Origin: an uncultured Prevotellaceae bacterium
GTDB lineage: Bacteria; Bacteroidota; Bacteroidia; Bacteroidales; Muribaculaceae
Direction of reading: 5' to 3'
Length of the DNA stretch: 64,000 bases
NCBI GenBank assembly: GCA_900318535.1
Contig: ONKU01000017.1
Span: 1 to 64,000, forward strand
Under the pieces are notes generated by a model. The model ran no database searches and was not told the DNA's origin. It saw nothing but the letters and a program-made list of their open reading frames with translations. The number at the start of each line of letters is the position of its first letter. The first letter of the stretch is position 1. The position numbers and the translations under genes were made by a program. Positions 1-64,000 of the stretch are shown one piece after another.

Positions 1-426
1 GCCAAGGTAGAAAATATGGCCAGCATGTTCAGTGACTGCGATCATCTGCAGACCATCTATGTGAGTGATGAATGGAGCATAGCATCGTTGTTATTGTTAT
101 ATCCTTCAGGTACGTTTACTGGCTGTACGAGCCTTGTGGGTGGCCAGGGCACGGCCTATGATCCCGCCCATACGGGAGCCGATTATGCCCATATCGACGG
201 CGGACCCAGCAACCCGGGCTACTTCACCGAGAAGAACGCTGGCGGCCAGCGCGGTGACGTGAACGGCGACGGCAGCGTGAACATCAGCGACGTGACCGCT
301 CTGATCGACCTGTTGCTGGGCGGCGGTACAATCAGCAACCCCGAGGCCGACTGCAACCAGGACAGCAGCATCAACATCAGCGACGTCACCGCTCTGATCG
401 ACTACCTGCTCTCCGGTACTTGGTAA
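1..426 (+). CDS. BspA-like (DUF285) surface protein with dockerin-like tail, 3' end only
   Basis: The frame is already open at base 1 (reads AKVENMASMFSDC), so this is the C-terminal part of a longer gene. It shows one DUF285 leucine-rich repeat unit (VENMASMFSDC, LQTIYVSDEW). The module ending YAHIDGGPSNPGYFT follows, the same one that closes each repeat of the proteins at 38271 and 42751. The last ~58 residues hold two dockerin-type calcium-loop repeats (GDVNGDGSVNISDV and DCNQDSSINISDV), nearly identical to the tails of those two proteins. BspA-like proteins are secreted or surface adhesins. No cohesin partner is visible, so the tail may be a folding or anchoring module. The exact role is unknown. 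Confidence 0.85.
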   Translation, partial: AKVENMASMFSDCDHLQTIYVSDEWSIASLLLLYPSGTFTGCTSLVGGQGTAYDPAHTGADYAHIDGGPSNPGYFTEKNAGGQRGDVNGDGSVNISDVTALIDLLLGGGTISNPEADCNQDSSINISDVTALIDYLLSGTW

Positions 427-467
427 TGCTCGCGTTGCTCGCAGTTTAAAGTTTAGAGTTTAGAGGG

Positions 468-500
468 GCATCCGCGCTCAAATTGGGGCGCGGATGCTTT
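468..500 (+). terminator. Hairpin downstream of the first BspA-like gene
   Basis: A perfect 10-bp stem (468-477 with 488-497, GCATCCGCGC) with a 10-nt loop is followed by a T-rich run. It lies 42 bp after the stop codon of the partial gene and fits an intrinsic terminator. Confidence 0.65.
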
Positions 501-527
501 CGTTTCATTCGTTTCATTCGCCGACCC

Positions 528-612
528 AAAAACTTAGCGTCTTCGCGCCTTGGCGTGGGGCCAATGGAGCGCGGATACCATTGTATTTGTTGTATTTATT
601 GTTTTCTTTTTT
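528..612. repeat. Intergenic degenerate repeats
   Basis: Within the 427-739 gap, 528-558 carries degenerate copies of an ~8-bp unit (CTTAGCGT, CTTCGCGC, CTTGGCGT). The same unit recurs at 12165-12200. Bases 580-612 carry the AT-rich motif built on TTGTATTTATTGTTTTC that recurs at 58824-58903 and 62087-62170. No gene is supported in the rest of this gap apart from the two hairpins listed. Confidence 0.5.
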
Positions 613-679
613 GGTGAGTGGGGCAGATGCGACTGTAGTGAACATTTGAACACGTGAACAGTATCAGGAATAGTCAACC

Positions 680-718
680 AAGAAAGCCGGCAGTGCACAG
701 TTTGCCGGCTTTCTTTGT
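680..718. terminator. Convergent hairpin terminator
   Basis: A 13-bp perfect stem (680-692 with 703-715, core AGAAAGCCGGCA) with a 10-nt loop lies 22 bp beyond the stop of the minus-strand GH26 gene. It probably ends the seven-gene mannan operon. Confidence 0.7.
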
Positions 719-739
719 TATAGAATTACTATTATTAAA

Positions 740-1897
740 TTACTTCACCTTCTTGATGTCCTTGACAAAGAGGATTTTCTTGTTCTTTGCCATTTGCTTG
801 AAATCATCGGCTGTGGCGATGCCAGGCGCTGCACCAAAGTGCTCACGCTTGAAGTTGCGCCACGGCAGGAAATAGCAGGGATGGTGTTTCTCCATGATGG
901 GCAGCAACACGCGGCTCCACCAAGTAGCATCGGGCGAATTCTTGTAGCCGCACTCGGTGAATGCCAGTAATAAGCCATGCTCCTGGGCATAGGCATCCAG
1001 GAAGTCCATATCGGCATTACACTGCTTGACAAAATCTTCTTCGGTACCCCACTGATAGGCGTCAAGACCTAACAAATCAACACGCTCGTCACCAGGCCAA
1101 CGGTTGTAGAATTCCTGCGGATCGACACCCAAGTTGGGCGAGCAGCTCCACACGATGGACTTGGACAGGCTCTTATTGAGCTCATCTTGAGTGAGATTCC
1201 ACAAGCGCAGGAAATCCTCGTCGGTGCAATTGCCCTTGCCCCACCAGAACCATCCGCCGTTGTACTCATGCCAGGGACGGAAGATAACAGGAACAGGCTT
1301 ACCGTCCTTGTCGGTGAGCGAGAGGATGAATGCCTCCACACGTTTGAGCCACGTCATGAACTTGCTGTGGCCCTTGCCACCGGGCAAAATCTCCTTTACC
1401 GTGCTCTTGGGATCAAGGACAAGACCGAGCTGACCGGTTTTCTCAAGATAAGGCTTTGCTGCCTCAAACGACTTGATGTCACTCTCAATCCAGGCGGTGG
1501 TGCCCAGCATGGGATTGCGCGGATGCCATGACAGCGTTACGATACCGCCACGCTCGTGTTGCTTGATGATTTCTTCACGAATCCAATTGAACGGTACCGA
1601 ATCCAGGTTATTGTCGTCGCCCATCTCGATGCCGCCCAAGTCAAAGCCCATCACACCTGGGTAGTCGCCAACAAGGTCATAGGTGTCGGAACGGCCCTGC
1701 TCCCACTCCCAGGTGATGCCATAGAAAGGGTCGTCCTGATGGCCGTACATGATGCCGCGTTTCTGCAGCTTGGTGAGGCGCTCAATCAACTTTTGCGCCG
1801 GGGTTTTCTCAACTTTGGGTGCACGGGCTCCTGCCTGTGATGCGCAAAAAACAAGCAGCAGGGCGATGAGCAACAGTCTTGGTTTCATCATGTTCAT
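740..1897 (-). CDS. GH26 beta-mannanase (mannobiose-forming type)
   Basis: A 385-residue glycoside hydrolase family 26 enzyme with an N-terminal signal peptide (cleavage likely near AGA at 22-24) and no convincing lipobox, so probably periplasmic. The family's two catalytic glutamates are visible: acid/base E211 in RPWHEYNGGWFWWG and nucleophile E315 in AFTECG. The size and N-terminus resemble the Bacteroides fragilis enzyme that releases mannobiose from mannan. It is the last gene of the operon. Epimerase, GH130 and symporter genes upstream encode exactly the steps that consume mannobiose, which supports that product. Product length is inferred, not seen. Confidence 0.9.
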   Translation of the reverse strand: MNMMKPRLLLIALLLVFCASQAGARAPKVEKTPAQKLIERLTKLQKRGIMYGHQDDPFYGITWEWEQGRSDTYDLVGDYPGVMGFDLGGIEMGDDNNLDSVPFNWIREEIIKQHERGGIVTLSWHPRNPMLGTTAWIESDIKSFEAAKPYLEKTGQLGLVLDPKSTVKEILPGGKGHSKFMTWLKRVEAFILSLTDKDGKPVPVIFRPWHEYNGGWFWWGKGNCTDEDFLRLWNLTQDELNKSLSKSIVWSCSPNLGVDPQEFYNRWPGDERVDLLGLDAYQWGTEEDFVKQCNADMDFLDAYAQEHGLLLAFTECGYKNSPDATWWSRVLLPIMEKHHPCYFLPWRNFKREHFGAAPGIATADDFKQMAKNKKILFVKDIKKVK

Positions 1898-1911
1898 TTT
1901 TATTGTTTTTT

Positions 1912-1995
1912 TTAGTTTCTAGTCCTTAGTCCCTAGTCCTTAGTTTCTAGATATTCTAGAACTCCTAACTCCTAATTCCTAATTTCTAATTCCTC
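1912..1995. repeat. Low-complexity intergenic repeat tract
   Basis: The 96-bp gap between GH36 and GH26 is almost entirely a degenerate 7-8-bp repeat (TAGTTTCTAGTCCTTAGTCC, then CTAACTCCTAATTCC). Related tracts occur at 10558-10626, 23157-23186, 24699-24769 and 61519-61568. Confidence 0.7.
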
Positions 1996-4180
1996 ATCTT
2001 AGTTCGAAGATACGGCTGGCATAGTCGCTGGCCAGGGGCACTTCAAGACCGATGTCCATCAGGAAGCGGCCGGTGAAGGTCTTGCCGTCGAGTTGGCATG
2101 GCTTTTGGCCCACCTTGATGTTGCGCTCGGTGATGGTGTAACTGCGCTCGGGGTCGAGACCTGCAAGCTGGATGCGCGGCAGTGGCTGGTCAACGTAGTT
2201 GTCAACCTTGTAGACAAACCACACGGCATGGTCCATAGCATCGTTGCTGAACATGATGGACGAGACGCCCTTGCGGTTGTACGGCGAAATCAGACGATAG
2301 AGGTTGCCGGTCTGCACGACGGGGCGCAGCAACTTGTAGTCGGCAAACGCCTGTGTGCACTGGTCGTGTTCCTCCTGGCTCATGTGTCGCGGTTGCAGCT
2401 CCATGCCCAGGCGTCCGCTCATGGCCACGTCGCAGCGGAATTTGATGGGGATGACACGGCCGCCCGTGTTCCAATAAGGAGAGCCGCCGATGTGCTGTGC
2501 CATGGCGTTGGCAGGGAAGAAGTAGGAGGTCCCATACTGGATATAAACGCGCTGCAGGGCATCGTTGTTGTCGCTCACCCAGAACTCGTCGAAATAGGGC
2601 AGCAGGCCATAGTTGGCACGGCCACCACCCGAGGCACAGTCTTGAATGACCAGGTCGGGATACTTGGCGCGGATGCGCTTGAGCACGTTGATGAGTCCGC
2701 GGTGCCACAGGATGGAAATATTGTTCTGCTTGTCCTTGGGCAAGTACAGCGAGCCGTAGTTCTGAATTGAGGCATTGGCATCCCACTTGATATAAGCGAT
2801 GTCAGGATTCTGCGTCATCAGGTTATCTACGATGCCGAAGACAAAGTCCTGTACCTTGGGGTTGGTAAGGTCGAGCACAACCTGTGTGCCGCCACGGCCT
2901 TGTTTGAGTTCGCGACCCTTGGTCTGGAGCATCCAGTCGGGGTGTTTCTCGTAGAGTTCACTCACGGTGTTGCACATCTCGGGCTCAATCCAGATGCCGA
3001 ACTTGATGCCACGCTGACGGGCCGCCTGGGTGAGCGTGCTGATGCCGCCGGGCAGTTTGCGCTTGTCAACCACCCAGTCGCCCAACGACGAAGAGTCATT
3101 ATTGCGGGGATACTTGTCTCCAAACCAACCATCGTCCATCACGAACAGTTCACCGCCGAACTTGGCGATATCGTCCATCATGTTGATCATGGTTTCCTCC
3201 TTGATGTCAAACACGACGCCTTCCCACGAGTTGAGCAGGATGTCGCCCGTCTTCATGCCACGGTGGAACATGCCCTCGGTGCGTGCCCAGCGATGGATGG
3301 TGCGGCTGGCACCTCCCAGACCGTCCTCGGAGTAGGCAAGAGCCAGATGCGGAGTTTCAAAGAGTTCGTTGGGCTCGAGTACATATTCCGACGACATCGG
3401 GTCGATACCGGCATAGAACTGGTGCTGACGGTGGCCTGTGGTGTTGATGCGGAGTTCATAGTTGCCGCTCCAGCACAGGATGGCCGCAATGACGCGACCC
3501 GTGGCCTCCTGCGGTTCACCGTCGAGCGAAATCATCAGCTCGGGAGCGTCCATGTGCGAGTTGCGGGCGCCGTCGGTATTGCGGATGGTCTTCAGGCCTT
3601 GAGTAAGCGGTTCGGTCGTGGGTTCGGTCTCGGCTGCCCAGTTGCCGTGCAGGTGGCTGATCCACACGTCGCCTTGGCGCAGTGTCAAGTGCCCGGAATC
3701 GAAGCGCTTGAGCGTGATAGCACGTTTCTCCTTGTGGGAGATCTCAGTCCAAGTCTCAATCACGTCCACGTTTTTGTAGGCTTTATAGAACACTTTCACC
3801 GTGACGGGCAGCAGTTTGTCAGTCATTGTGAAAATGTGAAGCTGCGAGCGGTCGTCGCTGCTCGTTTCATAGTTGGTAACCTTGAGCTCGAGGTTCAGGT
3901 CGCCGTCGGCATGCTGCACCTGAATAGCAGGCAGTTGGATGGCGTCCACGGTGCCGAATGCGGGCAATGCCGAGAAGTTAAGGTCGGCACCACCGTCACG
4001 CAGTTGCTGCAGTGTGGCGCTCTTGTTGCCGTAGTAGCCCATGCGCAGGTCGCCGCCCTCATAGGCGTGCAGCACCAGCTGGGTGTTGGGCGTTTGTACA
4101 GCAACGTCACCCTGCCAAGCACTCATCGTGCCTGAGCCCAGGAAAATCATCGCTGCAAGGATAAGAGAGAATCTTTTCAT
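1994..4180 (-). CDS. GH36 alpha-galactosidase
   Basis: A 728-residue protein with a signal peptide (cleavage near residue 21) and the three-part GH36 architecture: N-terminal beta-supersandwich, central TIM barrel from about residue 310, C-terminal beta domain. Nucleophile D467 lies in AYIKWDAN and acid/base D537 in FWVSDNND. The substrate-binding GDWVVDKRKLPGG loop is also present. It would remove alpha-1,6-galactosyl side groups from galactomannan oligosaccharides in the periplasm before GH26 cuts the backbone. It lies 36 bp downstream of the GH94 gene in the same operon. Length is normal for the family. Confidence 0.93.
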   Translation of the reverse strand: MKRFSLILAAMIFLGSGTMSAWQGDVAVQTPNTQLVLHAYEGGDLRMGYYGNKSATLQQLRDGGADLNFSALPAFGTVDAIQLPAIQVQHADGDLNLELKVTNYETSSDDRSQLHIFTMTDKLLPVTVKVFYKAYKNVDVIETWTEISHKEKRAITLKRFDSGHLTLRQGDVWISHLHGNWAAETEPTTEPLTQGLKTIRNTDGARNSHMDAPELMISLDGEPQEATGRVIAAILCWSGNYELRINTTGHRQHQFYAGIDPMSSEYVLEPNELFETPHLALAYSEDGLGGASRTIHRWARTEGMFHRGMKTGDILLNSWEGVVFDIKEETMINMMDDIAKFGGELFVMDDGWFGDKYPRNNDSSSLGDWVVDKRKLPGGISTLTQAARQRGIKFGIWIEPEMCNTVSELYEKHPDWMLQTKGRELKQGRGGTQVVLDLTNPKVQDFVFGIVDNLMTQNPDIAYIKWDANASIQNYGSLYLPKDKQNNISILWHRGLINVLKRIRAKYPDLVIQDCASGGGRANYGLLPYFDEFWVSDNNDALQRVYIQYGTSYFFPANAMAQHIGGSPYWNTGGRVIPIKFRCDVAMSGRLGMELQPRHMSQEEHDQCTQAFADYKLLRPVVQTGNLYRLISPYNRKGVSSIMFSNDAMDHAVWFVYKVDNYVDQPLPRIQLAGLDPERSYTITERNIKVGQKPCQLDGKTFTGRFLMDIGLEVPLASDYASRIFELR

Positions 4181-4216
4181 CGTTTTGATATATTATTGTT
4201 AATGTTGTTCAACTGT

Positions 4217-6712
4217 TCAATCAAGAGATGATCCCATGACGACGTCGACAATGTGCTTGCCGGACTGTGCGGGCACGACAGCACCCTCGACGGGCATTCC
4301 ATCAACAGTCATCTTGGCAACGCCCTTGCTCATGCCCTTGGGGTTGCTCACATGGATTTCATATTCCCCACCGCGGAAACGCCTGGTCACCGTGTAGTCG
4401 TGCGCTGTCTTGGGCAGACACGGGTCGATGAGCAGACCGTCATAGTGCGGCTTGATGCCAAGAATGAATTCCGACACGGTGTACCACATCCACGCTGCGG
4501 TGCCAGTGAGCCATGAGTTCTTGCCCTCACCGGGACGATAGGCGTCCTTGCCTGCCACCATTTGGCAGTTGACATAGGGCTCGACCTTGTGCAGCGTCTG
4601 GCGGTCCTCCTCGACGTAGCTGGGCAGAATCTTCTTGTAGTGGCTCCAAGCGTCATCGCCGCGGGCAGCCACCGTCTCGCCGATGATGACCCAAGGATTG
4701 TTGTGGCAGAAGATGCCTGCATTCTCCTTGTAGCCCTCGGGATAGGAGCTGATTTCACCCATCTCGACATGATAGGTGGTGAAAGCAGGATTGTTGAGCA
4801 CGATGCCGTGTTCGCATTCCAGGCGTTCTTTCACCGAGTCGAGCGAACGCTCCACGAGTCCTTCTTCCAGACCGATGCCCGCCATGGTGCACCAGCCCTG
4901 TGACTCGATGAAGATTTTGCCTTCCTCGCACTCGTCGCTGCCGATTTTGTTGCCATAGAAGTCATAGGCACGCAGATACCATTCACCGTCCCAGCCATGA
5001 GCCTTGACGGCATTGACCATCTCGTCGACATGCCGCTTGGCACGGTCGGCCTCGGCGGCAAAATCGATATCTGTGAGATTTTGCATTGTCTTGATGTGGT
5101 CAGGCAGAATCTTGCAGAGTTCGACGTAGTCTTTGCCTGTCACGACAAACAGACCGGCAATCATCACTGACTCGGCTTGTGAGCCCTCAGTCTTGTTCTC
5201 GGTGGTCTGGAAACTCTCGTTGGGGTCCCAGGAGAAGCAGTTCAGATTCAGGCAGTCGTTCCAGTCGGCGCGGCCGATGAGGGGCAGACTGTGCGGCCCC
5301 AGGTTATTGACCACGTGGTTGAATGACACTTGCAGGTGCTCAAACAGCGTGACCTCGGTGCCCGGTTGGTTGTCAAACGGAACCATTTCGTCAAGAATCG
5401 AGAAGTCTCCCGTTTCTTTGATATAGGCCACGGTGCCGAAGATGAGCCAGCAGGGGTCATCATTGAAGCCGCCGCCGATGTCGTTGTTGCCGCGCTTGGT
5501 CAATGGCTGATACTGATGATAGCAGCCGCCGTCGGGGAACTGCGTCGAGGCGATGTCGATGATGCGCTCACGTGCACGCTCGGGGATGAGGTGTACAAAG
5601 CCCACGAGGTCCTGGTTGCTGTCGCGGAATCCCATGCCGCGTCCGATGCCGCTCTCGAAGAAAGAGGCCGAGCGTGACATGCAGAAGGTGACCATGCACT
5701 GATATTGGTTCCAAATATTGACCATGCGGTCGAGTTTATCGTTACCGGTGTTTGCCGTGTAGATGTTGAGCAGGTTGTCCCAATAGTTGCACAGTTCGGC
5801 AAAAGCAGCATCCACTTTTTCGCTGGTGTCGAAGCGTGCCATCATTGCCTGAGCCTGCGTCTTGTTGATGACCTGGGGAGCGATGAATTTCTCCTCTTGC
5901 CTGTTCTCGACATAGCCCAGCATGAAGATATAGTCACGGCTTTCACCAGGCTGCAGTTCCACCTCGATGTAGTGCGAAGCGACGGGGCTCCAACCGTGGG
6001 CATGGCTGTTGCGCGGACGGCCTTCGATGACGGCATCAGGATTGGCAAACTCATTATAGAGGCCGATGAACGTCTCACGGTCGGTATCATAGCCTTGGAT
6101 AGGAACGTTCACACCGTAAAATGCGTAGTGATTGCGGCGCTCGCGGTATTCGGTCTTGTGGTAGATGACCGAGCCCTCGATTTCGACCTCTCCGGTCGAG
6201 AAGTTGCGCTGGAAGTTCTCCATGTCGGTCGCTGCATTCCACAGGCACCATTCGGCAAAGGAGAACAACTTGAGGCGCTTTACCTCATTGCTGTTGTTGG
6301 TGAGCGTGAGCTTCTGCACCTCGGCCCATGTGTGCAGGGGCACAAAGAACAGCACCGATGCCTCGACACCGTTTTTGCTGCCCGTGATGCGGGTGTAGTT
6401 CATGCCATGACGGCACTCATAGCTGTCGAGCGGCGTCTTGCAGGGCTTCCATCCCGGATTCCACACGGTGCCGCCATCGTTGATGTAGAAGTAGCGGCCG
6501 CCGTTGTCCATGGGCACGCCGTTGTAGCGGTAGCGTGTCAAGCGGCGGAACTTGGCGTCCTTGTAGAAGGAATAGCCGCCGGCCGTGTTGGAAATCAGCG
6601 AGAAGAAATCCTCGTTGCCCAGGTAGTTGATCCAGGGCCACGGCGTCTGCGGGTCGGTGATGACATATTCGCGGTGTTGGTCGTCAAAGTGACCGTATCT
6701 TTTGTTATCCAT
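4217..6712 (-). CDS. GH94 cellobiose phosphorylase
   Basis: An 831-residue protein without a signal peptide, hence cytoplasmic. The N-terminus ([20 protein letters not shown], then [20 protein letters not shown]) is characteristic of cellobiose phosphorylase, and the catalytic loop [10 protein letters not shown] (residues 481-490) holds the general-acid aspartate (D483 or D486). The reaction is cellobiose + phosphate to glucose 1-phosphate + glucose. It starts 9 bp after the epimerase gene ends. In a mannan operon it would handle the Glc-Glc units that glucomannan yields, complementing GH130, which handles Man-Glc. Other GH94 specificities (cellodextrin, laminaribiose) cannot be fully excluded. 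Confidence 0.88.
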
Positions 6713-6721
6713 ATCTTATAA

Positions 6722-7957
6722 TTATTGTTCGAAATTGCGTTCCATGATTTCAAGACACATGCGCGAGTTGTGATAAGGGCATTTCCAGAAGCCCGCCTTG
6801 TCGTCGCGGCGGTTGATGTTGCCCTGGGCATCGCGACTCCAGAACCACTCGCCGCCCTCGAGGTCGATGAGGTTGTCCTTGATGTATTGCCAGCAGTGCA
6901 GCGCCTTTTGCAGCGCGCTCTCGTCGCCGAAGTGCTGATACAGGTTAATAAATCCTACCACCGTTTCGGCCTGTACCCACCAGTGGCGGTCGTCATCGAC
7001 ATAACCGGTGTCAAGATTGGCCTCGTGTACCATCGACCCGTCGGCATTCAGGCCTTTTTCGCTGGCTTTTGCCACGAGTTTCACGATGGGTTCCACTTTG
7101 TCAAGCACGGCCTGGTCGCCCAGCACCAGTGCAGCCTCGTGCATGAGCCATGAGCACTCGATGTCGTGTCCGTAACTCTCGAGAGCACCAGCCTCGCGGG
7201 TCCAGTCCATGTCAAAGAACAGGTCCAGATGATGTGTCTCGGGATTCAGGATCTTATCGGTGAAAATATCGATGAGGTTACGCAGGGCTTTCTCCACACG
7301 GTCCACAACGTCACTAGACACTGGGCTGGCCTCGCATTCCATGAGGCAGCGGTACAGGTTGGTGTAGGGCTCGATGATGTGGAGATGGGTGTTCTGCGAC
7401 TTGGGGAAGTTGGCATCGAGTTCCGACAGGCGCATGTCGGCTATCTCCTTCCATTCACGCGTTTGAGCCTCGATATAGCCGTTGTTCACCTTGTCTAACG
7501 AATGCTGCTCGATGCAGTCAAACAACTTGATGGCATAATCCAGCGCCTGCTGGTCGCCGGTAGCTCGGGCATATTCGCTCAGGCCATAGATCATGAACCC
7601 GATGGCGTAGAATTGCTTCTTGGTATCTTTGGGATTGCCCAGATAGTTCACCGACCAGTAGGTGCCGCCGAATTGGTTGTCGTAGAAATACTCGATAATG
7701 TAGTCCTTGATGAGTGTTGCCGCCATCAGGTACTCGGGATTGCCCAGCACGCGGTAAGCAGCCGAGAAGGCCCACAGGATGCGGGCCGAGAGGATGCCGC
7801 CCTTGTCGGCGTCCTTGACAAGCTGGCCCTCACCGGTCATCTGGCCGTAGAAACCGCCGTGTTCGTCGTCTATCATATTGGATAGCCAAAAGTCCAGGAT
7901 GTTGTTTTCCAACACATCCTGAACTTCGGCTTTCAGCGTCTTGATATCGTCGTTCAT
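6722..7957 (-). CDS. Cellobiose/mannobiose 2-epimerase
   Basis: A 411-residue cytoplasmic protein of the N-acyl-glucosamine 2-epimerase (alpha6/alpha6 barrel) superfamily. Motifs THLHIIEPYTNLYR (190-203), SYGHDIECSW (261-270), RHWWVQAE (324-331) and CPYHNSRM (393-400) supply the active-site histidines. H264 and H396 are spaced like the catalytic pair known in characterised cellobiose 2-epimerases, with H191/H193 as the third. The enzyme inverts C2 of the reducing sugar, turning beta-1,4-mannobiose into mannosyl-glucose, the substrate of the GH130 gene in this operon. It is 1 bp from the symporter gene and 9 bp from GH94, so translation is probably coupled. Confidence 0.92.
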   Translation of the reverse strand: MNDDIKTLKAEVQDVLENNILDFWLSNMIDDEHGGFYGQMTGEGQLVKDADKGGILSARILWAFSAAYRVLGNPEYLMAATLIKDYIIEYFYDNQFGGTYWSVNYLGNPKDTKKQFYAIGFMIYGLSEYARATGDQQALDYAIKLFDCIEQHSLDKVNNGYIEAQTREWKEIADMRLSELDANFPKSQNTHLHIIEPYTNLYRCLMECEASPVSSDVVDRVEKALRNLIDIFTDKILNPETHHLDLFFDMDWTREAGALESYGHDIECSWLMHEAALVLGDQAVLDKVEPIVKLVAKASEKGLNADGSMVHEANLDTGYVDDDRHWWVQAETVVGFINLYQHFGDESALQKALHCWQYIKDNLIDLEGGEWFWSRDAQGNINRRDDKAGFWKCPYHNSRMCLEIMERNFEQ

Positions 7958-7958
7958 C

Positions 7959-9302
7959 TTACTTCTTGATGGGATACAGATGGAGCAGGTAAAGCATGAT
8001 GACAGTAATGGCAGCAGGGAAGAGCGAGAACAGCGCCCAAACCATGTTGCGGACTGATTCCTCGTCGGTGATGGTTACCACCGTCTGGCCCGTGGCAGGG
8101 TCAGTACCCGAGATGAAGCCGGCGATGCCCAACAGCAGGGCAACCAGCGAACCCGAGATGGCCGTGCCAAACTTCTGTGCCATCGTACCCGACGAGAAGA
8201 TGAGGCCCGTCGACGAGGTGCCGTTCTTCTCGGTGGCATAGTCGGCCACGTCGGCATACATCGACCACAGCAGCGGGGAATAGAGGCCCACGCCAACCGA
8301 AGTGAGGATAACGATGCCCACCAATACCCAAATGTACTTGGGATCCATCGGTACAAAGAAGAAGGCAATGGAGAACACCATGCAGATGATGGCTGCAACG
8401 GCAAAGGCTTTGCGCTTTGAGCCCATCCACTGGGTGAACTTGGGCGACAGACCGCCAAAGATCATGCAGGTCACCTCGCCAAAGGTCATGAATACCGTGT
8501 AGTTGATGATCAGGCCGCTCACGGTCACGTCACCGTGCAGACAGTATTCCATCAGGTATCCGGCCACAGCATAGCGGAAGCCGTTGAAGAAGTTGGTGCA
8601 GATGCCGATGAGCGTCAGGTAAATCCAAGGCTTGTTCTTGAACAGGTCGGCAAACGGCTTGAAGGAGAATTTCTCGGCACGAATGGGTTTCAGACGCTCT
8701 TTGGTCAGCAGACCGCAGGCCAGCGTCATGATTGTGGCCACGAAGCCAAGGCCAGCGCCTAGCACGGCATATTGATGTGCCTCGGTGCCGCCTACCATCT
8801 TCTGCAGGTAGGGGAACGAGAGCAGGGTGATAAAGCCCATGGCATAGGCGCCTACCATGCGGAACGACGAGAACTGGTTCTTCTCGTTGTCGTCATCGGT
8901 CATCACGCCCAGCAGCGAGCCGTAAGGCACGTTGACGGCAGTGTAAACGGCCATCATGAGCAGATAGAGCGTGTAGGCATAGATGCGCTTGCCCACGGGA
9001 CCGAAGTCGGGGGTATAGAGCAGCAGGGCGAATACCAGGCCCAAGGGGATGGCACCGAAGATGAGCCAGGGACGATAGGTACCCCAGCGTGACTGGGTGC
9101 GGTCGGCCAGACTGCCCATCAAGGGGTCGGTGACGACGTCAAACATGCGGGCGATGAGCATCAGCGTTGCCGTGTCGGCAACCGTGAGGCCAAAGACGTT
9201 GGTGAAAAACAACGGGAAAGCGATTGACATGACTTTCCAGGTAATGCCACCGGCAGCCGCATCACCGAGGGCGTAGCCGATTTTTTCTTTTAAACTTGCC
9301 AT
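7959..9302 (-). CDS. GPH-family (MelB-like) sugar:cation symporter
   Basis: A 447-residue inner-membrane protein with about 12 hydrophobic segments. The N-terminus KIGYALGDAAAGGITWKV and the motif MFDVVTDPLMGSLADRTQSRWGTYRPW (split here as residues ~48-74) mark the glycoside-pentoside-hexuronide symporter family. Its place between epimerase and GH130 genes implies uptake of beta-mannobiose or related disaccharides from periplasm to cytoplasm. Substrate is inferred from context. Length is usual for the family. Confidence 0.9.
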   Translation of the reverse strand: MASLKEKIGYALGDAAAGGITWKVMSIAFPLFFTNVFGLTVADTATLMLIARMFDVVTDPLMGSLADRTQSRWGTYRPWLIFGAIPLGLVFALLLYTPDFGPVGKRIYAYTLYLLMMAVYTAVNVPYGSLLGVMTDDDNEKNQFSSFRMVGAYAMGFITLLSFPYLQKMVGGTEAHQYAVLGAGLGFVATIMTLACGLLTKERLKPIRAEKFSFKPFADLFKNKPWIYLTLIGICTNFFNGFRYAVAGYLMEYCLHGDVTVSGLIINYTVFMTFGEVTCMIFGGLSPKFTQWMGSKRKAFAVAAIICMVFSIAFFFVPMDPKYIWVLVGIVILTSVGVGLYSPLLWSMYADVADYATEKNGTSSTGLIFSSGTMAQKFGTAISGSLVALLLGIAGFISGTDPATGQTVVTITDEESVRNMVWALFSLFPAAITVIMLYLLHLYPIKK

Positions 9303-9374
9303 TTCTGTTAGTTAGGAGTTAGGAGTGATGAGTTATGAGTTGTTTACCGCTCCTCGTTTATGATTGGTTATTAT

Positions 9375-10547
9375 TTATTCTTTGTTGGTTGATCGGTTCT
9401 TCTCGATGAGTCGCTTGATGGTCTCCACGCTGGCCGTGGTGGTCATGCCGTCTTGCGGCGTATTCATGCAGTAGTCCACCAGGCGGTCGATGGTCGAGGT
9501 GGCCACATGCAGGCGGGTGTCGCTCGAGGCGTAGTAGATGAAGACGCGTCCGTCCTCGTCGGCAATCCAGCCGTTAGAGAAGGCCACATTCATCACGTCA
9601 CCGATATATTCGTCACCCTCGGGAACGAGGAAATAGCCGCCAGGTTGTGCGATGACGCGCGTGGGATCGTCGAGTGCTGTCATGTACATATATAATACAT
9701 AGCGCAGTCCCGAGGCGCAGCCGCGCACGCCGTGGGCAAGATGCAGCCAGCCTTGTGGAGTCTTGATGGGGTGGGGGCCCTCGCCGTTTTTCACTTCCAT
9801 GATGGTGTGGTAGTGGCGCGCGTTGATGATTTTCTCATCAACGATTTCGGCATGGGTGATATCATCCACCAGTGCCCAGCCGATGCCGCCGCCGCTGCCT
9901 GCGTCGATGAAGCCGTCTTGGGGACGGGTATAGAAGGCATACTTGCCGCCGACAAACTCGGGGTGAAGCACCACGTTGCGCTGCTGGCTCTTGCTCTTGA
10001 GGTCGGGCAGACGGTCCCAGATCTTCAGGTCACGGGTGCGGGCAATGCCGGCAGTAGCCGTGGCAGCGCTCAGGTCGTCAGGGCAAGTGTCATCGTGGCG
10101 TTCAGCGCAAAAGACGCCGTAGATCCAGCCGTCTTCATGAGCCGTGAGGCGCATGTCATAGATGTTGGTGGCGGGAATTACATCATCGGGCATCGTTATG
10201 GGCTCGGGCCAGAATCGGAAGTTGTCCACGCCGTTTGGGCTCTCGGCCACAGCAAAGAACGACTTACGGTCGGCGCCTTCAACCCTCACAACAACTACAT
10301 ATTTGCCCTGCCATTTGATGGCGCCTGCATTGAGCGTCGCGTTCATCATGATGCGCTGCATCAAGTAGGGGTTGTCCTGCTCGTTGAAGTCATAGCGCCA
10401 CTCCAGTGGAGTATGGTCGGCGGTGATGATGGGATTCTTGTATTTCTCGTAGATGCCGTTGCCCCAAGCGAGGGGTTCATTCTTGCGGTTCAGTAACTCC
10501 TCGTGATGCTTGCGCAAAGCGGTAATTTTATTCTTGAATTCACCCAT
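9375..10547 (-). CDS. GH130 4-O-beta-mannosyl-glucose phosphorylase
   Basis: A 390-residue cytoplasmic protein whose N-terminus (LRKHHEELLNRKNEP) and motif ATNIYDMRLTAHEDGWIYG match the GH130 mannosylglucose phosphorylase of Bacteroides fragilis. The proposed catalytic aspartate is D131, within NIYDMRL. The reaction is mannosyl-1,4-glucose + phosphate to mannose 1-phosphate + glucose. It forms the classic mannan-catabolism trio with the 2-epimerase and GH26 genes downstream. A mannan-oligosaccharide phosphorylase is the main alternative, but the linked epimerase favours the disaccharide enzyme. It is 37 bp downstream of the esterase gene. Confidence 0.92.
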   Translation of the reverse strand: MGEFKNKITALRKHHEELLNRKNEPLAWGNGIYEKYKNPIITADHTPLEWRYDFNEQDNPYLMQRIMMNATLNAGAIKWQGKYVVVVRVEGADRKSFFAVAESPNGVDNFRFWPEPITMPDDVIPATNIYDMRLTAHEDGWIYGVFCAERHDDTCPDDLSAATATAGIARTRDLKIWDRLPDLKSKSQQRNVVLHPEFVGGKYAFYTRPQDGFIDAGSGGGIGWALVDDITHAEIVDEKIINARHYHTIMEVKNGEGPHPIKTPQGWLHLAHGVRGCASGLRYVLYMYMTALDDPTRVIAQPGGYFLVPEGDEYIGDVMNVAFSNGWIADEDGRVFIYYASSDTRLHVATSTIDRLVDYCMNTPQDGMTTTASVETIKRLIEKNRSTNKE

Positions 10548-10557
10548 TGTATTATTG

Positions 10558-10626
10558 TAGTTTCTAGTCCCTAGTCCCTAGTTTCTAGTTGGCATCCGCC
10601 AACTGTTCACTGTTCACTGTTAACTG
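10558..10626. repeat. Dispersed repeat overlapping the esterase stop codon
   Basis: Two repeat types meet here: TAGTTTCTAGTCCCTAG-type (10558-10590) and AACTGTTCACTGTTCACTG-type (10601-10626). Read on the minus strand, the junction CGGATGCCAACTAGAAACTA recurs at 24724-24743 on the plus strand. The repeat runs into the 3' end of the esterase gene and supplies its last ~13 codons and its TAG stop. Confidence 0.75.
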
Positions 10627-11898
10627 CTTCATGAGCCACTCGAGCCATTCGTCCCATTGTTCCTGATACCAGAAGTGGGCCGTCTGCTGATAGACACTCA
10701 ACTTCTTGGGGGCTGTTACCACGTTGTAGGTCGCATAGGCGGTAGTGGGAGGCACCACGTCGTCGTTGTAGCCAAACGAGAACCAACCTGGGCAGGTGAT
10801 GCGGCGGGCGAAGTTCACGCCATCGTAATATCGCGAGGTCTCAATCTTGTCCTGACTGGCTTTGCGCTGCTCGGGTGACATCCAGTAAAAATAATGGGGC
10901 CAACCGCAAGCCACGCCCTGGAGCGAAGCCGTGTGGTCGCACAGGGCCGAGTGCACTGCAGCGTAGCAGCTCACTCGCTTGTCGAGTCCGGCCGTTGTCA
11001 GCGACAGGAAACCGCCTTGGCTGCTGCCCGTCACGCCCAGGTTCTTGCCGTCCCAGTCGGTGTATTGCTCGATGTAGTCGATGGCACGCACGCAACCCAC
11101 GATGACGCGTTTGTAATAACTCTTGTCACGGTCGTCCATGCCAAATTCCCAGTAGCAGTTGAGAGCGCCATCAGCCAGGTTGTCATAGACGCTCTGCGGC
11201 ATGGTCACGTCGATGCCGTGGATGCCGATTTCGAGTGTGATGAAACCTTGTGAGGCTGTATAGACGTCGCCTTGATAGGGACGCACACCGGCACCGGGCA
11301 CACGCAGCAGGGCAGGGTACTTGCCGGGCTTGACAGGCTCGCACAGGATGCCATAGGTGCGGCTTCCCCAACGCACGTTGTGGAACGAGACTTGATAGAC
11401 GTTCACGTCTTGCGTGCAGCGCTCGGGCAGCAACGTCTTGGTGGGCTCTAGTTTAGTCCAGCGGGCCTCCTCAATGGCTTTTGCCCAGAACTGGTCAAAA
11501 TCTTTCGGGTCAACTGTCGTGGGCTTCAGCTTCTCGGGCGAGTAGGCTGCGGTGCACCACGCCGAGTAATCCTTGCCACCCACGTGGGCGGTGACTTTCA
11601 GGCGATAAAAGCCCGGAGTCTTCATCTGGCCCGTATAGCTCATAGTCCCCTTTTTCAGGGTGGTTGATTTTTTCACGTCAGGATACATCTCGGGACCGGC
11701 TTCATAGTCTATGTCCACGTTGTCGAGCAATGTGCCCGACCGGCGCACCTCGACATTGAACTTGCATTCTTCGCCCACTTTGTAGTTCCAGTCCTGATGG
11801 TCTGGTTCCACGGTGACCACGATGTTGTTACCTCTGATTTGCGCTCCAAGCGGCAGCACCACTAAGAGCAGCAATAAGCACAATAGTTGACGTTTCAT
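10585..11898 (-). CDS. Acetyl (xylan/mannan) esterase, CE7-like alpha/beta hydrolase
   Basis: A 437-residue protein with a signal peptide (cleavage after GAQ near residue 20), an N-terminal Ig-like beta domain (about 25-115) and an acetyl-xylan-esterase-type alpha/beta hydrolase. The catalytic triad is visible: S293 in TGSSQGGF, D379/D380 in GYNDDVVPP and H408 in QTAHFWY. First gene of the mannan operon. It would remove O-acetyl groups from imported glucomannan or xylan oligosaccharides; mannan is the likely substrate from context. The last ~13 residues (QLTVNSEQLADAN) are encoded by a dispersed intergenic repeat and probably do not belong to the ancestral protein. Confidence 0.85.
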   Translation of the reverse strand: MKRQLLCLLLLLVVLPLGAQIRGNNIVVTVEPDHQDWNYKVGEECKFNVEVRRSGTLLDNVDIDYEAGPEMYPDVKKSTTLKKGTMSYTGQMKTPGFYRLKVTAHVGGKDYSAWCTAAYSPEKLKPTTVDPKDFDQFWAKAIEEARWTKLEPTKTLLPERCTQDVNVYQVSFHNVRWGSRTYGILCEPVKPGKYPALLRVPGAGVRPYQGDVYTASQGFITLEIGIHGIDVTMPQSVYDNLADGALNCYWEFGMDDRDKSYYKRVIVGCVRAIDYIEQYTDWDGKNLGVTGSSQGGFLSLTTAGLDKRVSCYAAVHSALCDHTASLQGVACGWPHYFYWMSPEQRKASQDKIETSRYYDGVNFARRITCPGWFSFGYNDDVVPPTTAYATYNVVTAPKKLSVYQQTAHFWYQEQWDEWLEWLMKQLTVNSEQLADAN

Positions 11899-11929
11899 TT
11901 AGATAATGTTATTAGGTTATTTAATGTGG

Positions 11930-11937
11930 CAAAATTA
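11930..11937 (-). promoter_or_regulatory. -7 promoter box of the mannan operon
   Basis: TAATTTTG on the minus strand matches the Bacteroides -7 consensus TAnnTTTG, about 31 bp before the esterase ATG. No clear -33 TTTG is seen at the expected spacing. Confidence 0.5.
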
Positions 11938-12164
11938 AGTATATTTCCCTAATTGGAGTGGTACTATTTTCACTAACTCTTGTACTTTTTTAATATTTTG
12001 GGGCCTTGAAATTAATCAACAGCGGGTAAATTATCATGAAAAATATGATTATGTAATGATTTTGATTGATAATTAATGTATAGGTTGCCGATATGTGCAG
12101 ACGTGGCATCTCGCGTCTGGTTATATCGTCTATCTATTTAAGAATCATACTAAATAGCGTTTTG

Positions 12165-12200
12165 CTAACATATTAGCGCCTTAGCGCCTTAGCGTGAGGC
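12165..12200. repeat. Degenerate CTTAGCGC repeat in a gene-free stretch
   Basis: The 11899-12487 gap separates the divergent mannan operon and susC. Apart from the two promoters, the only structure seen is this short tract of TTAGCGCC/TTAGCGTG units, related to 528-558. No ORF or RNA gene is supported. Confidence 0.45.
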
Positions 12201-12352
12201 ATTCCAAAAGGCATTTCGCTGAATAGTTACGGAATTCTGGCGAGGCGGTAACGGGTGGGAATTCTGTTTCTTGGTTTTAGTGACCTAATCCTTATTTAGC
12301 AACGGTTTTCGGTTATAATGTTAAGAAAGTGTCAATATAGAGCAAAAAATAG

Positions 12353-12384
12353 TTTATTATGTTAGATAATTCACATTAACTTTG
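12353..12384 (+). promoter_or_regulatory. susC: susC operon promoter
   Basis: TAACTTTG at 12377-12384 fits the Bacteroides -7 box. A degenerate -33 element TTTA lies at 12353-12356 with a 20-bp spacer, the normal distance. The predicted transcript has a ~100-nt AT-rich leader before the susC ATG. Confidence 0.65.
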
Positions 12385-12487
12385 CAACGATTTTATTATT
12401 TAAACTGTGTTAGAACGAATACAGTCCTGAGTTGCAAGAATTATAACTCAAATCTATATAAAATTTTATTTATTTAAACCAAAACCT

Positions 12488-15400
12488 ATGTATTTTAATT
12501 ACTGTAAAAAATCTATGATTGCGGCCTTTTGCTCGCTAGCTATGCTTAGCGTGGCGCCGCAAGCGTTTGCAGCCAGCGGCGGGGGAGACAACGCTCCTCA
12601 GCAGTCGGCACAGCAAACCAAGAGGATTACGGGTGTGGTGAGCGATGCCATGGGTCCGGTTATCGGAGCTTCGGTTGCCGTTAAGGGTACAGCCAACGGC
12701 ACCAGCACCGACAATGACGGTCGGTTCTCGCTCAACGTCAGCCCGGGTCAGACACTGGTAGTGACTTATGTGGGCTATCTCACTAAGGAGGTGAAGGTCG
12801 GCCAGCAGAACAACTACGACATTTTCATCGAGGAAGACCAAAAGCTTCTTGACGAAGTTGTCGTGGTGGGTTATGGTATGATGAAGAAGAGCGACATCAG
12901 CGGCTCCAGTGTATCACTGGGCGAAAATGCTGTGAAGGGCTCTATCATCACCTCGCTTGACCAATCACTGCAAGGTCGTGCAGCTGGTGTTACCGCTGTG
13001 CAGACCAGTGGTGCTCCTGGTTCTAGTTCATCAATCCGCGTGCGTGGTACCGCAACCATCAACGCCAACGCTGAACCTCTCTACGTCATCGACGGTGTGA
13101 TTGTTCAAGGCGGTGGCTCGTCGGGTGCCGACTTCGGTCTGGGCGACGCTCTGGGTAACGGTTCGGTTTCGACCATCTCCCCGCTGTCGACCATCGATCC
13201 CGCCGACATCGTTTCGATGGAAATCTTGAAGGACGCCTCGGCAACCGCCATCTATGGTGCGCAGGGTGCTAACGGTGTTGTCCTGATTACCACCAAGCAC
13301 GGTAAGGCCGGTGAGGCTAAGTTCTCTTACAACGGTATGGTGGCCATGAACCGCCAGACCAAGCGTCTTGACATGATGAACCTGCGTGAGTTTGGTACGT
13401 TCTACAACAACCTGGTTGGGCAGGGTGAGACTCAGGCCAACGCCTACTACAGCGATCCTTCGATTCTGGGTAAGGGTACCAACTGGCAAGATGCAGTCTT
13501 CCGTACCGCTATCCAGCATAGCCATCAGATCAGTGCTCAGGGCGGTACCGATAAGATTCAGTACTACGTTTCGGGTTCTTACATGAGCCAGGAAGGTACT
13601 ATCATCGGTTCTAAGTTCGACCGTTTCTCGGTTCGTACCAACCTTGACGCTCAGCTCAACAGCTGGTTGAAGTTAGGATTGAACGCCACGTTCTCTAATA
13701 CCAACGATAACCTGAAACTCGCCGACAGTGACGAGGGTATCATCAACTACTCGTTGACCACCATTCCCTCGATTCCTATCTATAATGTTGACGGCAGCTA
13801 CAGCAGCATCTCGCAGGAAGGTTACACCAACCCCAACCCTGTTGCTCTGGCATTGATGGACGAGATCCTGCTGAACCGTAAGAAATTGACCGGTAACATC
13901 TTCTTTGAGGTTAACCCCAATTTCTTGAAAGACATCGTTTGGCACGCCGAGGTTGGTTACGACATCTCGTCGTCAAAGGGTGAACAGTGGGAACCCACCG
14001 TAAACCTGGGTACCTGGCACCGTACCACCAACAGAAGCTCGATTCAGAAGAACTCGAGCACCTTCTGGCAGTTGAAGAACTACTTGACCTACACCAAGAC
14101 CATCGCCGACCGTCACAACCTGACCGCCATGCTTGGTCAAGAGTGCTGGGAGTCGAAATATGACTACTCGAGTATAGCTAACACCAACCTGCCTTCTGAC
14201 GAGGTTCACAATCCCAAGTTGGGTCAAGGCTCGCCCCAAATCAACTACGGCTTTGGCAGCTCGTCGATGGCTTCGTTCTTCACCCGTTGGACCTACAGCT
14301 ACGATAACCGTTACAATGCGACCTACACCTACCGCTATGACGGTAGCTCCAACTTCGGTCCCTCTAACCGCTGGGCAGGTTTCCACTCGCTCGCCGGTTC
14401 GTGGCGCTTTACCAACGAGAAGTTCATGGAGAACGTGAATTGGCTCACCAACGGTAAGCTGCGTCTGGGTTGGGGTCAGACTGGTAACTCCAACATCGGT
14501 GGTTACCTTTGGGGCACCACCATCGCTATGATCAAGTCTTCGCTTGGCACGGGCTACAAGCCCCAGAACCTTCCCAACGAGAGTGTGAAGTGGGAGAAGC
14601 AGGAGCAGTTCAACGTCGGTCTCGACCTGGGCTTCCTGTACGACCGCATCGGCCTGGTTGTTGACTGGTATCGCAAGGAGTCAAAGGACATGCTGATGAA
14701 CCTGCAGTTGCCGTCTTACATGGGCACCTCGGGTAATGCATCTTCAGCCTTGACCGCTCCCATGGGCAACTATGGTCACATCCGCAACACTGGTGTCGAG
14801 ATCACCTTGACCACTCACCCCATCGTTGGCGCGTTTGAGTGGGATTCCGAGGCACAGATTTCGTTCAACAAGAATAAACTTATCGCTCTTGACGGTACCG
14901 ACAATGCCCAGATCGTGGGCTACGGTCAGTGGACCGACGTGGTCAGCGTGACCAACGTGGGCGAGAGCCTGTTCAACTTTTACGGCTATAAGACCGACGG
15001 CGTCTACACCTCGCTCGAGGATATCCAGACCTCGCCTAAGGCCGAGAAGTATCCCAGCAACGGCGTGTTCTCGAAGAATACCACCGTTTGGGTTGGCGAT
15101 GTGAAGTATAAGGACATCAACGGTGACGGCATCATCGACGAGAACGACCGCACCAACATCGGTTCGCCGCTGCCCAAGTTCACCTTCGGTTGGACCAACA
15201 CCTTCCGTTACAAGAACTTCGACCTGAGCATCTTCATCAACGGCTCCTATGGCAACAAGGTGTTCAACTACATGAAGATGAAGCTCACGCACATGAACTC
15301 GACCTGGACCAACCAGCTGGTTGACGTGCTCGACTGCACCACGCTGGCTCCCATCGATCCTAATAAGGATTACTCGGCAGGCGTTGACCGTGGCGATGGC

Positions 15401-15772
15401 CAGCTCGTTTGGAACTGGTATGATGACATCACCAACGTGCGCATCGACAAGGAAGGCAAACTGCCTCGCGCTTCGATTATGGACCCGAACGACAACGACC
15501 GCATCAGCGACCGTTACATCGAGGACGGCAGTTACATCCGTCTGAAGAACATCACTTTGGGTTACACCTTCCCCAGGCACCTCGTAGGCAGGCTCGGTCT
15601 TGAGACACTGCGTCTGCAGGTGAACATCCAGAACCTGCTCACTATTACTGGTTATGACGGCTACGATCCCGAAATCGGTGCTAGCACGGCATCTAACCAT
15701 GTGATGGGCCTTGACAACGGCCGCTATCCGTCGCCCACGACCTATAGCTTTGGCGTTAATGTTACTTTCTAA
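12488..15772 (+). CDS. susC: SusC/RagA-type TonB-dependent outer-membrane transporter
   Basis: A 1094-residue outer-membrane protein. After a signal peptide (cleavage near FAA, residue 29) comes a carboxypeptidase-regulatory-like domain (about 47-115). The SusC signature LLDEVVVVGYGMMKKSDISG follows near 120-140, then the plug domain and a long beta-barrel ending in an aromatic residue (SFGVNVTF). It pairs with SusD to import glycan fragments, driven by TonB. It is 42 bp upstream of susD and diverges from the mannan operon, so glucomannan oligosaccharides are the likely cargo. Possible alternative start at the second Met (residue 10). It is the only SusC-type transporter in the two flanking PUL arms. 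Confidence 0.95.
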   Translation: MYFNYCKKSMIAAFCSLAMLSVAPQAFAASGGGDNAPQQSAQQTKRITGVVSDAMGPVIGASVAVKGTANGTSTDNDGRFSLNVSPGQTLVVTYVGYLTKEVKVGQQNNYDIFIEEDQKLLDEVVVVGYGMMKKSDISGSSVSLGENAVKGSIITSLDQSLQGRAAGVTAVQTSGAPGSSSSIRVRGTATINANAEPLYVIDGVIVQGGGSSGADFGLGDALGNGSVSTISPLSTIDPADIVSMEILKDASATAIYGAQGANGVVLITTKHGKAGEAKFSYNGMVAMNRQTKRLDMMNLREFGTFYNNLVGQGETQANAYYSDPSILGKGTNWQDAVFRTAIQHSHQISAQGGTDKIQYYVSGSYMSQEGTIIGSKFDRFSVRTNLDAQLNSWLKLGLNATFSNTNDNLKLADSDEGIINYSLTTIPSIPIYNVDGSYSSISQEGYTNPNPVALALMDEILLNRKKLTGNIFFEVNPNFLKDIVWHAEVGYDISSSKGEQWEPTVNLGTWHRTTNRSSIQKNSSTFWQLKNYLTYTKTIADRHNLTAMLGQECWESKYDYSSIANTNLPSDEVHNPKLGQGSPQINYGFGSSSMASFFTRWTYSYDNRYNATYTYRYDGSSNFGPSNRWAGFHSLAGSWRFTNEKFMENVNWLTNGKLRLGWGQTGNSNIGGYLWGTTIAMIKSSLGTGYKPQNLPNESVKWEKQEQFNVGLDLGFLYDRIGLVVDWYRKESKDMLMNLQLPSYMGTSGNASSALTAPMGNYGHIRNTGVEITLTTHPIVGAFEWDSEAQISFNKNKLIALDGTDNAQIVGYGQWTDVVSVTNVGESLFNFYGYKTDGVYTSLEDIQTSPKAEKYPSNGVFSKNTTVWVGDVKYKDINGDGIIDENDRTNIGSPLPKFTFGWTNTFRYKNFDLSIFINGSYGNKVFNYMKMKLTHMNSTWTNQLVDVLDCTTLAPIDPNKDYSAGVDRGDGQLVWNWYDDITNVRIDKEGKLPRASIMDPNDNDRISDRYIEDGSYIRLKNITLGYTFPRHLVGRLGLETLRLQVNIQNLLTITGYDGYDPEIGASTASNHVMGLDNGRYPSPTTYSFGVNVTF

Positions 15773-15814
15773 CATTCATGGTTAACGGTTTTAATATTCA
15801 AACGATTTAAAGAT

Positions 15815-17602
15815 ATGAAACTATTCAAGATTAAATATATCATTGCTCTGGCATTCGTTGCGCTGACCATGACTTCGTGCGAGGACTTCCTCGATCGACC
15901 CAATGAGGACAGCTATAACGCAGGGAACTACTACAAGACCGACGAGCAGTGCATTGCAGGCGTCAACTACCTGTACAATTCTCCCTGGTATGACTACCAG
16001 CGTGGTTTCTATAAAGTGGGTGAGGGCCTTTCGGGCAACCTCTATGAGGGTAATTCGCCTTACTGTGAGTTCACCCTGAACGGTACCGACCAGTACTTGG
16101 TGAACATGGCTTACTCTCTGTGGGCCGTTATCGGTCACTCAAGCACCGTCTATAACTACATTAACGGCAGTAGCGGTCCTTCGCAGGCTGTTAAGAACCA
16201 GACGATGGGCGAATGCCTCGTTTGGAAGGCAATGGCCTATTTCTATCTGGTTCGCTCATTCGGTGAGGTGCCCATCGTACACAACAACACCGAGGAACTT
16301 GCAGGTTCCTATAATACCAAGGAGAAGGTTTGGCGTTCGGACGTCTATGAGTACATCATCATGACGCTTGAAAAAGCCCGTGAACTCCTTGCTGGTATCA
16401 AGACGCCCACCAACGGCCGTGTAGATTATTATTCAGCAACTGGTCTGCTGGCCAAGGTTTACTGGATGAAGGCTGGTATCAGCGGCACCATCAATGGTGA
16501 CGACATGGCCATGGCTGCCCAGTATGCCAAGGAAGTGATTGACAACAGCGGCCGCACGCTCATGGAGAACTATGAGGACATCTTCCGCGGTCACAACAAC
16601 AACTGCGCTGAGAGCCTTATCGCTTGGCGTTGGACTGCCGACGGCAACGTTTGGACCGCCCAGAACTCGCTCGAGAGTGACCTGGGTATGACCGGCTTCG
16701 AGGGCTACAGTGCCACTTGGGGCGACTGGACCTGTCCTTCGGTTGACCTGCAGGAAGCCTTTGGCATCAAGCTGCTGGAGAACAACCCTGACATGTGGCT
16801 CAACAATGTTGACAGCCGCCTGAAGGCTACCATGATGCTGCCAGGTTTCACCTATTCCTACTTCTGGCGTGATCATGAGATGAACAGCACTACCCATGAG
16901 ATGGGCTTCGATTATCTGAAGTTTATGTTCGACACCGATTATAACAAGTCTGCTGGTGGTCAGCTCAACTCGGGTACCGGTTCCAACTGTGTGAAGCACC
17001 TGTACGGCAACACTGCCGACCACGTTGCTGAGTTCGGACATTCTGATGACCGCATGGCCAGCTCGCTGTCGACCCACCTGCTGCGTCTTGCCGACGTTTA
17101 TCTGATTTATGCCGAGGCCAAGATGGGCACTGCCAAGTCGACCTCCGACGCTAGCGCCATCGACGCATTCTATGCAGTGCGCCACCGCGCAATCAGGAAC
17201 GCTCAGCGTCCCAGTGTCATCACCTTTGACGACATCTGGAAAGAGCGTCGCCTGGAGCTCGCCTTCGAGGGTGACCGCTGGTTTGACTACGTGCGCGTAT
17301 CTTACTTCGATCCCGAATTTTGCGTTAACGAACTCGTTTCTCAAAAGCGCAGCACGTTCTATGGCCTGAGCGACATTTACAAGACTTATGCCGAGACTGG
17401 TATCTGGTCAATCACTGCGTCGGCTGGCTATAACGATGCACAGTCTGCTCCCAATCCCGAGGCAATGATGAAGACCAGCCCCGACGGCAGCAAGCGTTAC
17501 TTCTTCATGCCCTTCCCGCAGGAAGACGTTGTGTTCAATCCCAACCTGGGCAGCAATGTTGACGGTGTCCATGTTGACGTGAGAGCAACCTATAGCTATT
17601 GA
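15815..17602 (+). CDS. susD: SusD/RagB-type glycan-binding lipoprotein
   Basis: A 595-residue surface lipoprotein with lipobox ALTMTSC (Cys22) followed by EDFLDRPNEDSYN, the usual SusD start. The interior carries SusD family features: the TPR-type helical core with MGECLVWKAMAYFYLVRSFGEVP near 130-155, and the C-terminal DDIWKERRLELAFEGDRWFDYVR block. It caps the SusC barrel and captures glycan. It lies between susC and the surface glycan-binding protein genes in one transcription unit. The cargo is inferred from the neighbouring mannan enzymes. Confidence 0.95.
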   Translation: MKLFKIKYIIALAFVALTMTSCEDFLDRPNEDSYNAGNYYKTDEQCIAGVNYLYNSPWYDYQRGFYKVGEGLSGNLYEGNSPYCEFTLNGTDQYLVNMAYSLWAVIGHSSTVYNYINGSSGPSQAVKNQTMGECLVWKAMAYFYLVRSFGEVPIVHNNTEELAGSYNTKEKVWRSDVYEYIIMTLEKARELLAGIKTPTNGRVDYYSATGLLAKVYWMKAGISGTINGDDMAMAAQYAKEVIDNSGRTLMENYEDIFRGHNNNCAESLIAWRWTADGNVWTAQNSLESDLGMTGFEGYSATWGDWTCPSVDLQEAFGIKLLENNPDMWLNNVDSRLKATMMLPGFTYSYFWRDHEMNSTTHEMGFDYLKFMFDTDYNKSAGGQLNSGTGSNCVKHLYGNTADHVAEFGHSDDRMASSLSTHLLRLADVYLIYAEAKMGTAKSTSDASAIDAFYAVRHRAIRNAQRPSVITFDDIWKERRLELAFEGDRWFDYVRVSYFDPEFCVNELVSQKRSTFYGLSDIYKTYAETGIWSITASAGYNDAQSAPNPEAMMKTSPDGSKRYFFMPFPQEDVVFNPNLGSNVDGVHVDVRATYSY

Positions 17603-17642
17603 TACTTTAGTTTGACACCTATTGAATTAAAGATTAAAGAAA

Positions 17643-19022
17643 ATGAAAAATTTCAAATATAATTTCATCGTCATGGCACTTGCCGTTATGGCATTGGGTT
17701 TGTTCTCATGTGCCGACGAGCCTGACAAGTATGAGGTGGCAAGCGGATTGCCTTCGGTAAGCTATGTGCGCTGTCTGAGTACCGAGATTCAAGGCTCTAA
17801 CGACGACCCCGACATGCACTACACCAATGGTGAGTTGGTGACCGAGGCCTCTCCTCAAAGCATCGTTTGCCTTGTGGGTAAGAACCTGCGTAGTGTCTAT
17901 GAGATCTACTTTAACGACAAGAAGGCCATTCTCAACTCGAGCTACATCACCGACAACACCCTGATTGTGCAAATCCCCCGTTCGGTACCCGAAACAGTTA
18001 CCGACAAGATTTACATGATCACCAAGGATCAGGATACGGTGACCTATGACTTCCACGTTGTTATCTCTGCTCCGCAAATCATCAGCATGGGCAACGAGTA
18101 TGCACCTGTAGGCACCTCCCAGACGCTGATTGGTAACTACTTCATTGACGATCCCGGCACTCCGCTGACCATCAACTTCACTGGTGCCGACGGTTCTATG
18201 ATTCCTGCTGAAATCACCAACATCTCCTCCGATTTCACCCAGGTAACCTTCACGGTTCCCGCCGGTGCTGTCGAGGGTCCCATCTATGTGACTTCGGTTT
18301 ACGGAACTACCAAGACGAGCTTCTATTACAAGGATTCGCGTGGCATGCTGTTCGACTTCGACACCAACGGCCTGGACAACCACGGTTGGAACGGTCACAG
18401 CAGCACGATCGATGATACCGCATTGAGCGGCAAGTTCATCCAGCTTGGTGACGGCAGCTCGGTACTGAATGGCGAGGTCTGGGACGAGCAACACTTCTCG
18501 TTCGTTTACTGGCCTGGCAGCTGGAACTCACCCGAGAACTATGAGGATGGTGAGATGGGTATGCGTCTGACCGATCTGGCCGACTTCAGCGACTGGAGCA
18601 ACATGTCCCTCAAGTTTGAGATGTGCATTCCCAGCGAGTATCCTTGGAGCAATGCAGCCATGCAGATCTGCTTTGCTGGCGTTGACAAGGTGACCTTCGG
18701 TGGTGCAGGTGTCGACATCTATGGCAAGACCGTGGCTGGTGCTAACAACGCCTACATGACCAACAATGCCAATCCTCGTGCCCTGTACCGTCCCTGGTCA
18801 ACCAGCCCGACGGGCAGCTACGACACCGGTGGCCAGTGGGTAACCGTAACGCTGCCCATCGCAGCCAACTTCGTTTATGGTTGGGACGGCTCGGTTTCTA
18901 GCGGATCGCTTACTGCCGAGAGCTTCACCAGCTTGTGGATCTTCGTCTCGAGCTGTGGTGTTGAAGGTGTAGATTGCACCCCCATCATCAAGATTGACAA
19001 TATCCGTGTGGTTCCTAATTAA
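17643..19022 (+). CDS. Surface glycan-binding lipoprotein (SGBP-B-like)
   Basis: A 459-residue lipoprotein with lipobox LGLFSC (Cys23) in the SusE/F position. Residues ~30-230 form two to three IPT/TIG-like Ig domains that act as a rigid spacer. The C-terminal half, from MLFDFDTNGLDNHGWNG, is rich in Trp and Tyr (WPGSW, DWSNM, YPWSN) and resembles the glycan-binding domain of SGBP-B proteins of xyloglucan and mannan PULs. It would hold polysaccharide at the cell surface for the extracellular endo-enzymes and SusCD. Domain naming is by recognition only. Confidence 0.8.
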   Translation: MKNFKYNFIVMALAVMALGLFSCADEPDKYEVASGLPSVSYVRCLSTEIQGSNDDPDMHYTNGELVTEASPQSIVCLVGKNLRSVYEIYFNDKKAILNSSYITDNTLIVQIPRSVPETVTDKIYMITKDQDTVTYDFHVVISAPQIISMGNEYAPVGTSQTLIGNYFIDDPGTPLTINFTGADGSMIPAEITNISSDFTQVTFTVPAGAVEGPIYVTSVYGTTKTSFYYKDSRGMLFDFDTNGLDNHGWNGHSSTIDDTALSGKFIQLGDGSSVLNGEVWDEQHFSFVYWPGSWNSPENYEDGEMGMRLTDLADFSDWSNMSLKFEMCIPSEYPWSNAAMQICFAGVDKVTFGGAGVDIYGKTVAGANNAYMTNNANPRALYRPWSTSPTGSYDTGGQWVTVTLPIAANFVYGWDGSVSSGSLTAESFTSLWIFVSSCGVEGVDCTPIIKIDNIRVVPN

Positions 19023-19040
19023 TTATAATGTAAGAAGAAA

Positions 19041-20903
19041 ATGAAAAAGTTCAGAAATATTTTCATCCTGTTTGTGGTAGCCCTCGTTGGGGTTTCGCTC
19101 ACAAGCTGTAATGATGAGGACTTGGTCACCGACCCCTATAGCAAGTCGGGTGTGAACCTGCTGGCTTATGGACCGTCGCCCATCCTTCGCAATACTGAAA
19201 TCCGCCTCACGGGTACCAACATGCAGAAGGTGGACAAAGTCATCTTCCCGGGTAATGCCATCGTTGAGCGCTCGGCTTTCAACCGCTGCGACAATGAGAA
19301 CATCTATTGCAACGTGCCCGACGAGACCGTTCCCGGTCACATCAGGTTGGTTGCCGGCAACGATACTGTCGTTTCGATCGGTACGCTCGTGTTTGAAGAG
19401 CCCATCGAGGTGACCAATGTGACTCCTGTCACGGGCCTGAGTGCAGGCGACATCATCTCAATCACGGGTGACTATGTCTACAACATTGCTGAGGTTGTCT
19501 TCACCAGGAGCGCCTCGGTGATCGCCGAAGACTTTGAATATGTTTCGCGTCGCGAGATCCGCGTTCGCGTGCCTCTGGCAGCCGAGACCGGTACCATCAC
19601 CATGAATGACGGTGCCGACTGGGAGTACACCTTCGAGACTCCGCTCGAGATCGTTTCGGCCAGCTATCTGAGCCTTGAGCCTGCAGCAGCCGACTTTGGC
19701 GAGCAGATCTGTATCCATGGTACAAACCTGCACACGGTAGAGCAAGTGCTGTTCGCCGGTGGTGTCGCTTCCGAATTCACTGTTACGGAAGACAACAGGA
19801 CCATTATCGCAACTGTTCCCGCCGAGTGTAAGTCGGGTGCTATCTCGCTGCTGCTCTATTCGGGCGCTGCACTGCAGACCGATGCCTTCTCGGTTCCCAC
19901 CGTTGTCATCACTGGTGCATCACAGAACAAAGACCTCGTTGCTGGCGACGTTGTCACCCTGTATGGTGAGCACTTCGACCGCATCATCGAGGTTAAGTTG
20001 CCCGGTGGCACTGCTCCCTTGAGCCCCGAAGAATACTCCATCGCCGGTAACACGTTGACCTTTACCGTTCCCGACTATCTGGTAGATGGTGATGTAGTGG
20101 TTAAGCAGAACTCCAACATCACTGCTACCTATCCTCTCGAGATCCGCAAACTTGCCGGTGTTATCTGGCAGGGTAATGAGGAGCTGAGTGGCTGGAGCAA
20201 CTGGGGCGTATTCAACTGGAGCGGCGACCTGTGGACCAAGTTCCATGAGGCCATCACCGGTCCTGGTCAGATGACCGTTCACTTTGTTGCTACCAACAGT
20301 AATCCTGTCTTCAACTTCCGCATGGGTGACTGGAGCACTCCGCTCAGTGGCCTGGCAGGCATGTATGGTGATGATGGCAACATCCGGCCTGGTGCCGATG
20401 TCACCGACCTCGTGTTTGACATCACTGCCGAGGAAGCTGCTCAAATGTTTGGTGACGGCGGCCAGGGTATGGTTATCTGGGGTGACGGCATCAAGCTGCA
20501 GTACGTGAAGTTTATCGGTGCAGGCGCCGAACAGGTTATCTGGGAAGGCCGTGAGGACACCAGCGGCTGGGGCAACAACATCACCATCGGTACCGATACG
20601 TCGCCTGAGCTGGCTGCTTGCAACCCGCAGGAGGGCAGCGTGGTTCGCTTCTATGGCGAGGTTGGTGCTGGCTGGCAGGCCAAGATTGTTGAGGGCCACT
20701 GGGGTCCCACCTATTTGGCTGTTGCCGAGACTGCCGAGGGTGAGTTTAGTGGCTATGACTTTGCTGGCAACGGCAACTGCATCAAGATGACGCTCACTCA
20801 GGCTATGCTCGATGCAGCTTACACCCAGCAATGGTGGGGCGGCACGTTCATCGTCCAGGGTCAGAACTTCATCTTGACCAAGGTGACTGTAGCTCCCATG
20901 TAA
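19041..20903 (+). CDS. Second surface glycan-binding lipoprotein with IPT/TIG repeats and duplicated C-terminal modules
   Basis: A 620-residue lipoprotein with lipobox VSLTSC (Cys23). Residues ~35-370 contain about four IPT/TIG-like Ig repeats (VTPVTGLSAGDIISITGDYV and ASQNKDLVAGDVVTLYGEHF show the pattern). The C-terminal part has two related modules, one beginning VIWQGNEELSGW, the other VIWEGREDTSGWGNN. They look like tandem carbohydrate-binding beta-sandwiches. It starts 18 bp after the previous gene and ends the SusCD unit, with a strong hairpin 25 bp downstream. A role in surface glycan capture is inferred from position and architecture. The bound glycan is not identifiable. Confidence 0.75.
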   Translation: MKKFRNIFILFVVALVGVSLTSCNDEDLVTDPYSKSGVNLLAYGPSPILRNTEIRLTGTNMQKVDKVIFPGNAIVERSAFNRCDNENIYCNVPDETVPGHIRLVAGNDTVVSIGTLVFEEPIEVTNVTPVTGLSAGDIISITGDYVYNIAEVVFTRSASVIAEDFEYVSRREIRVRVPLAAETGTITMNDGADWEYTFETPLEIVSASYLSLEPAAADFGEQICIHGTNLHTVEQVLFAGGVASEFTVTEDNRTIIATVPAECKSGAISLLLYSGAALQTDAFSVPTVVITGASQNKDLVAGDVVTLYGEHFDRIIEVKLPGGTAPLSPEEYSIAGNTLTFTVPDYLVDGDVVVKQNSNITATYPLEIRKLAGVIWQGNEELSGWSNWGVFNWSGDLWTKFHEAITGPGQMTVHFVATNSNPVFNFRMGDWSTPLSGLAGMYGDDGNIRPGADVTDLVFDITAEEAAQMFGDGGQGMVIWGDGIKLQYVKFIGAGAEQVIWEGREDTSGWGNNITIGTDTSPELAACNPQEGSVVRFYGEVGAGWQAKIVEGHWGPTYLAVAETAEGEFSGYDFAGNGNCIKMTLTQAMLDAAYTQQWWGGTFIVQGQNFILTKVTVAPM

Positions 20904-20927
20904 TCCAATTGACATTCAATCTCTAAA

Positions 20928-20970
20928 ATATTCCCGCCGCTCCATTTTATGGCGGCGGGAATATACTTTT
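20928..20970 (+). terminator. Strong intrinsic terminator after the SusCD operon
   Basis: A 13-bp perfect stem (20928-20940 with 20952-20964, ATATTCCCGCCGC) with an 11-nt loop is followed by ACTTTT. It separates the glycan-binding operon from the small lipoprotein gene. Confidence 0.85.
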
Positions 20971-20979
20971 AACACACTA

Positions 20980-21588
20980 ATGATGAAATCGCTATATAAC
21001 TGTCGGCGACTCCTCTCTTTGTCAGTTGCCGTGTCGTTAGCCTTGATGCTGACTTCATGTCATTTTTACAAGGAAGAAAAGGATGGCACTAATCAGGAGG
21101 AAGACCTCATTGCCAATATTGAGGGTTATGGCATCGACACCATCGCTGTGGAGCCTGGCGACACGCTGTGCTCGGCACGCGTTGATGATGTGTTGCGACA
21201 CTATCCCGAGTTCTACCATGCTGCCAAAAAGGCTAAAAAGGCCTATGACGAATGGAAGGAAATGGAGGCTGAAGCCCGTGTGGGCACCAAGACGCAAGTC
21301 ATGAGTGTCGACGCCATCTTGAATGATGCACTCTATGGGCCCGACGATATCGTCGAGATTGGCGAGTGGCCCGATATGGCTCCCATCGACAGCGCTTATT
21401 TCAAACTCATCGGTCAGAGCGCGCCAAAGCGTAAGTCGGCTATAGGCCATGCCCGCCGGGCGTGGATATCCTATCAGGATCGCTTGCGGCAGATGGCGCA
21501 GACGGTGCCCGAGCAATGCCGTGCCCGCTACATCGCATCGATCACTGCCCGAGTACAACAATTGATGTGCGAGCCGAGTGCCAAGTGA
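20980..21588 (+). CDS. Lipoprotein of unknown function
   Basis: A 202-residue protein with lipobox ALMLTSC (Cys27 from the first Met), so exported and lipid-anchored. The mature part is charged and largely helical, with a Lys/Glu-rich stretch (HAAKKAKKAYDEWKEMEAEARVG) near residues 80-102 that could form a coiled coil. No known family is recognised. It sits between the SusCD operon terminator and the GH26 lipoprotein gene. There is no sign of an enzyme active site. Confidence 0.7.
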   Translation: MMKSLYNCRRLLSLSVAVSLALMLTSCHFYKEEKDGTNQEEDLIANIEGYGIDTIAVEPGDTLCSARVDDVLRHYPEFYHAAKKAKKAYDEWKEMEAEARVGTKTQVMSVDAILNDALYGPDDIVEIGEWPDMAPIDSAYFKLIGQSAPKRKSAIGHARRAWISYQDRLRQMAQTVPEQCRARYIASITARVQQLMCEPSAK

Positions 21589-21607
21589 AAACTGGTTTTC
21601 ACTCGGC
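21573..21607 (+). terminator. Hairpin spanning the stop codon of the small lipoprotein gene
   Basis: An inverted repeat AGTGAAAAC / GTTTTCACT (21584-21592 with 21595-21603) overlaps the TGA stop. An alternative outer pairing GCCGAGT / ACTCGGC (21573-21579 with 21601-21607) is also possible. There is no T-tract, so terminator function is uncertain. Confidence 0.35.
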
Positions 21608-21667
21608 CAAGGCGAAGCCATCAATCGGATAAAATCCAATTTTGCACAACATTACAAGGTAAAGACA

Positions 21668-21766
21668 ATGAAAAGAAATCATCTCGTTAATCTTGCGTTA
21701 TTCGCCCTTATGCTTTTACCTGCGGTATTCACTTTCTCCTCGTGTCCACCACTGTGCTCACGCTGA
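21668..21766 (+). pseudogene. Out-of-frame lipoprotein signal peptide of the GH26 gene
   Basis: ATG at 21668 opens a clean lipoprotein signal peptide (MKRNHLVNLALFALMLLPAV, then FTFSSC) that ends at a TGA only six codons after the lipobox Cys. The GH26 reading frame overlaps it in the -1 frame from 21742. Fused by a one-base change, the two would make an exported GH26 lipoprotein. The first strands of the Ig-like domain are also missing. The sequence therefore suggests a small deletion joining signal peptide to domain interior, or a sequence error. Confidence 0.7.
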
Positions 21767-23019
21767 CCTATAACACGACGGTCAAGGTCGTATCCACGAC
21801 TGGCATCACGCTCAACGGCACTGCTGTTGCTGCTAAGAGCAATGCACAGACGACGATGGCGGTAGATATTCCCTTATCGCTCGTTGCTGGCACGAACTAT
21901 ACTATCAAGGTGGCCAAGGGGGCTATCGTTTCTACAAACGACGCTTCGGCATCGGCTCCAGAGTTTACCTTGAACTTCAAGACCAAGAAGGCCACCGTGA
22001 TTCCTCCTGCCGATGGACAGGAACCTGTGGTCGCTACTACCGAACCCGCCAAGAAACTGATGGCTTACTTGTGGTCGCAGTATGGCAAAAAGACCATCTC
22101 GAGCGTCATGGCCGAGGTGAACTGGAATCATCGTTTGGCTGACTATGTGAAGGGCGTGACCGGCAAATATCCGGCCATGAACTGCTATGACTTCATCCAA
22201 ATCTATGTTCCCGAGAACAACTGGATCAACTACAATGACATCACGCCTGTCAAGGAGTGGTTCGATGCCGGTGGTATCGTCCAGCTCATGTGGCATTTCA
22301 ACGTGCCTCTCACTGCGAGCACTGTTCCCGGTAGCGATGGCTCGGGCGTGACCTGCACGCCCAGTCTGACCACTTACAAGGCATCCAATGCCTTGATCAG
22401 TGGCACTTGGGAAAACGCATGGTTCTATGGCCAGATGGACAAGGTGATTGACGTTTTGCTCAAGTTGCAGGATGCAGGCATCGCTGCCATGTGGCGTCCT
22501 TTCCACGAGGGTGCAGGCAATGCATGTGCCAAGCAACAGGCCTCTTGGACCACGGGGTGGTTCTGGTGGGGATATGACGGCGCCGATACCTACAAGAAGT
22601 TGTGGGTTGCCATGTTTGACTACTTCAAGCAGAAGGGCGTGAGAAACCTCATCTGGGTATGGACCACTCAGAATTACAACGGCGACAGTTCTAAATATAA
22701 CCAAGACACCGATTGGTATCCCGGCAACGAGTATGTGGATATCATTGCCCGCGACCTGTACGGCTACAACGCCGCGCAGAACAAGCAGGAGTTTGATGAA
22801 ATTCAGGCTACCTATAGCGGCAAGATGGTGATCTTGGGCGAATGTGGCGCTGACGGTAACACCAGTTTTGCCAACATTTCCGACGTCTGGGGCGCTGGTG
22901 CCAAGTGGGGTTCGTTCATGGTGTGGTATGGCAGCAACTTCTGCAGCGATGCTTGGTGGAAGAACGCCATGTCCAATGCCTATGTCATTACCCGTGATCA
23001 ATTGCCTGACCTCAAGTAA
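21742..23019 (+). CDS. GH26 endo-beta-mannanase with partial Ig-like domain (start disrupted)
   Basis: The open frame can start at GTG 21742 (425 residues). Residues 1-82 are most of a Big_5-like Ig domain, similar to residues ~50-132 of the GH5 protein at 23182 (both end FTLNFKTKK / YSLNFTTKK). The catalytic domain follows from ~100, with acid/base E256 in MWRPFHEGAG and nucleophile E367 in VILGECG, plus the GH26 GWFWWG motif. The lineage was probably a surface-exposed lipoprotein endo-mannanase. As sequenced, the signal peptide is out of frame, so export is lost unless the frame shifts. The catalytic part shows no other damage. Confidence 0.8.
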   Translation: MSTTVLTLTYNTTVKVVSTTGITLNGTAVAAKSNAQTTMAVDIPLSLVAGTNYTIKVAKGAIVSTNDASASAPEFTLNFKTKKATVIPPADGQEPVVATTEPAKKLMAYLWSQYGKKTISSVMAEVNWNHRLADYVKGVTGKYPAMNCYDFIQIYVPENNWINYNDITPVKEWFDAGGIVQLMWHFNVPLTASTVPGSDGSGVTCTPSLTTYKASNALISGTWENAWFYGQMDKVIDVLLKLQDAGIAAMWRPFHEGAGNACAKQQASWTTGWFWWGYDGADTYKKLWVAMFDYFKQKGVRNLIWVWTTQNYNGDSSKYNQDTDWYPGNEYVDIIARDLYGYNAAQNKQEFDEIQATYSGKMVILGECGADGNTSFANISDVWGAGAKWGSFMVWYGSNFCSDAWWKNAMSNAYVITRDQLPDLK

Positions 23020-23084
23020 CGGCTTGACATTCTAGTGAAATCCCGTGCAGGCACAGCTAGGCCTAAACGCACACACATCACATG

Positions 23085-23127
23085 GCAATCCCCACGATTA
23101 GGTGAAGCCCGTAATCGTGGGGATTGC
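23085..23127. terminator. Convergent terminator hairpin
   Basis: A 16-bp perfect stem (23085-23100 with 23112-23127, GCAATCCCCACGATTA) with an 11-nt loop lies between the convergent GH26 and GH5 genes. No T-tract on either side, but the position fits a two-way terminator. Confidence 0.75.
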
Positions 23128-23181
23128 AGTGTGTAGAGTAATGAAGTGTCAGAATAACAATTTCTAACTCCTCATTCCTAA

Positions 23182-24663
23182 TTATTTATACACGTTGACA
23201 ATCGAGTCGGCGACTTGTTCCATCGACCACTTGAAGGTGGCCTCGCTGCGGTCGGCTCCGTCAACGAGCAACATCCAATAGAACGAGGCGGCACCGTACT
23301 GCTTGCACAGGCGGTTCATGTCGCCAGCCTGCTTGCCGGCCTCGGCCTTCTGGGCCGTGGTGCTGTTCTTGTCAATGGTGATTTCGCCGGCACCGTTAGT
23401 GGCATACTCGCCGATGATAACGGGATATCCCTTGGAGATGAAGTAGGTTTCCAAATCCCTGAACATGCTCTTCAAGACCTCGCGGCATTCGCTGGTCCAA
23501 GTCATGTTGTAGACGTGTAACCAGTCCCAAGGATCATAGGAGTGAACCTCGACGGCGATGTGGCTCTGGTTGCCGCACGGGTCGGTGGGTATGGTAAGAC
23601 CGTTCAACACGGCGGTGCCATGGGCGGCAGCATAGGTCGAAACAATCAGGTTCCTGTAGGTGTTGTTGCCACCGGTGGCGCGCACGGCCTCGACAAACTT
23701 GGCGGCATGCTGGTTCACGTACTCGAGATCGGACAGGTTGCTCGGCTGGTTCCACTGCTGGGCAGTGTTGAGCATCTCGTTATAGCCCTCGAACAGCAGG
23801 TGCTGGTCGTAGTTCTGGAAACGGGTGGCAATCTGTGTCCACAGCTTGGCATAGCGGTCGAGTTGCAGCGTCGGGCTGGCGACAACCCATGCGGCATTGT
23901 GGGCACCGGTGTCGTGGTGCACATTCAGGATGCAATACATGCCCTGGTTGATGACATAGTCCACAATCTCCTGCACGCGGTTCATCCAAGCCTCATCGAC
24001 GTTGCCCTGGTCATCCATGTGCTGGTACCAGGTCACGGGAACGCGGATGCCCTTGAATCCTTTCTCCTTGAAGGCCTGCATCAGGTGAGCGTCGGTGATG
24101 GGCTGGCCCCAGGCAGTCTCATATTTGTAAGGCTCCTGATGGTTACCAATCCAGTCACCGTAGCTGTCGAGGGTATTGCCCAGGTTCCAGCCTGGGGTCA
24201 TGTTGAGGACAGCCTTGGCGGCCGACTCGTGGCCGTCGGGGGCATCGGGGTTGGGCAACTCGGTCTTTTTGGTGGTAAAGTTCAGTGAATAGGCCGCTGC
24301 TGCCACGCCGTCGGTGTTCTTGATGATTCCGGCGGGAATGGTGATGGTCACGGCCTGGCCCTCTTCGGCACAGGTGGCGGTGAGCATCAGGGCGGCGCTC
24401 ATGGTGCGCACGTTGCTGATGGTGGCTCCGGTAGCCTGAATCTTGCTGATGTCGCTGGCCGTCATGGTGATCGTCTTGTCGTAGGTGATGGTCACGCTGA
24501 TGGGGCCAGGCTCTACTGTCGTCGAGCCCTTTTCGGGCGATGTGCTGACTACGGCAGGAGCTGCCAGTTTGGGCTCATCGGGTTCGTCGCTGCCGCTGCA
24601 GGCCGAGAAACCAAGGGCCAATGCGGCCAGCAAGATGAATGCTAAAAATTTCAATTTGTTCAT
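23182..24663 (-). CDS. GH5 (subfamily 4-like) endo-beta-glucanase/xyloglucanase lipoprotein
   Basis: A 493-residue lipoprotein: lipobox LGFSAC (Cys22), Big_5-like Ig domain (about 35-132), short linker, GH5 catalytic domain (about 145-493). Signatures are GWNLGNTLDS, ETAWGQP, GIRVPVTW and LNVHHD. Acid/base is E296 in EGYNEML and nucleophile E419 in VIIGEYATNG. The NLGNTL and ETAWG blocks point to subfamily GH5_4, which includes xyloglucanases, lichenases and glucomannanases. It is probably the surface endo-enzyme of this operon. Xyloglucan is favoured by the GH31/GH3/GH43 genes upstream and glucomannan by the opposite arm, and sequence alone does not decide. Confidence 0.87.
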   Translation of the reverse strand: MNKLKFLAFILLAALALGFSACSGSDEPDEPKLAAPAVVSTSPEKGSTTVEPGPISVTITYDKTITMTASDISKIQATGATISNVRTMSAALMLTATCAEEGQAVTITIPAGIIKNTDGVAAAAYSLNFTTKKTELPNPDAPDGHESAAKAVLNMTPGWNLGNTLDSYGDWIGNHQEPYKYETAWGQPITDAHLMQAFKEKGFKGIRVPVTWYQHMDDQGNVDEAWMNRVQEIVDYVINQGMYCILNVHHDTGAHNAAWVVASPTLQLDRYAKLWTQIATRFQNYDQHLLFEGYNEMLNTAQQWNQPSNLSDLEYVNQHAAKFVEAVRATGGNNTYRNLIVSTYAAAHGTAVLNGLTIPTDPCGNQSHIAVEVHSYDPWDWLHVYNMTWTSECREVLKSMFRDLETYFISKGYPVIIGEYATNGAGEITIDKNSTTAQKAEAGKQAGDMNRLCKQYGAASFYWMLLVDGADRSEATFKWSMEQVADSIVNVYK

Positions 24664-24698
24664 AATGCTATATAATATTGTTTGGAATGATCTTTATG

Positions 24699-24769
24699 TT
24701 CTAGGCGTTAGGCGTTAGGACGCGGATGCCAACTAGAAACTAGGGACTAAGGACTAAGGACTAGAAACT
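24699..24769. repeat. Dispersed intergenic repeat tract
   Basis: GCGTTAGGCGTTAGGACGCG is followed by GATGCCAACTAGAAACTAGG and GACTAAGGACTAAGGACTAG. The second block is the inverse of 10565-10589, showing a mobile or amplified intergenic element rather than chance low complexity. Confidence 0.7.
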
Positions 24770-26206
24770 TTACTTGTCTGTACGGAAAGGAACAACGGGC
24801 AGACCACGCACGCTCTTGAGATTCCCGATTTGGAATGACTTGAAGCAGTAGCGCACTGCCACGGGCTCGGGTACCTCGCTCGAGGATACCATGATTGACT
24901 TGTGGCCCTCGTTGAGCGTGGCCTTGGCGGTCTTGAACACGCCGTCGGCCCCTGCAATCTCAAATCCCTCGATGTCCTGCCAGGGCGACAGTCCATCCTC
25001 GGCATGCTTGAAGAATACCTCTATTTCGTTGCCTGTGATTTGCATGTGGTCATACTCGGGCGACTCGCAAGCGATGCCCTTGTAACCGTAGGTGCGGTTT
25101 AGGGCCATATAGGCCAGGCGGTTGCCCACCTCACGCTTTTGTGCGGGGTGTATCTGGTTGATCTCGTTGGGCTTGACCAGGTCGTTGGTCGAGATGATGC
25201 CGCAGTTCTCGATAAGTTGTGCGGCATTGTGCTGGGCTTCACGCAGCAGCGGTGAGCTCAGCCATTCGCCATAGCCGCCCCAAGGTGCGATTTCCACCAG
25301 ATAGAACGGCAGTTCTTCGGCTGTGCCGCCAAAGTCCTTGCGCCAGGTGTCAACCATGTTCTTCAAGCGCTGGGCATAGGTTTTTTCCTTGCCCACGTTG
25401 GCTTCACCCTGATACCAGATGAAGCCGCGGATGGTGTAATGGCGCAATGGGTGCAGCATACCATTATACATGATGACGGGGGTATTGTAGTTCCACCAGT
25501 TGCCGTTCCATCCTTCTTTTTGCTCCTTGGCGATATCGATGTCGTCATAGGTCTTGACGATTTCCTCGGGAAGCCAGCCTTCGACCCTCGAGCCGCCCCA
25601 GGCGCAGGCAATCACGCCCACGGGGATGTCGAGCACGCGTTGCAGCATCTGCCCGAAGAAGAAGCCTGTAGCGCTCATCCACGGTGCGGTATCGGGCGTG
25701 GGCACGAGCCACATGCCGGACACCTCCTCGACGGGCTTGGTCTGTCCGTTTTGCTTGATTTGGGCAACGCGCAGCCAGCGGTTCTCACGCGCGGTGGCGA
25801 TGACCTCGTTGGAGTTCTCAACGGGACAGTTCCAAAATCCGTTCAAGGGCATCTCCATGTTGGATTGTCCCGAGGCGAACCACACCTCGCCGATGAGCAC
25901 GCGCTCCAGCACAACCTGTTGAAGCCCGTTTTCCATGAGCGTGATGCGGTGTTCCTGTTTGGCGGCAGCGGGGGTGGGTAGCATCAGTGACCAGTTGCCG
26001 TTCTTGTCGGCTTGGGTTGTCACGGGCTGGCCCAGCCAGTCGGCATCGGCGCTCACGGTGGCATTGGCATTGGCCTTGCCCCACAGGCAGGCCTGGGTGC
26101 GTTGTTGCAGCACCATGTCGTTACCAATGATTTCGGGCAGCTTGATGGCCGCTTGGGCCGTTGCCCATAATGCCACAAGCAATAGTATACTTAAGTTTCT
26201 TTTCAT
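24770..26206 (-). CDS. SASA-family (sialate O-acetylesterase-like) carbohydrate esterase
   Basis: A 478-residue protein with a signal peptide (cleavage near AQA, residue 19). It has an N-terminal beta domain opening IKLPEIIGNDMVLQQ and an SGNH-type esterase with nucleophile S115 in WFASGQSNMEMP. A downstream INQIHPAQKREVGNRLA block carries the likely catalytic His. Pfam SASA/DUF303 proteins are often labelled 9-O-acetylesterase, but in PULs they commonly deacetylate plant polysaccharides. That is the likely role here. It lies 30 bp downstream of the AraC gene and 106 bp upstream of GH5, separated from the latter by a repeat tract. Confidence 0.85.
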   Translation of the reverse strand: MKRNLSILLLVALWATAQAAIKLPEIIGNDMVLQQRTQACLWGKANANATVSADADWLGQPVTTQADKNGNWSLMLPTPAAAKQEHRITLMENGLQQVVLERVLIGEVWFASGQSNMEMPLNGFWNCPVENSNEVIATARENRWLRVAQIKQNGQTKPVEEVSGMWLVPTPDTAPWMSATGFFFGQMLQRVLDIPVGVIACAWGGSRVEGWLPEEIVKTYDDIDIAKEQKEGWNGNWWNYNTPVIMYNGMLHPLRHYTIRGFIWYQGEANVGKEKTYAQRLKNMVDTWRKDFGGTAEELPFYLVEIAPWGGYGEWLSSPLLREAQHNAAQLIENCGIISTNDLVKPNEINQIHPAQKREVGNRLAYMALNRTYGYKGIACESPEYDHMQITGNEIEVFFKHAEDGLSPWQDIEGFEIAGADGVFKTAKATLNEGHKSIMVSSSEVPEPVAVRYCFKSFQIGNLKSVRGLPVVPFRTDK

Positions 26207-26236
26207 TGTGTTGATTAGTTGAATTCTTGTTATATA

Positions 26237-27133
26237 CTAGATGATGATTTTGGTCTTGCGGTACTTCTTGCGGAACTCCGACGGGCTGCAGCCCTTGCCT
26301 TTCTTGAACTGGCGGTTGAAGTTGCTCAATGTATTGAAACCACAGCTGTAACTGATTTCGGCGATAGTGCTCGTGGTGTCGACCAGCATGCGGGTGGCGT
26401 AACCCAAGCGCACGTCGATGATGTACTCGTTGAGCGTCTTGCCGGTGCGCAGTTTGAAGAAGCGCGAGAAGGCACTCGGCGTCATACCGACCATATCGCA
26501 CAGTTGCGTGAGGCGTAGCGGCTCCATGTAGTGTGCGTCGATGTAATTCTTCACTTTGAGCACTCGACGAGAGTCACTGCTCACGGGTACTTGGGCAAAG
26601 GCCGTCGACGAGAGCTCGGTGGCCTCGCCTTTTGAGAGCTCATACAGGATGTCGAGCAGTTCCAGCACGGCTACAAAGCCCTCTTTAATGCTCGACAGAT
26701 TGGTGAGCTGGCGATATACCCGCATGATGGATGACATAGGGAATGCCAGACCTTTGCGCGCCCGCACCAGCATCTTGTAGATGGAGTCAAACGGGTTGGT
26801 CAGGAATGCGCTGTTCTCGCGGTCGAAATCAAGGCGGAACTGAATCGTGATTTCGTGGATGTCGGTTGCCGGTCGTCCGTTCTGCTCCCAGGCATGTTCC
26901 AGTTCGGAACTGGTGATGAGCACGAGGTCATAGGGGCCTATCACCTCGTTGCTGTCACCCACCACACGCAGGCAGCCGGCCGCATTCTCTACAAAGTTCA
27001 GTTCCATCATGTTCATCATGTCATGACAGTGGATGGGATAGTTGAACTCGCTCTTGTAGCGGTCGGCGACATACATGAAGTCCCTGTCGCCCAGCGGTGT
27101 GATTTCGTGCAGAACTTTAGTGTCTGGTTTCAT
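26237..27133 (-). CDS. AraC-family transcriptional regulator
   Basis: A 298-residue protein with an N-terminal cupin-like sensing domain (FNYPIHCHDMMNMMELNFVE, residues ~31-50) and a C-terminal double HTH. The second half matches AraC/XylS: LRLTQLCDMVGMTPSAFSRF near 225-244 and IAEISYSCGFNTLSNFNRQF near 265-284, followed by G.SPSEFRK. It sits in the middle of the catabolic operon (31 bp after GH43, 30 bp before the esterase) and may autoregulate it. Bacteroidota PULs more often use hybrid two-component systems, and none is seen here. Confidence 0.92.
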   Translation of the reverse strand: MKPDTKVLHEITPLGDRDFMYVADRYKSEFNYPIHCHDMMNMMELNFVENAAGCLRVVGDSNEVIGPYDLVLITSSELEHAWEQNGRPATDIHEITIQFRLDFDRENSAFLTNPFDSIYKMLVRARKGLAFPMSSIMRVYRQLTNLSSIKEGFVAVLELLDILYELSKGEATELSSTAFAQVPVSSDSRRVLKVKNYIDAHYMEPLRLTQLCDMVGMTPSAFSRFFKLRTGKTLNEYIIDVRLGYATRMLVDTTSTIAEISYSCGFNTLSNFNRQFKKGKGCSPSEFRKKYRKTKIII

Positions 27134-27164
27134 CGTCTTGTCCTTTCTGGTTCTTTAACCTGTT

Positions 27165-28736
27165 TCAATACTCTTGGTAGCCGAAGTCGGTGAAGTCGGC
27201 ATAGGACTCCTTGGAACCTTGTGCGTACAAGGCCAGGACAACGCCTGTGAAGCCTCCGGCCATCTCGGTGCTCAACAGCGTGCAGCTTTGGCTGCCCAGC
27301 TCGTGCCAGGTCTTGCCGCCGTCGGTCGAGCATTCATATCGGTAGGTGAGGCCGTCGCTGGAGATGCGCAGCTTCGCCTTGGACTGGTTCAGTTTGTAGG
27401 TCTTGATGTCGCTCATCGTCTTGAGGCGGCAATCCAGTTTCACGATCAGTTCGCTATTCTGGCGGGAGCATGACAGCGATTGCCATCCGTCATCAATCTG
27501 ATAGGCAATGATTCCGGCCTCGTCGCCCTCGTTGATATGGGCCGCATCCACATCGACCTGAACGGTCATGCGTTCGCTTGTCTGGCGCATGCCGATGAAG
27601 GTTGGATGGTCGGACTTGGCAACGGGTTGCCCGGCATGCAGGCGCAAGCGGCCGTCAGTGCGTTCATAGTTGGCCTCGATGGGGCTCTGCATGTGCATCC
27701 ACATGGGGCGCTCGGGCCAGGCCATGAGGTCCTCGTGGGTGACGGTGCGCAGCCTGCGCACAGGGGTGCCTCCCAGGTTGGCTTGCATCAGCGTGTCGAT
27801 GGGTTCTCCGCCGTTTATAACGGGCCAGCCGCCCTCAGGCCATTGTACGGGAGCCAGATAGGTCTCGCGGCCCAGGTGGTGATAGCTGCCGCCAAAGTTG
27901 CGGTAGGCCAGGAAGGCCACCCACCACGAGCCGTCGGGGGCCTGCACGAAGTCGCCGTGTCCCGTGCCCTGCACCTGCAGGACTTGGCCCTTCTGGCTGC
28001 AGTTGGTCATGATGGGATTGGCGGGATTGGAGATGTAGGGACCCTCGATGTTCTTGCTGCGGGCTATCGTGAGCGAGTGGGCAAGCTCGGTGCCGCCCTC
28101 CGAGATGAGCAGGTAGTAGTAGCCGTCTTTCTTGTAAATGTGCGGTGCCTCGGGAAAACGGCCGCCGTCACCGCACCACAGGGCAACGCTCTCGGTGAGC
28201 TGTTCGCCCGTCTTGTCATCTATCTCGCATAGCCAGATTTTGTCGCCGGGGTTACTCACCATGTAGCAGTGGCCGTCTTCCCAATAGAGAGACGGGTCGA
28301 TGCCTTGCTGCTTGAGCCAGATGGGCTCACTCCACGGGCCGCGAGGGTCGGTGGCGGTGACCATGAAGTTGCCGCCGTTGCCCACGTTGGTCGTGATCAT
28401 GTAGAAAGTGCCCTCGTGATAGCGGATGGTGGTGGCATAGATGCCCAGCCACGAAGAGGCCTGGTTGAGCGGCAGCTGTGATTCGCGGGTGAGCACATTG
28501 CCGATTTGCTCCCAGTTCACCAAGTCGGTGCTGTGATAGATGGGCACGCCGGGGAAGTATTGGAATGTGGAATTGACGACATAGTAGTCATTCCCCACAC
28601 GGCAAATCGACGGGTCGGGGTTGAAACCCGGTATGACAGGATTCAGATAGGCTCCTGCGGGCTGTGCCGTGAGCTGCAGCGCCATTAAGATGCTAGCAGC
28701 GAGCCATGTCAATCGATGAAACTTCATTTTGTGCAC
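27165..28736 (-). CDS. GH43 beta-xylosidase / alpha-L-arabinofuranosidase
   Basis: A 523-residue exported protein (signal peptide cleaved near PAGA, residue 29). The five-bladed propeller carries the GH43 triad: D41 in GFNPDPSICR, D147 in QGIDPSLYW and E196 in RFPEAPHIY. The C-terminal ~190 residues form a beta-sandwich of the GH43 C2/DUF1349 type. In xyloglucan loci such enzymes remove arabinofuranosyl side groups. In xylan loci they act as xylosidases, and sequence alone cannot decide. It lies 9 bp downstream of the GH3 gene. A second in-frame Met is at residue 4. Confidence 0.88.
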   Translation of the reverse strand: MHKMKFHRLTWLAASILMALQLTAQPAGAYLNPVIPGFNPDPSICRVGNDYYVVNSTFQYFPGVPIYHSTDLVNWEQIGNVLTRESQLPLNQASSWLGIYATTIRYHEGTFYMITTNVGNGGNFMVTATDPRGPWSEPIWLKQQGIDPSLYWEDGHCYMVSNPGDKIWLCEIDDKTGEQLTESVALWCGDGGRFPEAPHIYKKDGYYYLLISEGGTELAHSLTIARSKNIEGPYISNPANPIMTNCSQKGQVLQVQGTGHGDFVQAPDGSWWVAFLAYRNFGGSYHHLGRETYLAPVQWPEGGWPVINGGEPIDTLMQANLGGTPVRRLRTVTHEDLMAWPERPMWMHMQSPIEANYERTDGRLRLHAGQPVAKSDHPTFIGMRQTSERMTVQVDVDAAHINEGDEAGIIAYQIDDGWQSLSCSRQNSELIVKLDCRLKTMSDIKTYKLNQSKAKLRISSDGLTYRYECSTDGGKTWHELGSQSCTLLSTEMAGGFTGVVLALYAQGSKESYADFTDFGYQEY

Positions 28737-28745
28737 AACTGGTTA

Positions 28746-30947
28746 TTAATAGCTGAATTCAACATGGCAGCTCTCATCGCTGGAGTTGGTACTCAGGTAG
28801 GCACGGAAGGTACCGGGTTCAACGGTCCAGCCGTGGATAGCTTCGCTATAGTATTTCAGGTCATCGAGCGTAATGGTAAACTCGGCCATCTTGGTCTCGC
28901 CGGGAGCAAGGTCGAGTTTGACGAAGTTCTTGAGCTCCTTGCGCGGGCGGTCAACGCTGCACTCCATATCGCCGATGTAGAGCTGCACGATTTCCTTGCC
29001 TGCCACCTTGCCCGTGTTGGTCACAGGAACGCTCACCATGATGGGAGCGTCGTTGGTGATATGGGCCGAGGTGAGGGTAGGTTCGCCATACATGAAGGTG
29101 GTGTAGCTCAGGCCGTAGCCAAAGGGGAACTGCGGCTCAACCTTGCGGGTGTCGAAGTGACGATAGCCGATGTAGATGCCCTCGCTGTAGTAAACCTGCT
29201 TATTCTCGCCGGGATAGGCCTTCTGGCCATATTGATAGTAGGGATAGTCCTCGATGGTCTTGGCGAAGGTGACGGGCAGTTTGCCGCTGGGGTTTACCTT
29301 GCCGCTGAGCACGCCGGCCAACGCGTCACCACCCATCGAGCCCAGGTACCAGCAATGCAGCAGGCCCTTGATCTTGTTGAGCCAAGGCATGGCATAGGGG
29401 TTGCCGCCAAAGGTGATGACAATGATATTCTTCTGGATTTTGGCCAGGCCCTCGATGAGCTCGTTCTGTTCAAATGACAGGTCATAGCCCAGGCGGTCGC
29501 CGTTCTCGCAGTCTTCCTTGTGATTCTTGTTCAAGCCGCCGATGTAGATGATGAGGTCGGCCTCTTTGGCCTTGAGCAGGGCCTCTTCTCTCAGGCGCAC
29601 GCGCTCCGAGGGGGACACTTCGTCCACATGGTCATACAGGGCACGGCCCGAGAGATAACCCTGGGCATAATCCACCTTGTCGCCATAGAGTTTCTTGATG
29701 GCCTCGAGCGGGCTGATGTCGCGCAGGGTCTTGAGCTCCGATGAGCCGCCGCCCTGAGTGAGGCTGCGGGTGGCGTTCTCGCCCACGACAAGAATCTTCT
29801 TGTAACGTTCGGGGACGATGGGCAGAATTTTCTTCTCGTTGCGCAGCAGGGTGATGCCTTCCTCGCCGATGGCTTGGCAGGCTTCGTAGTGGTCCTCGCT
29901 GCATTGCTTGCCGATGGCCTTGTCGGGGTTCATGCAGGTGCGGAACATGGTGCGCAGCACGCGGCGGACCTTGTCGTCGAGATAGGACACGTCGAGTTTG
30001 CCCTCTTTGATGAGTGTCTCCATCGGGCGGGCCATATAGTAGTCGTCGTAGGTATATTCCGATTCTTTGGTCTTGCCGTCGGTATAAGAGCCCATTTCGA
30101 TGTCGAGACCTCCAGTGGCGGCCTGCCAGGTATCGGTCGTGCCGCCCCAGTCGCTGACGACGGCTCCGTCAAATCCCCACTGGCGCTTCAAGATGCCGTT
30201 GAGCAGCGAGTCGTTGTTGCAGCAGTGGATGCCCTGCCACATGTTGTAGCTGCCCATGATGCTCCACACGTGGGCCTCCTCGACGGCTTTCTTGAAGGCG
30301 GGCAGGTAGATCTCGTTGATGGCACGTTCGCTGGCGTTGACGTTGGCAGCAAAGCGGTCCACCTCCTGGTTGTTCAAGAAGAAGTGTTTGAGGCAGCAGG
30401 CCACGCCGTTTGCCTGGGCTGCCTTGATGTAGGGCACTACCATTTCGCCGGCCAGATAGGGGTCTTCGCCCATATATTCAAAGGCGCGGCCGTTCAATGG
30501 CAGGCGGGCCATGTTCACGCCGGGGCCCAGCAAGATGTCCTTGCCGCGGAAGGCGAACTCCTCGCTCAGGGCGTTGCCGTAGAGTGCTGACAAGTCACGG
30601 TTCCAGGTTGCTGCCAGGCAGGTGAGCGACGGGAAGGCCACGATGCTGTCGTTGGTCCACTTGGCAGGTGACCAGGTGTTCCATTCCAGCTCCTCGCGTA
30701 CGCCGTGGGGGCCGTCGTCCATGTTGAGCTGGCGGATGCCCAGGCGGGGCACACCGGCGCTGGTGAACTTACTCTGGGCATGAATCACTTGGATTTTCTC
30801 ATGCAGCGTCATGCGCGACAGCGCATCCTCGACGCGTTGCTCAAGGGGGGCATTGTTATCCAGGTAAATCGGCTTGTTTTTTTGTGCCGATACGGTGGTC
30901 GTTGCCAGCATCAGGGCTATGGCAATGGTCGAAATTAGTCTTTTCAT
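28746..30947 (-). CDS. GH3 beta-glucosidase/beta-xylosidase
   Basis: A 733-residue exported protein (signal peptide to about residue 21). The N-terminal TIM barrel has the KHFFLNNQE block (187-195) and nucleophile D266 in GAVVSDWGGT. The (alpha/beta)6 sandwich follows, with acid/base candidates in the GGGSSELKTL-to-GGLNKNHKEDCENGDR region. A C-terminal fibronectin-III-like domain starts near 620 (PVTNTGKVAGKEIVQLY). In this operon it would remove terminal glucose from xyloglucan or glucan oligosaccharides after GH31 has cleared xylose. Full family length. It begins 44 bp after the GH31 gene ends. Confidence 0.9.
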   Translation of the reverse strand: MKRLISTIAIALMLATTTVSAQKNKPIYLDNNAPLEQRVEDALSRMTLHEKIQVIHAQSKFTSAGVPRLGIRQLNMDDGPHGVREELEWNTWSPAKWTNDSIVAFPSLTCLAATWNRDLSALYGNALSEEFAFRGKDILLGPGVNMARLPLNGRAFEYMGEDPYLAGEMVVPYIKAAQANGVACCLKHFFLNNQEVDRFAANVNASERAINEIYLPAFKKAVEEAHVWSIMGSYNMWQGIHCCNNDSLLNGILKRQWGFDGAVVSDWGGTTDTWQAATGGLDIEMGSYTDGKTKESEYTYDDYYMARPMETLIKEGKLDVSYLDDKVRRVLRTMFRTCMNPDKAIGKQCSEDHYEACQAIGEEGITLLRNEKKILPIVPERYKKILVVGENATRSLTQGGGSSELKTLRDISPLEAIKKLYGDKVDYAQGYLSGRALYDHVDEVSPSERVRLREEALLKAKEADLIIYIGGLNKNHKEDCENGDRLGYDLSFEQNELIEGLAKIQKNIIVITFGGNPYAMPWLNKIKGLLHCWYLGSMGGDALAGVLSGKVNPSGKLPVTFAKTIEDYPYYQYGQKAYPGENKQVYYSEGIYIGYRHFDTRKVEPQFPFGYGLSYTTFMYGEPTLTSAHITNDAPIMVSVPVTNTGKVAGKEIVQLYIGDMECSVDRPRKELKNFVKLDLAPGETKMAEFTITLDDLKYYSEAIHGWTVEPGTFRAYLSTNSSDESCHVEFSY

Positions 30948-30991
30948 TATCTCTTGTTTTAGTTATTCGTCTTTTGTTATTACCCCACACA

Positions 30992-33937
30992 TTACAGTTT
31001 GACGGTCACTTGCTTGCCGTTGTACGCTACCATCTGCCCTGCGGGATTCTCGAGGTCGAGCTCGCGGGGATTGTCGCGGGTGATGGCAACGACGTTGAAG
31101 CGGCGCTGCTTGAGCATACCCTTGAAGTTGCCCTTGCGTTCGCCAATGGTGAGCGTGCGAGTGGTTTCGTCGTATTTGAAGTCGATGGTGGCATATTTGC
31201 CTTTCTCGTAGTTATAGTTGGTACCCTCGTCCTCATAGAGCTGGAACTGGCCGTCGGCACCGGTGTAGACATACAGGTTGATGAGCTCGGCGGGTTTCTC
31301 GTCGCTCCACTGCATCTCGGGACCGAAAGGGATGATGCTGCCTTCACGCACATAGACGGGTATGCGGCCATAGGGGGCATCGACGATGAGTTTTTGGCCA
31401 CCGTTGATGAATTCGCCGCTGTACAGGTCATACCAGCCGCACTGCTTGGGGAAGTAAACCTGGCGGTTGCGGGCTTTGTAGGTGGCGACAGGGCAGGCCA
31501 TGAAGGCGGGGCCGAACATCCACTGGTCGGGGATGTCGAGCACGTTCTTGTCGTCGGCAAAGTCCATCACCAGTGCACGCATGAGCGTGTAGTCCTTAAA
31601 GTGTGCCCAACCGGCCATCGAGTAGAGGTAGGGCATCATGCGGTAACGCAGCTTGTGGTAATAGACGATGCTCTCATGGGCGGGATGACCCTCGGGGGCG
31701 ATGTTCCACACCTCTCGCAGGGGCCATTGGCCATGGGCACGGTACAGGGGAATGAAGCAACCGAACTGGTTCCAGCGGGCTTGCAGCTCGCGCCATTCGG
31801 TCAGGTCACTGTTCTCGTGGCCCGTTTGGTCAAACTCTTGTTGAGCGGCCACATAGCGGTTCTCGACGCAGAAACCGCCCTGGTCCATGCCCCAGAAGGG
31901 GATGCCCGACATTGAGAAGTTGAGGCCTGCAGTCATCTGTGCCCTCATGTCTTCCCAACGGGTGCCGATGTCACCGCTCCAGGTGGCGGTCGAGTAGCGC
32001 TGTTCGCCTGCAAAGCCACTGCGGGTGAGCAGGAACACGCGCTTGTTGTTGCTCGTGGCACGCTGGCCGGTATAGATGGCGTCGGCGTTGACGATAGAGT
32101 AGGCGTTGAAATATTCGGTCGACGAACCCAGGGCTGTGGGGCCTGACAGGGCTTTGCGGTACCACATGGGTGTGCAGTCGCGTATGTTGGGCTCGCTGGC
32201 GTCCATCCACCAGGCGTCGATGCTTTGGCCGTATTTGGTGTACAGATTGTCGTCCATCTGTTTCCAGAACAGTTTGCGGGCACCCGCATCATAGGCATCA
32301 TAGAACGAACCGCGGAATCCCAGCCAATCGTGGATGTCGTCAACGATGGCTTGCTTGTAAATCCAGCCTTTGGCATCAAGTGCCTTGTAATTGTCGACGG
32401 TCTCATAGAATTTGGGCCAGACGCTGATCATGAATCGGCCGCCCATGGCGTGCACCGAGTCGAGCATGGCCTGCGGGTTGGGGAAGCGCGAGGCTTCAAA
32501 GGTGTGGTCGCCCCAGTTCTCCAGTTTCCAGTAATTCCAGTCCTGCACAATGTTGTCGACGGGGATGCGGCGGTTGCGGAACTCGGCAAGCGTCTGCTCG
32601 ATGTCTAGCGAACTCTTGTAGCGCTCGCGGCTCTGCCAGAAGCCCAGCACCCACTTGGGATACAATGAAGCCTTGCCCGTGAGGGTGCGGTAGCCCGAGA
32701 TGATTTCGTCAAAACTCTGACCGGCGATGAAATAGTAGTCCATGTCGCGGCTCATCTCGCTCCACACGGTGAGTTGCTCACGTTCGGCAGCGCTGCGGGG
32801 TGCCGACACGCGCAGTCCACAATAAGACACGTCGCCGTCGGGTTGCCACTCGATGCGCAGCTGCGTCTTTTTGCCTGAAGGCACCTGGGCGGTAAATTTC
32901 CATGCGTTGGGGTTCCATGCCGTGCGCCAGCGCTCGGGAACCACTTCCTCGCCGCCAATGTACACCTTGATGTAGCCGGCATAGTAGAGGATGAACTGGC
33001 GCAGCGTCTCGCTCACGCGTCCCTTGGGCTCGATGAAGCCTTCATAGACCACCGTCGCGCCGTTCAGGGCAAAGCCCTTCGGCAGGTTTTTGATGCCGCC
33101 GGGCTCGGTCAACTTGCCCAGTTCCGATCCTGCGGGCATGTCAAACTCAAAATAGAGGGAGTCTTCGCCGCGCACCAGGCGTTGGCCGTTCTTGTCGGTA
33201 TAGGTGCCCGTCAGGCTGCCTTTCTTGCCGTGCTTGTCATAGAGGTTGAAGGCTCGGTTGAGCTGCAGGTAGTCCTCGGGGTTGCCAAAGCGGCAATAGC
33301 TGTAGCTGTCCCACAGGATGCCGTAGCCGTTGGTGCTCAGCACCATGGGCACGCTCACCTTGGTATTATACTGGAACAGGTCCTCGTTCTTGCCCTTCAT
33401 GTTGAGTTCACCGGACTGGTGCTGTCCCAGGCCATAGAGCGCCTCATCTTGGTTCTCGAACTTGAGCGTCCAGGTCAAGCCCTTGCTCTGTTCGTCTGTA
33501 AGGGTGCCGACGCCGATTTCGCGCTCGGGCACCTTGAATGGCTTGAACGATTTACCGCCCACGGCCTCAGTCGCCAGGACCTTGCCGCCCTCGTCGGTGA
33601 ACTTGATGCGGCCGTCGGCCTTGTTGACGGTAGCCGTCACGTTCTTGGCCTTGATGCAATAGCTGTCGCCATTGTCGGTGACTGTGAACTTGGGCTTGGC
33701 CGTCTGCGGCACAATCATCAGACTGGCCGGCTTGGTCGGCAGTTGTGCCTCGCAGGTGGCCTGCACGCGCACGATGTTGTCATTCACAACTTGCAGGCGT
33801 ACCACGCGGGCGGCACCTGCCTGAGCATTCTCGATGTCGATTGTCACGAAGTTGCCTTCGGCCTTGACAGCGGCCTGTGCCACAGTGGCATACAGCGCAA
33901 ATGCCGTCATCAAAAACAGTTGTATGGCTATTTTCAT
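30992..33937 (-). CDS. GH31 alpha-xylosidase with PA14-type insert
   Basis: A 981-residue exported protein (signal peptide cleaved near AQA, residue 22). The GH31 N-terminal domain is interrupted by a PA14-like insert at about 225-385, as in the xyloglucan alpha-xylosidases of Bacteroides ovatus and Cellvibrio. The TIM barrel follows. Nucleophile D579 is in DAWWMDASEPN and acid/base D656 in TATWSGDIGTRW. It removes alpha-1,6-xylose from the non-reducing end of xyloglucan oligosaccharides, probably in the periplasm. It is the first gene of the six-gene operon and has its own promoter box. The PA14 insert is the main reason to prefer alpha-xylosidase over alpha-glucosidase. Confidence 0.9.
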   Translation of the reverse strand: MKIAIQLFLMTAFALYATVAQAAVKAEGNFVTIDIENAQAGAARVVRLQVVNDNIVRVQATCEAQLPTKPASLMIVPQTAKPKFTVTDNGDSYCIKAKNVTATVNKADGRIKFTDEGGKVLATEAVGGKSFKPFKVPEREIGVGTLTDEQSKGLTWTLKFENQDEALYGLGQHQSGELNMKGKNEDLFQYNTKVSVPMVLSTNGYGILWDSYSYCRFGNPEDYLQLNRAFNLYDKHGKKGSLTGTYTDKNGQRLVRGEDSLYFEFDMPAGSELGKLTEPGGIKNLPKGFALNGATVVYEGFIEPKGRVSETLRQFILYYAGYIKVYIGGEEVVPERWRTAWNPNAWKFTAQVPSGKKTQLRIEWQPDGDVSYCGLRVSAPRSAAEREQLTVWSEMSRDMDYYFIAGQSFDEIISGYRTLTGKASLYPKWVLGFWQSRERYKSSLDIEQTLAEFRNRRIPVDNIVQDWNYWKLENWGDHTFEASRFPNPQAMLDSVHAMGGRFMISVWPKFYETVDNYKALDAKGWIYKQAIVDDIHDWLGFRGSFYDAYDAGARKLFWKQMDDNLYTKYGQSIDAWWMDASEPNIRDCTPMWYRKALSGPTALGSSTEYFNAYSIVNADAIYTGQRATSNNKRVFLLTRSGFAGEQRYSTATWSGDIGTRWEDMRAQMTAGLNFSMSGIPFWGMDQGGFCVENRYVAAQQEFDQTGHENSDLTEWRELQARWNQFGCFIPLYRAHGQWPLREVWNIAPEGHPAHESIVYYHKLRYRMMPYLYSMAGWAHFKDYTLMRALVMDFADDKNVLDIPDQWMFGPAFMACPVATYKARNRQVYFPKQCGWYDLYSGEFINGGQKLIVDAPYGRIPVYVREGSIIPFGPEMQWSDEKPAELINLYVYTGADGQFQLYEDEGTNYNYEKGKYATIDFKYDETTRTLTIGERKGNFKGMLKQRRFNVVAITRDNPRELDLENPAGQMVAYNGKQVTVKL

Positions 33938-33959
33938 CTTAAATTACGCAATAAACGTA

Positions 33960-33967
33960 CAAATTTA
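33960..33967 (-). promoter_or_regulatory. -7 promoter box of the GH31-GH5 operon
   Basis: TAAATTTG on the minus strand, about 22 bp before the GH31 ATG, matches the Bacteroides -7 box. No well-spaced -33 element was seen. Confidence 0.55.
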
Positions 33968-34035
33968 CTAATAAATTCCAAAAAATCCCGCATTTCATAA
34001 GTTATTTATCTTTAATTTAGCCAAATGCCAGCCTT

Positions 34036-34209
34036 GGCACAAGCAGTATACATGCCGTCACCATGTGCCCATTCTGCCACATCGTGACATCGTCGACTTG
34101 ATGCGCAAGAACGAGAACTCGTTCCCGCATTTCCGCAATTCAAACACCTACAAACTCTTCGAGCCTGCTATATTCGAGAATAAGAAGAAAGCCTCCGGCT
34201 ATTTCTTCT
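34036..34209 (+). pseudogene. Possible 3' gene remnant
   Basis: One frame is open up to TAA at 34207-34209 and reads HRDIVDLMRKNENSFPHFRN, then SNTYKLFEPAIFENKKKASG and YFF. The composition looks protein-like and the GC content is higher than in the following genes, but there is no credible start. No family is recognised. It may be the tail of a gene lost when the AT-rich pair downstream was acquired. The rest of the 33938-34302 gap shows nothing beyond promoter boxes and a TTTAGAG repeat at 34218-34241. Confidence 0.3.
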
Positions 34210-34273
34210 AATTCTCGAAGTTTAGAGTTTAGAGATTAGAGAGATTTGTCGGCCCGAAATGAGAAATATTGTG

Positions 34274-34281
34274 TACCTTTG
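34274..34281 (+). promoter_or_regulatory. -7 promoter box of the small membrane-protein pair
   Basis: TACCTTTG fits TAnnTTTG and lies 21 bp before the ATG at 34303. A TTTG at 34245-34248 is 25 bp upstream, a little far for a -33 element. Confidence 0.55.
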
Positions 34282-34302
34282 CGTGTTCATAAGAGAATCA
34301 CA

Positions 34303-34695
34303 ATGAAAAATATCATTCAATACTTGTATTATCGTATAGCTCATGCTTTGTTAAATCTCAATCAATGGGAAAAAGACTACTATGATGTTCATGCCATGAC
34401 TTATTTGTCATTATGCATTGTGTCCAACATTGCTCTTATAACAATGCTCATCTGTGAATGGGTATTCAATATATCTATTCATGATTCATATTTGTTTTAT
34501 AGTAAGTATTTAGTTGCCATTGTCATAATATGTATGATTGTAATATGGAGAATATGGCCCGATGATAAAACTTATGAATTGTTGGATCAGAAATATAAGG
34601 GAGAAAAGCATCGAGTCATTAAAGGATGGTTGGTTTTTATTTATTGTATTCTGTCTTTTTTCTCATTCATTGCCGTTATTATTATATTTGCTTAA
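34303..34695 (+). CDS. Small membrane protein of unknown function (paralogue 1)
   Basis: A 130-residue protein with hydrophobic segments near residues 33-53, 66-83 and 108-129. The start at 34303 is chosen because its N-terminus MKNIIQYLYYRIA aligns with MTNLIQYVYFRIA of the next gene and a -7 box lies just upstream. An upstream TTG start would sit inside the promoter region. The C-terminal part (RVIKGWLVFIYCILSFFS) also matches the neighbour (RELNGWLIAIYCILSFFS). Base composition is markedly AT-rich compared with the flanking enzymes, which suggests transfer. No family is recognised. Confidence 0.7.
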   Translation: MKNIIQYLYYRIAHALLNLNQWEKDYYDVHAMTYLSLCIVSNIALITMLICEWVFNISIHDSYLFYSKYLVAIVIICMIVIWRIWPDDKTYELLDQKYKGEKHRVIKGWLVFIYCILSFFSFIAVIIIFA

Positions 34696-34701
34696 AGCAG
34701 T

Positions 34702-35088
34702 ATGACAAATCTCATTCAATATGTTTACTTTCGAATAGCTAGTGTGTTCTGGAATGCCAGTTCATGGGGCAGAAATACATATCATGGCTACACATCAGTG
34801 GTTTTGGAAACATGTATTGTTTTCAATGTTTTGCTGATTTTTTCAGTATTACGTTATGCAATTACAGGTGCTTATCCAAGTGAAACCATCGATTTTTTCT
34901 TAAAGACAATTTATATCCCCCTGATGATAGTGAGCGTTTTCTTTTTTCCGTCAAAGGACAAAAAAGATTACAAGAAGCTAGAAACTAAATATAAAAATGA
35001 CCAGTATAGAGAACTTAATGGCTGGCTGATTGCCATATATTGCATTCTGTCCTTTTTTTCTGTTGTCATTGTATCGTGTGTTTGGTAA
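34702..35088 (+). CDS. Small membrane protein of unknown function (paralogue 2)
   Basis: A 128-residue, three-segment hydrophobic protein starting 6 bp after its paralogue. The shared blocks are the N-terminal IQYVYFRIA helix, a DKKDYKKLETKYKNDQYREL loop and a C-terminal hydrophobic hairpin GWLIAIYCILSFFSVV. The pair looks like a tandem duplication translated together. AT-rich. The function is unknown, and no toxin, immunity or transporter motif is evident. Confidence 0.7.
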   Translation: MTNLIQYVYFRIASVFWNASSWGRNTYHGYTSVVLETCIVFNVLLIFSVLRYAITGAYPSETIDFFLKTIYIPLMIVSVFFFPSKDKKDYKKLETKYKNDQYRELNGWLIAIYCILSFFSVVIVSCVW

Positions 35089-35129
35089 ATCGTCAAACTA
35101 CACTTTTCCTTTGTCTTTTACGCATAGTG

Positions 35130-35166
35130 GCGGTTACCGTACCTTCGCAGTACGATAACCGCTTTT
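35130..35166 (+). terminator. Intrinsic terminator after the membrane-protein pair
   Basis: A 13-bp stem with one mismatch (35130-35142 with 35150-35162, GCGGTTACCGTAC) and a 7-nt loop is followed directly by TTTT. The remaining 90 bp before the lactonase gene show no supported feature. Confidence 0.8.
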
Positions 35167-35260
35167 ATTATGCAACGAGGCAAACTTGTATCCCCTTATA
35201 ATCTGCAGTCTATCAAGTGGAATTTACTGCTGCAGCATAACTATGTGGCGTGTTATATGC

Positions 35261-36340
35261 TTAGAAGAATTGGACGCAGACGGGCTTGCTTAGGGGGATG
35301 TCTTGATGGGTGTCGGTGAGGAGGCCTGTGTCGCTGTCACGCTTGAAGACTTGAATCTTGTTGCTGTCGCGGCAGCAGCACAACAGGAAACGGCCGTTGG
35401 GCGTGATGTTGAACATGCGGGGATGGGCTGCTGTGGGCTGGTAGCCGATGCGTGTGAGCAGTCCCGTTTGGCTATCAACGGCAAAGATGGCGATGCCCTC
35501 GGCTTTCAGACGATTGCTGGAATACAGAAATCGACCGTCGGGACTGAGATGTATATCTGCTCCGCCTCGCGCTCCCACGCTATCCGAGACGATTTCCTGG
35601 AGCGTTTCTAACCGGCCTTCATGATAGGCGAATACCGTCACCTTGCCCGATAGTTCACTCATCAGATAGGCAAATCGGCCATCGTTGCAGAACGTCAGAT
35701 GACGAGGCCCGGAATCGGCGCTGACATAAGCGGCCACGCCGTTCTCTATTACATCTTGCCCCTCGATGCGGAACGACAGGATACGGTCTGCGCTGAAGTC
35801 CGTAGCCAACACATATTTCCCGTCGGGCGTGAAACAGGCGCAGTGAACGTGGGGAGCCTGCTGCCGTGCAGGGTCGGGACCTCCTGTTGCTCCTGGGCAT
35901 TTCATGGCGAGTTCTGCCAGCGTTCCGCATTGTTTCAGCTGGAACACGCTCATCGAGCCCCCTGAATAGTTGGCAGTGAGGGCAAGGTCGCCGTTGGTGG
36001 CCACATAACAGGGGTCTTCACCCTCGGTAGGCGCAGTATCAATAAGGCGCATGCCGCCGTTCTTGGTTATTCTTACAATGTTGAGCGAGGCCTTCTCGTC
36101 ATGGGTCTCGCTGACCACATATATCAGCCGGTCATCACGAGATAGGGTCAGATAAGAAGGATTCCTCATTTCAAGAGAATTCAGCACCTCGGCTTCGCCG
36201 GTCTCCTGATTGAACCGGTAGGAATAGACACCCTTGCTGCCGCCGTCGGTGTACGTCCCAACAAACATCATTTCCACCTCTTGGGCCTGCACTATACCGA
36301 TGCAGGACAATAGCATGATTAATGCACTCTTCAGTTTCAT
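35261..36340 (-). CDS. Exported seven-bladed beta-propeller lactonase (6-phosphogluconolactonase-like)
   Basis: A 359-residue protein with a signal peptide (cleavage near VQAQ, residue 20). It is made of repeated propeller blades such as FVGTYTDGGSKGVYSYRF, LSRDDRLIYVVSE, PDGKYVLATDFSADRI and LSPDGRFLYSSNRL. This is the Pfam lactonase (PF10282) pattern. Family members hydrolyse sugar lactones, but an exported Bacteroidota member need not act on 6-phosphogluconolactone, a cytoplasmic substrate. It stands alone on the minus strand, with a dehydrogenase remnant just upstream. Substrate unknown. Confidence 0.85.
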   Translation of the reverse strand: MKLKSALIMLLSCIGIVQAQEVEMMFVGTYTDGGSKGVYSYRFNQETGEAEVLNSLEMRNPSYLTLSRDDRLIYVVSETHDEKASLNIVRITKNGGMRLIDTAPTEGEDPCYVATNGDLALTANYSGGSMSVFQLKQCGTLAELAMKCPGATGGPDPARQQAPHVHCACFTPDGKYVLATDFSADRILSFRIEGQDVIENGVAAYVSADSGPRHLTFCNDGRFAYLMSELSGKVTVFAYHEGRLETLQEIVSDSVGARGGADIHLSPDGRFLYSSNRLKAEGIAIFAVDSQTGLLTRIGYQPTAAHPRMFNITPNGRFLLCCCRDSNKIQVFKRDSDTGLLTDTHQDIPLSKPVCVQFF

Positions 36341-36363
36341 ATATGATTCGTTTTATCTTATTG

Positions 36364-36480
36364 CTATAACTTCCAACCATGATTGCCATGGTAAATCATC
36401 AGGCGGGTCATGCCGCCGTCGATGCAGATGTTCTCGCCCGCGATGAAGCCCGCTTTTTCGGAACAGAGGTATACTCGTTT
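36364..36480 (-). pseudogene. Short-chain dehydrogenase/reductase C-terminal remnant
   Basis: On the minus strand, 36474-36364 reads VYLCSEKAGFIAGENICIDG, then GMTRLMIYHGNHGWKL and TAG. This is the typical C-terminal end of a Rossmann-fold SDR (LCS..A.FI.GE...DGG). Upstream the homology stops within a few codons and no start exists, so only the last ~36 codons remain. It lies between the lactonase and GH5 genes and marks a past deletion or rearrangement. Confidence 0.65.
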
Positions 36481-36512
36481 TGATGGATTTTTAAACCTTC
36501 TCGATGAGGGTA

Positions 36513-37679
36513 CTAATTCTTGGCACCCTCCATAATTCCCTGCAGAATCCAGGGCGCTTTCACCTTCATGCCATGCTTACGGTCAAATATGCCATATTTC
36601 TCTTCACCGTTACCAAAGGCATTGTTGTCCCAAACAAAGGTCGAGAAACCGCGCTTGCGTGCCTCGCTGACGAGGAACTTGCAATAATAAGTCATGTTCT
36701 CATGTATCTTGTCAATCTCGCCAGCCTTGAAGTGGTCGGTCACACCCCACTCGCCGATGATGACGCCCAGACCCTTGTCGGCCCATGTGCGGGCTGCGCG
36801 GTCCAGCAAGTCGGTCATGGTTTGCTCGTTGCTGGCGGGCACTTCGCCATACTGGCGGTAGGCGTTTCCCCAATAGTAGAACTTTTCCTGGCCGGCATAT
36901 TCCCAAGGCGAGTAGTAATGGAACTCAACGCTCATGTAGTTGTTGCCGTTGCCCTCGATGTCGGTAGGGATGATGAAACCGCCATCGTTGAGGCCAAATT
37001 CCGGGTTGCATACATAGGTCTGCACAATCAGGTGGCGCTTTGTGTTATTGCCTCCTGTTGAGCGCACCACGTCGATAAATGTCTGGTTATAGGCATTCTG
37101 CACCTCGAGATTCTCGGTCTCGGGCTTGCCCCAATTATCGGGGAGGTGGACCTCGTTGGTGCCGGCAAAAGCGACGCGGTAATCATAATCAGCAAACTCG
37201 TTGGCTATATTGAGCCACAAGAGCGCCAGTTTTTGGCAGTTCTCCTGCTGAAAACGATGCGTCGGGCGGCCTTCAAGCCATTGGTCGTGATGGGTGTTGA
37301 TCATGACCTTTAAGTCATTCTCAAGGCACCAATCCACCACTTCCTTGATACGCTTTACCCATGCCTTATCAATACTCATGGTCTGAGTGTTGGTGATATG
37401 GAACTGCCAGCGCACCGGGATGCGGATGGCATTAAAGCCGGCCTTCTTAATGGCCTTGATGGTCTTGCGGGTCACCTTGGGGTTACCCCAGGCGGTTTCG
37501 GCCTTTAGGGAATTGTCGGACAAACCGATATCCATTGATTTATGGGTTGCTGAACACTCAAACTGGTTACCAAGGTTCCATCCAGCTGTCACTTCGCTGT
37601 TCCACTGCTTGGCCGTCGGCTGAGCAAGGCAAACTTGTCCGCACAACAGTACTGTAAATAATATAAAATGCAATCTCAT
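36513..37679 (-). CDS. GH5 (subfamily 4-like) secreted endo-beta-glucanase/xyloglucanase
   Basis: A 388-residue protein with a signal peptide (cleavage near CLAQ, residue 20) and a single GH5 domain, without the lipobox or Ig domain of the GH5 at 23182. Motifs are GWNLGNQFE, ETAWGNPKVT, AIRIPVRW and INTHHD. Acid/base is E176 in AGTNEVHL and nucleophile E310 in VIIGEWGV. The GWNLGN and ETAWG blocks suggest subfamily GH5_4. It has a Bacteroides-type promoter of its own at 37833-37863 and follows a 33-codon exported ORF by 10 bp. It may be a periplasmic or secreted partner to the PULs upstream. Confidence 0.87.
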   Translation of the reverse strand: MRLHFILFTVLLCGQVCLAQPTAKQWNSEVTAGWNLGNQFECSATHKSMDIGLSDNSLKAETAWGNPKVTRKTIKAIKKAGFNAIRIPVRWQFHITNTQTMSIDKAWVKRIKEVVDWCLENDLKVMINTHHDQWLEGRPTHRFQQENCQKLALLWLNIANEFADYDYRVAFAGTNEVHLPDNWGKPETENLEVQNAYNQTFIDVVRSTGGNNTKRHLIVQTYVCNPEFGLNDGGFIIPTDIEGNGNNYMSVEFHYYSPWEYAGQEKFYYWGNAYRQYGEVPASNEQTMTDLLDRAARTWADKGLGVIIGEWGVTDHFKAGEIDKIHENMTYYCKFLVSEARKRGFSTFVWDNNAFGNGEEKYGIFDRKHGMKVKAPWILQGIMEGAKN

Positions 37680-37689
37680 AATTTAATTG

Positions 37690-37791
37690 TTAATAAGTGA
37701 AACCATTGACCGACAGTGCGATAGCATGAGCCCTTAGCGACAAAAACATCACCGCCGACAGACATATATACTGAATGGCCAATCTCTTCAT
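37690..37791 (-). CDS. 33-residue exported peptide ORF or truncated leader
   Basis: Starting at ATG 37791 the minus strand reads MKRLAIQYICLSAVMFLSLR, then AHAIALSVNGFTY and TAA. Residues 1-23 form a good signal peptide (cleavage after AHA), leaving a 10-residue mature peptide. It is the first ORF after the promoter at 37833-37863 and lies 10 bp before the GH5 gene. It may be a real leader peptide or the stub of a longer exported protein whose remainder was deleted. Confidence 0.4.
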   Translation of the reverse strand: MKRLAIQYICLSAVMFLSLRAHAIALSVNGFTY

Positions 37792-37832
37792 TTTTAATCC
37801 ATTGACTTGAGTATAGTTTTTTTCAAGTACTG

Positions 37833-37863
37833 CAAAAATAACACCTTTTTTCCTCACAGCAAA
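37833..37863 (-). promoter_or_regulatory. Consensus Bacteroides promoter of the GH5 unit
   Basis: On the minus strand, TTTG (37863-37860) and TATTTTTG (37840-37833) are separated by 19 bp, matching the -33/-7 consensus well. The leader to the small ORF is ~40 nt. Confidence 0.7.
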
Positions 37864-37981
37864 TAAAACCCCACAGAATCAATGTCTTTTGTCTTAAGGT
37901 AGCAATGATTCCGTAGGGATGAAAAACGGAACATCCAACCGGTTTTACACTTCAAGCGCCACGTCGATTAAGTTTCCGATT

Positions 37982-38110
37982 TCATTTCTTTGCTTGTTGA
38001 TCTTTCGTGGTGTCCTTTTTAGAGGCTAGGTGCTCGCTGATTTCTTTACCGATGTCGATCACAGCGATAAGCCGGGCCAGGTTGTCAATAATTTTCAAAA
38101 GTCGTCTCAT
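37982..38110 (-). CDS. 42-residue small protein, unknown
   Basis: From ATG 38110 the minus strand reads MRRLLKIIDNLARLIAVIDI, then GKEISEHLASKKDTTKDQQA and KK with a TGA stop. The N-terminal 24 residues form an amphipathic helix (LLKIIDNLARLIAVIDIGKEI) and the tail is charged. The codon pattern looks coding and the frame is clean. It diverges from the BspA-like gene at 38271. The rest of the 37680-38270 gap shows only the promoters listed here. Confidence 0.5.
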   Translation of the reverse strand: MRRLLKIIDNLARLIAVIDIGKEISEHLASKKDTTKDQQAKK

Positions 38111-38192
38111 AATGTTGTTGTTATTGTAATTAGTTGTTAATAAAAGTGTTAATTAAATCTCAGTATATATATAAGGCGACTATGGCATATGG

Positions 38193-38239
38193 GAAATGGG
38201 CAAACCGATAGGATGAAACGATTTATTTTGCTAAATTTG
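38193..38239 (+). promoter_or_regulatory. Promoter and shared upstream box of the large BspA-like gene
   Basis: TAAATTTG (38232-38239) fits the -7 box. GAAATGGGCAAAC at 38193-38205, followed by CGATAGGATGA, starts 39 bp before it. The same 13-mer occurs 40 bp before the -7 box of the second BspA-like gene, suggesting a common operator or activator site. Confidence 0.5.
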
Positions 38240-38270
38240 CAGCAGTTTGCATTATTCACGTGTTTAATTA

Positions 38271-41200
38271 ATGATAAATATGGAAAAAGAATCATTACTC
38301 TTTAGGATGCTTGTCCTGGTGACGGCCGTGATGTGCGCCCTTGGCGTCAGTGCCCAAGAGGCCTATGCCGTGTACACGTCTGAGAACACGACACTGTCGT
38401 TCTACTACGACAATGATCGCAGTAGCCGCACCGGCACGACCTACGACTTGAACGAGGGCGCCACCGATACCGGTTGGGACACCGACGGCACCGATGTCAA
38501 TGTGACCAAAGTTGTCTTTGACCCCTCGTTTGCTGATGCCCGCCCGACGACCACCTACGGCTGGTTTTATGAAATGAAGAGCCTTCAATCCATCACGGGC
38601 ATGGAGTACCTGAACACCAGCGAAGTGACCAATATGGCTTATATGTTTAGTGACTGTGGAAATTTGACGAGCCTTGACTTGAGCCACTTTAACACGTCCC
38701 AGGTGACCATTATGCATGACATGTTCGAATTCAGCAGTGGACTGACGAGTCTTGACTTGAGCCGTTTCAACACGTCCAAGGTGACTGATATGGAAAACAT
38801 GTTCTCAGAATGTACCAGTCTGCAGACCATCTATGTGGGCAGTGGCTGGAACACTACTGCCGTGGAATTATCTAGATGGATGTTCCTAGACTGTAACAGC
38901 TTGGTGGGCGGCCAGGGCACGACCTGGGACATGTCCAACCCGATGGACAAGACCTATGCCCACATCGATGGTGGCCCCAGCAACCCTGGCTACTTCACCG
39001 AGAAGGTTCCCGAGGCCTATGCTGTGTACACATCTGACAACACGACGCTGAAGTTCTACTACGACAACGATCGCAGTAGCCGCACAGGCACGACCTACGA
39101 CTTGAACGTTGGCCCCTCCGATCCCGGTTGGGTTGCCGATTTCACCAATCTCAATGTGAAGCAGGTGGTCTTTGACCCCTCGTTTGAGGCTGCCCGCCCG
39201 ACGAGTACCTTCTACTGGTTCTCCGGAATGAGGAACCTTGAAGCCTTCACTGGTCTGGAGCACCTGAACACCAGCGAGGTGATACGCATGGATAACATGT
39301 TCAACCGCTGCTATAAGTTGACGAGCCTGAACCTGGAAAAATTCAACATGTCCAAGGTGACTGACTTGAGTGAAATGTTCAGGAACTGCAGTGCGCTGCG
39401 GACCATCTACGTGAGCGATGGCTGGAAAATGAGTGAGATGGCTCTCACTGGCTCTCATAATGTGTTCAAGGACTGCACCAGTCTCGTGGGAGGCAAGGGC
39501 ACGGCCTATGATGCAGCCCATGTGGATGCCGACTATGCCCACATCGACGGCGGAACCGACAACCCGGGCTACCTCAGTGCAAGAACCATGCCCTATGCCT
39601 GCTACACGCCAACCGACTTTACGCTGACGTTCTACTGCGATGACCTGCGCTATAGCCGCGAGGGCACAACCTATGACCTGAACACGGGTGATGGCACTCC
39701 CGCTTGGTCGGATTCAAATGACCCAATCGTCGAACAAGTGACTAACGTGGTCTTTGACCCCTCGTTCGCCGATGCCCGCCCGACGAGTACATCTGCATGG
39801 TTTCGTGATATGGAAAATCTCAGGTCCATTACGGGACTCAGTTACCTGAACACCAGCGAGGTGACCAATATGGGTGAAATGTTCTATGGCTGTATAACAT
39901 TGGCGAGCATTGATATGAGCCATTTCAACACGTCCAAGGTGACCAATATGCAAAATATGTTCACTGCCTGCTATGGGCTGACGAGCCTTGACTTGCGCAG
40001 TTTCGACACGCGCAATGTGACCGACATGAGCGAGATGTTCTACTTCTGCACCAACTTGCTGAGCACTAACCTGAGCAGTTTCAATACGTCCAATGTGACC
40101 GATATGCACTGGATGTTCTTTAACTGCTACGGTCTGCGCACCATCTATGCGGGCAATGATTGGAACACAGCGGCTGTAGCAAACGCCATGTTAATGTTCT
40201 ATAACTGTACCAGTCTGGTGGGCGGTCAGGGCACGACCTATAATGAATCCAACCCGAGGGACGATACCTATGCCCACATCGACGGCGGCCCGAGCAACCC
40301 GGGTTACTTCACTGAATGGAAAGAGGCCTATGTTGTGTACACCGAGGAGAACACGACGCTGACGTTCTACTGCGACGACCAGCGTGATTCCCGCTCAGGC
40401 AGGATATACGACTTGAACGAGGGTATTATCCCTCCCGGTTGGGTAAATGATAACACTAATCAGCAGGTGACGCAGGCCGTCTTTGACCCCTCGTTCGCCG
40501 ATGCCCGTCCGACGACCACCTGCGGATGGTTTGATGGCATGAATAGCCTGCAGTCCATCTCGGGCATGAATTATCTGAACACCAGCGAGGTGACCACGAT
40601 GATTCGTATGTTTGCTAACTGCAGCCAATTGACGAGCCTTGACGTGAGCAACTTCAACACCGATAAGGTGGCCTATATGGCAGGAATGTTCAATTCCTGT
40701 ACAAAAATAACGAGCCTGGACCTGTACAGTTTCAACACCTCCAATGTGACCAACATGCTCGAGATGTTCAATGGATGTTCCAGTCTGCAAACCATCAATG
40801 TGAGTGATGGTTGGAGCACCGCTGCCTTGAGCGAAGACTATCTGATGTTCATGGACTGCAGCAGCCTCGTTGGCGGTGAGGGCACGGCCTACGATGCCAA
40901 CCACGTGACTGCCTCCTATGCCCACATCGACGGCGGTGCCGACAACCCCGGCTACTTGACCGATCCCTATGCACGTAAGGCTTATGTAGTGTTCACGGCT
41001 GAGGACGAGACGCTGACGTTCTACTACGACCACCTGCGCGGCACCCGCTCGGGCACGATCTACAACCTGAACACGGGAAGAAACAACCCCGATTGGTATG
41101 ATGATCAAACCTGTATGCAAGTGAAGTATGCGGTCATTGACCCCTCGTTTGCCGATGCCCGCCCGACGACCACCTACAGCTGGTTTCTCGATATGGAGTT

Positions 41201-42449
41201 ACTTGAGTCTATCACAGGCTTGGAGTACCTGAACACCAGTGAGGTGACCAATATGGAATATATGTTCTCTGCTTGCAACGAATTGACAAGCCTCGACTTG
41301 AGTCACTTTAACACCGAAGAGGTGACCTTTATGGGAGGTATGTTCATTCACTGCAATAAAATTAAGAGTCTTGACTTGAGGAGTTTCAACACTGCCAAGG
41401 TGAGAGGCATGAGAAATCTTTTCGCTCTATGTCACGCACTGCAAACCATCTATGTCGGCGATGGTTGGAGCACCGCGTCGGTGAGTGACGACTTTCAGAT
41501 GTTCATGGAATGCAACAGCCTCGTTGGCGGTATGGGTACGACCTTCGATCCCGCCCACATCAGGTCGGAGTATGCCCACATCGACGGCGGTCCCGACAAT
41601 CCCGGCTACTTCACGGGAAATGAGGCCTATGCTGTGTACACGGCCGAGAACACGACGCTGACGTTCTACTACGACATCGATCGCAGCAGTCGCGCTGGCA
41701 CGACCTACGACTTGAACACGGGATATAACAGGCCTGGTTGGCAAACTGACGAGACCTATGAGACTGTGACCAAGGTGGTCTTTGACCCGTCGTTCGCCGA
41801 GGCTCGCCCGACGTCCACCAACGGTTGGTTCCATGTTATGAGAGAACTTGAATCCATCACTGGCCTGCGCTACCTGAATACCAGCGAGGTGACCAATATG
41901 GAAGAAATGTTCTGTTACTGTCTTAAATTGACGAGTCTTGACTTGAGCCATTTCAATACAGCCAAGGCGACAAAAATGTACGGCATGTTCGATGGGTGCA
42001 GTGGCCTGACAACTCTTGATTTGAGTGGTTTCAACCCGCCCAGGATGGCCGAGACGTCTAGTATGTTCGCATACTGCACTAATCTGAGGACCATCTACGG
42101 ACGTAATTGGGACACCAGTATCGTGTCGAACTCACAGAATATGTTCTATAGATGCAACAGTCTTGTGGGCGGCCAGGGCACAACCTATGACCCCAACCAC
42201 ATCGACAAGGCCTATGCCCACATCGACGGCGGCCCCGACAACCCTGGCTACTTCACCAAGAAGCCTGACCGGGGCGACGTGAACAGCGACGGCAGTGTTG
42301 ACATCAGCGATGTGACAGCCCTTATCGACCTGCTGCTGGGCGGCGGCACCATCAGCAACCCCGTAGCCGACTGCAACCAGGACAGCAGCGTGAACATCAG
42401 CGACGTCACCGCCCTGATCGACTACCTGTTGTCTGGTACCTGGAATTAA
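38271..42449 (+). CDS. Giant BspA-like (DUF285) surface protein: six ~215-residue modules plus dockerin-like tail
   Basis: A 1392-residue protein with a signal peptide (cleavage near VSAQ, residue 29). Six modules begin near residues 30, 248, 440, 685, 903 and 1118. Each opens with a YAVYT..NTTLTFYYD..R..R.GTTYDLN block, then VVFDPSFADARPTTTYGWF, then DUF285 leucine-rich units (LTSLDLSHFNTSKVTNM..MF..C), and ends with YAHIDGG..NPGYFT. Residues 1334-1391 hold two dockerin-type loops (GDVNSDGSVDISDV and DCNQDSSVNISDV). BspA-like proteins mediate adhesion to host or partner cells. No enzyme domain is seen. A second start (MEKESLLF) is possible at residue 4. Confidence 0.9.
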   Translation: MINMEKESLLFRMLVLVTAVMCALGVSAQEAYAVYTSENTTLSFYYDNDRSSRTGTTYDLNEGATDTGWDTDGTDVNVTKVVFDPSFADARPTTTYGWFYEMKSLQSITGMEYLNTSEVTNMAYMFSDCGNLTSLDLSHFNTSQVTIMHDMFEFSSGLTSLDLSRFNTSKVTDMENMFSECTSLQTIYVGSGWNTTAVELSRWMFLDCNSLVGGQGTTWDMSNPMDKTYAHIDGGPSNPGYFTEKVPEAYAVYTSDNTTLKFYYDNDRSSRTGTTYDLNVGPSDPGWVADFTNLNVKQVVFDPSFEAARPTSTFYWFSGMRNLEAFTGLEHLNTSEVIRMDNMFNRCYKLTSLNLEKFNMSKVTDLSEMFRNCSALRTIYVSDGWKMSEMALTGSHNVFKDCTSLVGGKGTAYDAAHVDADYAHIDGGTDNPGYLSARTMPYACYTPTDFTLTFYCDDLRYSREGTTYDLNTGDGTPAWSDSNDPIVEQVTNVVFDPSFADARPTSTSAWFRDMENLRSITGLSYLNTSEVTNMGEMFYGCITLASIDMSHFNTSKVTNMQNMFTACYGLTSLDLRSFDTRNVTDMSEMFYFCTNLLSTNLSSFNTSNVTDMHWMFFNCYGLRTIYAGNDWNTAAVANAMLMFYNCTSLVGGQGTTYNESNPRDDTYAHIDGGPSNPGYFTEWKEAYVVYTEENTTLTFYCDDQRDSRSGRIYDLNEGIIPPGWVNDNTNQQVTQAVFDPSFADARPTTTCGWFDGMNSLQSISGMNYLNTSEVTTMIRMFANCSQLTSLDVSNFNTDKVAYMAGMFNSCTKITSLDLYSFNTSNVTNMLEMFNGCSSLQTINVSDGWSTAALSEDYLMFMDCSSLVGGEGTAYDANHVTASYAHIDGGADNPGYLTDPYARKAYVVFTAEDETLTFYYDHLRGTRSGTIYNLNTGRNNPDWYDDQTCMQVKYAVIDPSFADARPTTTYSWFLDMELLESITGLEYLNTSEVTNMEYMFSACNELTSLDLSHFNTEEVTFMGGMFIHCNKIKSLDLRSFNTAKVRGMRNLFALCHALQTIYVGDGWSTASVSDDFQMFMECNSLVGGMGTTFDPAHIRSEYAHIDGGPDNPGYFTGNEAYAVYTAENTTLTFYYDIDRSSRAGTTYDLNTGYNRPGWQTDETYETVTKVVFDPSFAEARPTSTNGWFHVMRELESITGLRYLNTSEVTNMEEMFCYCLKLTSLDLSHFNTAKATKMYGMFDGCSGLTTLDLSGFNPPRMAETSSMFAYCTNLRTIYGRNWDTSIVSNSQNMFYRCNSLVGGQGTTYDPNHIDKAYAHIDGGPDNPGYFTKKPDRGDVNSDGSVDISDVTALIDLLLGGGTISNPVADCNQDSSVNISDVTALIDYLLSGTWN
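38358..42262 (+). repeat. Six tandem coding repeats in the large BspA-like gene
   Basis: Repeat units start at about 38358, 39012, 39588, 40323, 40977 and 41622, each ~580-735 bp. They keep strong DNA identity in the opening (GAGGCCTATGCTGTGTACAC) and closing (GCCCACATCGACGGCGG) parts. This favours recombination, copy-number change and assembly errors. Confidence 0.85.
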
Positions 42450-42470
42450 AACTTCAGCAAAACCTAAAGT

Positions 42471-42506
42471 TTTCCCTCATGCTCATCCAGGGCGTGAGGG
42501 AATTTT
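42471..42506 (+). terminator. Terminator of the large BspA-like gene
   Basis: An 11-bp stem with one G-U pair (42472-42482 with 42492-42502, TTCCCTCATGC) is followed by TTTT. An imperfect second inverted repeat (GCCGTC...GACGGC) lies at about 42528-42564. Otherwise the 42450-42750 gap holds only the promoter of the next gene. Confidence 0.6.
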
Positions 42507-42636
42507 CTGTTCATGGAGCGAAAAAAGCCGTCCAGCACCTTCGTTTGTGATGCTGACGGCAGTTGCGGCAATCAGTCGATATCCAGATTGCAGCATAACG
42601 GGGTATCATGGGCGCGAAATTGAACGTGAACAGCAT

Positions 42637-42684
42637 GAAATGGGCAAACAGATGATGAGAATTGGAAATACTTTATTACCTTTG
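42637..42684 (+). promoter_or_regulatory. Promoter and shared upstream box of the second BspA-like gene
   Basis: TACCTTTG (42677-42684) fits the -7 box. GAAATGGGCAAAC at 42637-42649 is identical to 38193-38205 and equally spaced from the -7 box (40 versus 39 bp). Confidence 0.5.
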
Positions 42685-42750
42685 TGGGTCAAACCTCGCA
42701 AGTAATACCAAACAGCAAACAATAATATTAACCAATAAATCCTGATAACT

Positions 42751-44547
42751 ATGAGCAAGAAACAACTCTTTAGACTCTTCGCCCTCGTGGCGGCCATGAT
42801 GTGCGCCCTGGGCATGCAGGCTGCTGTCGAGGCCTATGCCAACTACACGCCGTCGAATACGACGCTGACGTTCTACTACGATAACCAGCGTAGCACCCGC
42901 ACTGGCACGACCTATGACTTGAACACTGGCTACAGCTCCCCTGGGTGGTACTTGGATGGCACCTACACCAGTGTGACCCGAGTGGTCTTTAAATCCCCAT
43001 TCGTCATTGCCACTCCGACGACCACGTACAGCTGGTTTTGTGATATGGAGAATCTTCAATCCATCACCGGAATCGCCTACTTAAACACTAGTGAGGTGAC
43101 CAATATGGGTTGGATGTTCGGTGGTTGTTCTTCTTTGAAGAATCTTGACCTGAGTTTCTTCAACACGGCCAAGGTGACTGATATGCGATGTATGTTCTAT
43201 AATTGTGAATCTTTGATGAGCCTTGACTTGAGCCACTTTAATACGGCTAATGTAACTGATATGTATGGCATGTTCGACCATTGTGAATCTCTAGCAAGTC
43301 TTAATGTGAGCAATTTCAACACCGCTAATGTGACCGATATGAGATACATGTTCCGAAATTGTAAACTTTTGACAAGCCTCAACGTGAGCAACTTCAATAC
43401 GGACAACGTGACCAGCATGGGTGACATGTTCAGTAATTGCTGTGGCTTGACGAGTCTAGACTTAAGAAATTTCAATACGTCCAACGTGACCAACATGGAA
43501 AGCATGTTCTGGGGGTGCAGTGCCTTAACAAATCTTGACGTGAGCAGTTTCAACACCGCTAATGTGACCAATATGGGTATCATGTTTAGTGATTGCAACA
43601 GTTTAACGAGCCTCGACGTAAGCAACTTCAATACGGCCAACGTGACCACAATGAACAGGATGTTCGAAAATTGTTCAGCCTTGACGAGCCTTGACTTGAG
43701 CAGTTTCAAAACTGCCAAGGTGACCAATATGAAATGGATGTTTTTTGATTGCACTAACCTGAATACCATCTATGTGGGCGACGGCTGGAGCACGGCGGCC
43801 GTGACGAGTTCCGATTATATGTTCTATTATTGCACCAAATTGGTGGGCGCCTTGGGCACGGTCTATGATGGCAACCACGTGGACAAGGCCTATGCCCACA
43901 TCGACGGCGGTTCCAGCAATCCGGGCTATTTCACCGCTCCTGACTTGCTTGACGATGCATTGAACGTCGAGGGCAGCAACATCCACTTCGAGTCCACGGG
44001 GGATTATCCCTGGACAGTTATACAGGAGGGTAGCCGCATGTATGCCCAGTCAGGCAACGCGGGCGTGGCAAACAGCTCCTCGGTGATGACGGCGACGGTA
44101 ACCGCTGTCGAGGGCGATATTCTTGAGTTTGACTTCAAGGCCTGGGGCGAAGGCACATCAACGCTGCATGACAGATGCTCTTTCAGCATCAACGGCGTGG
44201 AGCAAATCGCTTACGGCGAGTATCAGAACGCTGGCTGGGAAACCTATTCCGTTTACTTGCCCGCAGGGGAATGCACGCTGGAATGGAGCTACACCAAGGA
44301 CCTCAGCGTCAATAGACCGGGCGACTACTTCGCGGTGGACAATGTGGCTATCATCAGCGCTACGTCGCGTGGTGACGTGAACGGTGACGGCAGTGTGAAC
44401 ATTGCCGACGTGACTGCCCTGATTGACCTGCTGCTGGGCGGCGGTACCATCAGCAACCCCGTAGCCGACTGCAACCAGGACAGCAGCGTCAACATTGCCG
44501 ACGTTACCGCCCTGATCGACTACTTGTTATCTGGCACTTGGAATTAA
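42751..44547 (+). CDS. BspA-like (DUF285) surface protein with beta-sandwich and dockerin-like tail
   Basis: A 598-residue protein with a signal peptide (cleavage near GMQA, residue 24). One opening module (YANYTPSNTTLTFYYDNQRS) is followed by about ten uninterrupted DUF285 units at ~24-residue spacing (LDVSNFNTANVT.M..MF..C) to residue ~375. A separate domain at ~395-535 (SNIHFESTGDYPWTVIQEGS through DYFAVDNVAI) looks like a choice-of-anchor/MAM-type beta-sandwich. Residues 540-598 are the dockerin-like pair. Probably a secreted or surface adhesin. It shares promoter box, tail and 3' flank with the gene at 38271, so the two are likely duplicates. Confidence 0.88.
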   Translation: MSKKQLFRLFALVAAMMCALGMQAAVEAYANYTPSNTTLTFYYDNQRSTRTGTTYDLNTGYSSPGWYLDGTYTSVTRVVFKSPFVIATPTTTYSWFCDMENLQSITGIAYLNTSEVTNMGWMFGGCSSLKNLDLSFFNTAKVTDMRCMFYNCESLMSLDLSHFNTANVTDMYGMFDHCESLASLNVSNFNTANVTDMRYMFRNCKLLTSLNVSNFNTDNVTSMGDMFSNCCGLTSLDLRNFNTSNVTNMESMFWGCSALTNLDVSSFNTANVTNMGIMFSDCNSLTSLDVSNFNTANVTTMNRMFENCSALTSLDLSSFKTAKVTNMKWMFFDCTNLNTIYVGDGWSTAAVTSSDYMFYYCTKLVGALGTVYDGNHVDKAYAHIDGGSSNPGYFTAPDLLDDALNVEGSNIHFESTGDYPWTVIQEGSRMYAQSGNAGVANSSSVMTATVTAVEGDILEFDFKAWGEGTSTLHDRCSFSINGVEQIAYGEYQNAGWETYSVYLPAGECTLEWSYTKDLSVNRPGDYFAVDNVAIISATSRGDVNGDGSVNIADVTALIDLLLGGGTISNPVADCNQDSSVNIADVTALIDYLLSGTWN

Positions 44548-44586
44548 AACTTCATCAAAACCTCAGTTATATCCCTCATGCTCAAT

Positions 44587-44634
44587 TGAACTGCACCCCA
44601 AAAGTTTTGTGTCTAACTTTTGGGGTGCAGTTCA
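44587..44634. terminator. 20-bp palindrome with IS-end-like sequence, probable two-way terminator
   Basis: A 20-bp perfect stem (44587-44606 with 44615-44634, TGAACTGCACCCCAAAAGTT) with an 8-nt loop lies between convergent genes. The arms resemble the terminal inverted repeats of IS3/IS150-type elements, but no transposase separates them. It may be an IS-derived miniature element now acting as a terminator. Confidence 0.7.
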
Positions 44635-44672
44635 TAATCCGCTGTTGTCAAGCAGAATTAACTGTCCGATTA

Positions 44673-45632
44673 TTACAGTTTCACGGCGTTGATGTCTACG
44701 AGGTCGTTGACGATGGCATAGATGGTCAGTCCTGCGGGGCTGTGTATCTGGAGTTTCTGGGCGATGTTGCGGCGGTGGGTGATGACGGTGTTGACCGAGA
44801 TGCCGAGATGGGCCGCGATTTCCTTGTTGGCCATGCCTTGGACAAGGGCAATGATTACTTCCTTCTCGCGGCTTGAAAGTGTTTCCCGCCCTAGCGTGCC
44901 ATCCTTGAAAACCATGTTGGTGATGTTTCGGGTCACGTCGCCGTGCTTGACGAGCCGCTCAAGGCGTCGGATGGCAGGGACAAAGATATGGTCCTCGACC
45001 AATGCGTGCTGGGATAGCCATTCCTCGTTCTCATAGATGTCGTGCAAGGCAGCGGTCAACTGGTTGTTGTGCAGTCCGTCTTGCGGCAGATACTTGATAA
45101 TGAGTATTTTCAACTCTCTCAACTGCTGGTCGGTGGCTCCATGATGCTTGGAGAAGGTCTCCACGTTGTAGTCGCTGGCGGGTAGCCCCTCAAGGAGCTT
45201 TTCGACGTAAGGGAACAGCGTCTTTTGTTCATAGTTCATGTGACGGCGTATCTCATGGGCATAAGCGTCATAGAGTTTCATGATGAGCTGAGCCAAAGAG
45301 TTGTTTTCGTTGAGCGATTCCTCCAGCTCGCGGCGGATGTAGGGCAACTGGAAGTCGATGAAATAGGCATGGCTGGCCTCAAGATAATGCAATAGGGTAG
45401 AGGCTGAAATGCGCTCATCGTCTTCGGCGACCCCAATGCCGTTGATGGTAAAATTAACCACCGTCAGGAACGTGTGGGTATCCACACCATTGCTCTCACA
45501 GGTTTCACGAACAGTCTTGTCGCCAAAACCCAGGCTGATGCCAAAGCTTCCCAGCGCCTGCAACAGGTTATAGTTATCGCCAATGAGCGATATCATCTTG
45601 TCGTCGGCCTCATATATTTTCTGCTCTTTCAT
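44673..45632 (-). CDS. Regulator with ScdA-N-like, hemerythrin-like and LuxR HTH domains
   Basis: A 319-residue cytoplasmic protein. Residues ~14-65 (GDNYNLLQALGSFGISLGFG, then DKTVRETCESNGVDTHTFL) resemble the DUF542/ScdA N-terminal domain of iron-sulfur repair proteins. Residues ~85-235 are hemerythrin-like, with possible metal ligands in HAYFIDFQLPYIRREL, HEIRRHMNYEQKTLFPYVE, SKHHGATDQQL and LVEDHIFVPAIRRLE. Residues ~250-310 are a LuxR/NarL HTH (LSSREKEVIIALVQGMANKE, then IAAHLGISVNTVITHRRNIA). The fusion suggests a DNA-binding sensor of NO, oxygen or iron state. No target genes are proven. It is monocistronic between two hairpins. Confidence 0.85.
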   Translation of the reverse strand: MKEQKIYEADDKMISLIGDNYNLLQALGSFGISLGFGDKTVRETCESNGVDTHTFLTVVNFTINGIGVAEDDERISASTLLHYLEASHAYFIDFQLPYIRRELEESLNENNSLAQLIMKLYDAYAHEIRRHMNYEQKTLFPYVEKLLEGLPASDYNVETFSKHHGATDQQLRELKILIIKYLPQDGLHNNQLTAALHDIYENEEWLSQHALVEDHIFVPAIRRLERLVKHGDVTRNITNMVFKDGTLGRETLSSREKEVIIALVQGMANKEIAAHLGISVNTVITHRRNIAQKLQIHSPAGLTIYAIVNDLVDINAVKL

Positions 45633-45657
45633 CGTTGTATGTGTTTTTATTCTGAGG

Positions 45658-45665
45658 CAAAATTA
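45658..45665 (-). promoter_or_regulatory. -7 promoter box of the hemerythrin-LuxR regulator
   Basis: TAATTTTG on the minus strand, 25 bp before the ATG at 45632, matches TAnnTTTG. A weak ATTG lies 20 bp further upstream at the -33 position. Confidence 0.6.
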
Positions 45666-45721
45666 GCCTTCACTTCGATGCCTTGCAATCATCATAATTA
45701 GGTATTTATGACAAGAATTGC

Positions 45722-45749
45722 CCCCAAAAGTTAGTATTAACTTCTGGGG
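45722..45749 (-). terminator. Hairpin ending the TonB/M16 operon
   Basis: A 12-bp stem with one mismatch (45722-45733 with 45738-45749, CCCCAAAAGTTA) has a 4-nt loop and lies 31 bp beyond the M16 stop. Its core CCCCAAAAGTT is shared with the palindrome at 44587-44634. Confidence 0.55.
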
Positions 45750-45780
45750 ACGTGCGTATGAATTATTGTATGATAGAGAA

Positions 45781-48588
45781 TTATTCTGAGAGCATGGTGA
45801 CCTCGATGCAGCGTCCCGCGGCAAGCAGGCGCTGGGCCATGCGTTGCACATTGGCTGCGGTCATGTTTTCTACCATTTTGCAATAGTCACGGTCAAAGTC
45901 CACATCATCGTCCAGTTCATGCCAGATGATGTAACTCCAATAGTCATTAGTGATGGCCATTTGGGCATACTGTTTTGTAAGGTAGAGTTTCACCTTGTCC
46001 AAGCTGGACTCAAGAGGCCCGTTGTCCGCAATGTGCTGCAACTGTTGGTAGATAATCGGGTTGAGTTCCTCGTAGCGGCTGGGATCGGCATTATACGAAA
46101 TCTTGAAGGATGCATTGGGCTGATCATCCTTAGCCAGCTCAAAGTCCACACTCACACCATATGTGCCGCCTTTCTCCTCACGCACCGAGTCGGTATAGGC
46201 GATGGAGAGGCATCGCTTCAGGAAATCCAGTTCTAGGTCGCTCTGTGCGGTAAATGGCACGTCGGCGGTGTAGAAGATGCTCACGTTGGCAAGCGGTGTC
46301 GCCATCTTCTTGGTGAACTTGTGTACTGATTGACCTCCAACAACTTGCGGGATATTGCTGTAATTGGTCTGCTCGTGTTTGCCTGTTGAGGGCAGCGTCG
46401 CCAGATATTGGCAGAGCAATTGGCGCAGTTCCTGCTCGTCATAGTTGCCGATGATGACCGTCTTGAAATTGGATGCGTCGTTAAATCGTTCTTGATAGAT
46501 TTGCATGATGCGGTCATAGTTCACAAGGTCGAGTGTAGATTGCACGACAGGCTCCATACGCGGATGATGACCGTAAAGGATGGCACGGATGGAATCGTTA
46601 TAGTCCACCTTGGGCGAGGCATTCCTATTGGTGAGGAATGAGCGGTTGCGGCTGATGAACTCGTTAAATGCCGTGGTGTCACGTCGTGGTGAGGTGAAGT
46701 ACAGGTGAGCCAGCTCAAACATGGTCTTCATGTCTTTCACCGATGAGGAACCATTGATGCTCTGGCTCTTGGAGCCAATTGACGGGCTGACGCGTACCGA
46801 CTTGCCCATGAGCATCTTGCGCAGCGTGAGGATGTCAAAATCCCCCACACCCGCCTCGTTCACAGCGCTTGAAATGAGGCTGAAGTTGGGGATATCCTCG
46901 TCGCCGTAGAGCGAGGTGCCGCCTTCGCCCTCCATTTCCAGAGAGACGGCATCAGCGTTGAAATCGGTTTTGCGGGTATAGACCTTCATGCCGTTAGACA
47001 GGGTAAACTCGGTAAAACCATGCTTATAGGGCTTCTCGCTGACAATTGTTCCAGGCTGGGGCAGTTGGTCAATCAGCCTGTCGGCCAACTGCTGCTCGGT
47101 GTAAGGTGCATAGTTGAGGCGTTGGGTAGCTAGAATGACCTGCTCAATCTGGGCCTCACTGGGAAGAATCACTTCCTGCTTGTCGGGGGCGTACATGACC
47201 ACGACTTGGTTCTGGTCAGTAATCAGGTCACGTGTTGCTGCATTGACCTCATCAAGGGTAACGTCGCGGTCCAGTTTGCGGGTATTCTCCAATTCGTACT
47301 CAACTGACACCAGCGGCTCTCCCGTCAGGAAATGGCTCACGCAGGCGTTGACATAGTGCGAGTTGCGGTAGTCATCGCGCATGTTATAGCGACGCTCGGC
47401 GGCATTGAGGAAGAGTTTCTTGGCGCGTTCCAACTCGCCCTGGGTAAAGCCATGCTGGCGAGCCTGCTCGGCAATGCCCACAGCGGCGATGATGCCACCT
47501 AGGATGTTGTCCTGCTTGCAACTGATGCTCAAGGCAAAGGCCTCCTTGGTGCGGCTGATGAAGAATGTAGAGGCACGTCCCGTAGCGCTTTGGACGGGAG
47601 AGCCGGGTTGCTGACTCAATTCGGCAAAACGGTCATTGAGCATGGTGCTGATGAGGTCGTCGATGTAGCTGTCGCGCAGGTAGGCCTCGCTGTCTTTCTC
47701 GTTGTCGGGCGTGGCGTCACGTTTTTGGTACAGGTGGCACAGCACGATGGGCTGTTCGGCGTCCTTCTTGATGGCGACAATCATCTTGTCATTATCACCC
47801 ACGGGATAATAGACGCGCTCGGCGGGTTTCTTGGGCATGGGAATGGACGAGAACACTTTCTTGATTTTCTTTTCCATCTTGTCCACATCGATGTCACCCA
47901 CGACTACGATGGCCTGCAGGTCGGGGCGGTACCATTTCTGGTAATAGTCGCGCAAGTCCTGGTAGGGGAAATGGTCAACGATGTCCATCGAGCCGATGGG
48001 CATGCAGTCCTCATATTTTGTCCCTTGATAGATGATGGGCAGGACATCCTCCTGCATGCGTTGCACGGCCATTCCAGTTCGGCGGGTGCGCCATTCCTCG
48101 TGGATAACGCCGCGTTCCTTGTCAATCTCTTCGTCCTCGAGCAGCAGGTAGTGGCTCCAGTCGTGCAGTACCAGCAGGCAAGAGTCAATGATGCCCTCGC
48201 GAGTGAGTGGTGCTGAGCCGATGTGATAGACCGTCTGGTCGATCGAGGTATAGGCATTGAGGTTAGCACCGAATTTCACACCGATGCTCTCGCACCAGGG
48301 TACGATGCCGGGCTTGCCGTTCTTGCCAGGAAAGTTTTTGGTGCCGTTAAAGGCCATGTGCTCCAGGAAATGAGCCAAACCGCGCTGACGGGGCTCCTCA
48401 AGGATGGACCCTACACGTTGCGCGATATAGAAGTCTGCTAGGCCGGCCTCCTTGGCATTGTGGCGGATGTAATAAGTCATCCCGTTCTTGAGCGTGCCCT
48501 TTCTCACATCAGGGTCTTGAGGCAACTGGGCTGCCACCCATGAGGGCAGCAGCACCAGTGCTATAAGAAATAATAAATACTTCTTCAT
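45781..48588 (-). CDS. M16 (pitrilysin/PqqL-like) zinc protease
   Basis: A 935-residue exported protein (signal peptide cleaved near VAAQ, residue 21) with the inverted zinc motif HFLEH (H73, E76, H77) and a downstream acidic block ERGVIHEEWRTRR supplying the third ligand. It has the full two-half M16 length, with a second peptidase-like half from ~510 (FTLSNGMKVYTRKTDFNADA). The family degrades unfolded or small proteins inside a closed chamber. E. coli PqqL and Pectobacterium FusC are periplasmic relatives that cut proteins brought in by a TonB receptor. It is the last gene of the operon led by a TonB receptor, 5 bp after the DUF4876-like gene. Confidence 0.9.
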   Translation of the reverse strand: MKKYLLFLIALVLLPSWVAAQLPQDPDVRKGTLKNGMTYYIRHNAKEAGLADFYIAQRVGSILEEPRQRGLAHFLEHMAFNGTKNFPGKNGKPGIVPWCESIGVKFGANLNAYTSIDQTVYHIGSAPLTREGIIDSCLLVLHDWSHYLLLEDEEIDKERGVIHEEWRTRRTGMAVQRMQEDVLPIIYQGTKYEDCMPIGSMDIVDHFPYQDLRDYYQKWYRPDLQAIVVVGDIDVDKMEKKIKKVFSSIPMPKKPAERVYYPVGDNDKMIVAIKKDAEQPIVLCHLYQKRDATPDNEKDSEAYLRDSYIDDLISTMLNDRFAELSQQPGSPVQSATGRASTFFISRTKEAFALSISCKQDNILGGIIAAVGIAEQARQHGFTQGELERAKKLFLNAAERRYNMRDDYRNSHYVNACVSHFLTGEPLVSVEYELENTRKLDRDVTLDEVNAATRDLITDQNQVVVMYAPDKQEVILPSEAQIEQVILATQRLNYAPYTEQQLADRLIDQLPQPGTIVSEKPYKHGFTEFTLSNGMKVYTRKTDFNADAVSLEMEGEGGTSLYGDEDIPNFSLISSAVNEAGVGDFDILTLRKMLMGKSVRVSPSIGSKSQSINGSSSVKDMKTMFELAHLYFTSPRRDTTAFNEFISRNRSFLTNRNASPKVDYNDSIRAILYGHHPRMEPVVQSTLDLVNYDRIMQIYQERFNDASNFKTVIIGNYDEQELRQLLCQYLATLPSTGKHEQTNYSNIPQVVGGQSVHKFTKKMATPLANVSIFYTADVPFTAQSDLELDFLKRCLSIAYTDSVREEKGGTYGVSVDFELAKDDQPNASFKISYNADPSRYEELNPIIYQQLQHIADNGPLESSLDKVKLYLTKQYAQMAITNDYWSYIIWHELDDDVDFDRDYCKMVENMTAANVQRMAQRLLAAGRCIEVTMLSE

Positions 48589-48593
48589 TGATA

Positions 48594-49832
48594 TTAATTG
48601 TTGAGCAACGAAGCGGGAGCCTCGGGAATGAAGTCGTTGGTCGAGTTGTTGGTGTCAATGTACTTGCCATTGGCGTCCTGCTTGCGGATTACCGACTTGT
48701 TGAAGCGGGTCTCGTCACGATCTACCTTACCACAGTAGGACCAACCGGCATCAATCGAGGCATCGAGCACGTTCCACTCGCGTACCGATTCAACGCTCAG
48801 GTTCACGCCGTCGAGAATCCACTCGTTAGGCACCTTGTAGATACCGCTCTTGGTCATTTCCTTCGAGAAGTCACCGAATACGAACAGATAGGTGGCGTCA
48901 TAGACGTAGTTCTCCAGCCAATCTTCCTTGCTGGTCTTCATCTTAGCGATGGCCATCGAATTGAAACCACGGCTGTGGAACTGGTAAACAGTAGCCGTGT
49001 AGCAATACCATTTGTCCAGGTTGGGGGCCTCACCATCGGGGTCGGTGAAGTTGGGGTTGGATGTCTCGTCATAGAACTCAAAGTCAGCGTTACTCAAGTC
49101 GATGGAGTTGGGCTGCTCGGTGGTGTGGTTGATGGCGTTGACGGCCAGTTTGAGACTCTGACCAGGTTCAACGGGAACGCTCTTGCCGTTGCCGGGAATC
49201 ATGTAGCAGGCCTGTACCGAGAAATGGGTAGACATGATGTCGGGGGTGTAGTCCTCCTTGGTGGTCGTCAGGAAGGCTGACTCAAGCACGGCGATGCTGT
49301 CGGCATACAAAGTGACGTCAGAGTTGTTGGTGATGATGATGTACTGGTCACCGCTGTAGGACCTTCCATCGCTTGTCGATGAACCGGTAAAGAATATCTC
49401 ACTGATGACAAATCCGCCTTGAGCAGTGAATGTGGAGACAACCATTTTCAGGTCATGTGAGGACTCAGAGATCAAGACATTCTCGGAGGTTACCTCAAAG
49501 TCCTTCTGGCCGGCTACGCCGTTGAGGGTGAAGTCAAGATGACCGGTAACAACAACGTTATAGGTGCCTTGCTGCAAGTCATTGCACATGATTTTGTAAC
49601 CATTGTCATCCTTGACAAACTTGGCTCCTTCGATAGTGGTGACTTGATTGGTCTGGACGTTAGTCAGTGTGGCGACCGCATTGCTGAGTACGGCATTCTC
49701 CAGGTTGGCAGGTATCTCCAGGGTTACCATCGAAGTGGGGATGACGGGAATGGGGTCATCACTGCTGCAAGATGTTAAACACATAACTGCCGTGAGCATC
49801 GCGATGATGCCGTTCAAGATAAACTTTTTCAT
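48594..49832 (-). CDS. DUF4876-like lipoprotein
   Basis: A 412-residue lipoprotein with lipobox VMCLTSC (Cys22). Residues ~35-120 form a beta-rich domain (ATLTNVQTNQVTTIEGAKF, LQQGTYNVVVTG) that resembles the small lipoprotein encoded two genes upstream. The main body (FVISEIFFTGSSTSDGRSYS, GDQYIIITNNSDVTLYADSI) matches my memory of DUF4876 proteins, which have a lamin-tail-like fold. The likely place is the outer-membrane surface or inner leaflet, as a partner of the TonB receptor. Function unknown. It is 43 bp from the barrel gene and 5 bp from the M16 gene. Confidence 0.7.
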   Translation of the reverse strand: MKKFILNGIIAMLTAVMCLTSCSSDDPIPVIPTSMVTLEIPANLENAVLSNAVATLTNVQTNQVTTIEGAKFVKDDNGYKIMCNDLQQGTYNVVVTGHLDFTLNGVAGQKDFEVTSENVLISESSHDLKMVVSTFTAQGGFVISEIFFTGSSTSDGRSYSGDQYIIITNNSDVTLYADSIAVLESAFLTTTKEDYTPDIMSTHFSVQACYMIPGNGKSVPVEPGQSLKLAVNAINHTTEQPNSIDLSNADFEFYDETSNPNFTDPDGEAPNLDKWYCYTATVYQFHSRGFNSMAIAKMKTSKEDWLENYVYDATYLFVFGDFSKEMTKSGIYKVPNEWILDGVNLSVESVREWNVLDASIDAGWSYCGKVDRDETRFNKSVIRKQDANGKYIDTNNSTNDFIPEAPASLLNN

Positions 49833-49875
49833 TCTTTTCTTTTGTTTTAATGAGTTGATTGTTAATTATTTGTTA

Positions 49876-51372
49876 TTAAAATGTAATTCCTATTGAACAG
49901 TGCAGTGACGTCTGGTGCTCGCTGGCCGAGCACAGGGTCATGCCGCCCGCTGCCTCGGCAAAGAGGCCATAGCGGGACTGCTTCAGGGCGTAATCGGCAC
50001 GCACCTTGGCACCAAGATCGGTATAATTGGCTGTAGCAAATTTGTGCTTATGCTGAATCAAGCGGGTAAATGCGGCATCCATGTTGGCCAGCGGCATGTT
50101 GAGTTTGTCACTGGCTTTTGCATAGTAGGAGGCATGGACATCCACCGTCAGTAACCATTTGTCTGTCGGACGGATGAAACACTGTCCCTGCAGTTTTCCA
50201 TAAACATGGCTGGCATCCATCTGCCGATGAGGATAGACATATTCTTCACTCACTGCTCGATATCCCGCCGCTATGTTGACGTTCCAGTTGCCTCGGCCAT
50301 AGAGCGCACCAGCATAGGTATCCATTATATGGCTTTTGTACATCGTCAGGCAAGCGATGACAGGGAAGTAGCGGGCGTCGGACGTGCCGCCCACATGCTC
50401 ATTACCCGTGCGCCTAGTATAGTCAGCGTGTCCAAACGCGGCAAGACGGTGATTCTTTTCTTGTTTCCAGCCGATTGTGGCTCCCACGTGCTCGTTATAG
50501 AGGTCGGTGAGCGGCATGGAGTTAAATTCAGCGAGTTTGCGGTGATAACGGTGCTCGTCAAGGGTGACGTCGGCATAGGGGCCGCTCTGGTTGATAGGGG
50601 AAGCATGCAGCATGATGGCCACACCTCCTCCATCATAATAGAGGCTGCGCTTGTCGCCCGAGAAGCGGCTGTATTCTGTGCCTAGACCTGTCATCTGATA
50701 CTCGGGGATGACGCCCTCCTCACGATAGAAGGCGACGCTGTTGGTCTGCTTGTAAATATTGCCCTCAACAGCGGCTCCTAGGCGATAGTGTCCCAAGTCA
50801 TAACCGCCACCCATACGCAAGGTTAAGTCGGTGACGATGCCCCTCATGCGCGGGTCACGGCTGCGGTATTCCTGTTCAGCACGGACGTGCATCTCGGCTC
50901 CCAACTGCCATTTGTTGATGTTGGTAGTATATCCACCCGAGATGCTGTAACGCTCTCGCCGTATGTCTCCGCCCAGGGTGTCAGAGAGAATGTAGGGCTG
51001 CAACAGGTCATAGTCGCTGGTAGAGTTCCACTTGATGTCGTGAACCTTGCCAGTCATGTAGGAGGCCTCGCCCCACACGGTGGAACGCCCGTTTAAGTGA
51101 TGGAAAGTGTTCACTTTGAGGTAGGGCAGGGTATAGCCGCTGCCCTTCTCGGGAACAAATCCTTGGGTCTGGTGCAGAAAGTCGATGCCCAGTGCCAACT
51201 GAGAGTACGGGGTCTGATAAACCATACCATGAAGGGCAGGGTTGCGCATGGCTTCTAGCATGGGCAGCCTAGCTAACGAGGTGTGCTCGACCAGTGCCGA
51301 GTCAGCATTGGAAGCCATTGCTGCCACTTGAATGGCTATGAAGATAAGTATGAGCAAAATTTGGCGTGTCAT
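49876..51372 (-). CDS. Outer-membrane beta-barrel protein (DUF6850-like)
   Basis: A 498-residue exported protein (signal peptide to about residue 20) with many alternating amphipathic strands and a C-terminal aromatic residue (HCSIGITF), as in outer-membrane barrels. Typical strands are RYSISGGYTTNINKWQLGAEMH and YRLGAAVEGNIYK. I associate it with the DUF6850 family seen next to DUF4876 proteins; that name is from memory. It starts 1 bp after the small lipoprotein gene ends, so it is translationally linked to the receptor complex. Function unknown. Confidence 0.7.
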   Translation of the reverse strand: MTRQILLILIFIAIQVAAMASNADSALVEHTSLARLPMLEAMRNPALHGMVYQTPYSQLALGIDFLHQTQGFVPEKGSGYTLPYLKVNTFHHLNGRSTVWGEASYMTGKVHDIKWNSTSDYDLLQPYILSDTLGGDIRRERYSISGGYTTNINKWQLGAEMHVRAEQEYRSRDPRMRGIVTDLTLRMGGGYDLGHYRLGAAVEGNIYKQTNSVAFYREEGVIPEYQMTGLGTEYSRFSGDKRSLYYDGGGVAIMLHASPINQSGPYADVTLDEHRYHRKLAEFNSMPLTDLYNEHVGATIGWKQEKNHRLAAFGHADYTRRTGNEHVGGTSDARYFPVIACLTMYKSHIMDTYAGALYGRGNWNVNIAAGYRAVSEEYVYPHRQMDASHVYGKLQGQCFIRPTDKWLLTVDVHASYYAKASDKLNMPLANMDAAFTRLIQHKHKFATANYTDLGAKVRADYALKQSRYGLFAEAAGGMTLCSASEHQTSLHCSIGITF

Positions 51373-51373
51373 G

Positions 51374-51757
51374 TCAGTCGAGGAAGATGGTTTTTAGTGT
51401 GACCTCATTGATGTCGTGACTGATAAACTCCACATAGTCGCTCTGGCAGCGGAACTGACGCATGCGGGTTGCATTGTCGGGCGACAGGCAAGTGGCAACG
51501 CCTTCAATGTCTATCTGATAAGCGCCACGCAACAGTTCCACCATCGCACTGGTACCGTTAAAGTCGGCAACTGTCGTGACTTGGCGCGTGTTAACATTGG
51601 TCAGTTTCACCTGCGCCTGGACACTGGAGATGGACACGTCGCTCTCAGCTGTGACCGTTATACGAGCGGTGGTGAAGATGTCGTCTTCCACTGGGGCACA
51701 GGCTGTGAGTAGCATGACAAATGTTATAGATAACAGGAAAATAATGTTATGTTTCAT
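51374..51757 (-). CDS. Small lipoprotein of the TonB/M16 operon
   Basis: A 127-residue protein with lipobox VMLLTAC (Cys20). The mature part is one beta-rich domain (ITVTAESDVSISSVQAQVKL, TNVNTRQVTTVADFNG, LLRGAYQIDIEGVA). It parallels residues ~35-105 of the DUF4876-like protein, sharing LTNV.T.QVTT and the L..G.Y...V/I.G block. It therefore looks like the N-terminal domain of that protein made as a separate lipoprotein. Its start overlaps the receptor stop by 4 bp. Function unknown, probably an accessory of the receptor. Confidence 0.65.
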   Translation of the reverse strand: MKHNIIFLLSITFVMLLTACAPVEDDIFTTARITVTAESDVSISSVQAQVKLTNVNTRQVTTVADFNGTSAMVELLRGAYQIDIEGVATCLSPDNATRMRQFRCQSDYVEFISHDINEVTLKTIFLD

Positions 51758-54483
51758 AGCTTGATGTTCATTTCGAGTCCGAAGTAAGGGGTTACATGAC
51801 GGCGAATGGTTGTGCCGCGACTGTCATAGTCGGGGGTGTAGTCCCACAACTTGTTGCAGAACATGGCGACGTGGAGACGGTCGTCAAATAGTTTCTTGGT
51901 GACCTTCATATTGATATTCATAGCGAACGGGACACGATTCTTCTCGAACAGCGAGGGCGTGTAGTCCCTGACAAGCCAGCGCAGGTACATGTCGTCGGCA
52001 TCGCTGTCCTGCCAATCATGAATGCTGCCGTCGGGGGCGATGTACTGGACGGGATAGTTGTTCACCTCCTTGCGCTGTGAGGTGGTGAACCACATGCATT
52101 GGGCTGAGATAGAGAAGCCCAGTTTGAGGCGAGGAACGTCGGTGTCGAGTGTGAAATTGGTGTTGAATGACTCTCTCACCGAACCGTCGTCGTTGGCATA
52201 CAGTCCCACATACTGGATCTGGCGATTGTCAATCACCTGACTCGGGCGGTAGGAATCCACGATGGAATTATTGTAGGTCGTGCGGAAGTAGGCACCATTG
52301 ATGGTCAGGCGTGTCAAGATGACGGGGAATCGCTTGGTCTCGAGGGTGTACTCGATACCCTCCTTCAGTGTCATGCTGCCGTTGGTATAGTTGTCATAGC
52401 CGGCCAACTCGTTGATGAGCGTGAATGGTAGGTCATCGAGATCGGGTTGCCCAGTGAGGCTCGCGGCATCGATGCCACTGGCGTCATATTGCTTGTATTG
52501 AAATGTCCGATAATAGGACTGCATGCGGAATCCCGACGTCATCTTCTCGCGGAACGCCGTAATGGCCAACCTGTTGCCGCCAATGTTGATATCAATTGAC
52601 ACCTCCTTCTTGAGGTTGCGTGCTGGCTCTAGTGCGGTGTTGCGCGGATTGACGATATAGGTCATCAGGTTAATGCGCCTGTAATCGGGATTGTCGTGGT
52701 AGTAGTTCAACTGGATGAAGTCGATATAGAGCAGGTCTGGGAACAACTGTTCCATGGTGGGCATTTTGGTGTGCTGGCCGATGCCCCCAGAAACACGGAT
52801 GAAGGTGGGTTTGCCGAATATTGACAGCCTGGGCAACGTGTAGCCGATATTCACACGCGGGTCCCAATATACTTTGCCGTTCATCCTGTAGTCATTATCC
52901 AGGTTGAGCAGCATTGTGCCTCGGATGCCTGCTGTGGCTTCAAGCGTTCCAATGGGCGTTGGCCACTTGAGGCTCTCCTCGGCATAGGCAGACAGACGAT
53001 GATTGGCGGGAATCTCCTTGAGGGAACGTGCCCGTGACGAGATGCTGGTATATACTGGCGTGTGTGGGTCAAACACCTGTCCGCGCCCTAGATTCTTGTC
53101 CAAGTTCCAGTCGGTACCCAGCAACAATGTGTTGGATAGTTGGTTATTAGGAATCTGCAAGCGGGCATTCAGTTTAATATAGGCATTCACGGGTTTGCCT
53201 TCCACCTCATGATGTCCCATATACTTAAACGGGAGAATGTAGGCATCGTTCTCGCCTTCTTCTTTGGACAGGGGGGCAACGGTCATGCGCGATAGTTGCA
53301 TCAGGCGGGTTCGTTCAATTAGATCGTTCTCGAGTGATGCCGAAACCGTCAACTCTGCCGATTTGAACCATGAATTTTGTTTGCTCTTGTATTGCAATGC
53401 ATTCAACAGGGCATAGCGGTTGTAACTTGACCGATAGGAGTCCTCGGCGCTATAGGTCTGGTCGATGTCTTCCTTGTCGTTGTCGAGCGACCTGGAAAAG
53501 TCAATATTGGATGAGAGGGTGAGACTGTAATCTTTATACTCCCAGCATTTTCTCAATCGGGTAGAGAATGTCACTCGCTTATAGTTCTCCAATCGGTTAC
53601 GAGGGTCTGCTTTAGCATCTAGGTAATCGGCACTCAAGTTAAGGGTCAAGTGGCGCTTTTCCCATTCAAAATCTTTAGCTGCATAAAAGAGTTTGGAGCC
53701 CATGTCGGCCTTCAGACGGAATTTCATGTCATGCCCGCCGCGGCGGCGTTCAATTTTCACCAGACCGCTGGTCAGATCACCATATTCCACTGAGGGGATG
53801 CCGCGCACGATCTCGACGCTTTCGATGTCGTCGGTCGAGATGCCACGCATGTCAACACCCGCATTGGTGTTGTCACGGCTGGTGGCCATATCATCCCAAG
53901 CTCCGGCAAGATACTGCATGTTGGCACCCGTCGAGATGGGGGCTCCGTCAATGATGAAACTGGTACCCAGCGAGGAGGTGGCATAGTTGCTGTTGCCCGA
54001 GGAAATCTCACGGATGTGGATATTGTTGGGCACGCTCAGTGACGGGTCCAAGCTGCGACCTCCGGGTAACAACTCCAGCAAATCAGAGAAACTCGATGGC
54101 TGCAAATGTTCCATCGCGTGTTTCTCAATCTTGGACGATGTGGTCAAACCACGGTTCTCCTGGGCGGTAACTACCACCTCACCTAACTGGCTTACCTCGG
54201 CATGCAGCAGGTAACGTCCGTCGGCGGTGGGTGCAGTCGTTAACGTCTTATAGCCAATAGATGAAATTCTCAGTTGGACCTCATTATTTTTAGGTATGGC
54301 AAAGGTGCCGTCAGCCTGAGTGACAGTAAGAGCCTTGCCCAGTTTCACGTCGGTAATGGTGGCGCCGATGACGGGCTCCATGGTTTCGGCATCCAGCACG
54401 GTACCGCGGATTAAAGCCTGTGCACCAGCTAATTGCGAGACCAATGCCAACAAGGATAGTATGATATATCTAATTAGTTGCAT
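51754..54483 (-). CDS. TonB-dependent outer-membrane receptor
   Basis: The start is set at ATG 54483 (MQLIRYIILSLLALVSQLAG); a longer frame would need a TTG start and has no signal peptide at its end. The ~909-residue protein has a carboxypeptidase-regulatory-like domain (ALIRGTVLDAETMEPVIGAT), a TonB-box-like EVVVTAQE segment, a plug domain with ESVEIVRGIPSVEYGDLTSG, and a beta-barrel ending YFGLEMNIKL. It lacks the SusC signature and has no SusD partner. It heads an operon with two lipoproteins, a barrel and an M16 protease, which points to import of a protein, peptide or metal complex rather than glycan. Confidence 0.88.
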   Translation of the reverse strand: MQLIRYIILSLLALVSQLAGAQALIRGTVLDAETMEPVIGATITDVKLGKALTVTQADGTFAIPKNNEVQLRISSIGYKTLTTAPTADGRYLLHAEVSQLGEVVVTAQENRGLTTSSKIEKHAMEHLQPSSFSDLLELLPGGRSLDPSLSVPNNIHIREISSGNSNYATSSLGTSFIIDGAPISTGANMQYLAGAWDDMATSRDNTNAGVDMRGISTDDIESVEIVRGIPSVEYGDLTSGLVKIERRRGGHDMKFRLKADMGSKLFYAAKDFEWEKRHLTLNLSADYLDAKADPRNRLENYKRVTFSTRLRKCWEYKDYSLTLSSNIDFSRSLDNDKEDIDQTYSAEDSYRSSYNRYALLNALQYKSKQNSWFKSAELTVSASLENDLIERTRLMQLSRMTVAPLSKEEGENDAYILPFKYMGHHEVEGKPVNAYIKLNARLQIPNNQLSNTLLLGTDWNLDKNLGRGQVFDPHTPVYTSISSRARSLKEIPANHRLSAYAEESLKWPTPIGTLEATAGIRGTMLLNLDNDYRMNGKVYWDPRVNIGYTLPRLSIFGKPTFIRVSGGIGQHTKMPTMEQLFPDLLYIDFIQLNYYHDNPDYRRINLMTYIVNPRNTALEPARNLKKEVSIDINIGGNRLAITAFREKMTSGFRMQSYYRTFQYKQYDASGIDAASLTGQPDLDDLPFTLINELAGYDNYTNGSMTLKEGIEYTLETKRFPVILTRLTINGAYFRTTYNNSIVDSYRPSQVIDNRQIQYVGLYANDDGSVRESFNTNFTLDTDVPRLKLGFSISAQCMWFTTSQRKEVNNYPVQYIAPDGSIHDWQDSDADDMYLRWLVRDYTPSLFEKNRVPFAMNINMKVTKKLFDDRLHVAMFCNKLWDYTPDYDSRGTTIRRHVTPYFGLEMNIKL

Positions 54484-54659
54484 TTCAGTGATTTTGGAGT
54501 ATAAAATTACTCCCAATCACCGAGAAGCACAATACCTAAAAATGAGGTAAGACTTAAGACTCCACCGAAATGACTATCAGTCCCCTCCTTTCATTAGGGT
54601 GAGCCGTTTTTCAAGAGGAATTAAAGGCATCAAAACGATAGGTTTTCGGCGTTTTTTTG

Positions 54660-54667
54660 TAAATTTG
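54660..54667 (+). promoter_or_regulatory. cbiA: -7 promoter box of the cobamide cluster
   Basis: TAAATTTG lies only 8 bp before the cbiA ATG at 54676, so the transcript would have a leader of ~6 nt or less. No cobalamin-riboswitch-like structure fits between promoter and start. Confidence 0.55.
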
Positions 54668-54675
54668 CAGGTTCT

Positions 54676-55329
54676 ATGGGACATGGTTTTTTGATAGCGG
54701 CGCCTCACAGTGGCTCGGGCAAGACGACGATTGCTCGGGGACTGATGGCGTTGTTTGCCCGCAAGGGGTATAAGGTTCAGCCTTTTAAGTGCGGGCCTGA
54801 CTATATCGACACGAAGTTTCATGCTGCGGTATGTGGACGGCCGAGTATCAATCTGGACACGTTTATGGCAACGCCTGAGCATGTGCGGGAATTGTATAAT
54901 CGCTATGGTAAGGATGCCGATGTGTGCGTTGTCGAGGGCATGATGGGCCTGTTTGACGGATATGACCGCGACAAGGGTTCTTCGGCCGAGATTGCCCGTG
55001 TCTTGGATCTGCCTGTCGTGCTGGTAGTAGATGCGAAGTCGGCGGCTTACTCGATGGCGGCGCTCATTTCGGGTTTCATCAACTTCCGTAAGGATGTGAA
55101 CATCAGCGGCGTGATTTTCAATCGCGTGGGCTCGGCAAGGCATTTTGCCATGCTGAGGCAGGTGTGTGATGACCTGGGCGTTGAATGCTTTGGCTATCTG
55201 CCCAAGAAGGCTGAGCTCGAGCAAGGCTCCCGTTATTTGGGATTGGATTTCAGCGAGAAACCCGAAAGCAGACTCTTGGTTGAATTACTTGAAAAGAATG
55301 TGGAATGGCAGCGGCTCTTAGAACTTTGA
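54676..55329 (+). CDS. cbiA: Cobyrinate a,c-diamide synthase, N-terminal synthetase half (split CbiA)
   Basis: A 217-residue ORF with P-loop APHSGSGKTT (9-18), KCGPDYIDTKFH (38-49), VCVVEGMMGLFDGYD and LDLPVVLVVDAKSAAYSMAA: the ATP-dependent amidotransferase half of CbiA. It ends at TGA 55327 in the linker before the glutaminase half, which continues in the -1 frame (next entry). CbiA is normally one ~430-460-residue chain that amidates the a and c carboxylates of cobyrinate. The break is either a one-base indel in the genome or the assembly, or a genuine two-subunit form. Both halves look otherwise intact. Confidence 0.85.
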   Translation: MGHGFLIAAPHSGSGKTTIARGLMALFARKGYKVQPFKCGPDYIDTKFHAAVCGRPSINLDTFMATPEHVRELYNRYGKDADVCVVEGMMGLFDGYDRDKGSSAEIARVLDLPVVLVVDAKSAAYSMAALISGFINFRKDVNISGVIFNRVGSARHFAMLRQVCDDLGVECFGYLPKKAELEQGSRYLGLDFSEKPESRLLVELLEKNVEWQRLLEL

Positions 55330-55874
55330 TTGCTCGCAACGACGAGTCGTTCTCCTTTATCTATCAGGAGAATATCGACCGGTTGGAGAATGTGTCATTC
55401 TTCGACCCTGAGCGTGATGTGCCATGCCTTGACGATGTGTCGCTGCTTTACTTGCCGGGCGGTTATCCCGAGAAGCATCTCGATGCCTTGGTCGCAGCCG
55501 AGGCGACACGACGTGCCATCAAAGAATATGCCGAGCGTGGCGGACACATCATTGCCGAGTGCGGTGGCATGATGTATCTGTGCGAGAAAATTGTCACCGA
55601 TGAGGGCGAATTTCCCATGTGCGGTGTGTTGCCATACAGCATCACCGCCCGCAAGCAAGACCGCAAACTCTCGCTGGGTTATCGCCGCTTTACGCTCGAT
55701 GACCAGGAATACCGCGGTCATGAGTTCCACTACACACAATTCCTGGGCGAGCCACCGATTTCGGTAACTCAGGTTTATAACGCAAAGGGTGAGCCCGTGC
55801 CGACACCCGTCATCCGCTACAAGAACGTCCTGGCAAGCTACACTCATTTATATGAAATTCCAATTAGTAACTAA
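55305..55874 (+). CDS. cbiA: Cobyrinate a,c-diamide synthase, C-terminal glutamine amidotransferase half (split CbiA)
   Basis: A 189-residue ORF overlapping the previous one by 25 bp in the -1 frame. It opens TLIARNDESFSFIYQENIDR, the segment that follows the linker in intact CbiA, and carries the class I glutaminase motifs: LLYLPGGYPEKHLD, nucleophile C86 in IIAECGGMMYL, and GHEFHYTQF. The ATG at 55305 could start an independent subunit. The frame is open upstream only to 55293, so any frame change must fall within 55293-55329. It is followed 2 bp later by the adenosyltransferase gene. Confidence 0.85.
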   Translation: MAAALRTLIARNDESFSFIYQENIDRLENVSFFDPERDVPCLDDVSLLYLPGGYPEKHLDALVAAEATRRAIKEYAERGGHIIAECGGMMYLCEKIVTDEGEFPMCGVLPYSITARKQDRKLSLGYRRFTLDDQEYRGHEFHYTQFLGEPPISVTQVYNAKGEPVPTPVIRYKNVLASYTHLYEIPISN

Positions 55875-55876
55875 CC

Positions 55877-56383
55877 ATGAAACAGATATATACCAAAACC
55901 GGTGATGAGGGCATGACCAGTCTGCGCGACGGGGTGAGGGTCCCGAAGGATGACCCGCGCATCGAGACCAACGGGCAGATAGACCAGTTGAACGCCCATT
56001 TGGGTGTCGTGAGGTCGATGCTCGATGAGACGCAAGATTTTGCGTCTCTACAAATCATCCATGCCGTGCAGCGCGAGTTGATGACGGTCATGAGCCACAT
56101 TGCCACGCCTGAGGGCGGTATCAATCCCCGTGAGCTCCATGCTGCGGAGATTATTTCGCAGTTGGAGCAAGCGATTGACTGTGCCGATTATCAGGGCGGT
56201 TTTGTTGTGCCTGGCGGCGGCTCAAATTTGTCTGCGTTCATCCATCTTGCCCGTACTCAAGCGCGCACCGTGGAACGTCGCCTGTGGTCGCTGAATCGTG
56301 AGCATCCTGTCAATAATGATATCCTGGTGATGATGAACCGCCTGTCTGATTATCTGTTTGTTTTAGCCAACGAGAAAGAATGA
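55877..56383 (+). CDS. pduO: PduO-type cob(I)alamin adenosyltransferase
   Basis: A 168-residue cytoplasmic protein with the PduO-type signatures MKQIYTKTGDEGMTSL (ATP-binding N-terminus), NGQIDQLNAHLGVVRS and the C-terminal RTQARTVERRLWSL helix. It transfers the adenosyl group of ATP to cob(I)alamin or the corrinoid intermediate formed after a,c-diamidation. It sits 2 bp after the CbiA amidotransferase half and overlaps cbiP by 4 bp, so it probably works in this biosynthetic pathway rather than in diol metabolism. Slightly short for the family but complete. Confidence 0.92.
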   Translation: MKQIYTKTGDEGMTSLRDGVRVPKDDPRIETNGQIDQLNAHLGVVRSMLDETQDFASLQIIHAVQRELMTVMSHIATPEGGINPRELHAAEIISQLEQAIDCADYQGGFVVPGGGSNLSAFIHLARTQARTVERRLWSLNREHPVNNDILVMMNRLSDYLFVLANEKE

Positions 56384-57855
56384 AGCGATTACATCCCATC
56401 ATGTTTGCCGGCACGGGCAGCGATGTGGGCAAGAGCATAGTTGCCGCTGCTTTTTGTCGCATTTTCAAGCAGGATGGCTACAGTCCGGCCCCGTTCAAGG
56501 CCCAAAATATGGCGTTGAACTCCTATGCGACGCCCGAAGGCTTTGAAATCGGTCGCGCCCAGGCCGTTCAGGCCGAGGCTGCCGGCATTCCTTGCCATAC
56601 CGACATGAATCCCTTGCTGCTGAAGCCCCAGAGTGATCATACCTCGCAGGTGATCCTGCACGGCAAGCCCATCGGCAACAAGAATGCCTATGACTATTGG
56701 CGCCGAGGCACGTCTGACATCGACTATCGCCGTGAAGTGTGCGATGCTTTCGATCGTTTGGCTTCCCGCTATAATCCCATCGTCATGGAGGGTGCTGGCA
56801 GCATTTCGGAAATCAACCTGCGCGACACCGACTTGGTAAACCTGCCCATGGCTCGTCATGCCCATGCCGATGTGATCCTGGTTGGCGACATCGATCGGGG
56901 TGGGGTATTTGCTTCGGTCTATGGCAGCATTGCCCTGCAATCATCCGAAGACCGCAAGCTCATAAAGGGCATCATCATCAACAAGTTCCGTGGCGATATG
57001 CGCCTGTTTGACGAGGGTCGCAAGATGTTGGAAGACATCTGCGGTGTCCCAGTGCTGGGCGTTATCCCTTATTACAAGGACATTTATATCGAGGAAGAGG
57101 ACAGTGTGGCTTTGGTGCAGAAGTCGATGCAGGCCGAGCGCGGCAAGGTCAATGTGGCCGTGGTTATGCTGCGGCATTTATCTAATTACACTGACTTTGA
57201 CGCGCTGGAGCGTGACCCGCGTGTCCACCTGTTCTATACCAACAATACTGAGGATATCAAGAAAGCTGATATCATCATCCTGCCAGGCACCAAATCAACC
57301 CTTCATGATCTGTATGAACTGCGTCGCAACGGATGCGCCCAGGCCATCGTGAGGGCCCATCGCGAGGGTGCTGCTGTGCTGGGCATCTGCGGCGGCTACC
57401 AGATGATGGGCATGGAAGTGCTTGACCCCGACCACGTCGAGGGCGACATCGAGCGTTTGCCGGGACTGGGCCTGCTGCCAACGACTACCACCATGAACGG
57501 TGACAAGCAGACGCGCCAAGTCACCTGTCAGTACGGGGGCGGCTACGAAATCCATCAGGGCGAGACGCGCCCCGTAGGCGATGCCATGCCGTCACCTTTG
57601 CTGCATCTTGATGACGGACGCGAAGACGGCTATCTCGTTGATGACAAGTGCATGGGCACCTACGTCCACGGCATCCTCGATAATGCGCCTTTCGTCGATT
57701 TCCTGTTGGAGCCGTTCAAGGACAAAATCGCCGACGGAAATCAGCCATTTGACTACGCGGCATTTAAAGAAGAGCAATACGACAAATTGGCGGCCCATGT
57801 GCGCCAGTACGTCGATATGGAGCAAATCTACCAAATCTTGACTGACCATGATTGA
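56380..57855 (+). CDS. cbiP: Cobyric acid synthase
   Basis: A 491-residue cytoplasmic amidotransferase. The N-terminal half has MFAGTGSDVGKS (P-loop, 8-19), KAQNMALNSYAT, MNPLLLKPQSDHTSQVILHG and VGDIDRGGVFAS. The C-terminal glutaminase has ILPGTKST, nucleophile C337 in LGICGGYQMMG, and GTYVHGILDN. It amidates the b, d, e and g side chains of adenosylcobyrinate a,c-diamide. Overlaps of 4 bp upstream and 8 bp downstream show tight co-translation with the neighbours. Normal length, with no disruption, in contrast to the split cbiA. Confidence 0.95.
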   Translation: MKRLHPIMFAGTGSDVGKSIVAAAFCRIFKQDGYSPAPFKAQNMALNSYATPEGFEIGRAQAVQAEAAGIPCHTDMNPLLLKPQSDHTSQVILHGKPIGNKNAYDYWRRGTSDIDYRREVCDAFDRLASRYNPIVMEGAGSISEINLRDTDLVNLPMARHAHADVILVGDIDRGGVFASVYGSIALQSSEDRKLIKGIIINKFRGDMRLFDEGRKMLEDICGVPVLGVIPYYKDIYIEEEDSVALVQKSMQAERGKVNVAVVMLRHLSNYTDFDALERDPRVHLFYTNNTEDIKKADIIILPGTKSTLHDLYELRRNGCAQAIVRAHREGAAVLGICGGYQMMGMEVLDPDHVEGDIERLPGLGLLPTTTTMNGDKQTRQVTCQYGGGYEIHQGETRPVGDAMPSPLLHLDDGREDGYLVDDKCMGTYVHGILDNAPFVDFLLEPFKDKIADGNQPFDYAAFKEEQYDKLAAHVRQYVDMEQIYQILTDHD

Positions 57856-58834
57856 AGGACACGGCGACGACCTGTACAGATATGACAATATCAAGATGAA
57901 CTTCAGTTCCAACATCTACAATGGGACTGACCTGAGTGCGCTAGAGGCCTATCTGAGCTCTCGCATGGCAGTCGTGCGCTCCTATCCCGAGCCCTCGGCG
58001 GCTTCGCTGGAGCGGATGATTGCCAGCGAGTGCGGAATCAGCCCCGACGAGGTGCTGGTGACCAGCGGAGCGGTGGATGCCATCTACCTGATAGCCCAAG
58101 TCTATCGCAACGAGGGCACCTGCCGCATCATGCAACCCACGTTCAGGGAATATGAGGACGCCTGTCGCGTGTTTGGTTATCAGGAACGCGAGGACGGCGC
58201 CCTGTGCTGGCTGTGCAACCCTAACAACCCGACTGGTGATGTGATGGCAACCGACGAAGTGTTGGCGCTTGCTGAGCGCCATCGCCTGCTCATCGTGGAC
58301 CAGTCCTACGAGGACTATACGATGGCAGCACTGCTGCAACCTGCCGATGTGATGGGCCGTGACGACATCATCCTGTTGCACTCGATGACCAAACGCTATG
58401 CCGTGCCTGGACTGCGTTTGGGCTATGTCACAGCATCGGCGAGAGTGATTAGCCGCTTGAGGCAGCAATACCGCCCATGGGCCATCAACGCCCTGTCGCT
58501 GGAGGCTGGCAAATGGCTCGTCTCACATGAGGCAATCGCTATCAAGGACCTGTCCTCCTATCTGGCTGAGACCCAACGCCTGCGAACCATGCTGAACGGG
58601 ATAGAAGGCATCGAAGCCCAACAGACCCAGACCAACTTCTTCCTGTGCACCATCCAACAGGCAACGGCTGCCGAATTAAAGGAATGCCTGGCGAGGGAAC
58701 ACGGCATTCTCATCCGCGACGCCTCCAATTTCACGGGCCTCACGCCGCACCACTTCCGCATCGCAACCCAGTCACCCGCCGAAAACGATGCCCTAGTCAC
58801 GGCCATCCGTTTCTTTCTAAATAAACAACAATAA
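57848..58834 (+). CDS. cobD: CobD-like PLP-dependent threonine-phosphate decarboxylase / aminotransferase
   Basis: A 328-residue class I/II aminotransferase-fold protein. Visible motifs are VTSGAVDAIYLIAQ, CNPNNPTGDV, VDQSYEDYT, PLP-lysine K182 in HSMTKRYAVPGLRLGY, and HHFRIATQ near the C-terminus. In cobamide clusters this relative of histidinol-phosphate aminotransferase decarboxylates L-threonine-O-3-phosphate to the aminopropanol phosphate used by CbiB. It overlaps cbiP by 8 bp and precedes cbiB, which supports that role. It is shorter than the usual ~350-360 residues. A generic aminotransferase cannot be ruled out by sequence alone. Confidence 0.85.
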   Translation: MIEGHGDDLYRYDNIKMNFSSNIYNGTDLSALEAYLSSRMAVVRSYPEPSAASLERMIASECGISPDEVLVTSGAVDAIYLIAQVYRNEGTCRIMQPTFREYEDACRVFGYQEREDGALCWLCNPNNPTGDVMATDEVLALAERHRLLIVDQSYEDYTMAALLQPADVMGRDDIILLHSMTKRYAVPGLRLGYVTASARVISRLRQQYRPWAINALSLEAGKWLVSHEAIAIKDLSSYLAETQRLRTMLNGIEGIEAQQTQTNFFLCTIQQATAAELKECLAREHGILIRDASNFTGLTPHHFRIATQSPAENDALVTAIRFFLNKQQ

Positions 58835-58903
58835 ATACAACAAATACAAATATGGGAATTTTCGTTATCTATTGTTTTTATTGTACTTATTGTTTTCTTT
58901 TTT
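58824..58903. repeat. AT-rich imperfect palindromic intergenic element
   Basis: AACAACAATAAATACAACAA on one side and TTTTTATTGTACTTATTGTT on the other form an imperfect inverted repeat between cobD and cbiB. The right arm (22 nt from 58880) occurs inverted and identical at 62092-62113, and a related half at 580-612. Confidence 0.6.
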
Positions 58904-58910
58904 AATTCAG

Positions 58911-59837
58911 ATGAACGAGACATTGTTGATTATATTGCCATTGCTGCTTGGCTGGTTGCTGGATTTCTTTTTTGGTGACCCGTCACGGTTGCCGCATCCC
59001 ATCGTGTGGTTCGGCAAGATGATTTCGTGGGGCGAACACCGACTCAACAATGGCAACCACCGTATGGCCAAGGGAGCCGTGATGGCCATCAGTTTCATTC
59101 TGATGGTGTTCTTTGTTGTATGGGGCTTCAAGCAGCTGTTTCCTAACATGGAGTTATGGCTGATTTTGGACACTATCATCATCTTCTACTGCCTGGCAGG
59201 AACAACGCTCATTCGGGAGGTACGTGAGGTGTTTTTGGCGCTGGACCGTTCGCTGGAGGAGGGTCGTCAGCAGGTCGCCCGCATTGTGGGCCGTGACACG
59301 TCGCAACTGTCGGCTCAAGAGGTGCGCACTGCCGCCCTCGAGACCCTTGCCGAGAACCTGAGCGACGGCGTGATAGCCCCGCTGTTCTGGTTCGCATTGT
59401 TGGGCACGCCAGGCATGCTGGCCTACAAGATGGTCAATACCCTCGACTCGATGATTGGCTACCGCACTGAGCGCTACAAGGACTTCGGCTGCTGGGCCGC
59501 CCATATCGACGACGTGGCCAACTTCATTCCTGCCCGCCTGACCGCCCTGCTGATGGTCATTGCGTCAGGCAAGTTGTCACTGATGAAATTCGTTTGGAAA
59601 AACGGTCGCAAGCACGCCAGTCCCAATAGCGGCTACCCCGAGGCAGCCCTTGCAGGCATCCTCAACTGCCGTTTCGGCGGGCCACACTATTACTTTGGCG
59701 AACTTTTCGACAAACCTTTCATCGGCGAGAACGACCGCGAACTCACCACCGCCGACATGCGCACCGCCGTCCGAATCAACAGAACGGCTGAACTCCTCAT
59801 GCTCGCCTTGACGCTTGTCGTGATGATATTTCTTTAG
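58911..59837 (+). CDS. cbiB: Adenosylcobinamide-phosphate synthase (membrane)
   Basis: The start is set at ATG 58911 (MNETLLIILPLLLGWLLDFF, then FGDPSRLPHPIVWFGK), the usual CbiB beginning; an upstream TTG start would extend into the repeat element. The ~308-residue integral membrane protein has the CbiB motifs LGWLLDFFFGDP, LSDGVIAPLFWF, YKMVNTLDSMIGY and DDVANFIPARLTA. It joins the aminopropanol phosphate to adenosylcobyric acid. Its stop codon overlaps the cobT stop codon on the opposite strand by 4 bp, so the two operons converge with no spacer. Confidence 0.93.
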   Translation: MNETLLIILPLLLGWLLDFFFGDPSRLPHPIVWFGKMISWGEHRLNNGNHRMAKGAVMAISFILMVFFVVWGFKQLFPNMELWLILDTIIIFYCLAGTTLIREVREVFLALDRSLEEGRQQVARIVGRDTSQLSAQEVRTAALETLAENLSDGVIAPLFWFALLGTPGMLAYKMVNTLDSMIGYRTERYKDFGCWAAHIDDVANFIPARLTALLMVIASGKLSLMKFVWKNGRKHASPNSGYPEAALAGILNCRFGGPHYYFGELFDKPFIGENDRELTTADMRTAVRINRTAELLMLALTLVVMIFL

Positions 59838-60877
59838 AAGTATTTGGTGATGTGGGCGGTGTCGAAGTTGTTCATCTCATTGATCATCCGCACGGCCGAA
59901 TCGATGATGGGATAGGCGCAGAGGGCGCCGGTTCCCTCACCGAGGCGCAGACCCAGGTTCAGGATGGGCTTGGCGTGAACAATGTCGAGCATGCGGCGGT
60001 GGCCACTCTCGTCACCGCAGTGGGTGAAAATCATGTAATCCTGGGCAGCGGGGTAGAGTTGAATGGCGGCGATGGCACAGGCCGTCATGATAAAGCCGTC
60101 AACCAGCACGATAAGATGCTTCTCGGCTCCTCGCAGCATCGCCCCGATGGCCGTTACCATCTCAAAACCACCGAAATAGCGGATAGCGTTCTCGGTCGTG
60201 TTCTCCATTGTTTCATGGTATTGTTGCAACGCTTGGGCAAGTACTTTGCGCTTGTGCTTGATGCCCGGGCTGTCAAGGCCGGCACCGGCACCGATGCACT
60301 CGTCGAGCGGAATATTACCGAACAGGCTCATCCAGATGCTTGAAGGCGAGGTGTTGGCAATGCCCATTTCTCCGACGCACAGCACTTGGCACCCTTCGGC
60401 GATACAGTCATCCACCAGGTCGCTCCCGACTTGGATGGCGCGGTCAAATTCCTCCTCGCTCATGGCGGGTTCGTGCAGGAAATTGCGGGTACCACGGGCA
60501 ATCTTGCGGTCAATGATGCCCTCTACCTTCGACAGATCGTAGTCCACTCCAGTATCCACGATGCGGAGTTTGAAACCATGTTGACGGCAGAACATATTCA
60601 CGCCGCCACCACCACGGGTGAAGTTGATCATCTGTTGCCAGGTTACTTCACGGGGCGACACGCTCACGCCCTCGCGCTCGATGCCGTGGTCACCGCCCAA
60701 CAGCAGGTGGCAAGGATGGTTGAGAGTGGGCGACAGGGTCCGCTGGATGAGGCAAATCTGCAAGGCCACTTCTTCCAGGCGGCCCAGCGAGCCTTTGGGT
60801 TTGTTCAGATGGTCGATTTTCTGCTGGATGGCATCCGCCATCGATTTATCGGTGTGTTGTATCTTGAATTGCTTCAT
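59834..60877 (-). CDS. cobT: Nicotinate-nucleotide:dimethylbenzimidazole phosphoribosyltransferase
   Basis: A 347-residue cytoplasmic enzyme. Motifs are LNKPKGSLGRLEEVALQIC near 28-46, LLLGGDHGIEREGVSVSP, VCREMGIAN-type VGEMGIANTSP, and the catalytic-base segment LRLGEGTGA with E314, equivalent to the essential Glu of Salmonella CobT. It makes alpha-ribazole phosphate (or another lower-ligand nucleotide) for the nucleotide loop. First gene of the minus-strand group cobT, with cobU, cobC-like and cobS behind it in the reverse direction. It converges on cbiB with overlapping stop codons. Confidence 0.95.
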   Translation of the reverse strand: MKQFKIQHTDKSMADAIQQKIDHLNKPKGSLGRLEEVALQICLIQRTLSPTLNHPCHLLLGGDHGIEREGVSVSPREVTWQQMINFTRGGGGVNMFCRQHGFKLRIVDTGVDYDLSKVEGIIDRKIARGTRNFLHEPAMSEEEFDRAIQVGSDLVDDCIAEGCQVLCVGEMGIANTSPSSIWMSLFGNIPLDECIGAGAGLDSPGIKHKRKVLAQALQQYHETMENTTENAIRYFGGFEMVTAIGAMLRGAEKHLIVLVDGFIMTACAIAAIQLYPAAQDYMIFTHCGDESGHRRMLDIVHAKPILNLGLRLGEGTGALCAYPIIDSAVRMINEMNNFDTAHITKYF

Positions 60878-60986
60878 TATTTTTTTCTTTAGTTGTTAAT
60901 TTTCAGTTGACAGTTTTAAGTAATAATACCATTGCCTCACAGTTTTTCAGGCGATACAAATCGTACTAAAACTTAAAACTAACAAC

Positions 60987-61505
60987 TTACAACTCTTTAA
61001 TTTTTACCGGGATTCCCGATACCATAAGGATGACTTCGTCGGCACGGCTGGCGATGTACTGGTTCATCCAGCCTTGCAAGTCGGTAAAGCGCCTTTGCAC
61101 GGCATCCACACTCACGCCGCCGCTGCCGATTTCGTTGGTCACGAAGATGAAAGTGGCATCTTGGGCAGTAAAGCGGTCAAATTCCGCTTTGACCATATCT
61201 AAAACTTGCTGCGTATCTTGATTCTGATTCTCGAAGAAGAAATTGGTCAGCCACAGCGTCACGCAGTCGATGACCGCTACGCCACCCATCAAGTCATTGC
61301 GGCTCAGGAATTTCTCCTCCTCGATGTTGGTCCACTGCGGGCCTCGACGTTCCTGATGACGGCGAACGCGCTCGCGAAACTCCTCGTCCCACACATGGGC
61401 AGTAGCCACATACACGGGATTGTCGGCAAGGCTCAATGCCAGCTCCTCGGCATAGCGGCTCTTGCCCGAGCGTTGCCCACCTGTGATTAATATGATTCTT
61501 CTCAT
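60987..61505 (-). CDS. cobU: Adenosylcobinamide kinase / adenosylcobinamide-phosphate guanylyltransferase
   Basis: A 172-residue bifunctional enzyme with P-loop ITGGQRSGKSRYAEE (7-21), YVATAHVWDEEFRERVRRHQ (H50 is the likely GMP-carrying His), and VTLWLTN and FVTNEIGSGGV motifs as in CobU. It phosphorylates adenosylcobinamide and attaches GMP to give adenosylcobinamide-GDP, the substrate of CobS. It lies on the minus strand between the ribazole phosphatase-like gene and cobT. The 109-bp gap to cobT is AT-rich and low-complexity with no clear feature. Confidence 0.94.
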   Translation of the reverse strand: MRRIILITGGQRSGKSRYAEELALSLADNPVYVATAHVWDEEFRERVRRHQERRGPQWTNIEEEKFLSRNDLMGGVAVIDCVTLWLTNFFFENQNQDTQQVLDMVKAEFDRFTAQDATFIFVTNEIGSGGVSVDAVQRRFTDLQGWMNQYIASRADEVILMVSGIPVKIKEL

Positions 61506-61518
61506 TTCAGTTTTCAGT

Positions 61519-61568
61519 TATCGAAATGCGTATACCAATTCCTAATTCCTCACTCCTAATTCCTAATT
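61519..61568. repeat. Low-complexity intergenic repeat tract
   Basis: AATTCCTAATTCCTCACTCC-type repeats fill the gap between cobU and the phosphatase-like gene. They belong to the same family as 1965-1995 and 23157-23186. Confidence 0.6.
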
Positions 61569-62089
61569 ACAATAAAATCTCCGTAATCAGACAGGTTGCT
61601 CCAGGCATTGTCCCAAGAATAGAGCCCACCGTAAAGTCCTGCGCTGATGAGTACCCCGGCATGGGCAAAAATGGCCACACGCTGGTAAGGCTGGCCCTTG
61701 AGCTCGTCAAGGAAGGCTGCCACGCGTTGATACTGCTGACGGAAACTCTCACCACCGGTCGTGGGTTGGTTGATGTAATCGTCGTACCATTCCTGCAGGT
61801 GCGGGTCCTGGATTTCATCATACAGCTGCATTTCCCACTCACCCATATCCATCTCCAGCAGACGGTCGTCGGTCTCGGCATCGGGATAGCCGCAATAGGC
61901 CGCCAACTTGCGGGCACGCGTCAAGGGCGAGGAAAACACCTTGTCAAACGGCAACAATGGCTCCAATGACTGGCGGGTCTGCTCGGCCTCCTGCTCAAAG
62001 GTGTCACGTACGGGCACATCGGTCTGTCCGTAGCACGTCCCCTTGGGAACATCGACGCTGGTATGTCTAATCAGTACAATTTCCATCAT
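61556..62089 (-). CDS. cobC: Histidine phosphatase, probable alpha-ribazole-5'-phosphate phosphatase
   Basis: A 177-residue phosphoglycerate-mutase-fold protein with the catalytic motif LIRHTSV (His9 accepts phosphate) followed by GTCYGQTDVPV, as in CobC. Further family features are FSSPLTRARKLAAY, DMGEWE and the second catalytic His in VAIFAHAGVL. Between cobU and cobS it most likely removes the 5'-phosphate from alpha-ribazole phosphate or from adenosylcobalamin phosphate. Its last codons overlap a dispersed repeat tract. A general phosphatase role is possible but less likely here. Confidence 0.85.
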   Translation of the reverse strand: MMEIVLIRHTSVDVPKGTCYGQTDVPVRDTFEQEAEQTRQSLEPLLPFDKVFSSPLTRARKLAAYCGYPDAETDDRLLEMDMGEWEMQLYDEIQDPHLQEWYDDYINQPTTGGESFRQQYQRVAAFLDELKGQPYQRVAIFAHAGVLISAGLYGGLYSWDNAWSNLSDYGDFIVIRN

Positions 62090-62170
62090 TAAAAAGAAAA
62101 CAATAAGTACAATAAATACAAAAATTGAATATCGATATTTATCATTGTACTTGTTGTATTTATTGTTGTT
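62087..62170. repeat. AT-rich imperfect palindromic intergenic element
   Basis: AACAATAAGTACAATAAATA on the left and TTGTACTTGTTGTATTTATT on the right are imperfect inverted copies. The left arm is the exact inverse of 58880-58901. It lies between the cobC-like gene and cobS. Confidence 0.6.
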
Positions 62171-62178
62171 GATTTATC

Positions 62179-62970
62179 TTACATCATTTGTTGTTGTGAG
62201 CAGGCAACCAGATATATTGCCAGTTCCACCATCAGGCACACGCCACCGCAGCAATCGCCCGTGTAGCCGTGAATCTTGCGCAGAATGAGCAAATACAGGA
62301 AATACATCACCAGTGGAGGCACAAAAATGAAAGGATACCAATTACTGATGCCTGTTAACCATATCATCAGTGCCATCGGCAACAATCCCTGAACCGTCAG
62401 ACTTAGCCCAGCAACAAGGGACGGTTTGCGATAGATGGTCTTGTTCTTGGCTTCTTCCTCACGGCGGGCGTAAGGAAGCATATTAACCAGCTGGCTCGCG
62501 ACCATCTTAGAGAACGGATCGGCAGCAAAAATGGTGAGTGCAGCCATGGTCACGGGCATGCTATAGAGGGCAGTGCCCAACAGCAGCATGTAGATGATAA
62601 GCCCCAGCACGCCATAGGTGCCGATGTGTGAATCCTTCATGATGGCCAGGATGCGCTCACGGTCACCACCGCCGCCAAAGCCGTCCAGGAAGTCGGCCAG
62701 GCCGTCCTCGTGCAGTGCTCCTGTAATGAGTAAGCGCACGGCAATCGCGGCAATGACGGCTACGGCATGAGGCAGTACCATACTGCCGAAATAGAGTGTA
62801 GCGGCCATTGCGCCTCCCGTGAGCCAGCCAGCCAACGGCCAGTATTCTACGACCGTCTTGTAACTCGTCTGTGGGGGCTGATAGACACGCCAAAATGGCA
62901 GACGTGTGAAGAAAATCAACGCCGCCCAAATGCTGTCATACCACCTTGATTTTACTGCTGTTTCTTCCAT
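62179..62970 (-). CDS. cobS: Adenosylcobinamide-GDP ribazoletransferase (cobalamin synthase)
   Basis: The start is set at ATG 62970 (MEETAVKSRWYDSIWAALIF, then FTRLPFWR), because a -7 box lies at 62982-62975 and a start at 62994 would be upstream of it. The ~263-residue integral membrane protein has the CobS motifs FFTRLP, TGALHEDGLADFLDGFGGGG with metal-binding acidic residues, and ERILAIMKDSHIGTYG. It joins adenosylcobinamide-GDP with alpha-ribazole (phosphate), the last step of assembly. The transcript appears leaderless. Confidence 0.94.
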   Translation of the reverse strand: MEETAVKSRWYDSIWAALIFFTRLPFWRVYQPPQTSYKTVVEYWPLAGWLTGGAMAATLYFGSMVLPHAVAVIAAIAVRLLITGALHEDGLADFLDGFGGGGDRERILAIMKDSHIGTYGVLGLIIYMLLLGTALYSMPVTMAALTIFAADPFSKMVASQLVNMLPYARREEEAKNKTIYRKPSLVAGLSLTVQGLLPMALMIWLTGISNWYPFIFVPPLVMYFLYLLILRKIHGYTGDCCGGVCLMVELAIYLVACSQQQMM

Positions 62971-62974
62971 AGTG

Positions 62975-62982
62975 CAAAGGTA
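62975..62982 (-). promoter_or_regulatory. cobS: -7 promoter box of the cobS group
   Basis: TACCTTTG on the minus strand ends 4 bp before the cobS ATG. With the -7 box spanning roughly -10 to -3, transcription would begin at or next to the start codon. Confidence 0.55.
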
Positions 62983-63026
62983 CAAAATATTCATTGTTTA
63001 CGGCCTTCTGTTCCCTAAAAAAGTAG

Positions 63027-63034
63027 TACCTTTG
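63027..63034 (+). promoter_or_regulatory. -7 promoter box of the BtuF-like gene
   Basis: TACCTTTG lies 13 bp before the ATG at 63048. It is back to back with the cobS promoter, 44 bp away, so one regulator could control both directions. Confidence 0.6.
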
Positions 63035-63047
63035 TAGCATAAATCAA

Positions 63048-64000
63048 ATGAACAAAAGAATGAAGAAGTTTATTGGAATTTTTGCAGTATTGGTGCTGCT
63101 TTGCTCCTGCTCTTCACAGGGCGACAAACAGGCAAAGTCAGGTGCAGATTCGATGGAAGAAGTGACCGTGAAGTATGCCACAGGTTTCAGCGTTCGCGAC
63201 TCAGCCGACATCAGGTTGGTTGATGTGGGTAAAAAAGACCATTTTGCTCTCGTTCATGACGCCGATGCCGTTGTTCCTGAGGGTTATGTCAAGGTCAAGG
63301 TGCCCATTGAGCGAACCATCTGCATGACCTCGCTGCAACTGTCCAATTTCACTATCCTCGATGCCCACGATATCGTCAAGGGCATCACCGGCACCAAGAA
63401 CCTCTTTAACGAGGACATCAAGGCGCGCGTGAAGGACGGACGCATCGTCAAAATCGGTATGGAGGGTGAATTTGATCCCGAGGTGGTCATGGCTGCCAAT
63501 CCTGACGTCATCTTCATCTCTCCGTCCAAGCGCGGCGGCTATGACGCCATCAAGGAAATCGGCATCACCCTGGTGCCCCACCTGGGTTACAAAGAACTTG
63601 ACCCGCTGGGACAGGCCGAGTGGATCAAGTTCATCGGCATGTTTATCGGCAAGGAAAAAGAAGCCGCCGAGATTTTCGCTGGCATCGAGAGCCGCTACAA
63701 TGAGCTGAAGGAGAAAGCCGCCAAGGCTGAGCAACGTCCCACTGTCACCAGCGGCGAGATGCACTACGGCAACTGGCATGCCGTGGGCGGTAAGAACTAT
63801 CTGGCCCAGATCTTCCGTGATGCGGGTGCCGACTATGTCATCAACGATGACGAGACCTCAGGCGAGGACCTGGAATTTGAAAAGATGTATGCGCTGTCGG
63901 CCAACGCCGACTACTGGCGCATTCTCAATAGCTATCAGGGCGATTTCTCTTACGAGGCGCTGAAGGCCAGTGAGCCCCGCAACGAGATGTTCAAGGCCTA
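63048..64000 (+). CDS. BtuF-like ABC-transporter substrate-binding lipoprotein (5' part)
   Basis: Open from ATG 63048 (or 63060) to the window edge, at least 317 residues, no stop. It has lipobox LVLLCSC (Cys21 from the first Met). The fold is a class III binding protein: IERTICMTSLQLSNFTILDA, then VKIGMEGEFDPEVVMAANPD, VIFISP, and GRAEWIKF-like GQAEWIKFIGMFIGKEKEA helix, as in cobalamin, heme and siderophore binding proteins. Next to the cobamide genes, corrinoid uptake is likely and a BtuC/BtuD pair would be expected beyond 64000. Iron-chelate binding is the alternative. Confidence 0.85.
   Translation, partial: MNKRMKKFIGIFAVLVLLCSCSSQGDKQAKSGADSMEEVTVKYATGFSVRDSADIRLVDVGKKDHFALVHDADAVVPEGYVKVKVPIERTICMTSLQLSNFTILDAHDIVKGITGTKNLFNEDIKARVKDGRIVKIGMEGEFDPEVVMAANPDVIFISPSKRGGYDAIKEIGITLVPHLGYKELDPLGQAEWIKFIGMFIGKEKEAAEIFAGIESRYNELKEKAAKAEQRPTVTSGEMHYGNWHAVGGKNYLAQIFRDAGADYVINDDETSGEDLEFEKMYALSANADYWRILNSYQGDFSYEALKASEPRNEMFKA

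Follow-up and report, generated by a model that had tools for sequence, protein, structure and literature searches.

A tightly packed five-gene operon in the 64,000-nucleotide stretch of DNA analysed here (the window) looks like a known import-and-digest machine built largely from different parts. On evidence that is evenly poised, it may be an iron-starvation-induced system that imports and digests an iron-bearing polypeptide or a haem carrier.

All five genes lie on the minus strand. An earlier sequence-only reading had described this run with spacings of -4, 1, 43 and 5 bp, and both coordinates and spacings are exact in the list of open reading frames; the genes are real, closely packed and placed as described. 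The first encodes a TonB-dependent receptor of 909 aa with CarbopepD_reg_2 and Plug domains (51754..54483, minus strand), starting with an ATG at 54483, while the ORF lister also allows an alternative TTG at 54516. Its description as a non-SusC receptor without SusD holds: it scores 57 bits against the SusC model TIGR04056 (cut-off 368), which places it outside that family, and SusD models find no match among the five operon proteins and the adjoining regulator. It is followed by a small lipoprotein of 127 aa, LP (51374..51757, minus strand), which has no match in a Pfam search and resembles the N-terminal part of the DUF4876 protein: residues 11-86 align with the start of the latter (E 7e-6, in a single comparison that includes the signal region). 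The third product (49876..51372, minus strand; 498 aa), previously called an outer-membrane barrel, is indeed one, of the DUF6850 type (Pfam, 322 bits), with 18 long strands counted in the model. The fourth is a DUF4876 lipoprotein of 412 aa (48594..49832, minus strand; PF16215, 197.4 bits, cut-off 27.9), in which acidic residues follow the lipobox cysteine; the DUF4876 model also matches 4q1z/BT_1938. The run ends with an M16 protease gene (45781..48588, minus strand), and no inner-membrane transporter is encoded in the window's operon. Downstream, the neighbouring minus-strand gene (44673..45632) encodes a CdhR-like regulator of 319 aa, a hemerythrin-LuxR (GerE) fusion by Pfam. Next to the regulator gene, the plus strand (38271-44547) carries two genes for large repeat proteins of 1392 and 598 aa, in which 'LNTSEVTNM' units recur and the C-terminal repeats are dockerin-like.

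The protease is full-length, as had been claimed, with 935 aa, an HFLEH motif and Pfam matches to Peptidase_M16 and M16_C; it has a signal-peptide-like N-terminus and lacks a lipobox. Against PDB sequences it scores 717 bits with 9ldy (M16 peptidase), 224 with PqqL, 109 with 6b03 (putative zinc protease), which we take to be FusC, and 37 with Protease III. Judged by these scores the enzyme is PqqL-like, PqqL being the nearest characterised M16, and one feature of the Fus family, a PqqL/FusC-type M16 beside the receptor, is found here. The HxxEH motif is present in all 60 full-length M16 proteins of M16-type loci. At least one M16 match at E <= 1e-60 occurs in 144 of 149 genomes of the window's family, so that M16 as such is near-universal in that family and the cassette copy is usually an extra. 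The window's genome has four long M16 proteins. Besides the operon's own gene, two long M16 genes stand in tandem elsewhere in it (contig C40:468-6281). At another locus (L183:12238-18501) three M16-like genes follow one cassette, two short and one long running to the end of the stretch.

The gene order recurs in relatives. A contig search with the DUF4876 alignment provided titled loci that represent the best 80 of 526 and are biased towards window-like ones; among these best 80, nine loci from metagenome-assembled genomes carry DUF4876 proteins 80-97% identical to that of the window. One (L229) is titled yak rumen and six others bear RUG names, which presumably denote rumen genomes; the window itself probably derives from an uncultured member of the Bacteroidales living in the rumen. 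The order receptor-LP-barrel-DUF4876-M16 is found in eight of the nine, the ORF caller having lost the DUF4876 frame in L227, and the regulator gene follows M16 in eight of nine. Prevotella disiens (L237) and P. ihumii (L256) share this gene order, as do, with frames split in two, another P. disiens locus (L266) and Hoylesella pleuritidis (L234). When window-type loci are defined by the presence of LP, or of DUF4876 after the barrel, 22 of 31 over all loci (window counted) have M16 in the run; the order differs in one of these 22 (L247) and M16 lies upstream in another (L236). The nine without M16 include L239, where the contig ends, and L091 and L241, where none lies beside the cassette. In the same-genus window-type cassette of L091 (6640-8885), a 418-aa gene and an FGE-sulfatase/dockerin gene replace M16, and genes of the same sizes occur in L245 and L251.

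Beyond this type, 67 of the 149 genomes from the window's family have a DUF4876 match (E <= 0.001); for the order the figure is 48 of 295 and for the class 10 of 345. Flanks were compared at 120 places, 74 in the family and 46 in the order and class, with 26 of the 70 listed order rows left out. The core of receptor, DUF4876 protein and barrel is common to most of these loci and recurs across Bacteroidota (the barrel profile matched 112 ORFs over 121 loci, window included). The module behind the core is exchangeable and may be M16, C25-HEAT (sometimes with a papain-HmuY protein), ABC/DUF4857/PepSY or a di-haem peroxidase. At the 74 family places this module is M16 in 26 (25 plus L085, where the ORF caller lost the DUF4876 frame), ABC/DUF4857 in 24 (one divergent) and C25-HEAT in 14; none is recognised in five, four are cut and one has a broken DUF4876 match. 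At the other 46 it is ABC/DUF4857 in 21 (five divergent), C25-HEAT in eight, MauG in three and M16 in three, with none recognised in ten and one cut. The expectation that the five genes stay together across Bacteroidota is borne out in window-type loci and weakened over all relatives, where M16 is one of several modules and is absent next to most cassettes, including the same-genus L091 cassette. The modules are named after Pfam matches of representative proteins, of which C25 (27 bits, cut-off 23) and papain (23 bits, cut-off 20.7) are weak and HmuY in the papain protein is below cut-off (22.5 versus 27). An alignment of 32 C25-HEAT proteins shows no variation at the His-x-His-Gly and Cys-x-Asn-Gly positions, as expected for an active clan CD protease. 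Many cassettes (L070-L088, L144, L151-L154) stand opposite divergent genes for proteins of 580-840 aa (p621/p813/p639div), some of which have T9SS-like C-termini.

A quick receptor tree (111 sequences, some of the module labels being assigned by hand) requires six changes of the M16 label, and well-supported branches force six, so that the combination of receptor and M16 has probably originated or been transferred repeatedly. In the M16 tree, a 23-row clade has a support of 100/100, and the window and L147 proteins fall among non-cassette M16s (97/94). Two origins of cassette M16s are favoured by this tree, but one origin is not rejected by the AU test (p 0.176), and two origins are therefore not claimed. 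Seven rows had been left out of tree and test: two antisense frames, flank matches outside cassettes (L162, L179), a distant own paralogue (L213) and divergent cassette M16s (L174, L183).

In published expression data on oral and gut Bacteroidota, DUF4876 loci belong to those strongly induced by iron depletion. On iron depletion, PG1019-22 is up 20.8-214.5-fold, BT3625-33 38-128-fold and BT1933-39 3.5-7.4-fold (PMC10434189). The one candidate for an M16-type cassette among the loci with such data, P. intermedia PIOMA14_I_1877-79 (TonB receptor, peptidase), is up 9.4-72.4-fold (PMC10434189). In another study, a hemin comparison gives a log2 change of -5.42 for a P. gingivalis DUF4876 gene (PMC10470040). 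A role of the window's operon in iron metabolism is probable, and we hold it with good confidence.

The regulatory DNA is consistent with such a role. In the window, an operator-like dyad, TACCTCATTTTTAGGTA, precedes the receptor gene (54533..54549, minus strand), and a -7-like element, TAATTTTA (54502..54509, minus strand), lies 27 nt after GGTATT; TAnnTTTG is the -7 box consensus of Bacteroidota. In a ten-row alignment of close relatives, the right arm of the dyad is kept in all ten rows, window included, and the left arm TACC in five, and the DNA further upstream is unrelated among the ten rows. The full form, TACYNNN-NN-NNNRGTA, resembles NarL-type 7-2-7 sites. Among 176 receptor upstream regions, RGTATT stands exactly 27 nt before TAnnTTTG in 50, while every other spacing occurs at most twice; the opposite strand gives 11 at this spacing, perhaps from divergent promoters. 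Once similar regions are removed, the element is found at its fixed spacing in 48 of 166, and by module in 26 of 57 M16, 14 of 41 ABC, three of 21 C25 and none of seven MauG regions. The left-arm T, which is outside the search pattern, is present in 47 of 48 element-bearing regions; the bases after it are TACC-like or TCAT-like about equally, so the dyad is often imperfect. A related operator-like and promoter-like site with two mismatches lies before the regulator gene (45658..45704, minus strand), its AAATACC being kept in all nine aligned rows. A perfect dyad, GGAGTA-N6-TACTCC, also overlies the -7 element (54496-54513, minus strand); its core is kept in nine of ten aligned close relatives, and the genome has a single copy of the complete dyad.

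The element appears to mark a wider set of genes. Ten titled genomes hold 48 exact matches to the full pattern and, with up to one mismatch, 100 matches (13 being one repeat in a single genome, G775) versus 11 for the reversed control; for B. fragilis alone the figures are 11 versus 6. In the window's own genome a 2-mismatch pattern is not enriched (five matches, control eight), and one of the five directly precedes the regulator gene. For the exact sites, 45 of 48 were assessed, one being left out and two having no ORF by the rule used. Eighteen precede members of one BLAST group (13 receptors by profile, two more by Pfam and three by link only), seven of which are cassette receptors. The others precede genes of a TetR group (four), leucine-rich/T9SS (four), PALP (three), an unnamed group (five), PFL-like (two), DeoC-like (two), HmuY (one) and others (six, including a transposon gene); one to three members of each group were tested by Pfam. 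The HmuY gene is that of Prevotella koreensis (L328; PF14064, 93 bits), and the element also precedes a TonB siderophore receptor gene (TIGR01783, 292.7 bits, cut-off 223.5). The published iron stimulon also holds HmuY, TetR, TonB-receptor and T9SS genes (PMC10434189).

By linkage and position, the hemerythrin-LuxR protein is a candidate for the regulator which binds the promoter element. A fused regulator of this kind is described in P. intermedia, and split hemerythrin and CdhR genes, up on iron depletion, in P. gingivalis and B. thetaiotaomicron (PMC10434189). Each of the 11 genomes searched contains a homologue of the regulator (E <= 1e-15); as every one of them belongs to the Bacteroidales by title or kinship, this set offers no negative case. 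The workings of CdhR-type regulation of iron genes are described as an open question (PMC10434189), on which the shared promoter element provides a handle.

Whether a protein is imported and digested is about an even proposition. In the proposed mechanism, the two lipoproteins (DUF4876 and LP), which probably sit on the cell surface, would act with the DUF6850 barrel to capture or position the cargo, either a polypeptide that bears iron or a carrier of haem, and the TonB receptor would move this cargo, whole or as a large fragment, into the periplasm. There the PqqL-like M16 would cut it, so that the iron cofactor is freed or the peptide cleared. The adjoining hemerythrin-LuxR regulator probably switches the operon on via the dyad upstream of the promoter. 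The protein nature of the cargo, its periplasmic cleavage and the existence of one outer-membrane complex are what we infer from this set of genes, and plant ferredoxin as the cargo would be a guess.

It is rather unlikely, though worth serious consideration, that the cargo is a small iron chelate (a xenosiderophore or free haem), with M16 confined to clearing peptides or maturing a partner and no protein crossing the membrane. The many cassettes that carry the ABC/DUF4857/PepSY set and no protease would fit such a role, as would the siderophore receptor with the same promoter element; the recurrence of proteases of different families (M16, C25-HEAT, papain-HmuY) at the same position and the several M16 changes needed on the receptor tree argue against it. 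M16 proteases cut peptides. It could thus be imagined that the imported cargo consists of peptides or antimicrobial peptides, taken in for nutrition or to be disposed of, with M16 degrading them and the iron link secondary, and the published link of FusC and HrrP to antimicrobial-peptide resistance points the same way. This is improbable in view of the strong induction of DUF4876 loci by iron depletion (PMC10434189) and of the promoter element shared with HmuY and siderophore-receptor genes. A cobalamin-uptake system is very improbable and unsupported: CbiA, cobalamin adenosyltransferase and CobQ-like genes start divergently at 54676 (plus strand), but the window has no Rfam match at gathering score, close relatives have unrelated DNA on the far side of the promoter element, and of nine such relatives, several with contigs ending near the operon, only L223 has CbiA divergently adjacent, the cobalamin genes of L227 lying on the other side. 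The CbiA-type cobyrinate synthase itself (54676-55874, plus strand) is divided between two ORFs that overlap and are read in different frames, an ATPase part (54676-55329) and an amidotransferase part (55305-55874).

The import-and-digest reading may tentatively be extended, as a possibility less likely than not, to a protein-iron piracy platform of Bacteroidota's own. One core (receptor, DUF4876, DUF6850) would take lineage-specific periplasmic strippers (M16, gingipain-like C25-HEAT, papain-HmuY, di-haem peroxidase, ABC/PepSY), convergent with proteobacterial Fus and switched on by hemerythrin-LuxR (CdhR-like) activators via a NarL-like 7-2-7 operator marking the Bacteroidales iron-starvation regulon. 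The swappable-module pattern suggests a testable function for the DUF4876 family, and that the stripping of iron from proteins brought into the cell has an origin outside the Fus family.

Comparison with known systems supports a likeness of function. The DUF4876 and TonB receptor genes are shared with PG1019-22, BT1933-39 and BT3625-33, the HEAT-repeat protein of BT1933-39 and the DUF4857, ABC and PepSY proteins of BT3625-33 being two of the module types found here; unlike in the window, no M16 is named in these loci, going by the published description (PMC10434189). The promoter element is shared with Hmu haem uptake (HmuY-HmuR), through the P. koreensis HmuY gene, whereas no HmuY or CobN-like gene is found in the operon by Pfam. 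SusC-SusD systems have the same CarbopepD_reg_2 and Plug N-terminal part and surface lipoprotein partners, but differ in the receptor family and in SusD itself. No such system in Bacteroidota was found described in the open-access PMC literature (DUF4876, DUF6850, locus tags, M16, protease-associated import, FusC). Like Fus (FusA/FusC) and YddB-PqqL of Proteobacteria, the operon combines a TonB receptor, an M16 protease and an iron link (PMC6793856). It differs from Fus in its extra lipoproteins, its second barrel, its lack of a FusB- or FusD-like gene, its regulator and its phylum. The proposal of a Bacteroidota counterpart of Fus and PqqL-YddB is partly supported, by the PqqL-like M16, by published iron induction of DUF4876/TonB loci and by the shared promoter element. 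It is qualified by M16 being one of several modules and by the receptors: a profile of 32 gives 12 matches at E <= 0.001 in PDB sequences, none named FusA or YddB, the presence of those two chains in the set being unconfirmed. Fus clusters without FusC carry other proteases or cytochrome c peroxidases (PMC6793856), and the module swap seen here resembles this exchange around a different core. Most likely, the operon works like Fus/PqqL-YddB, the relationship proposed being one of function.
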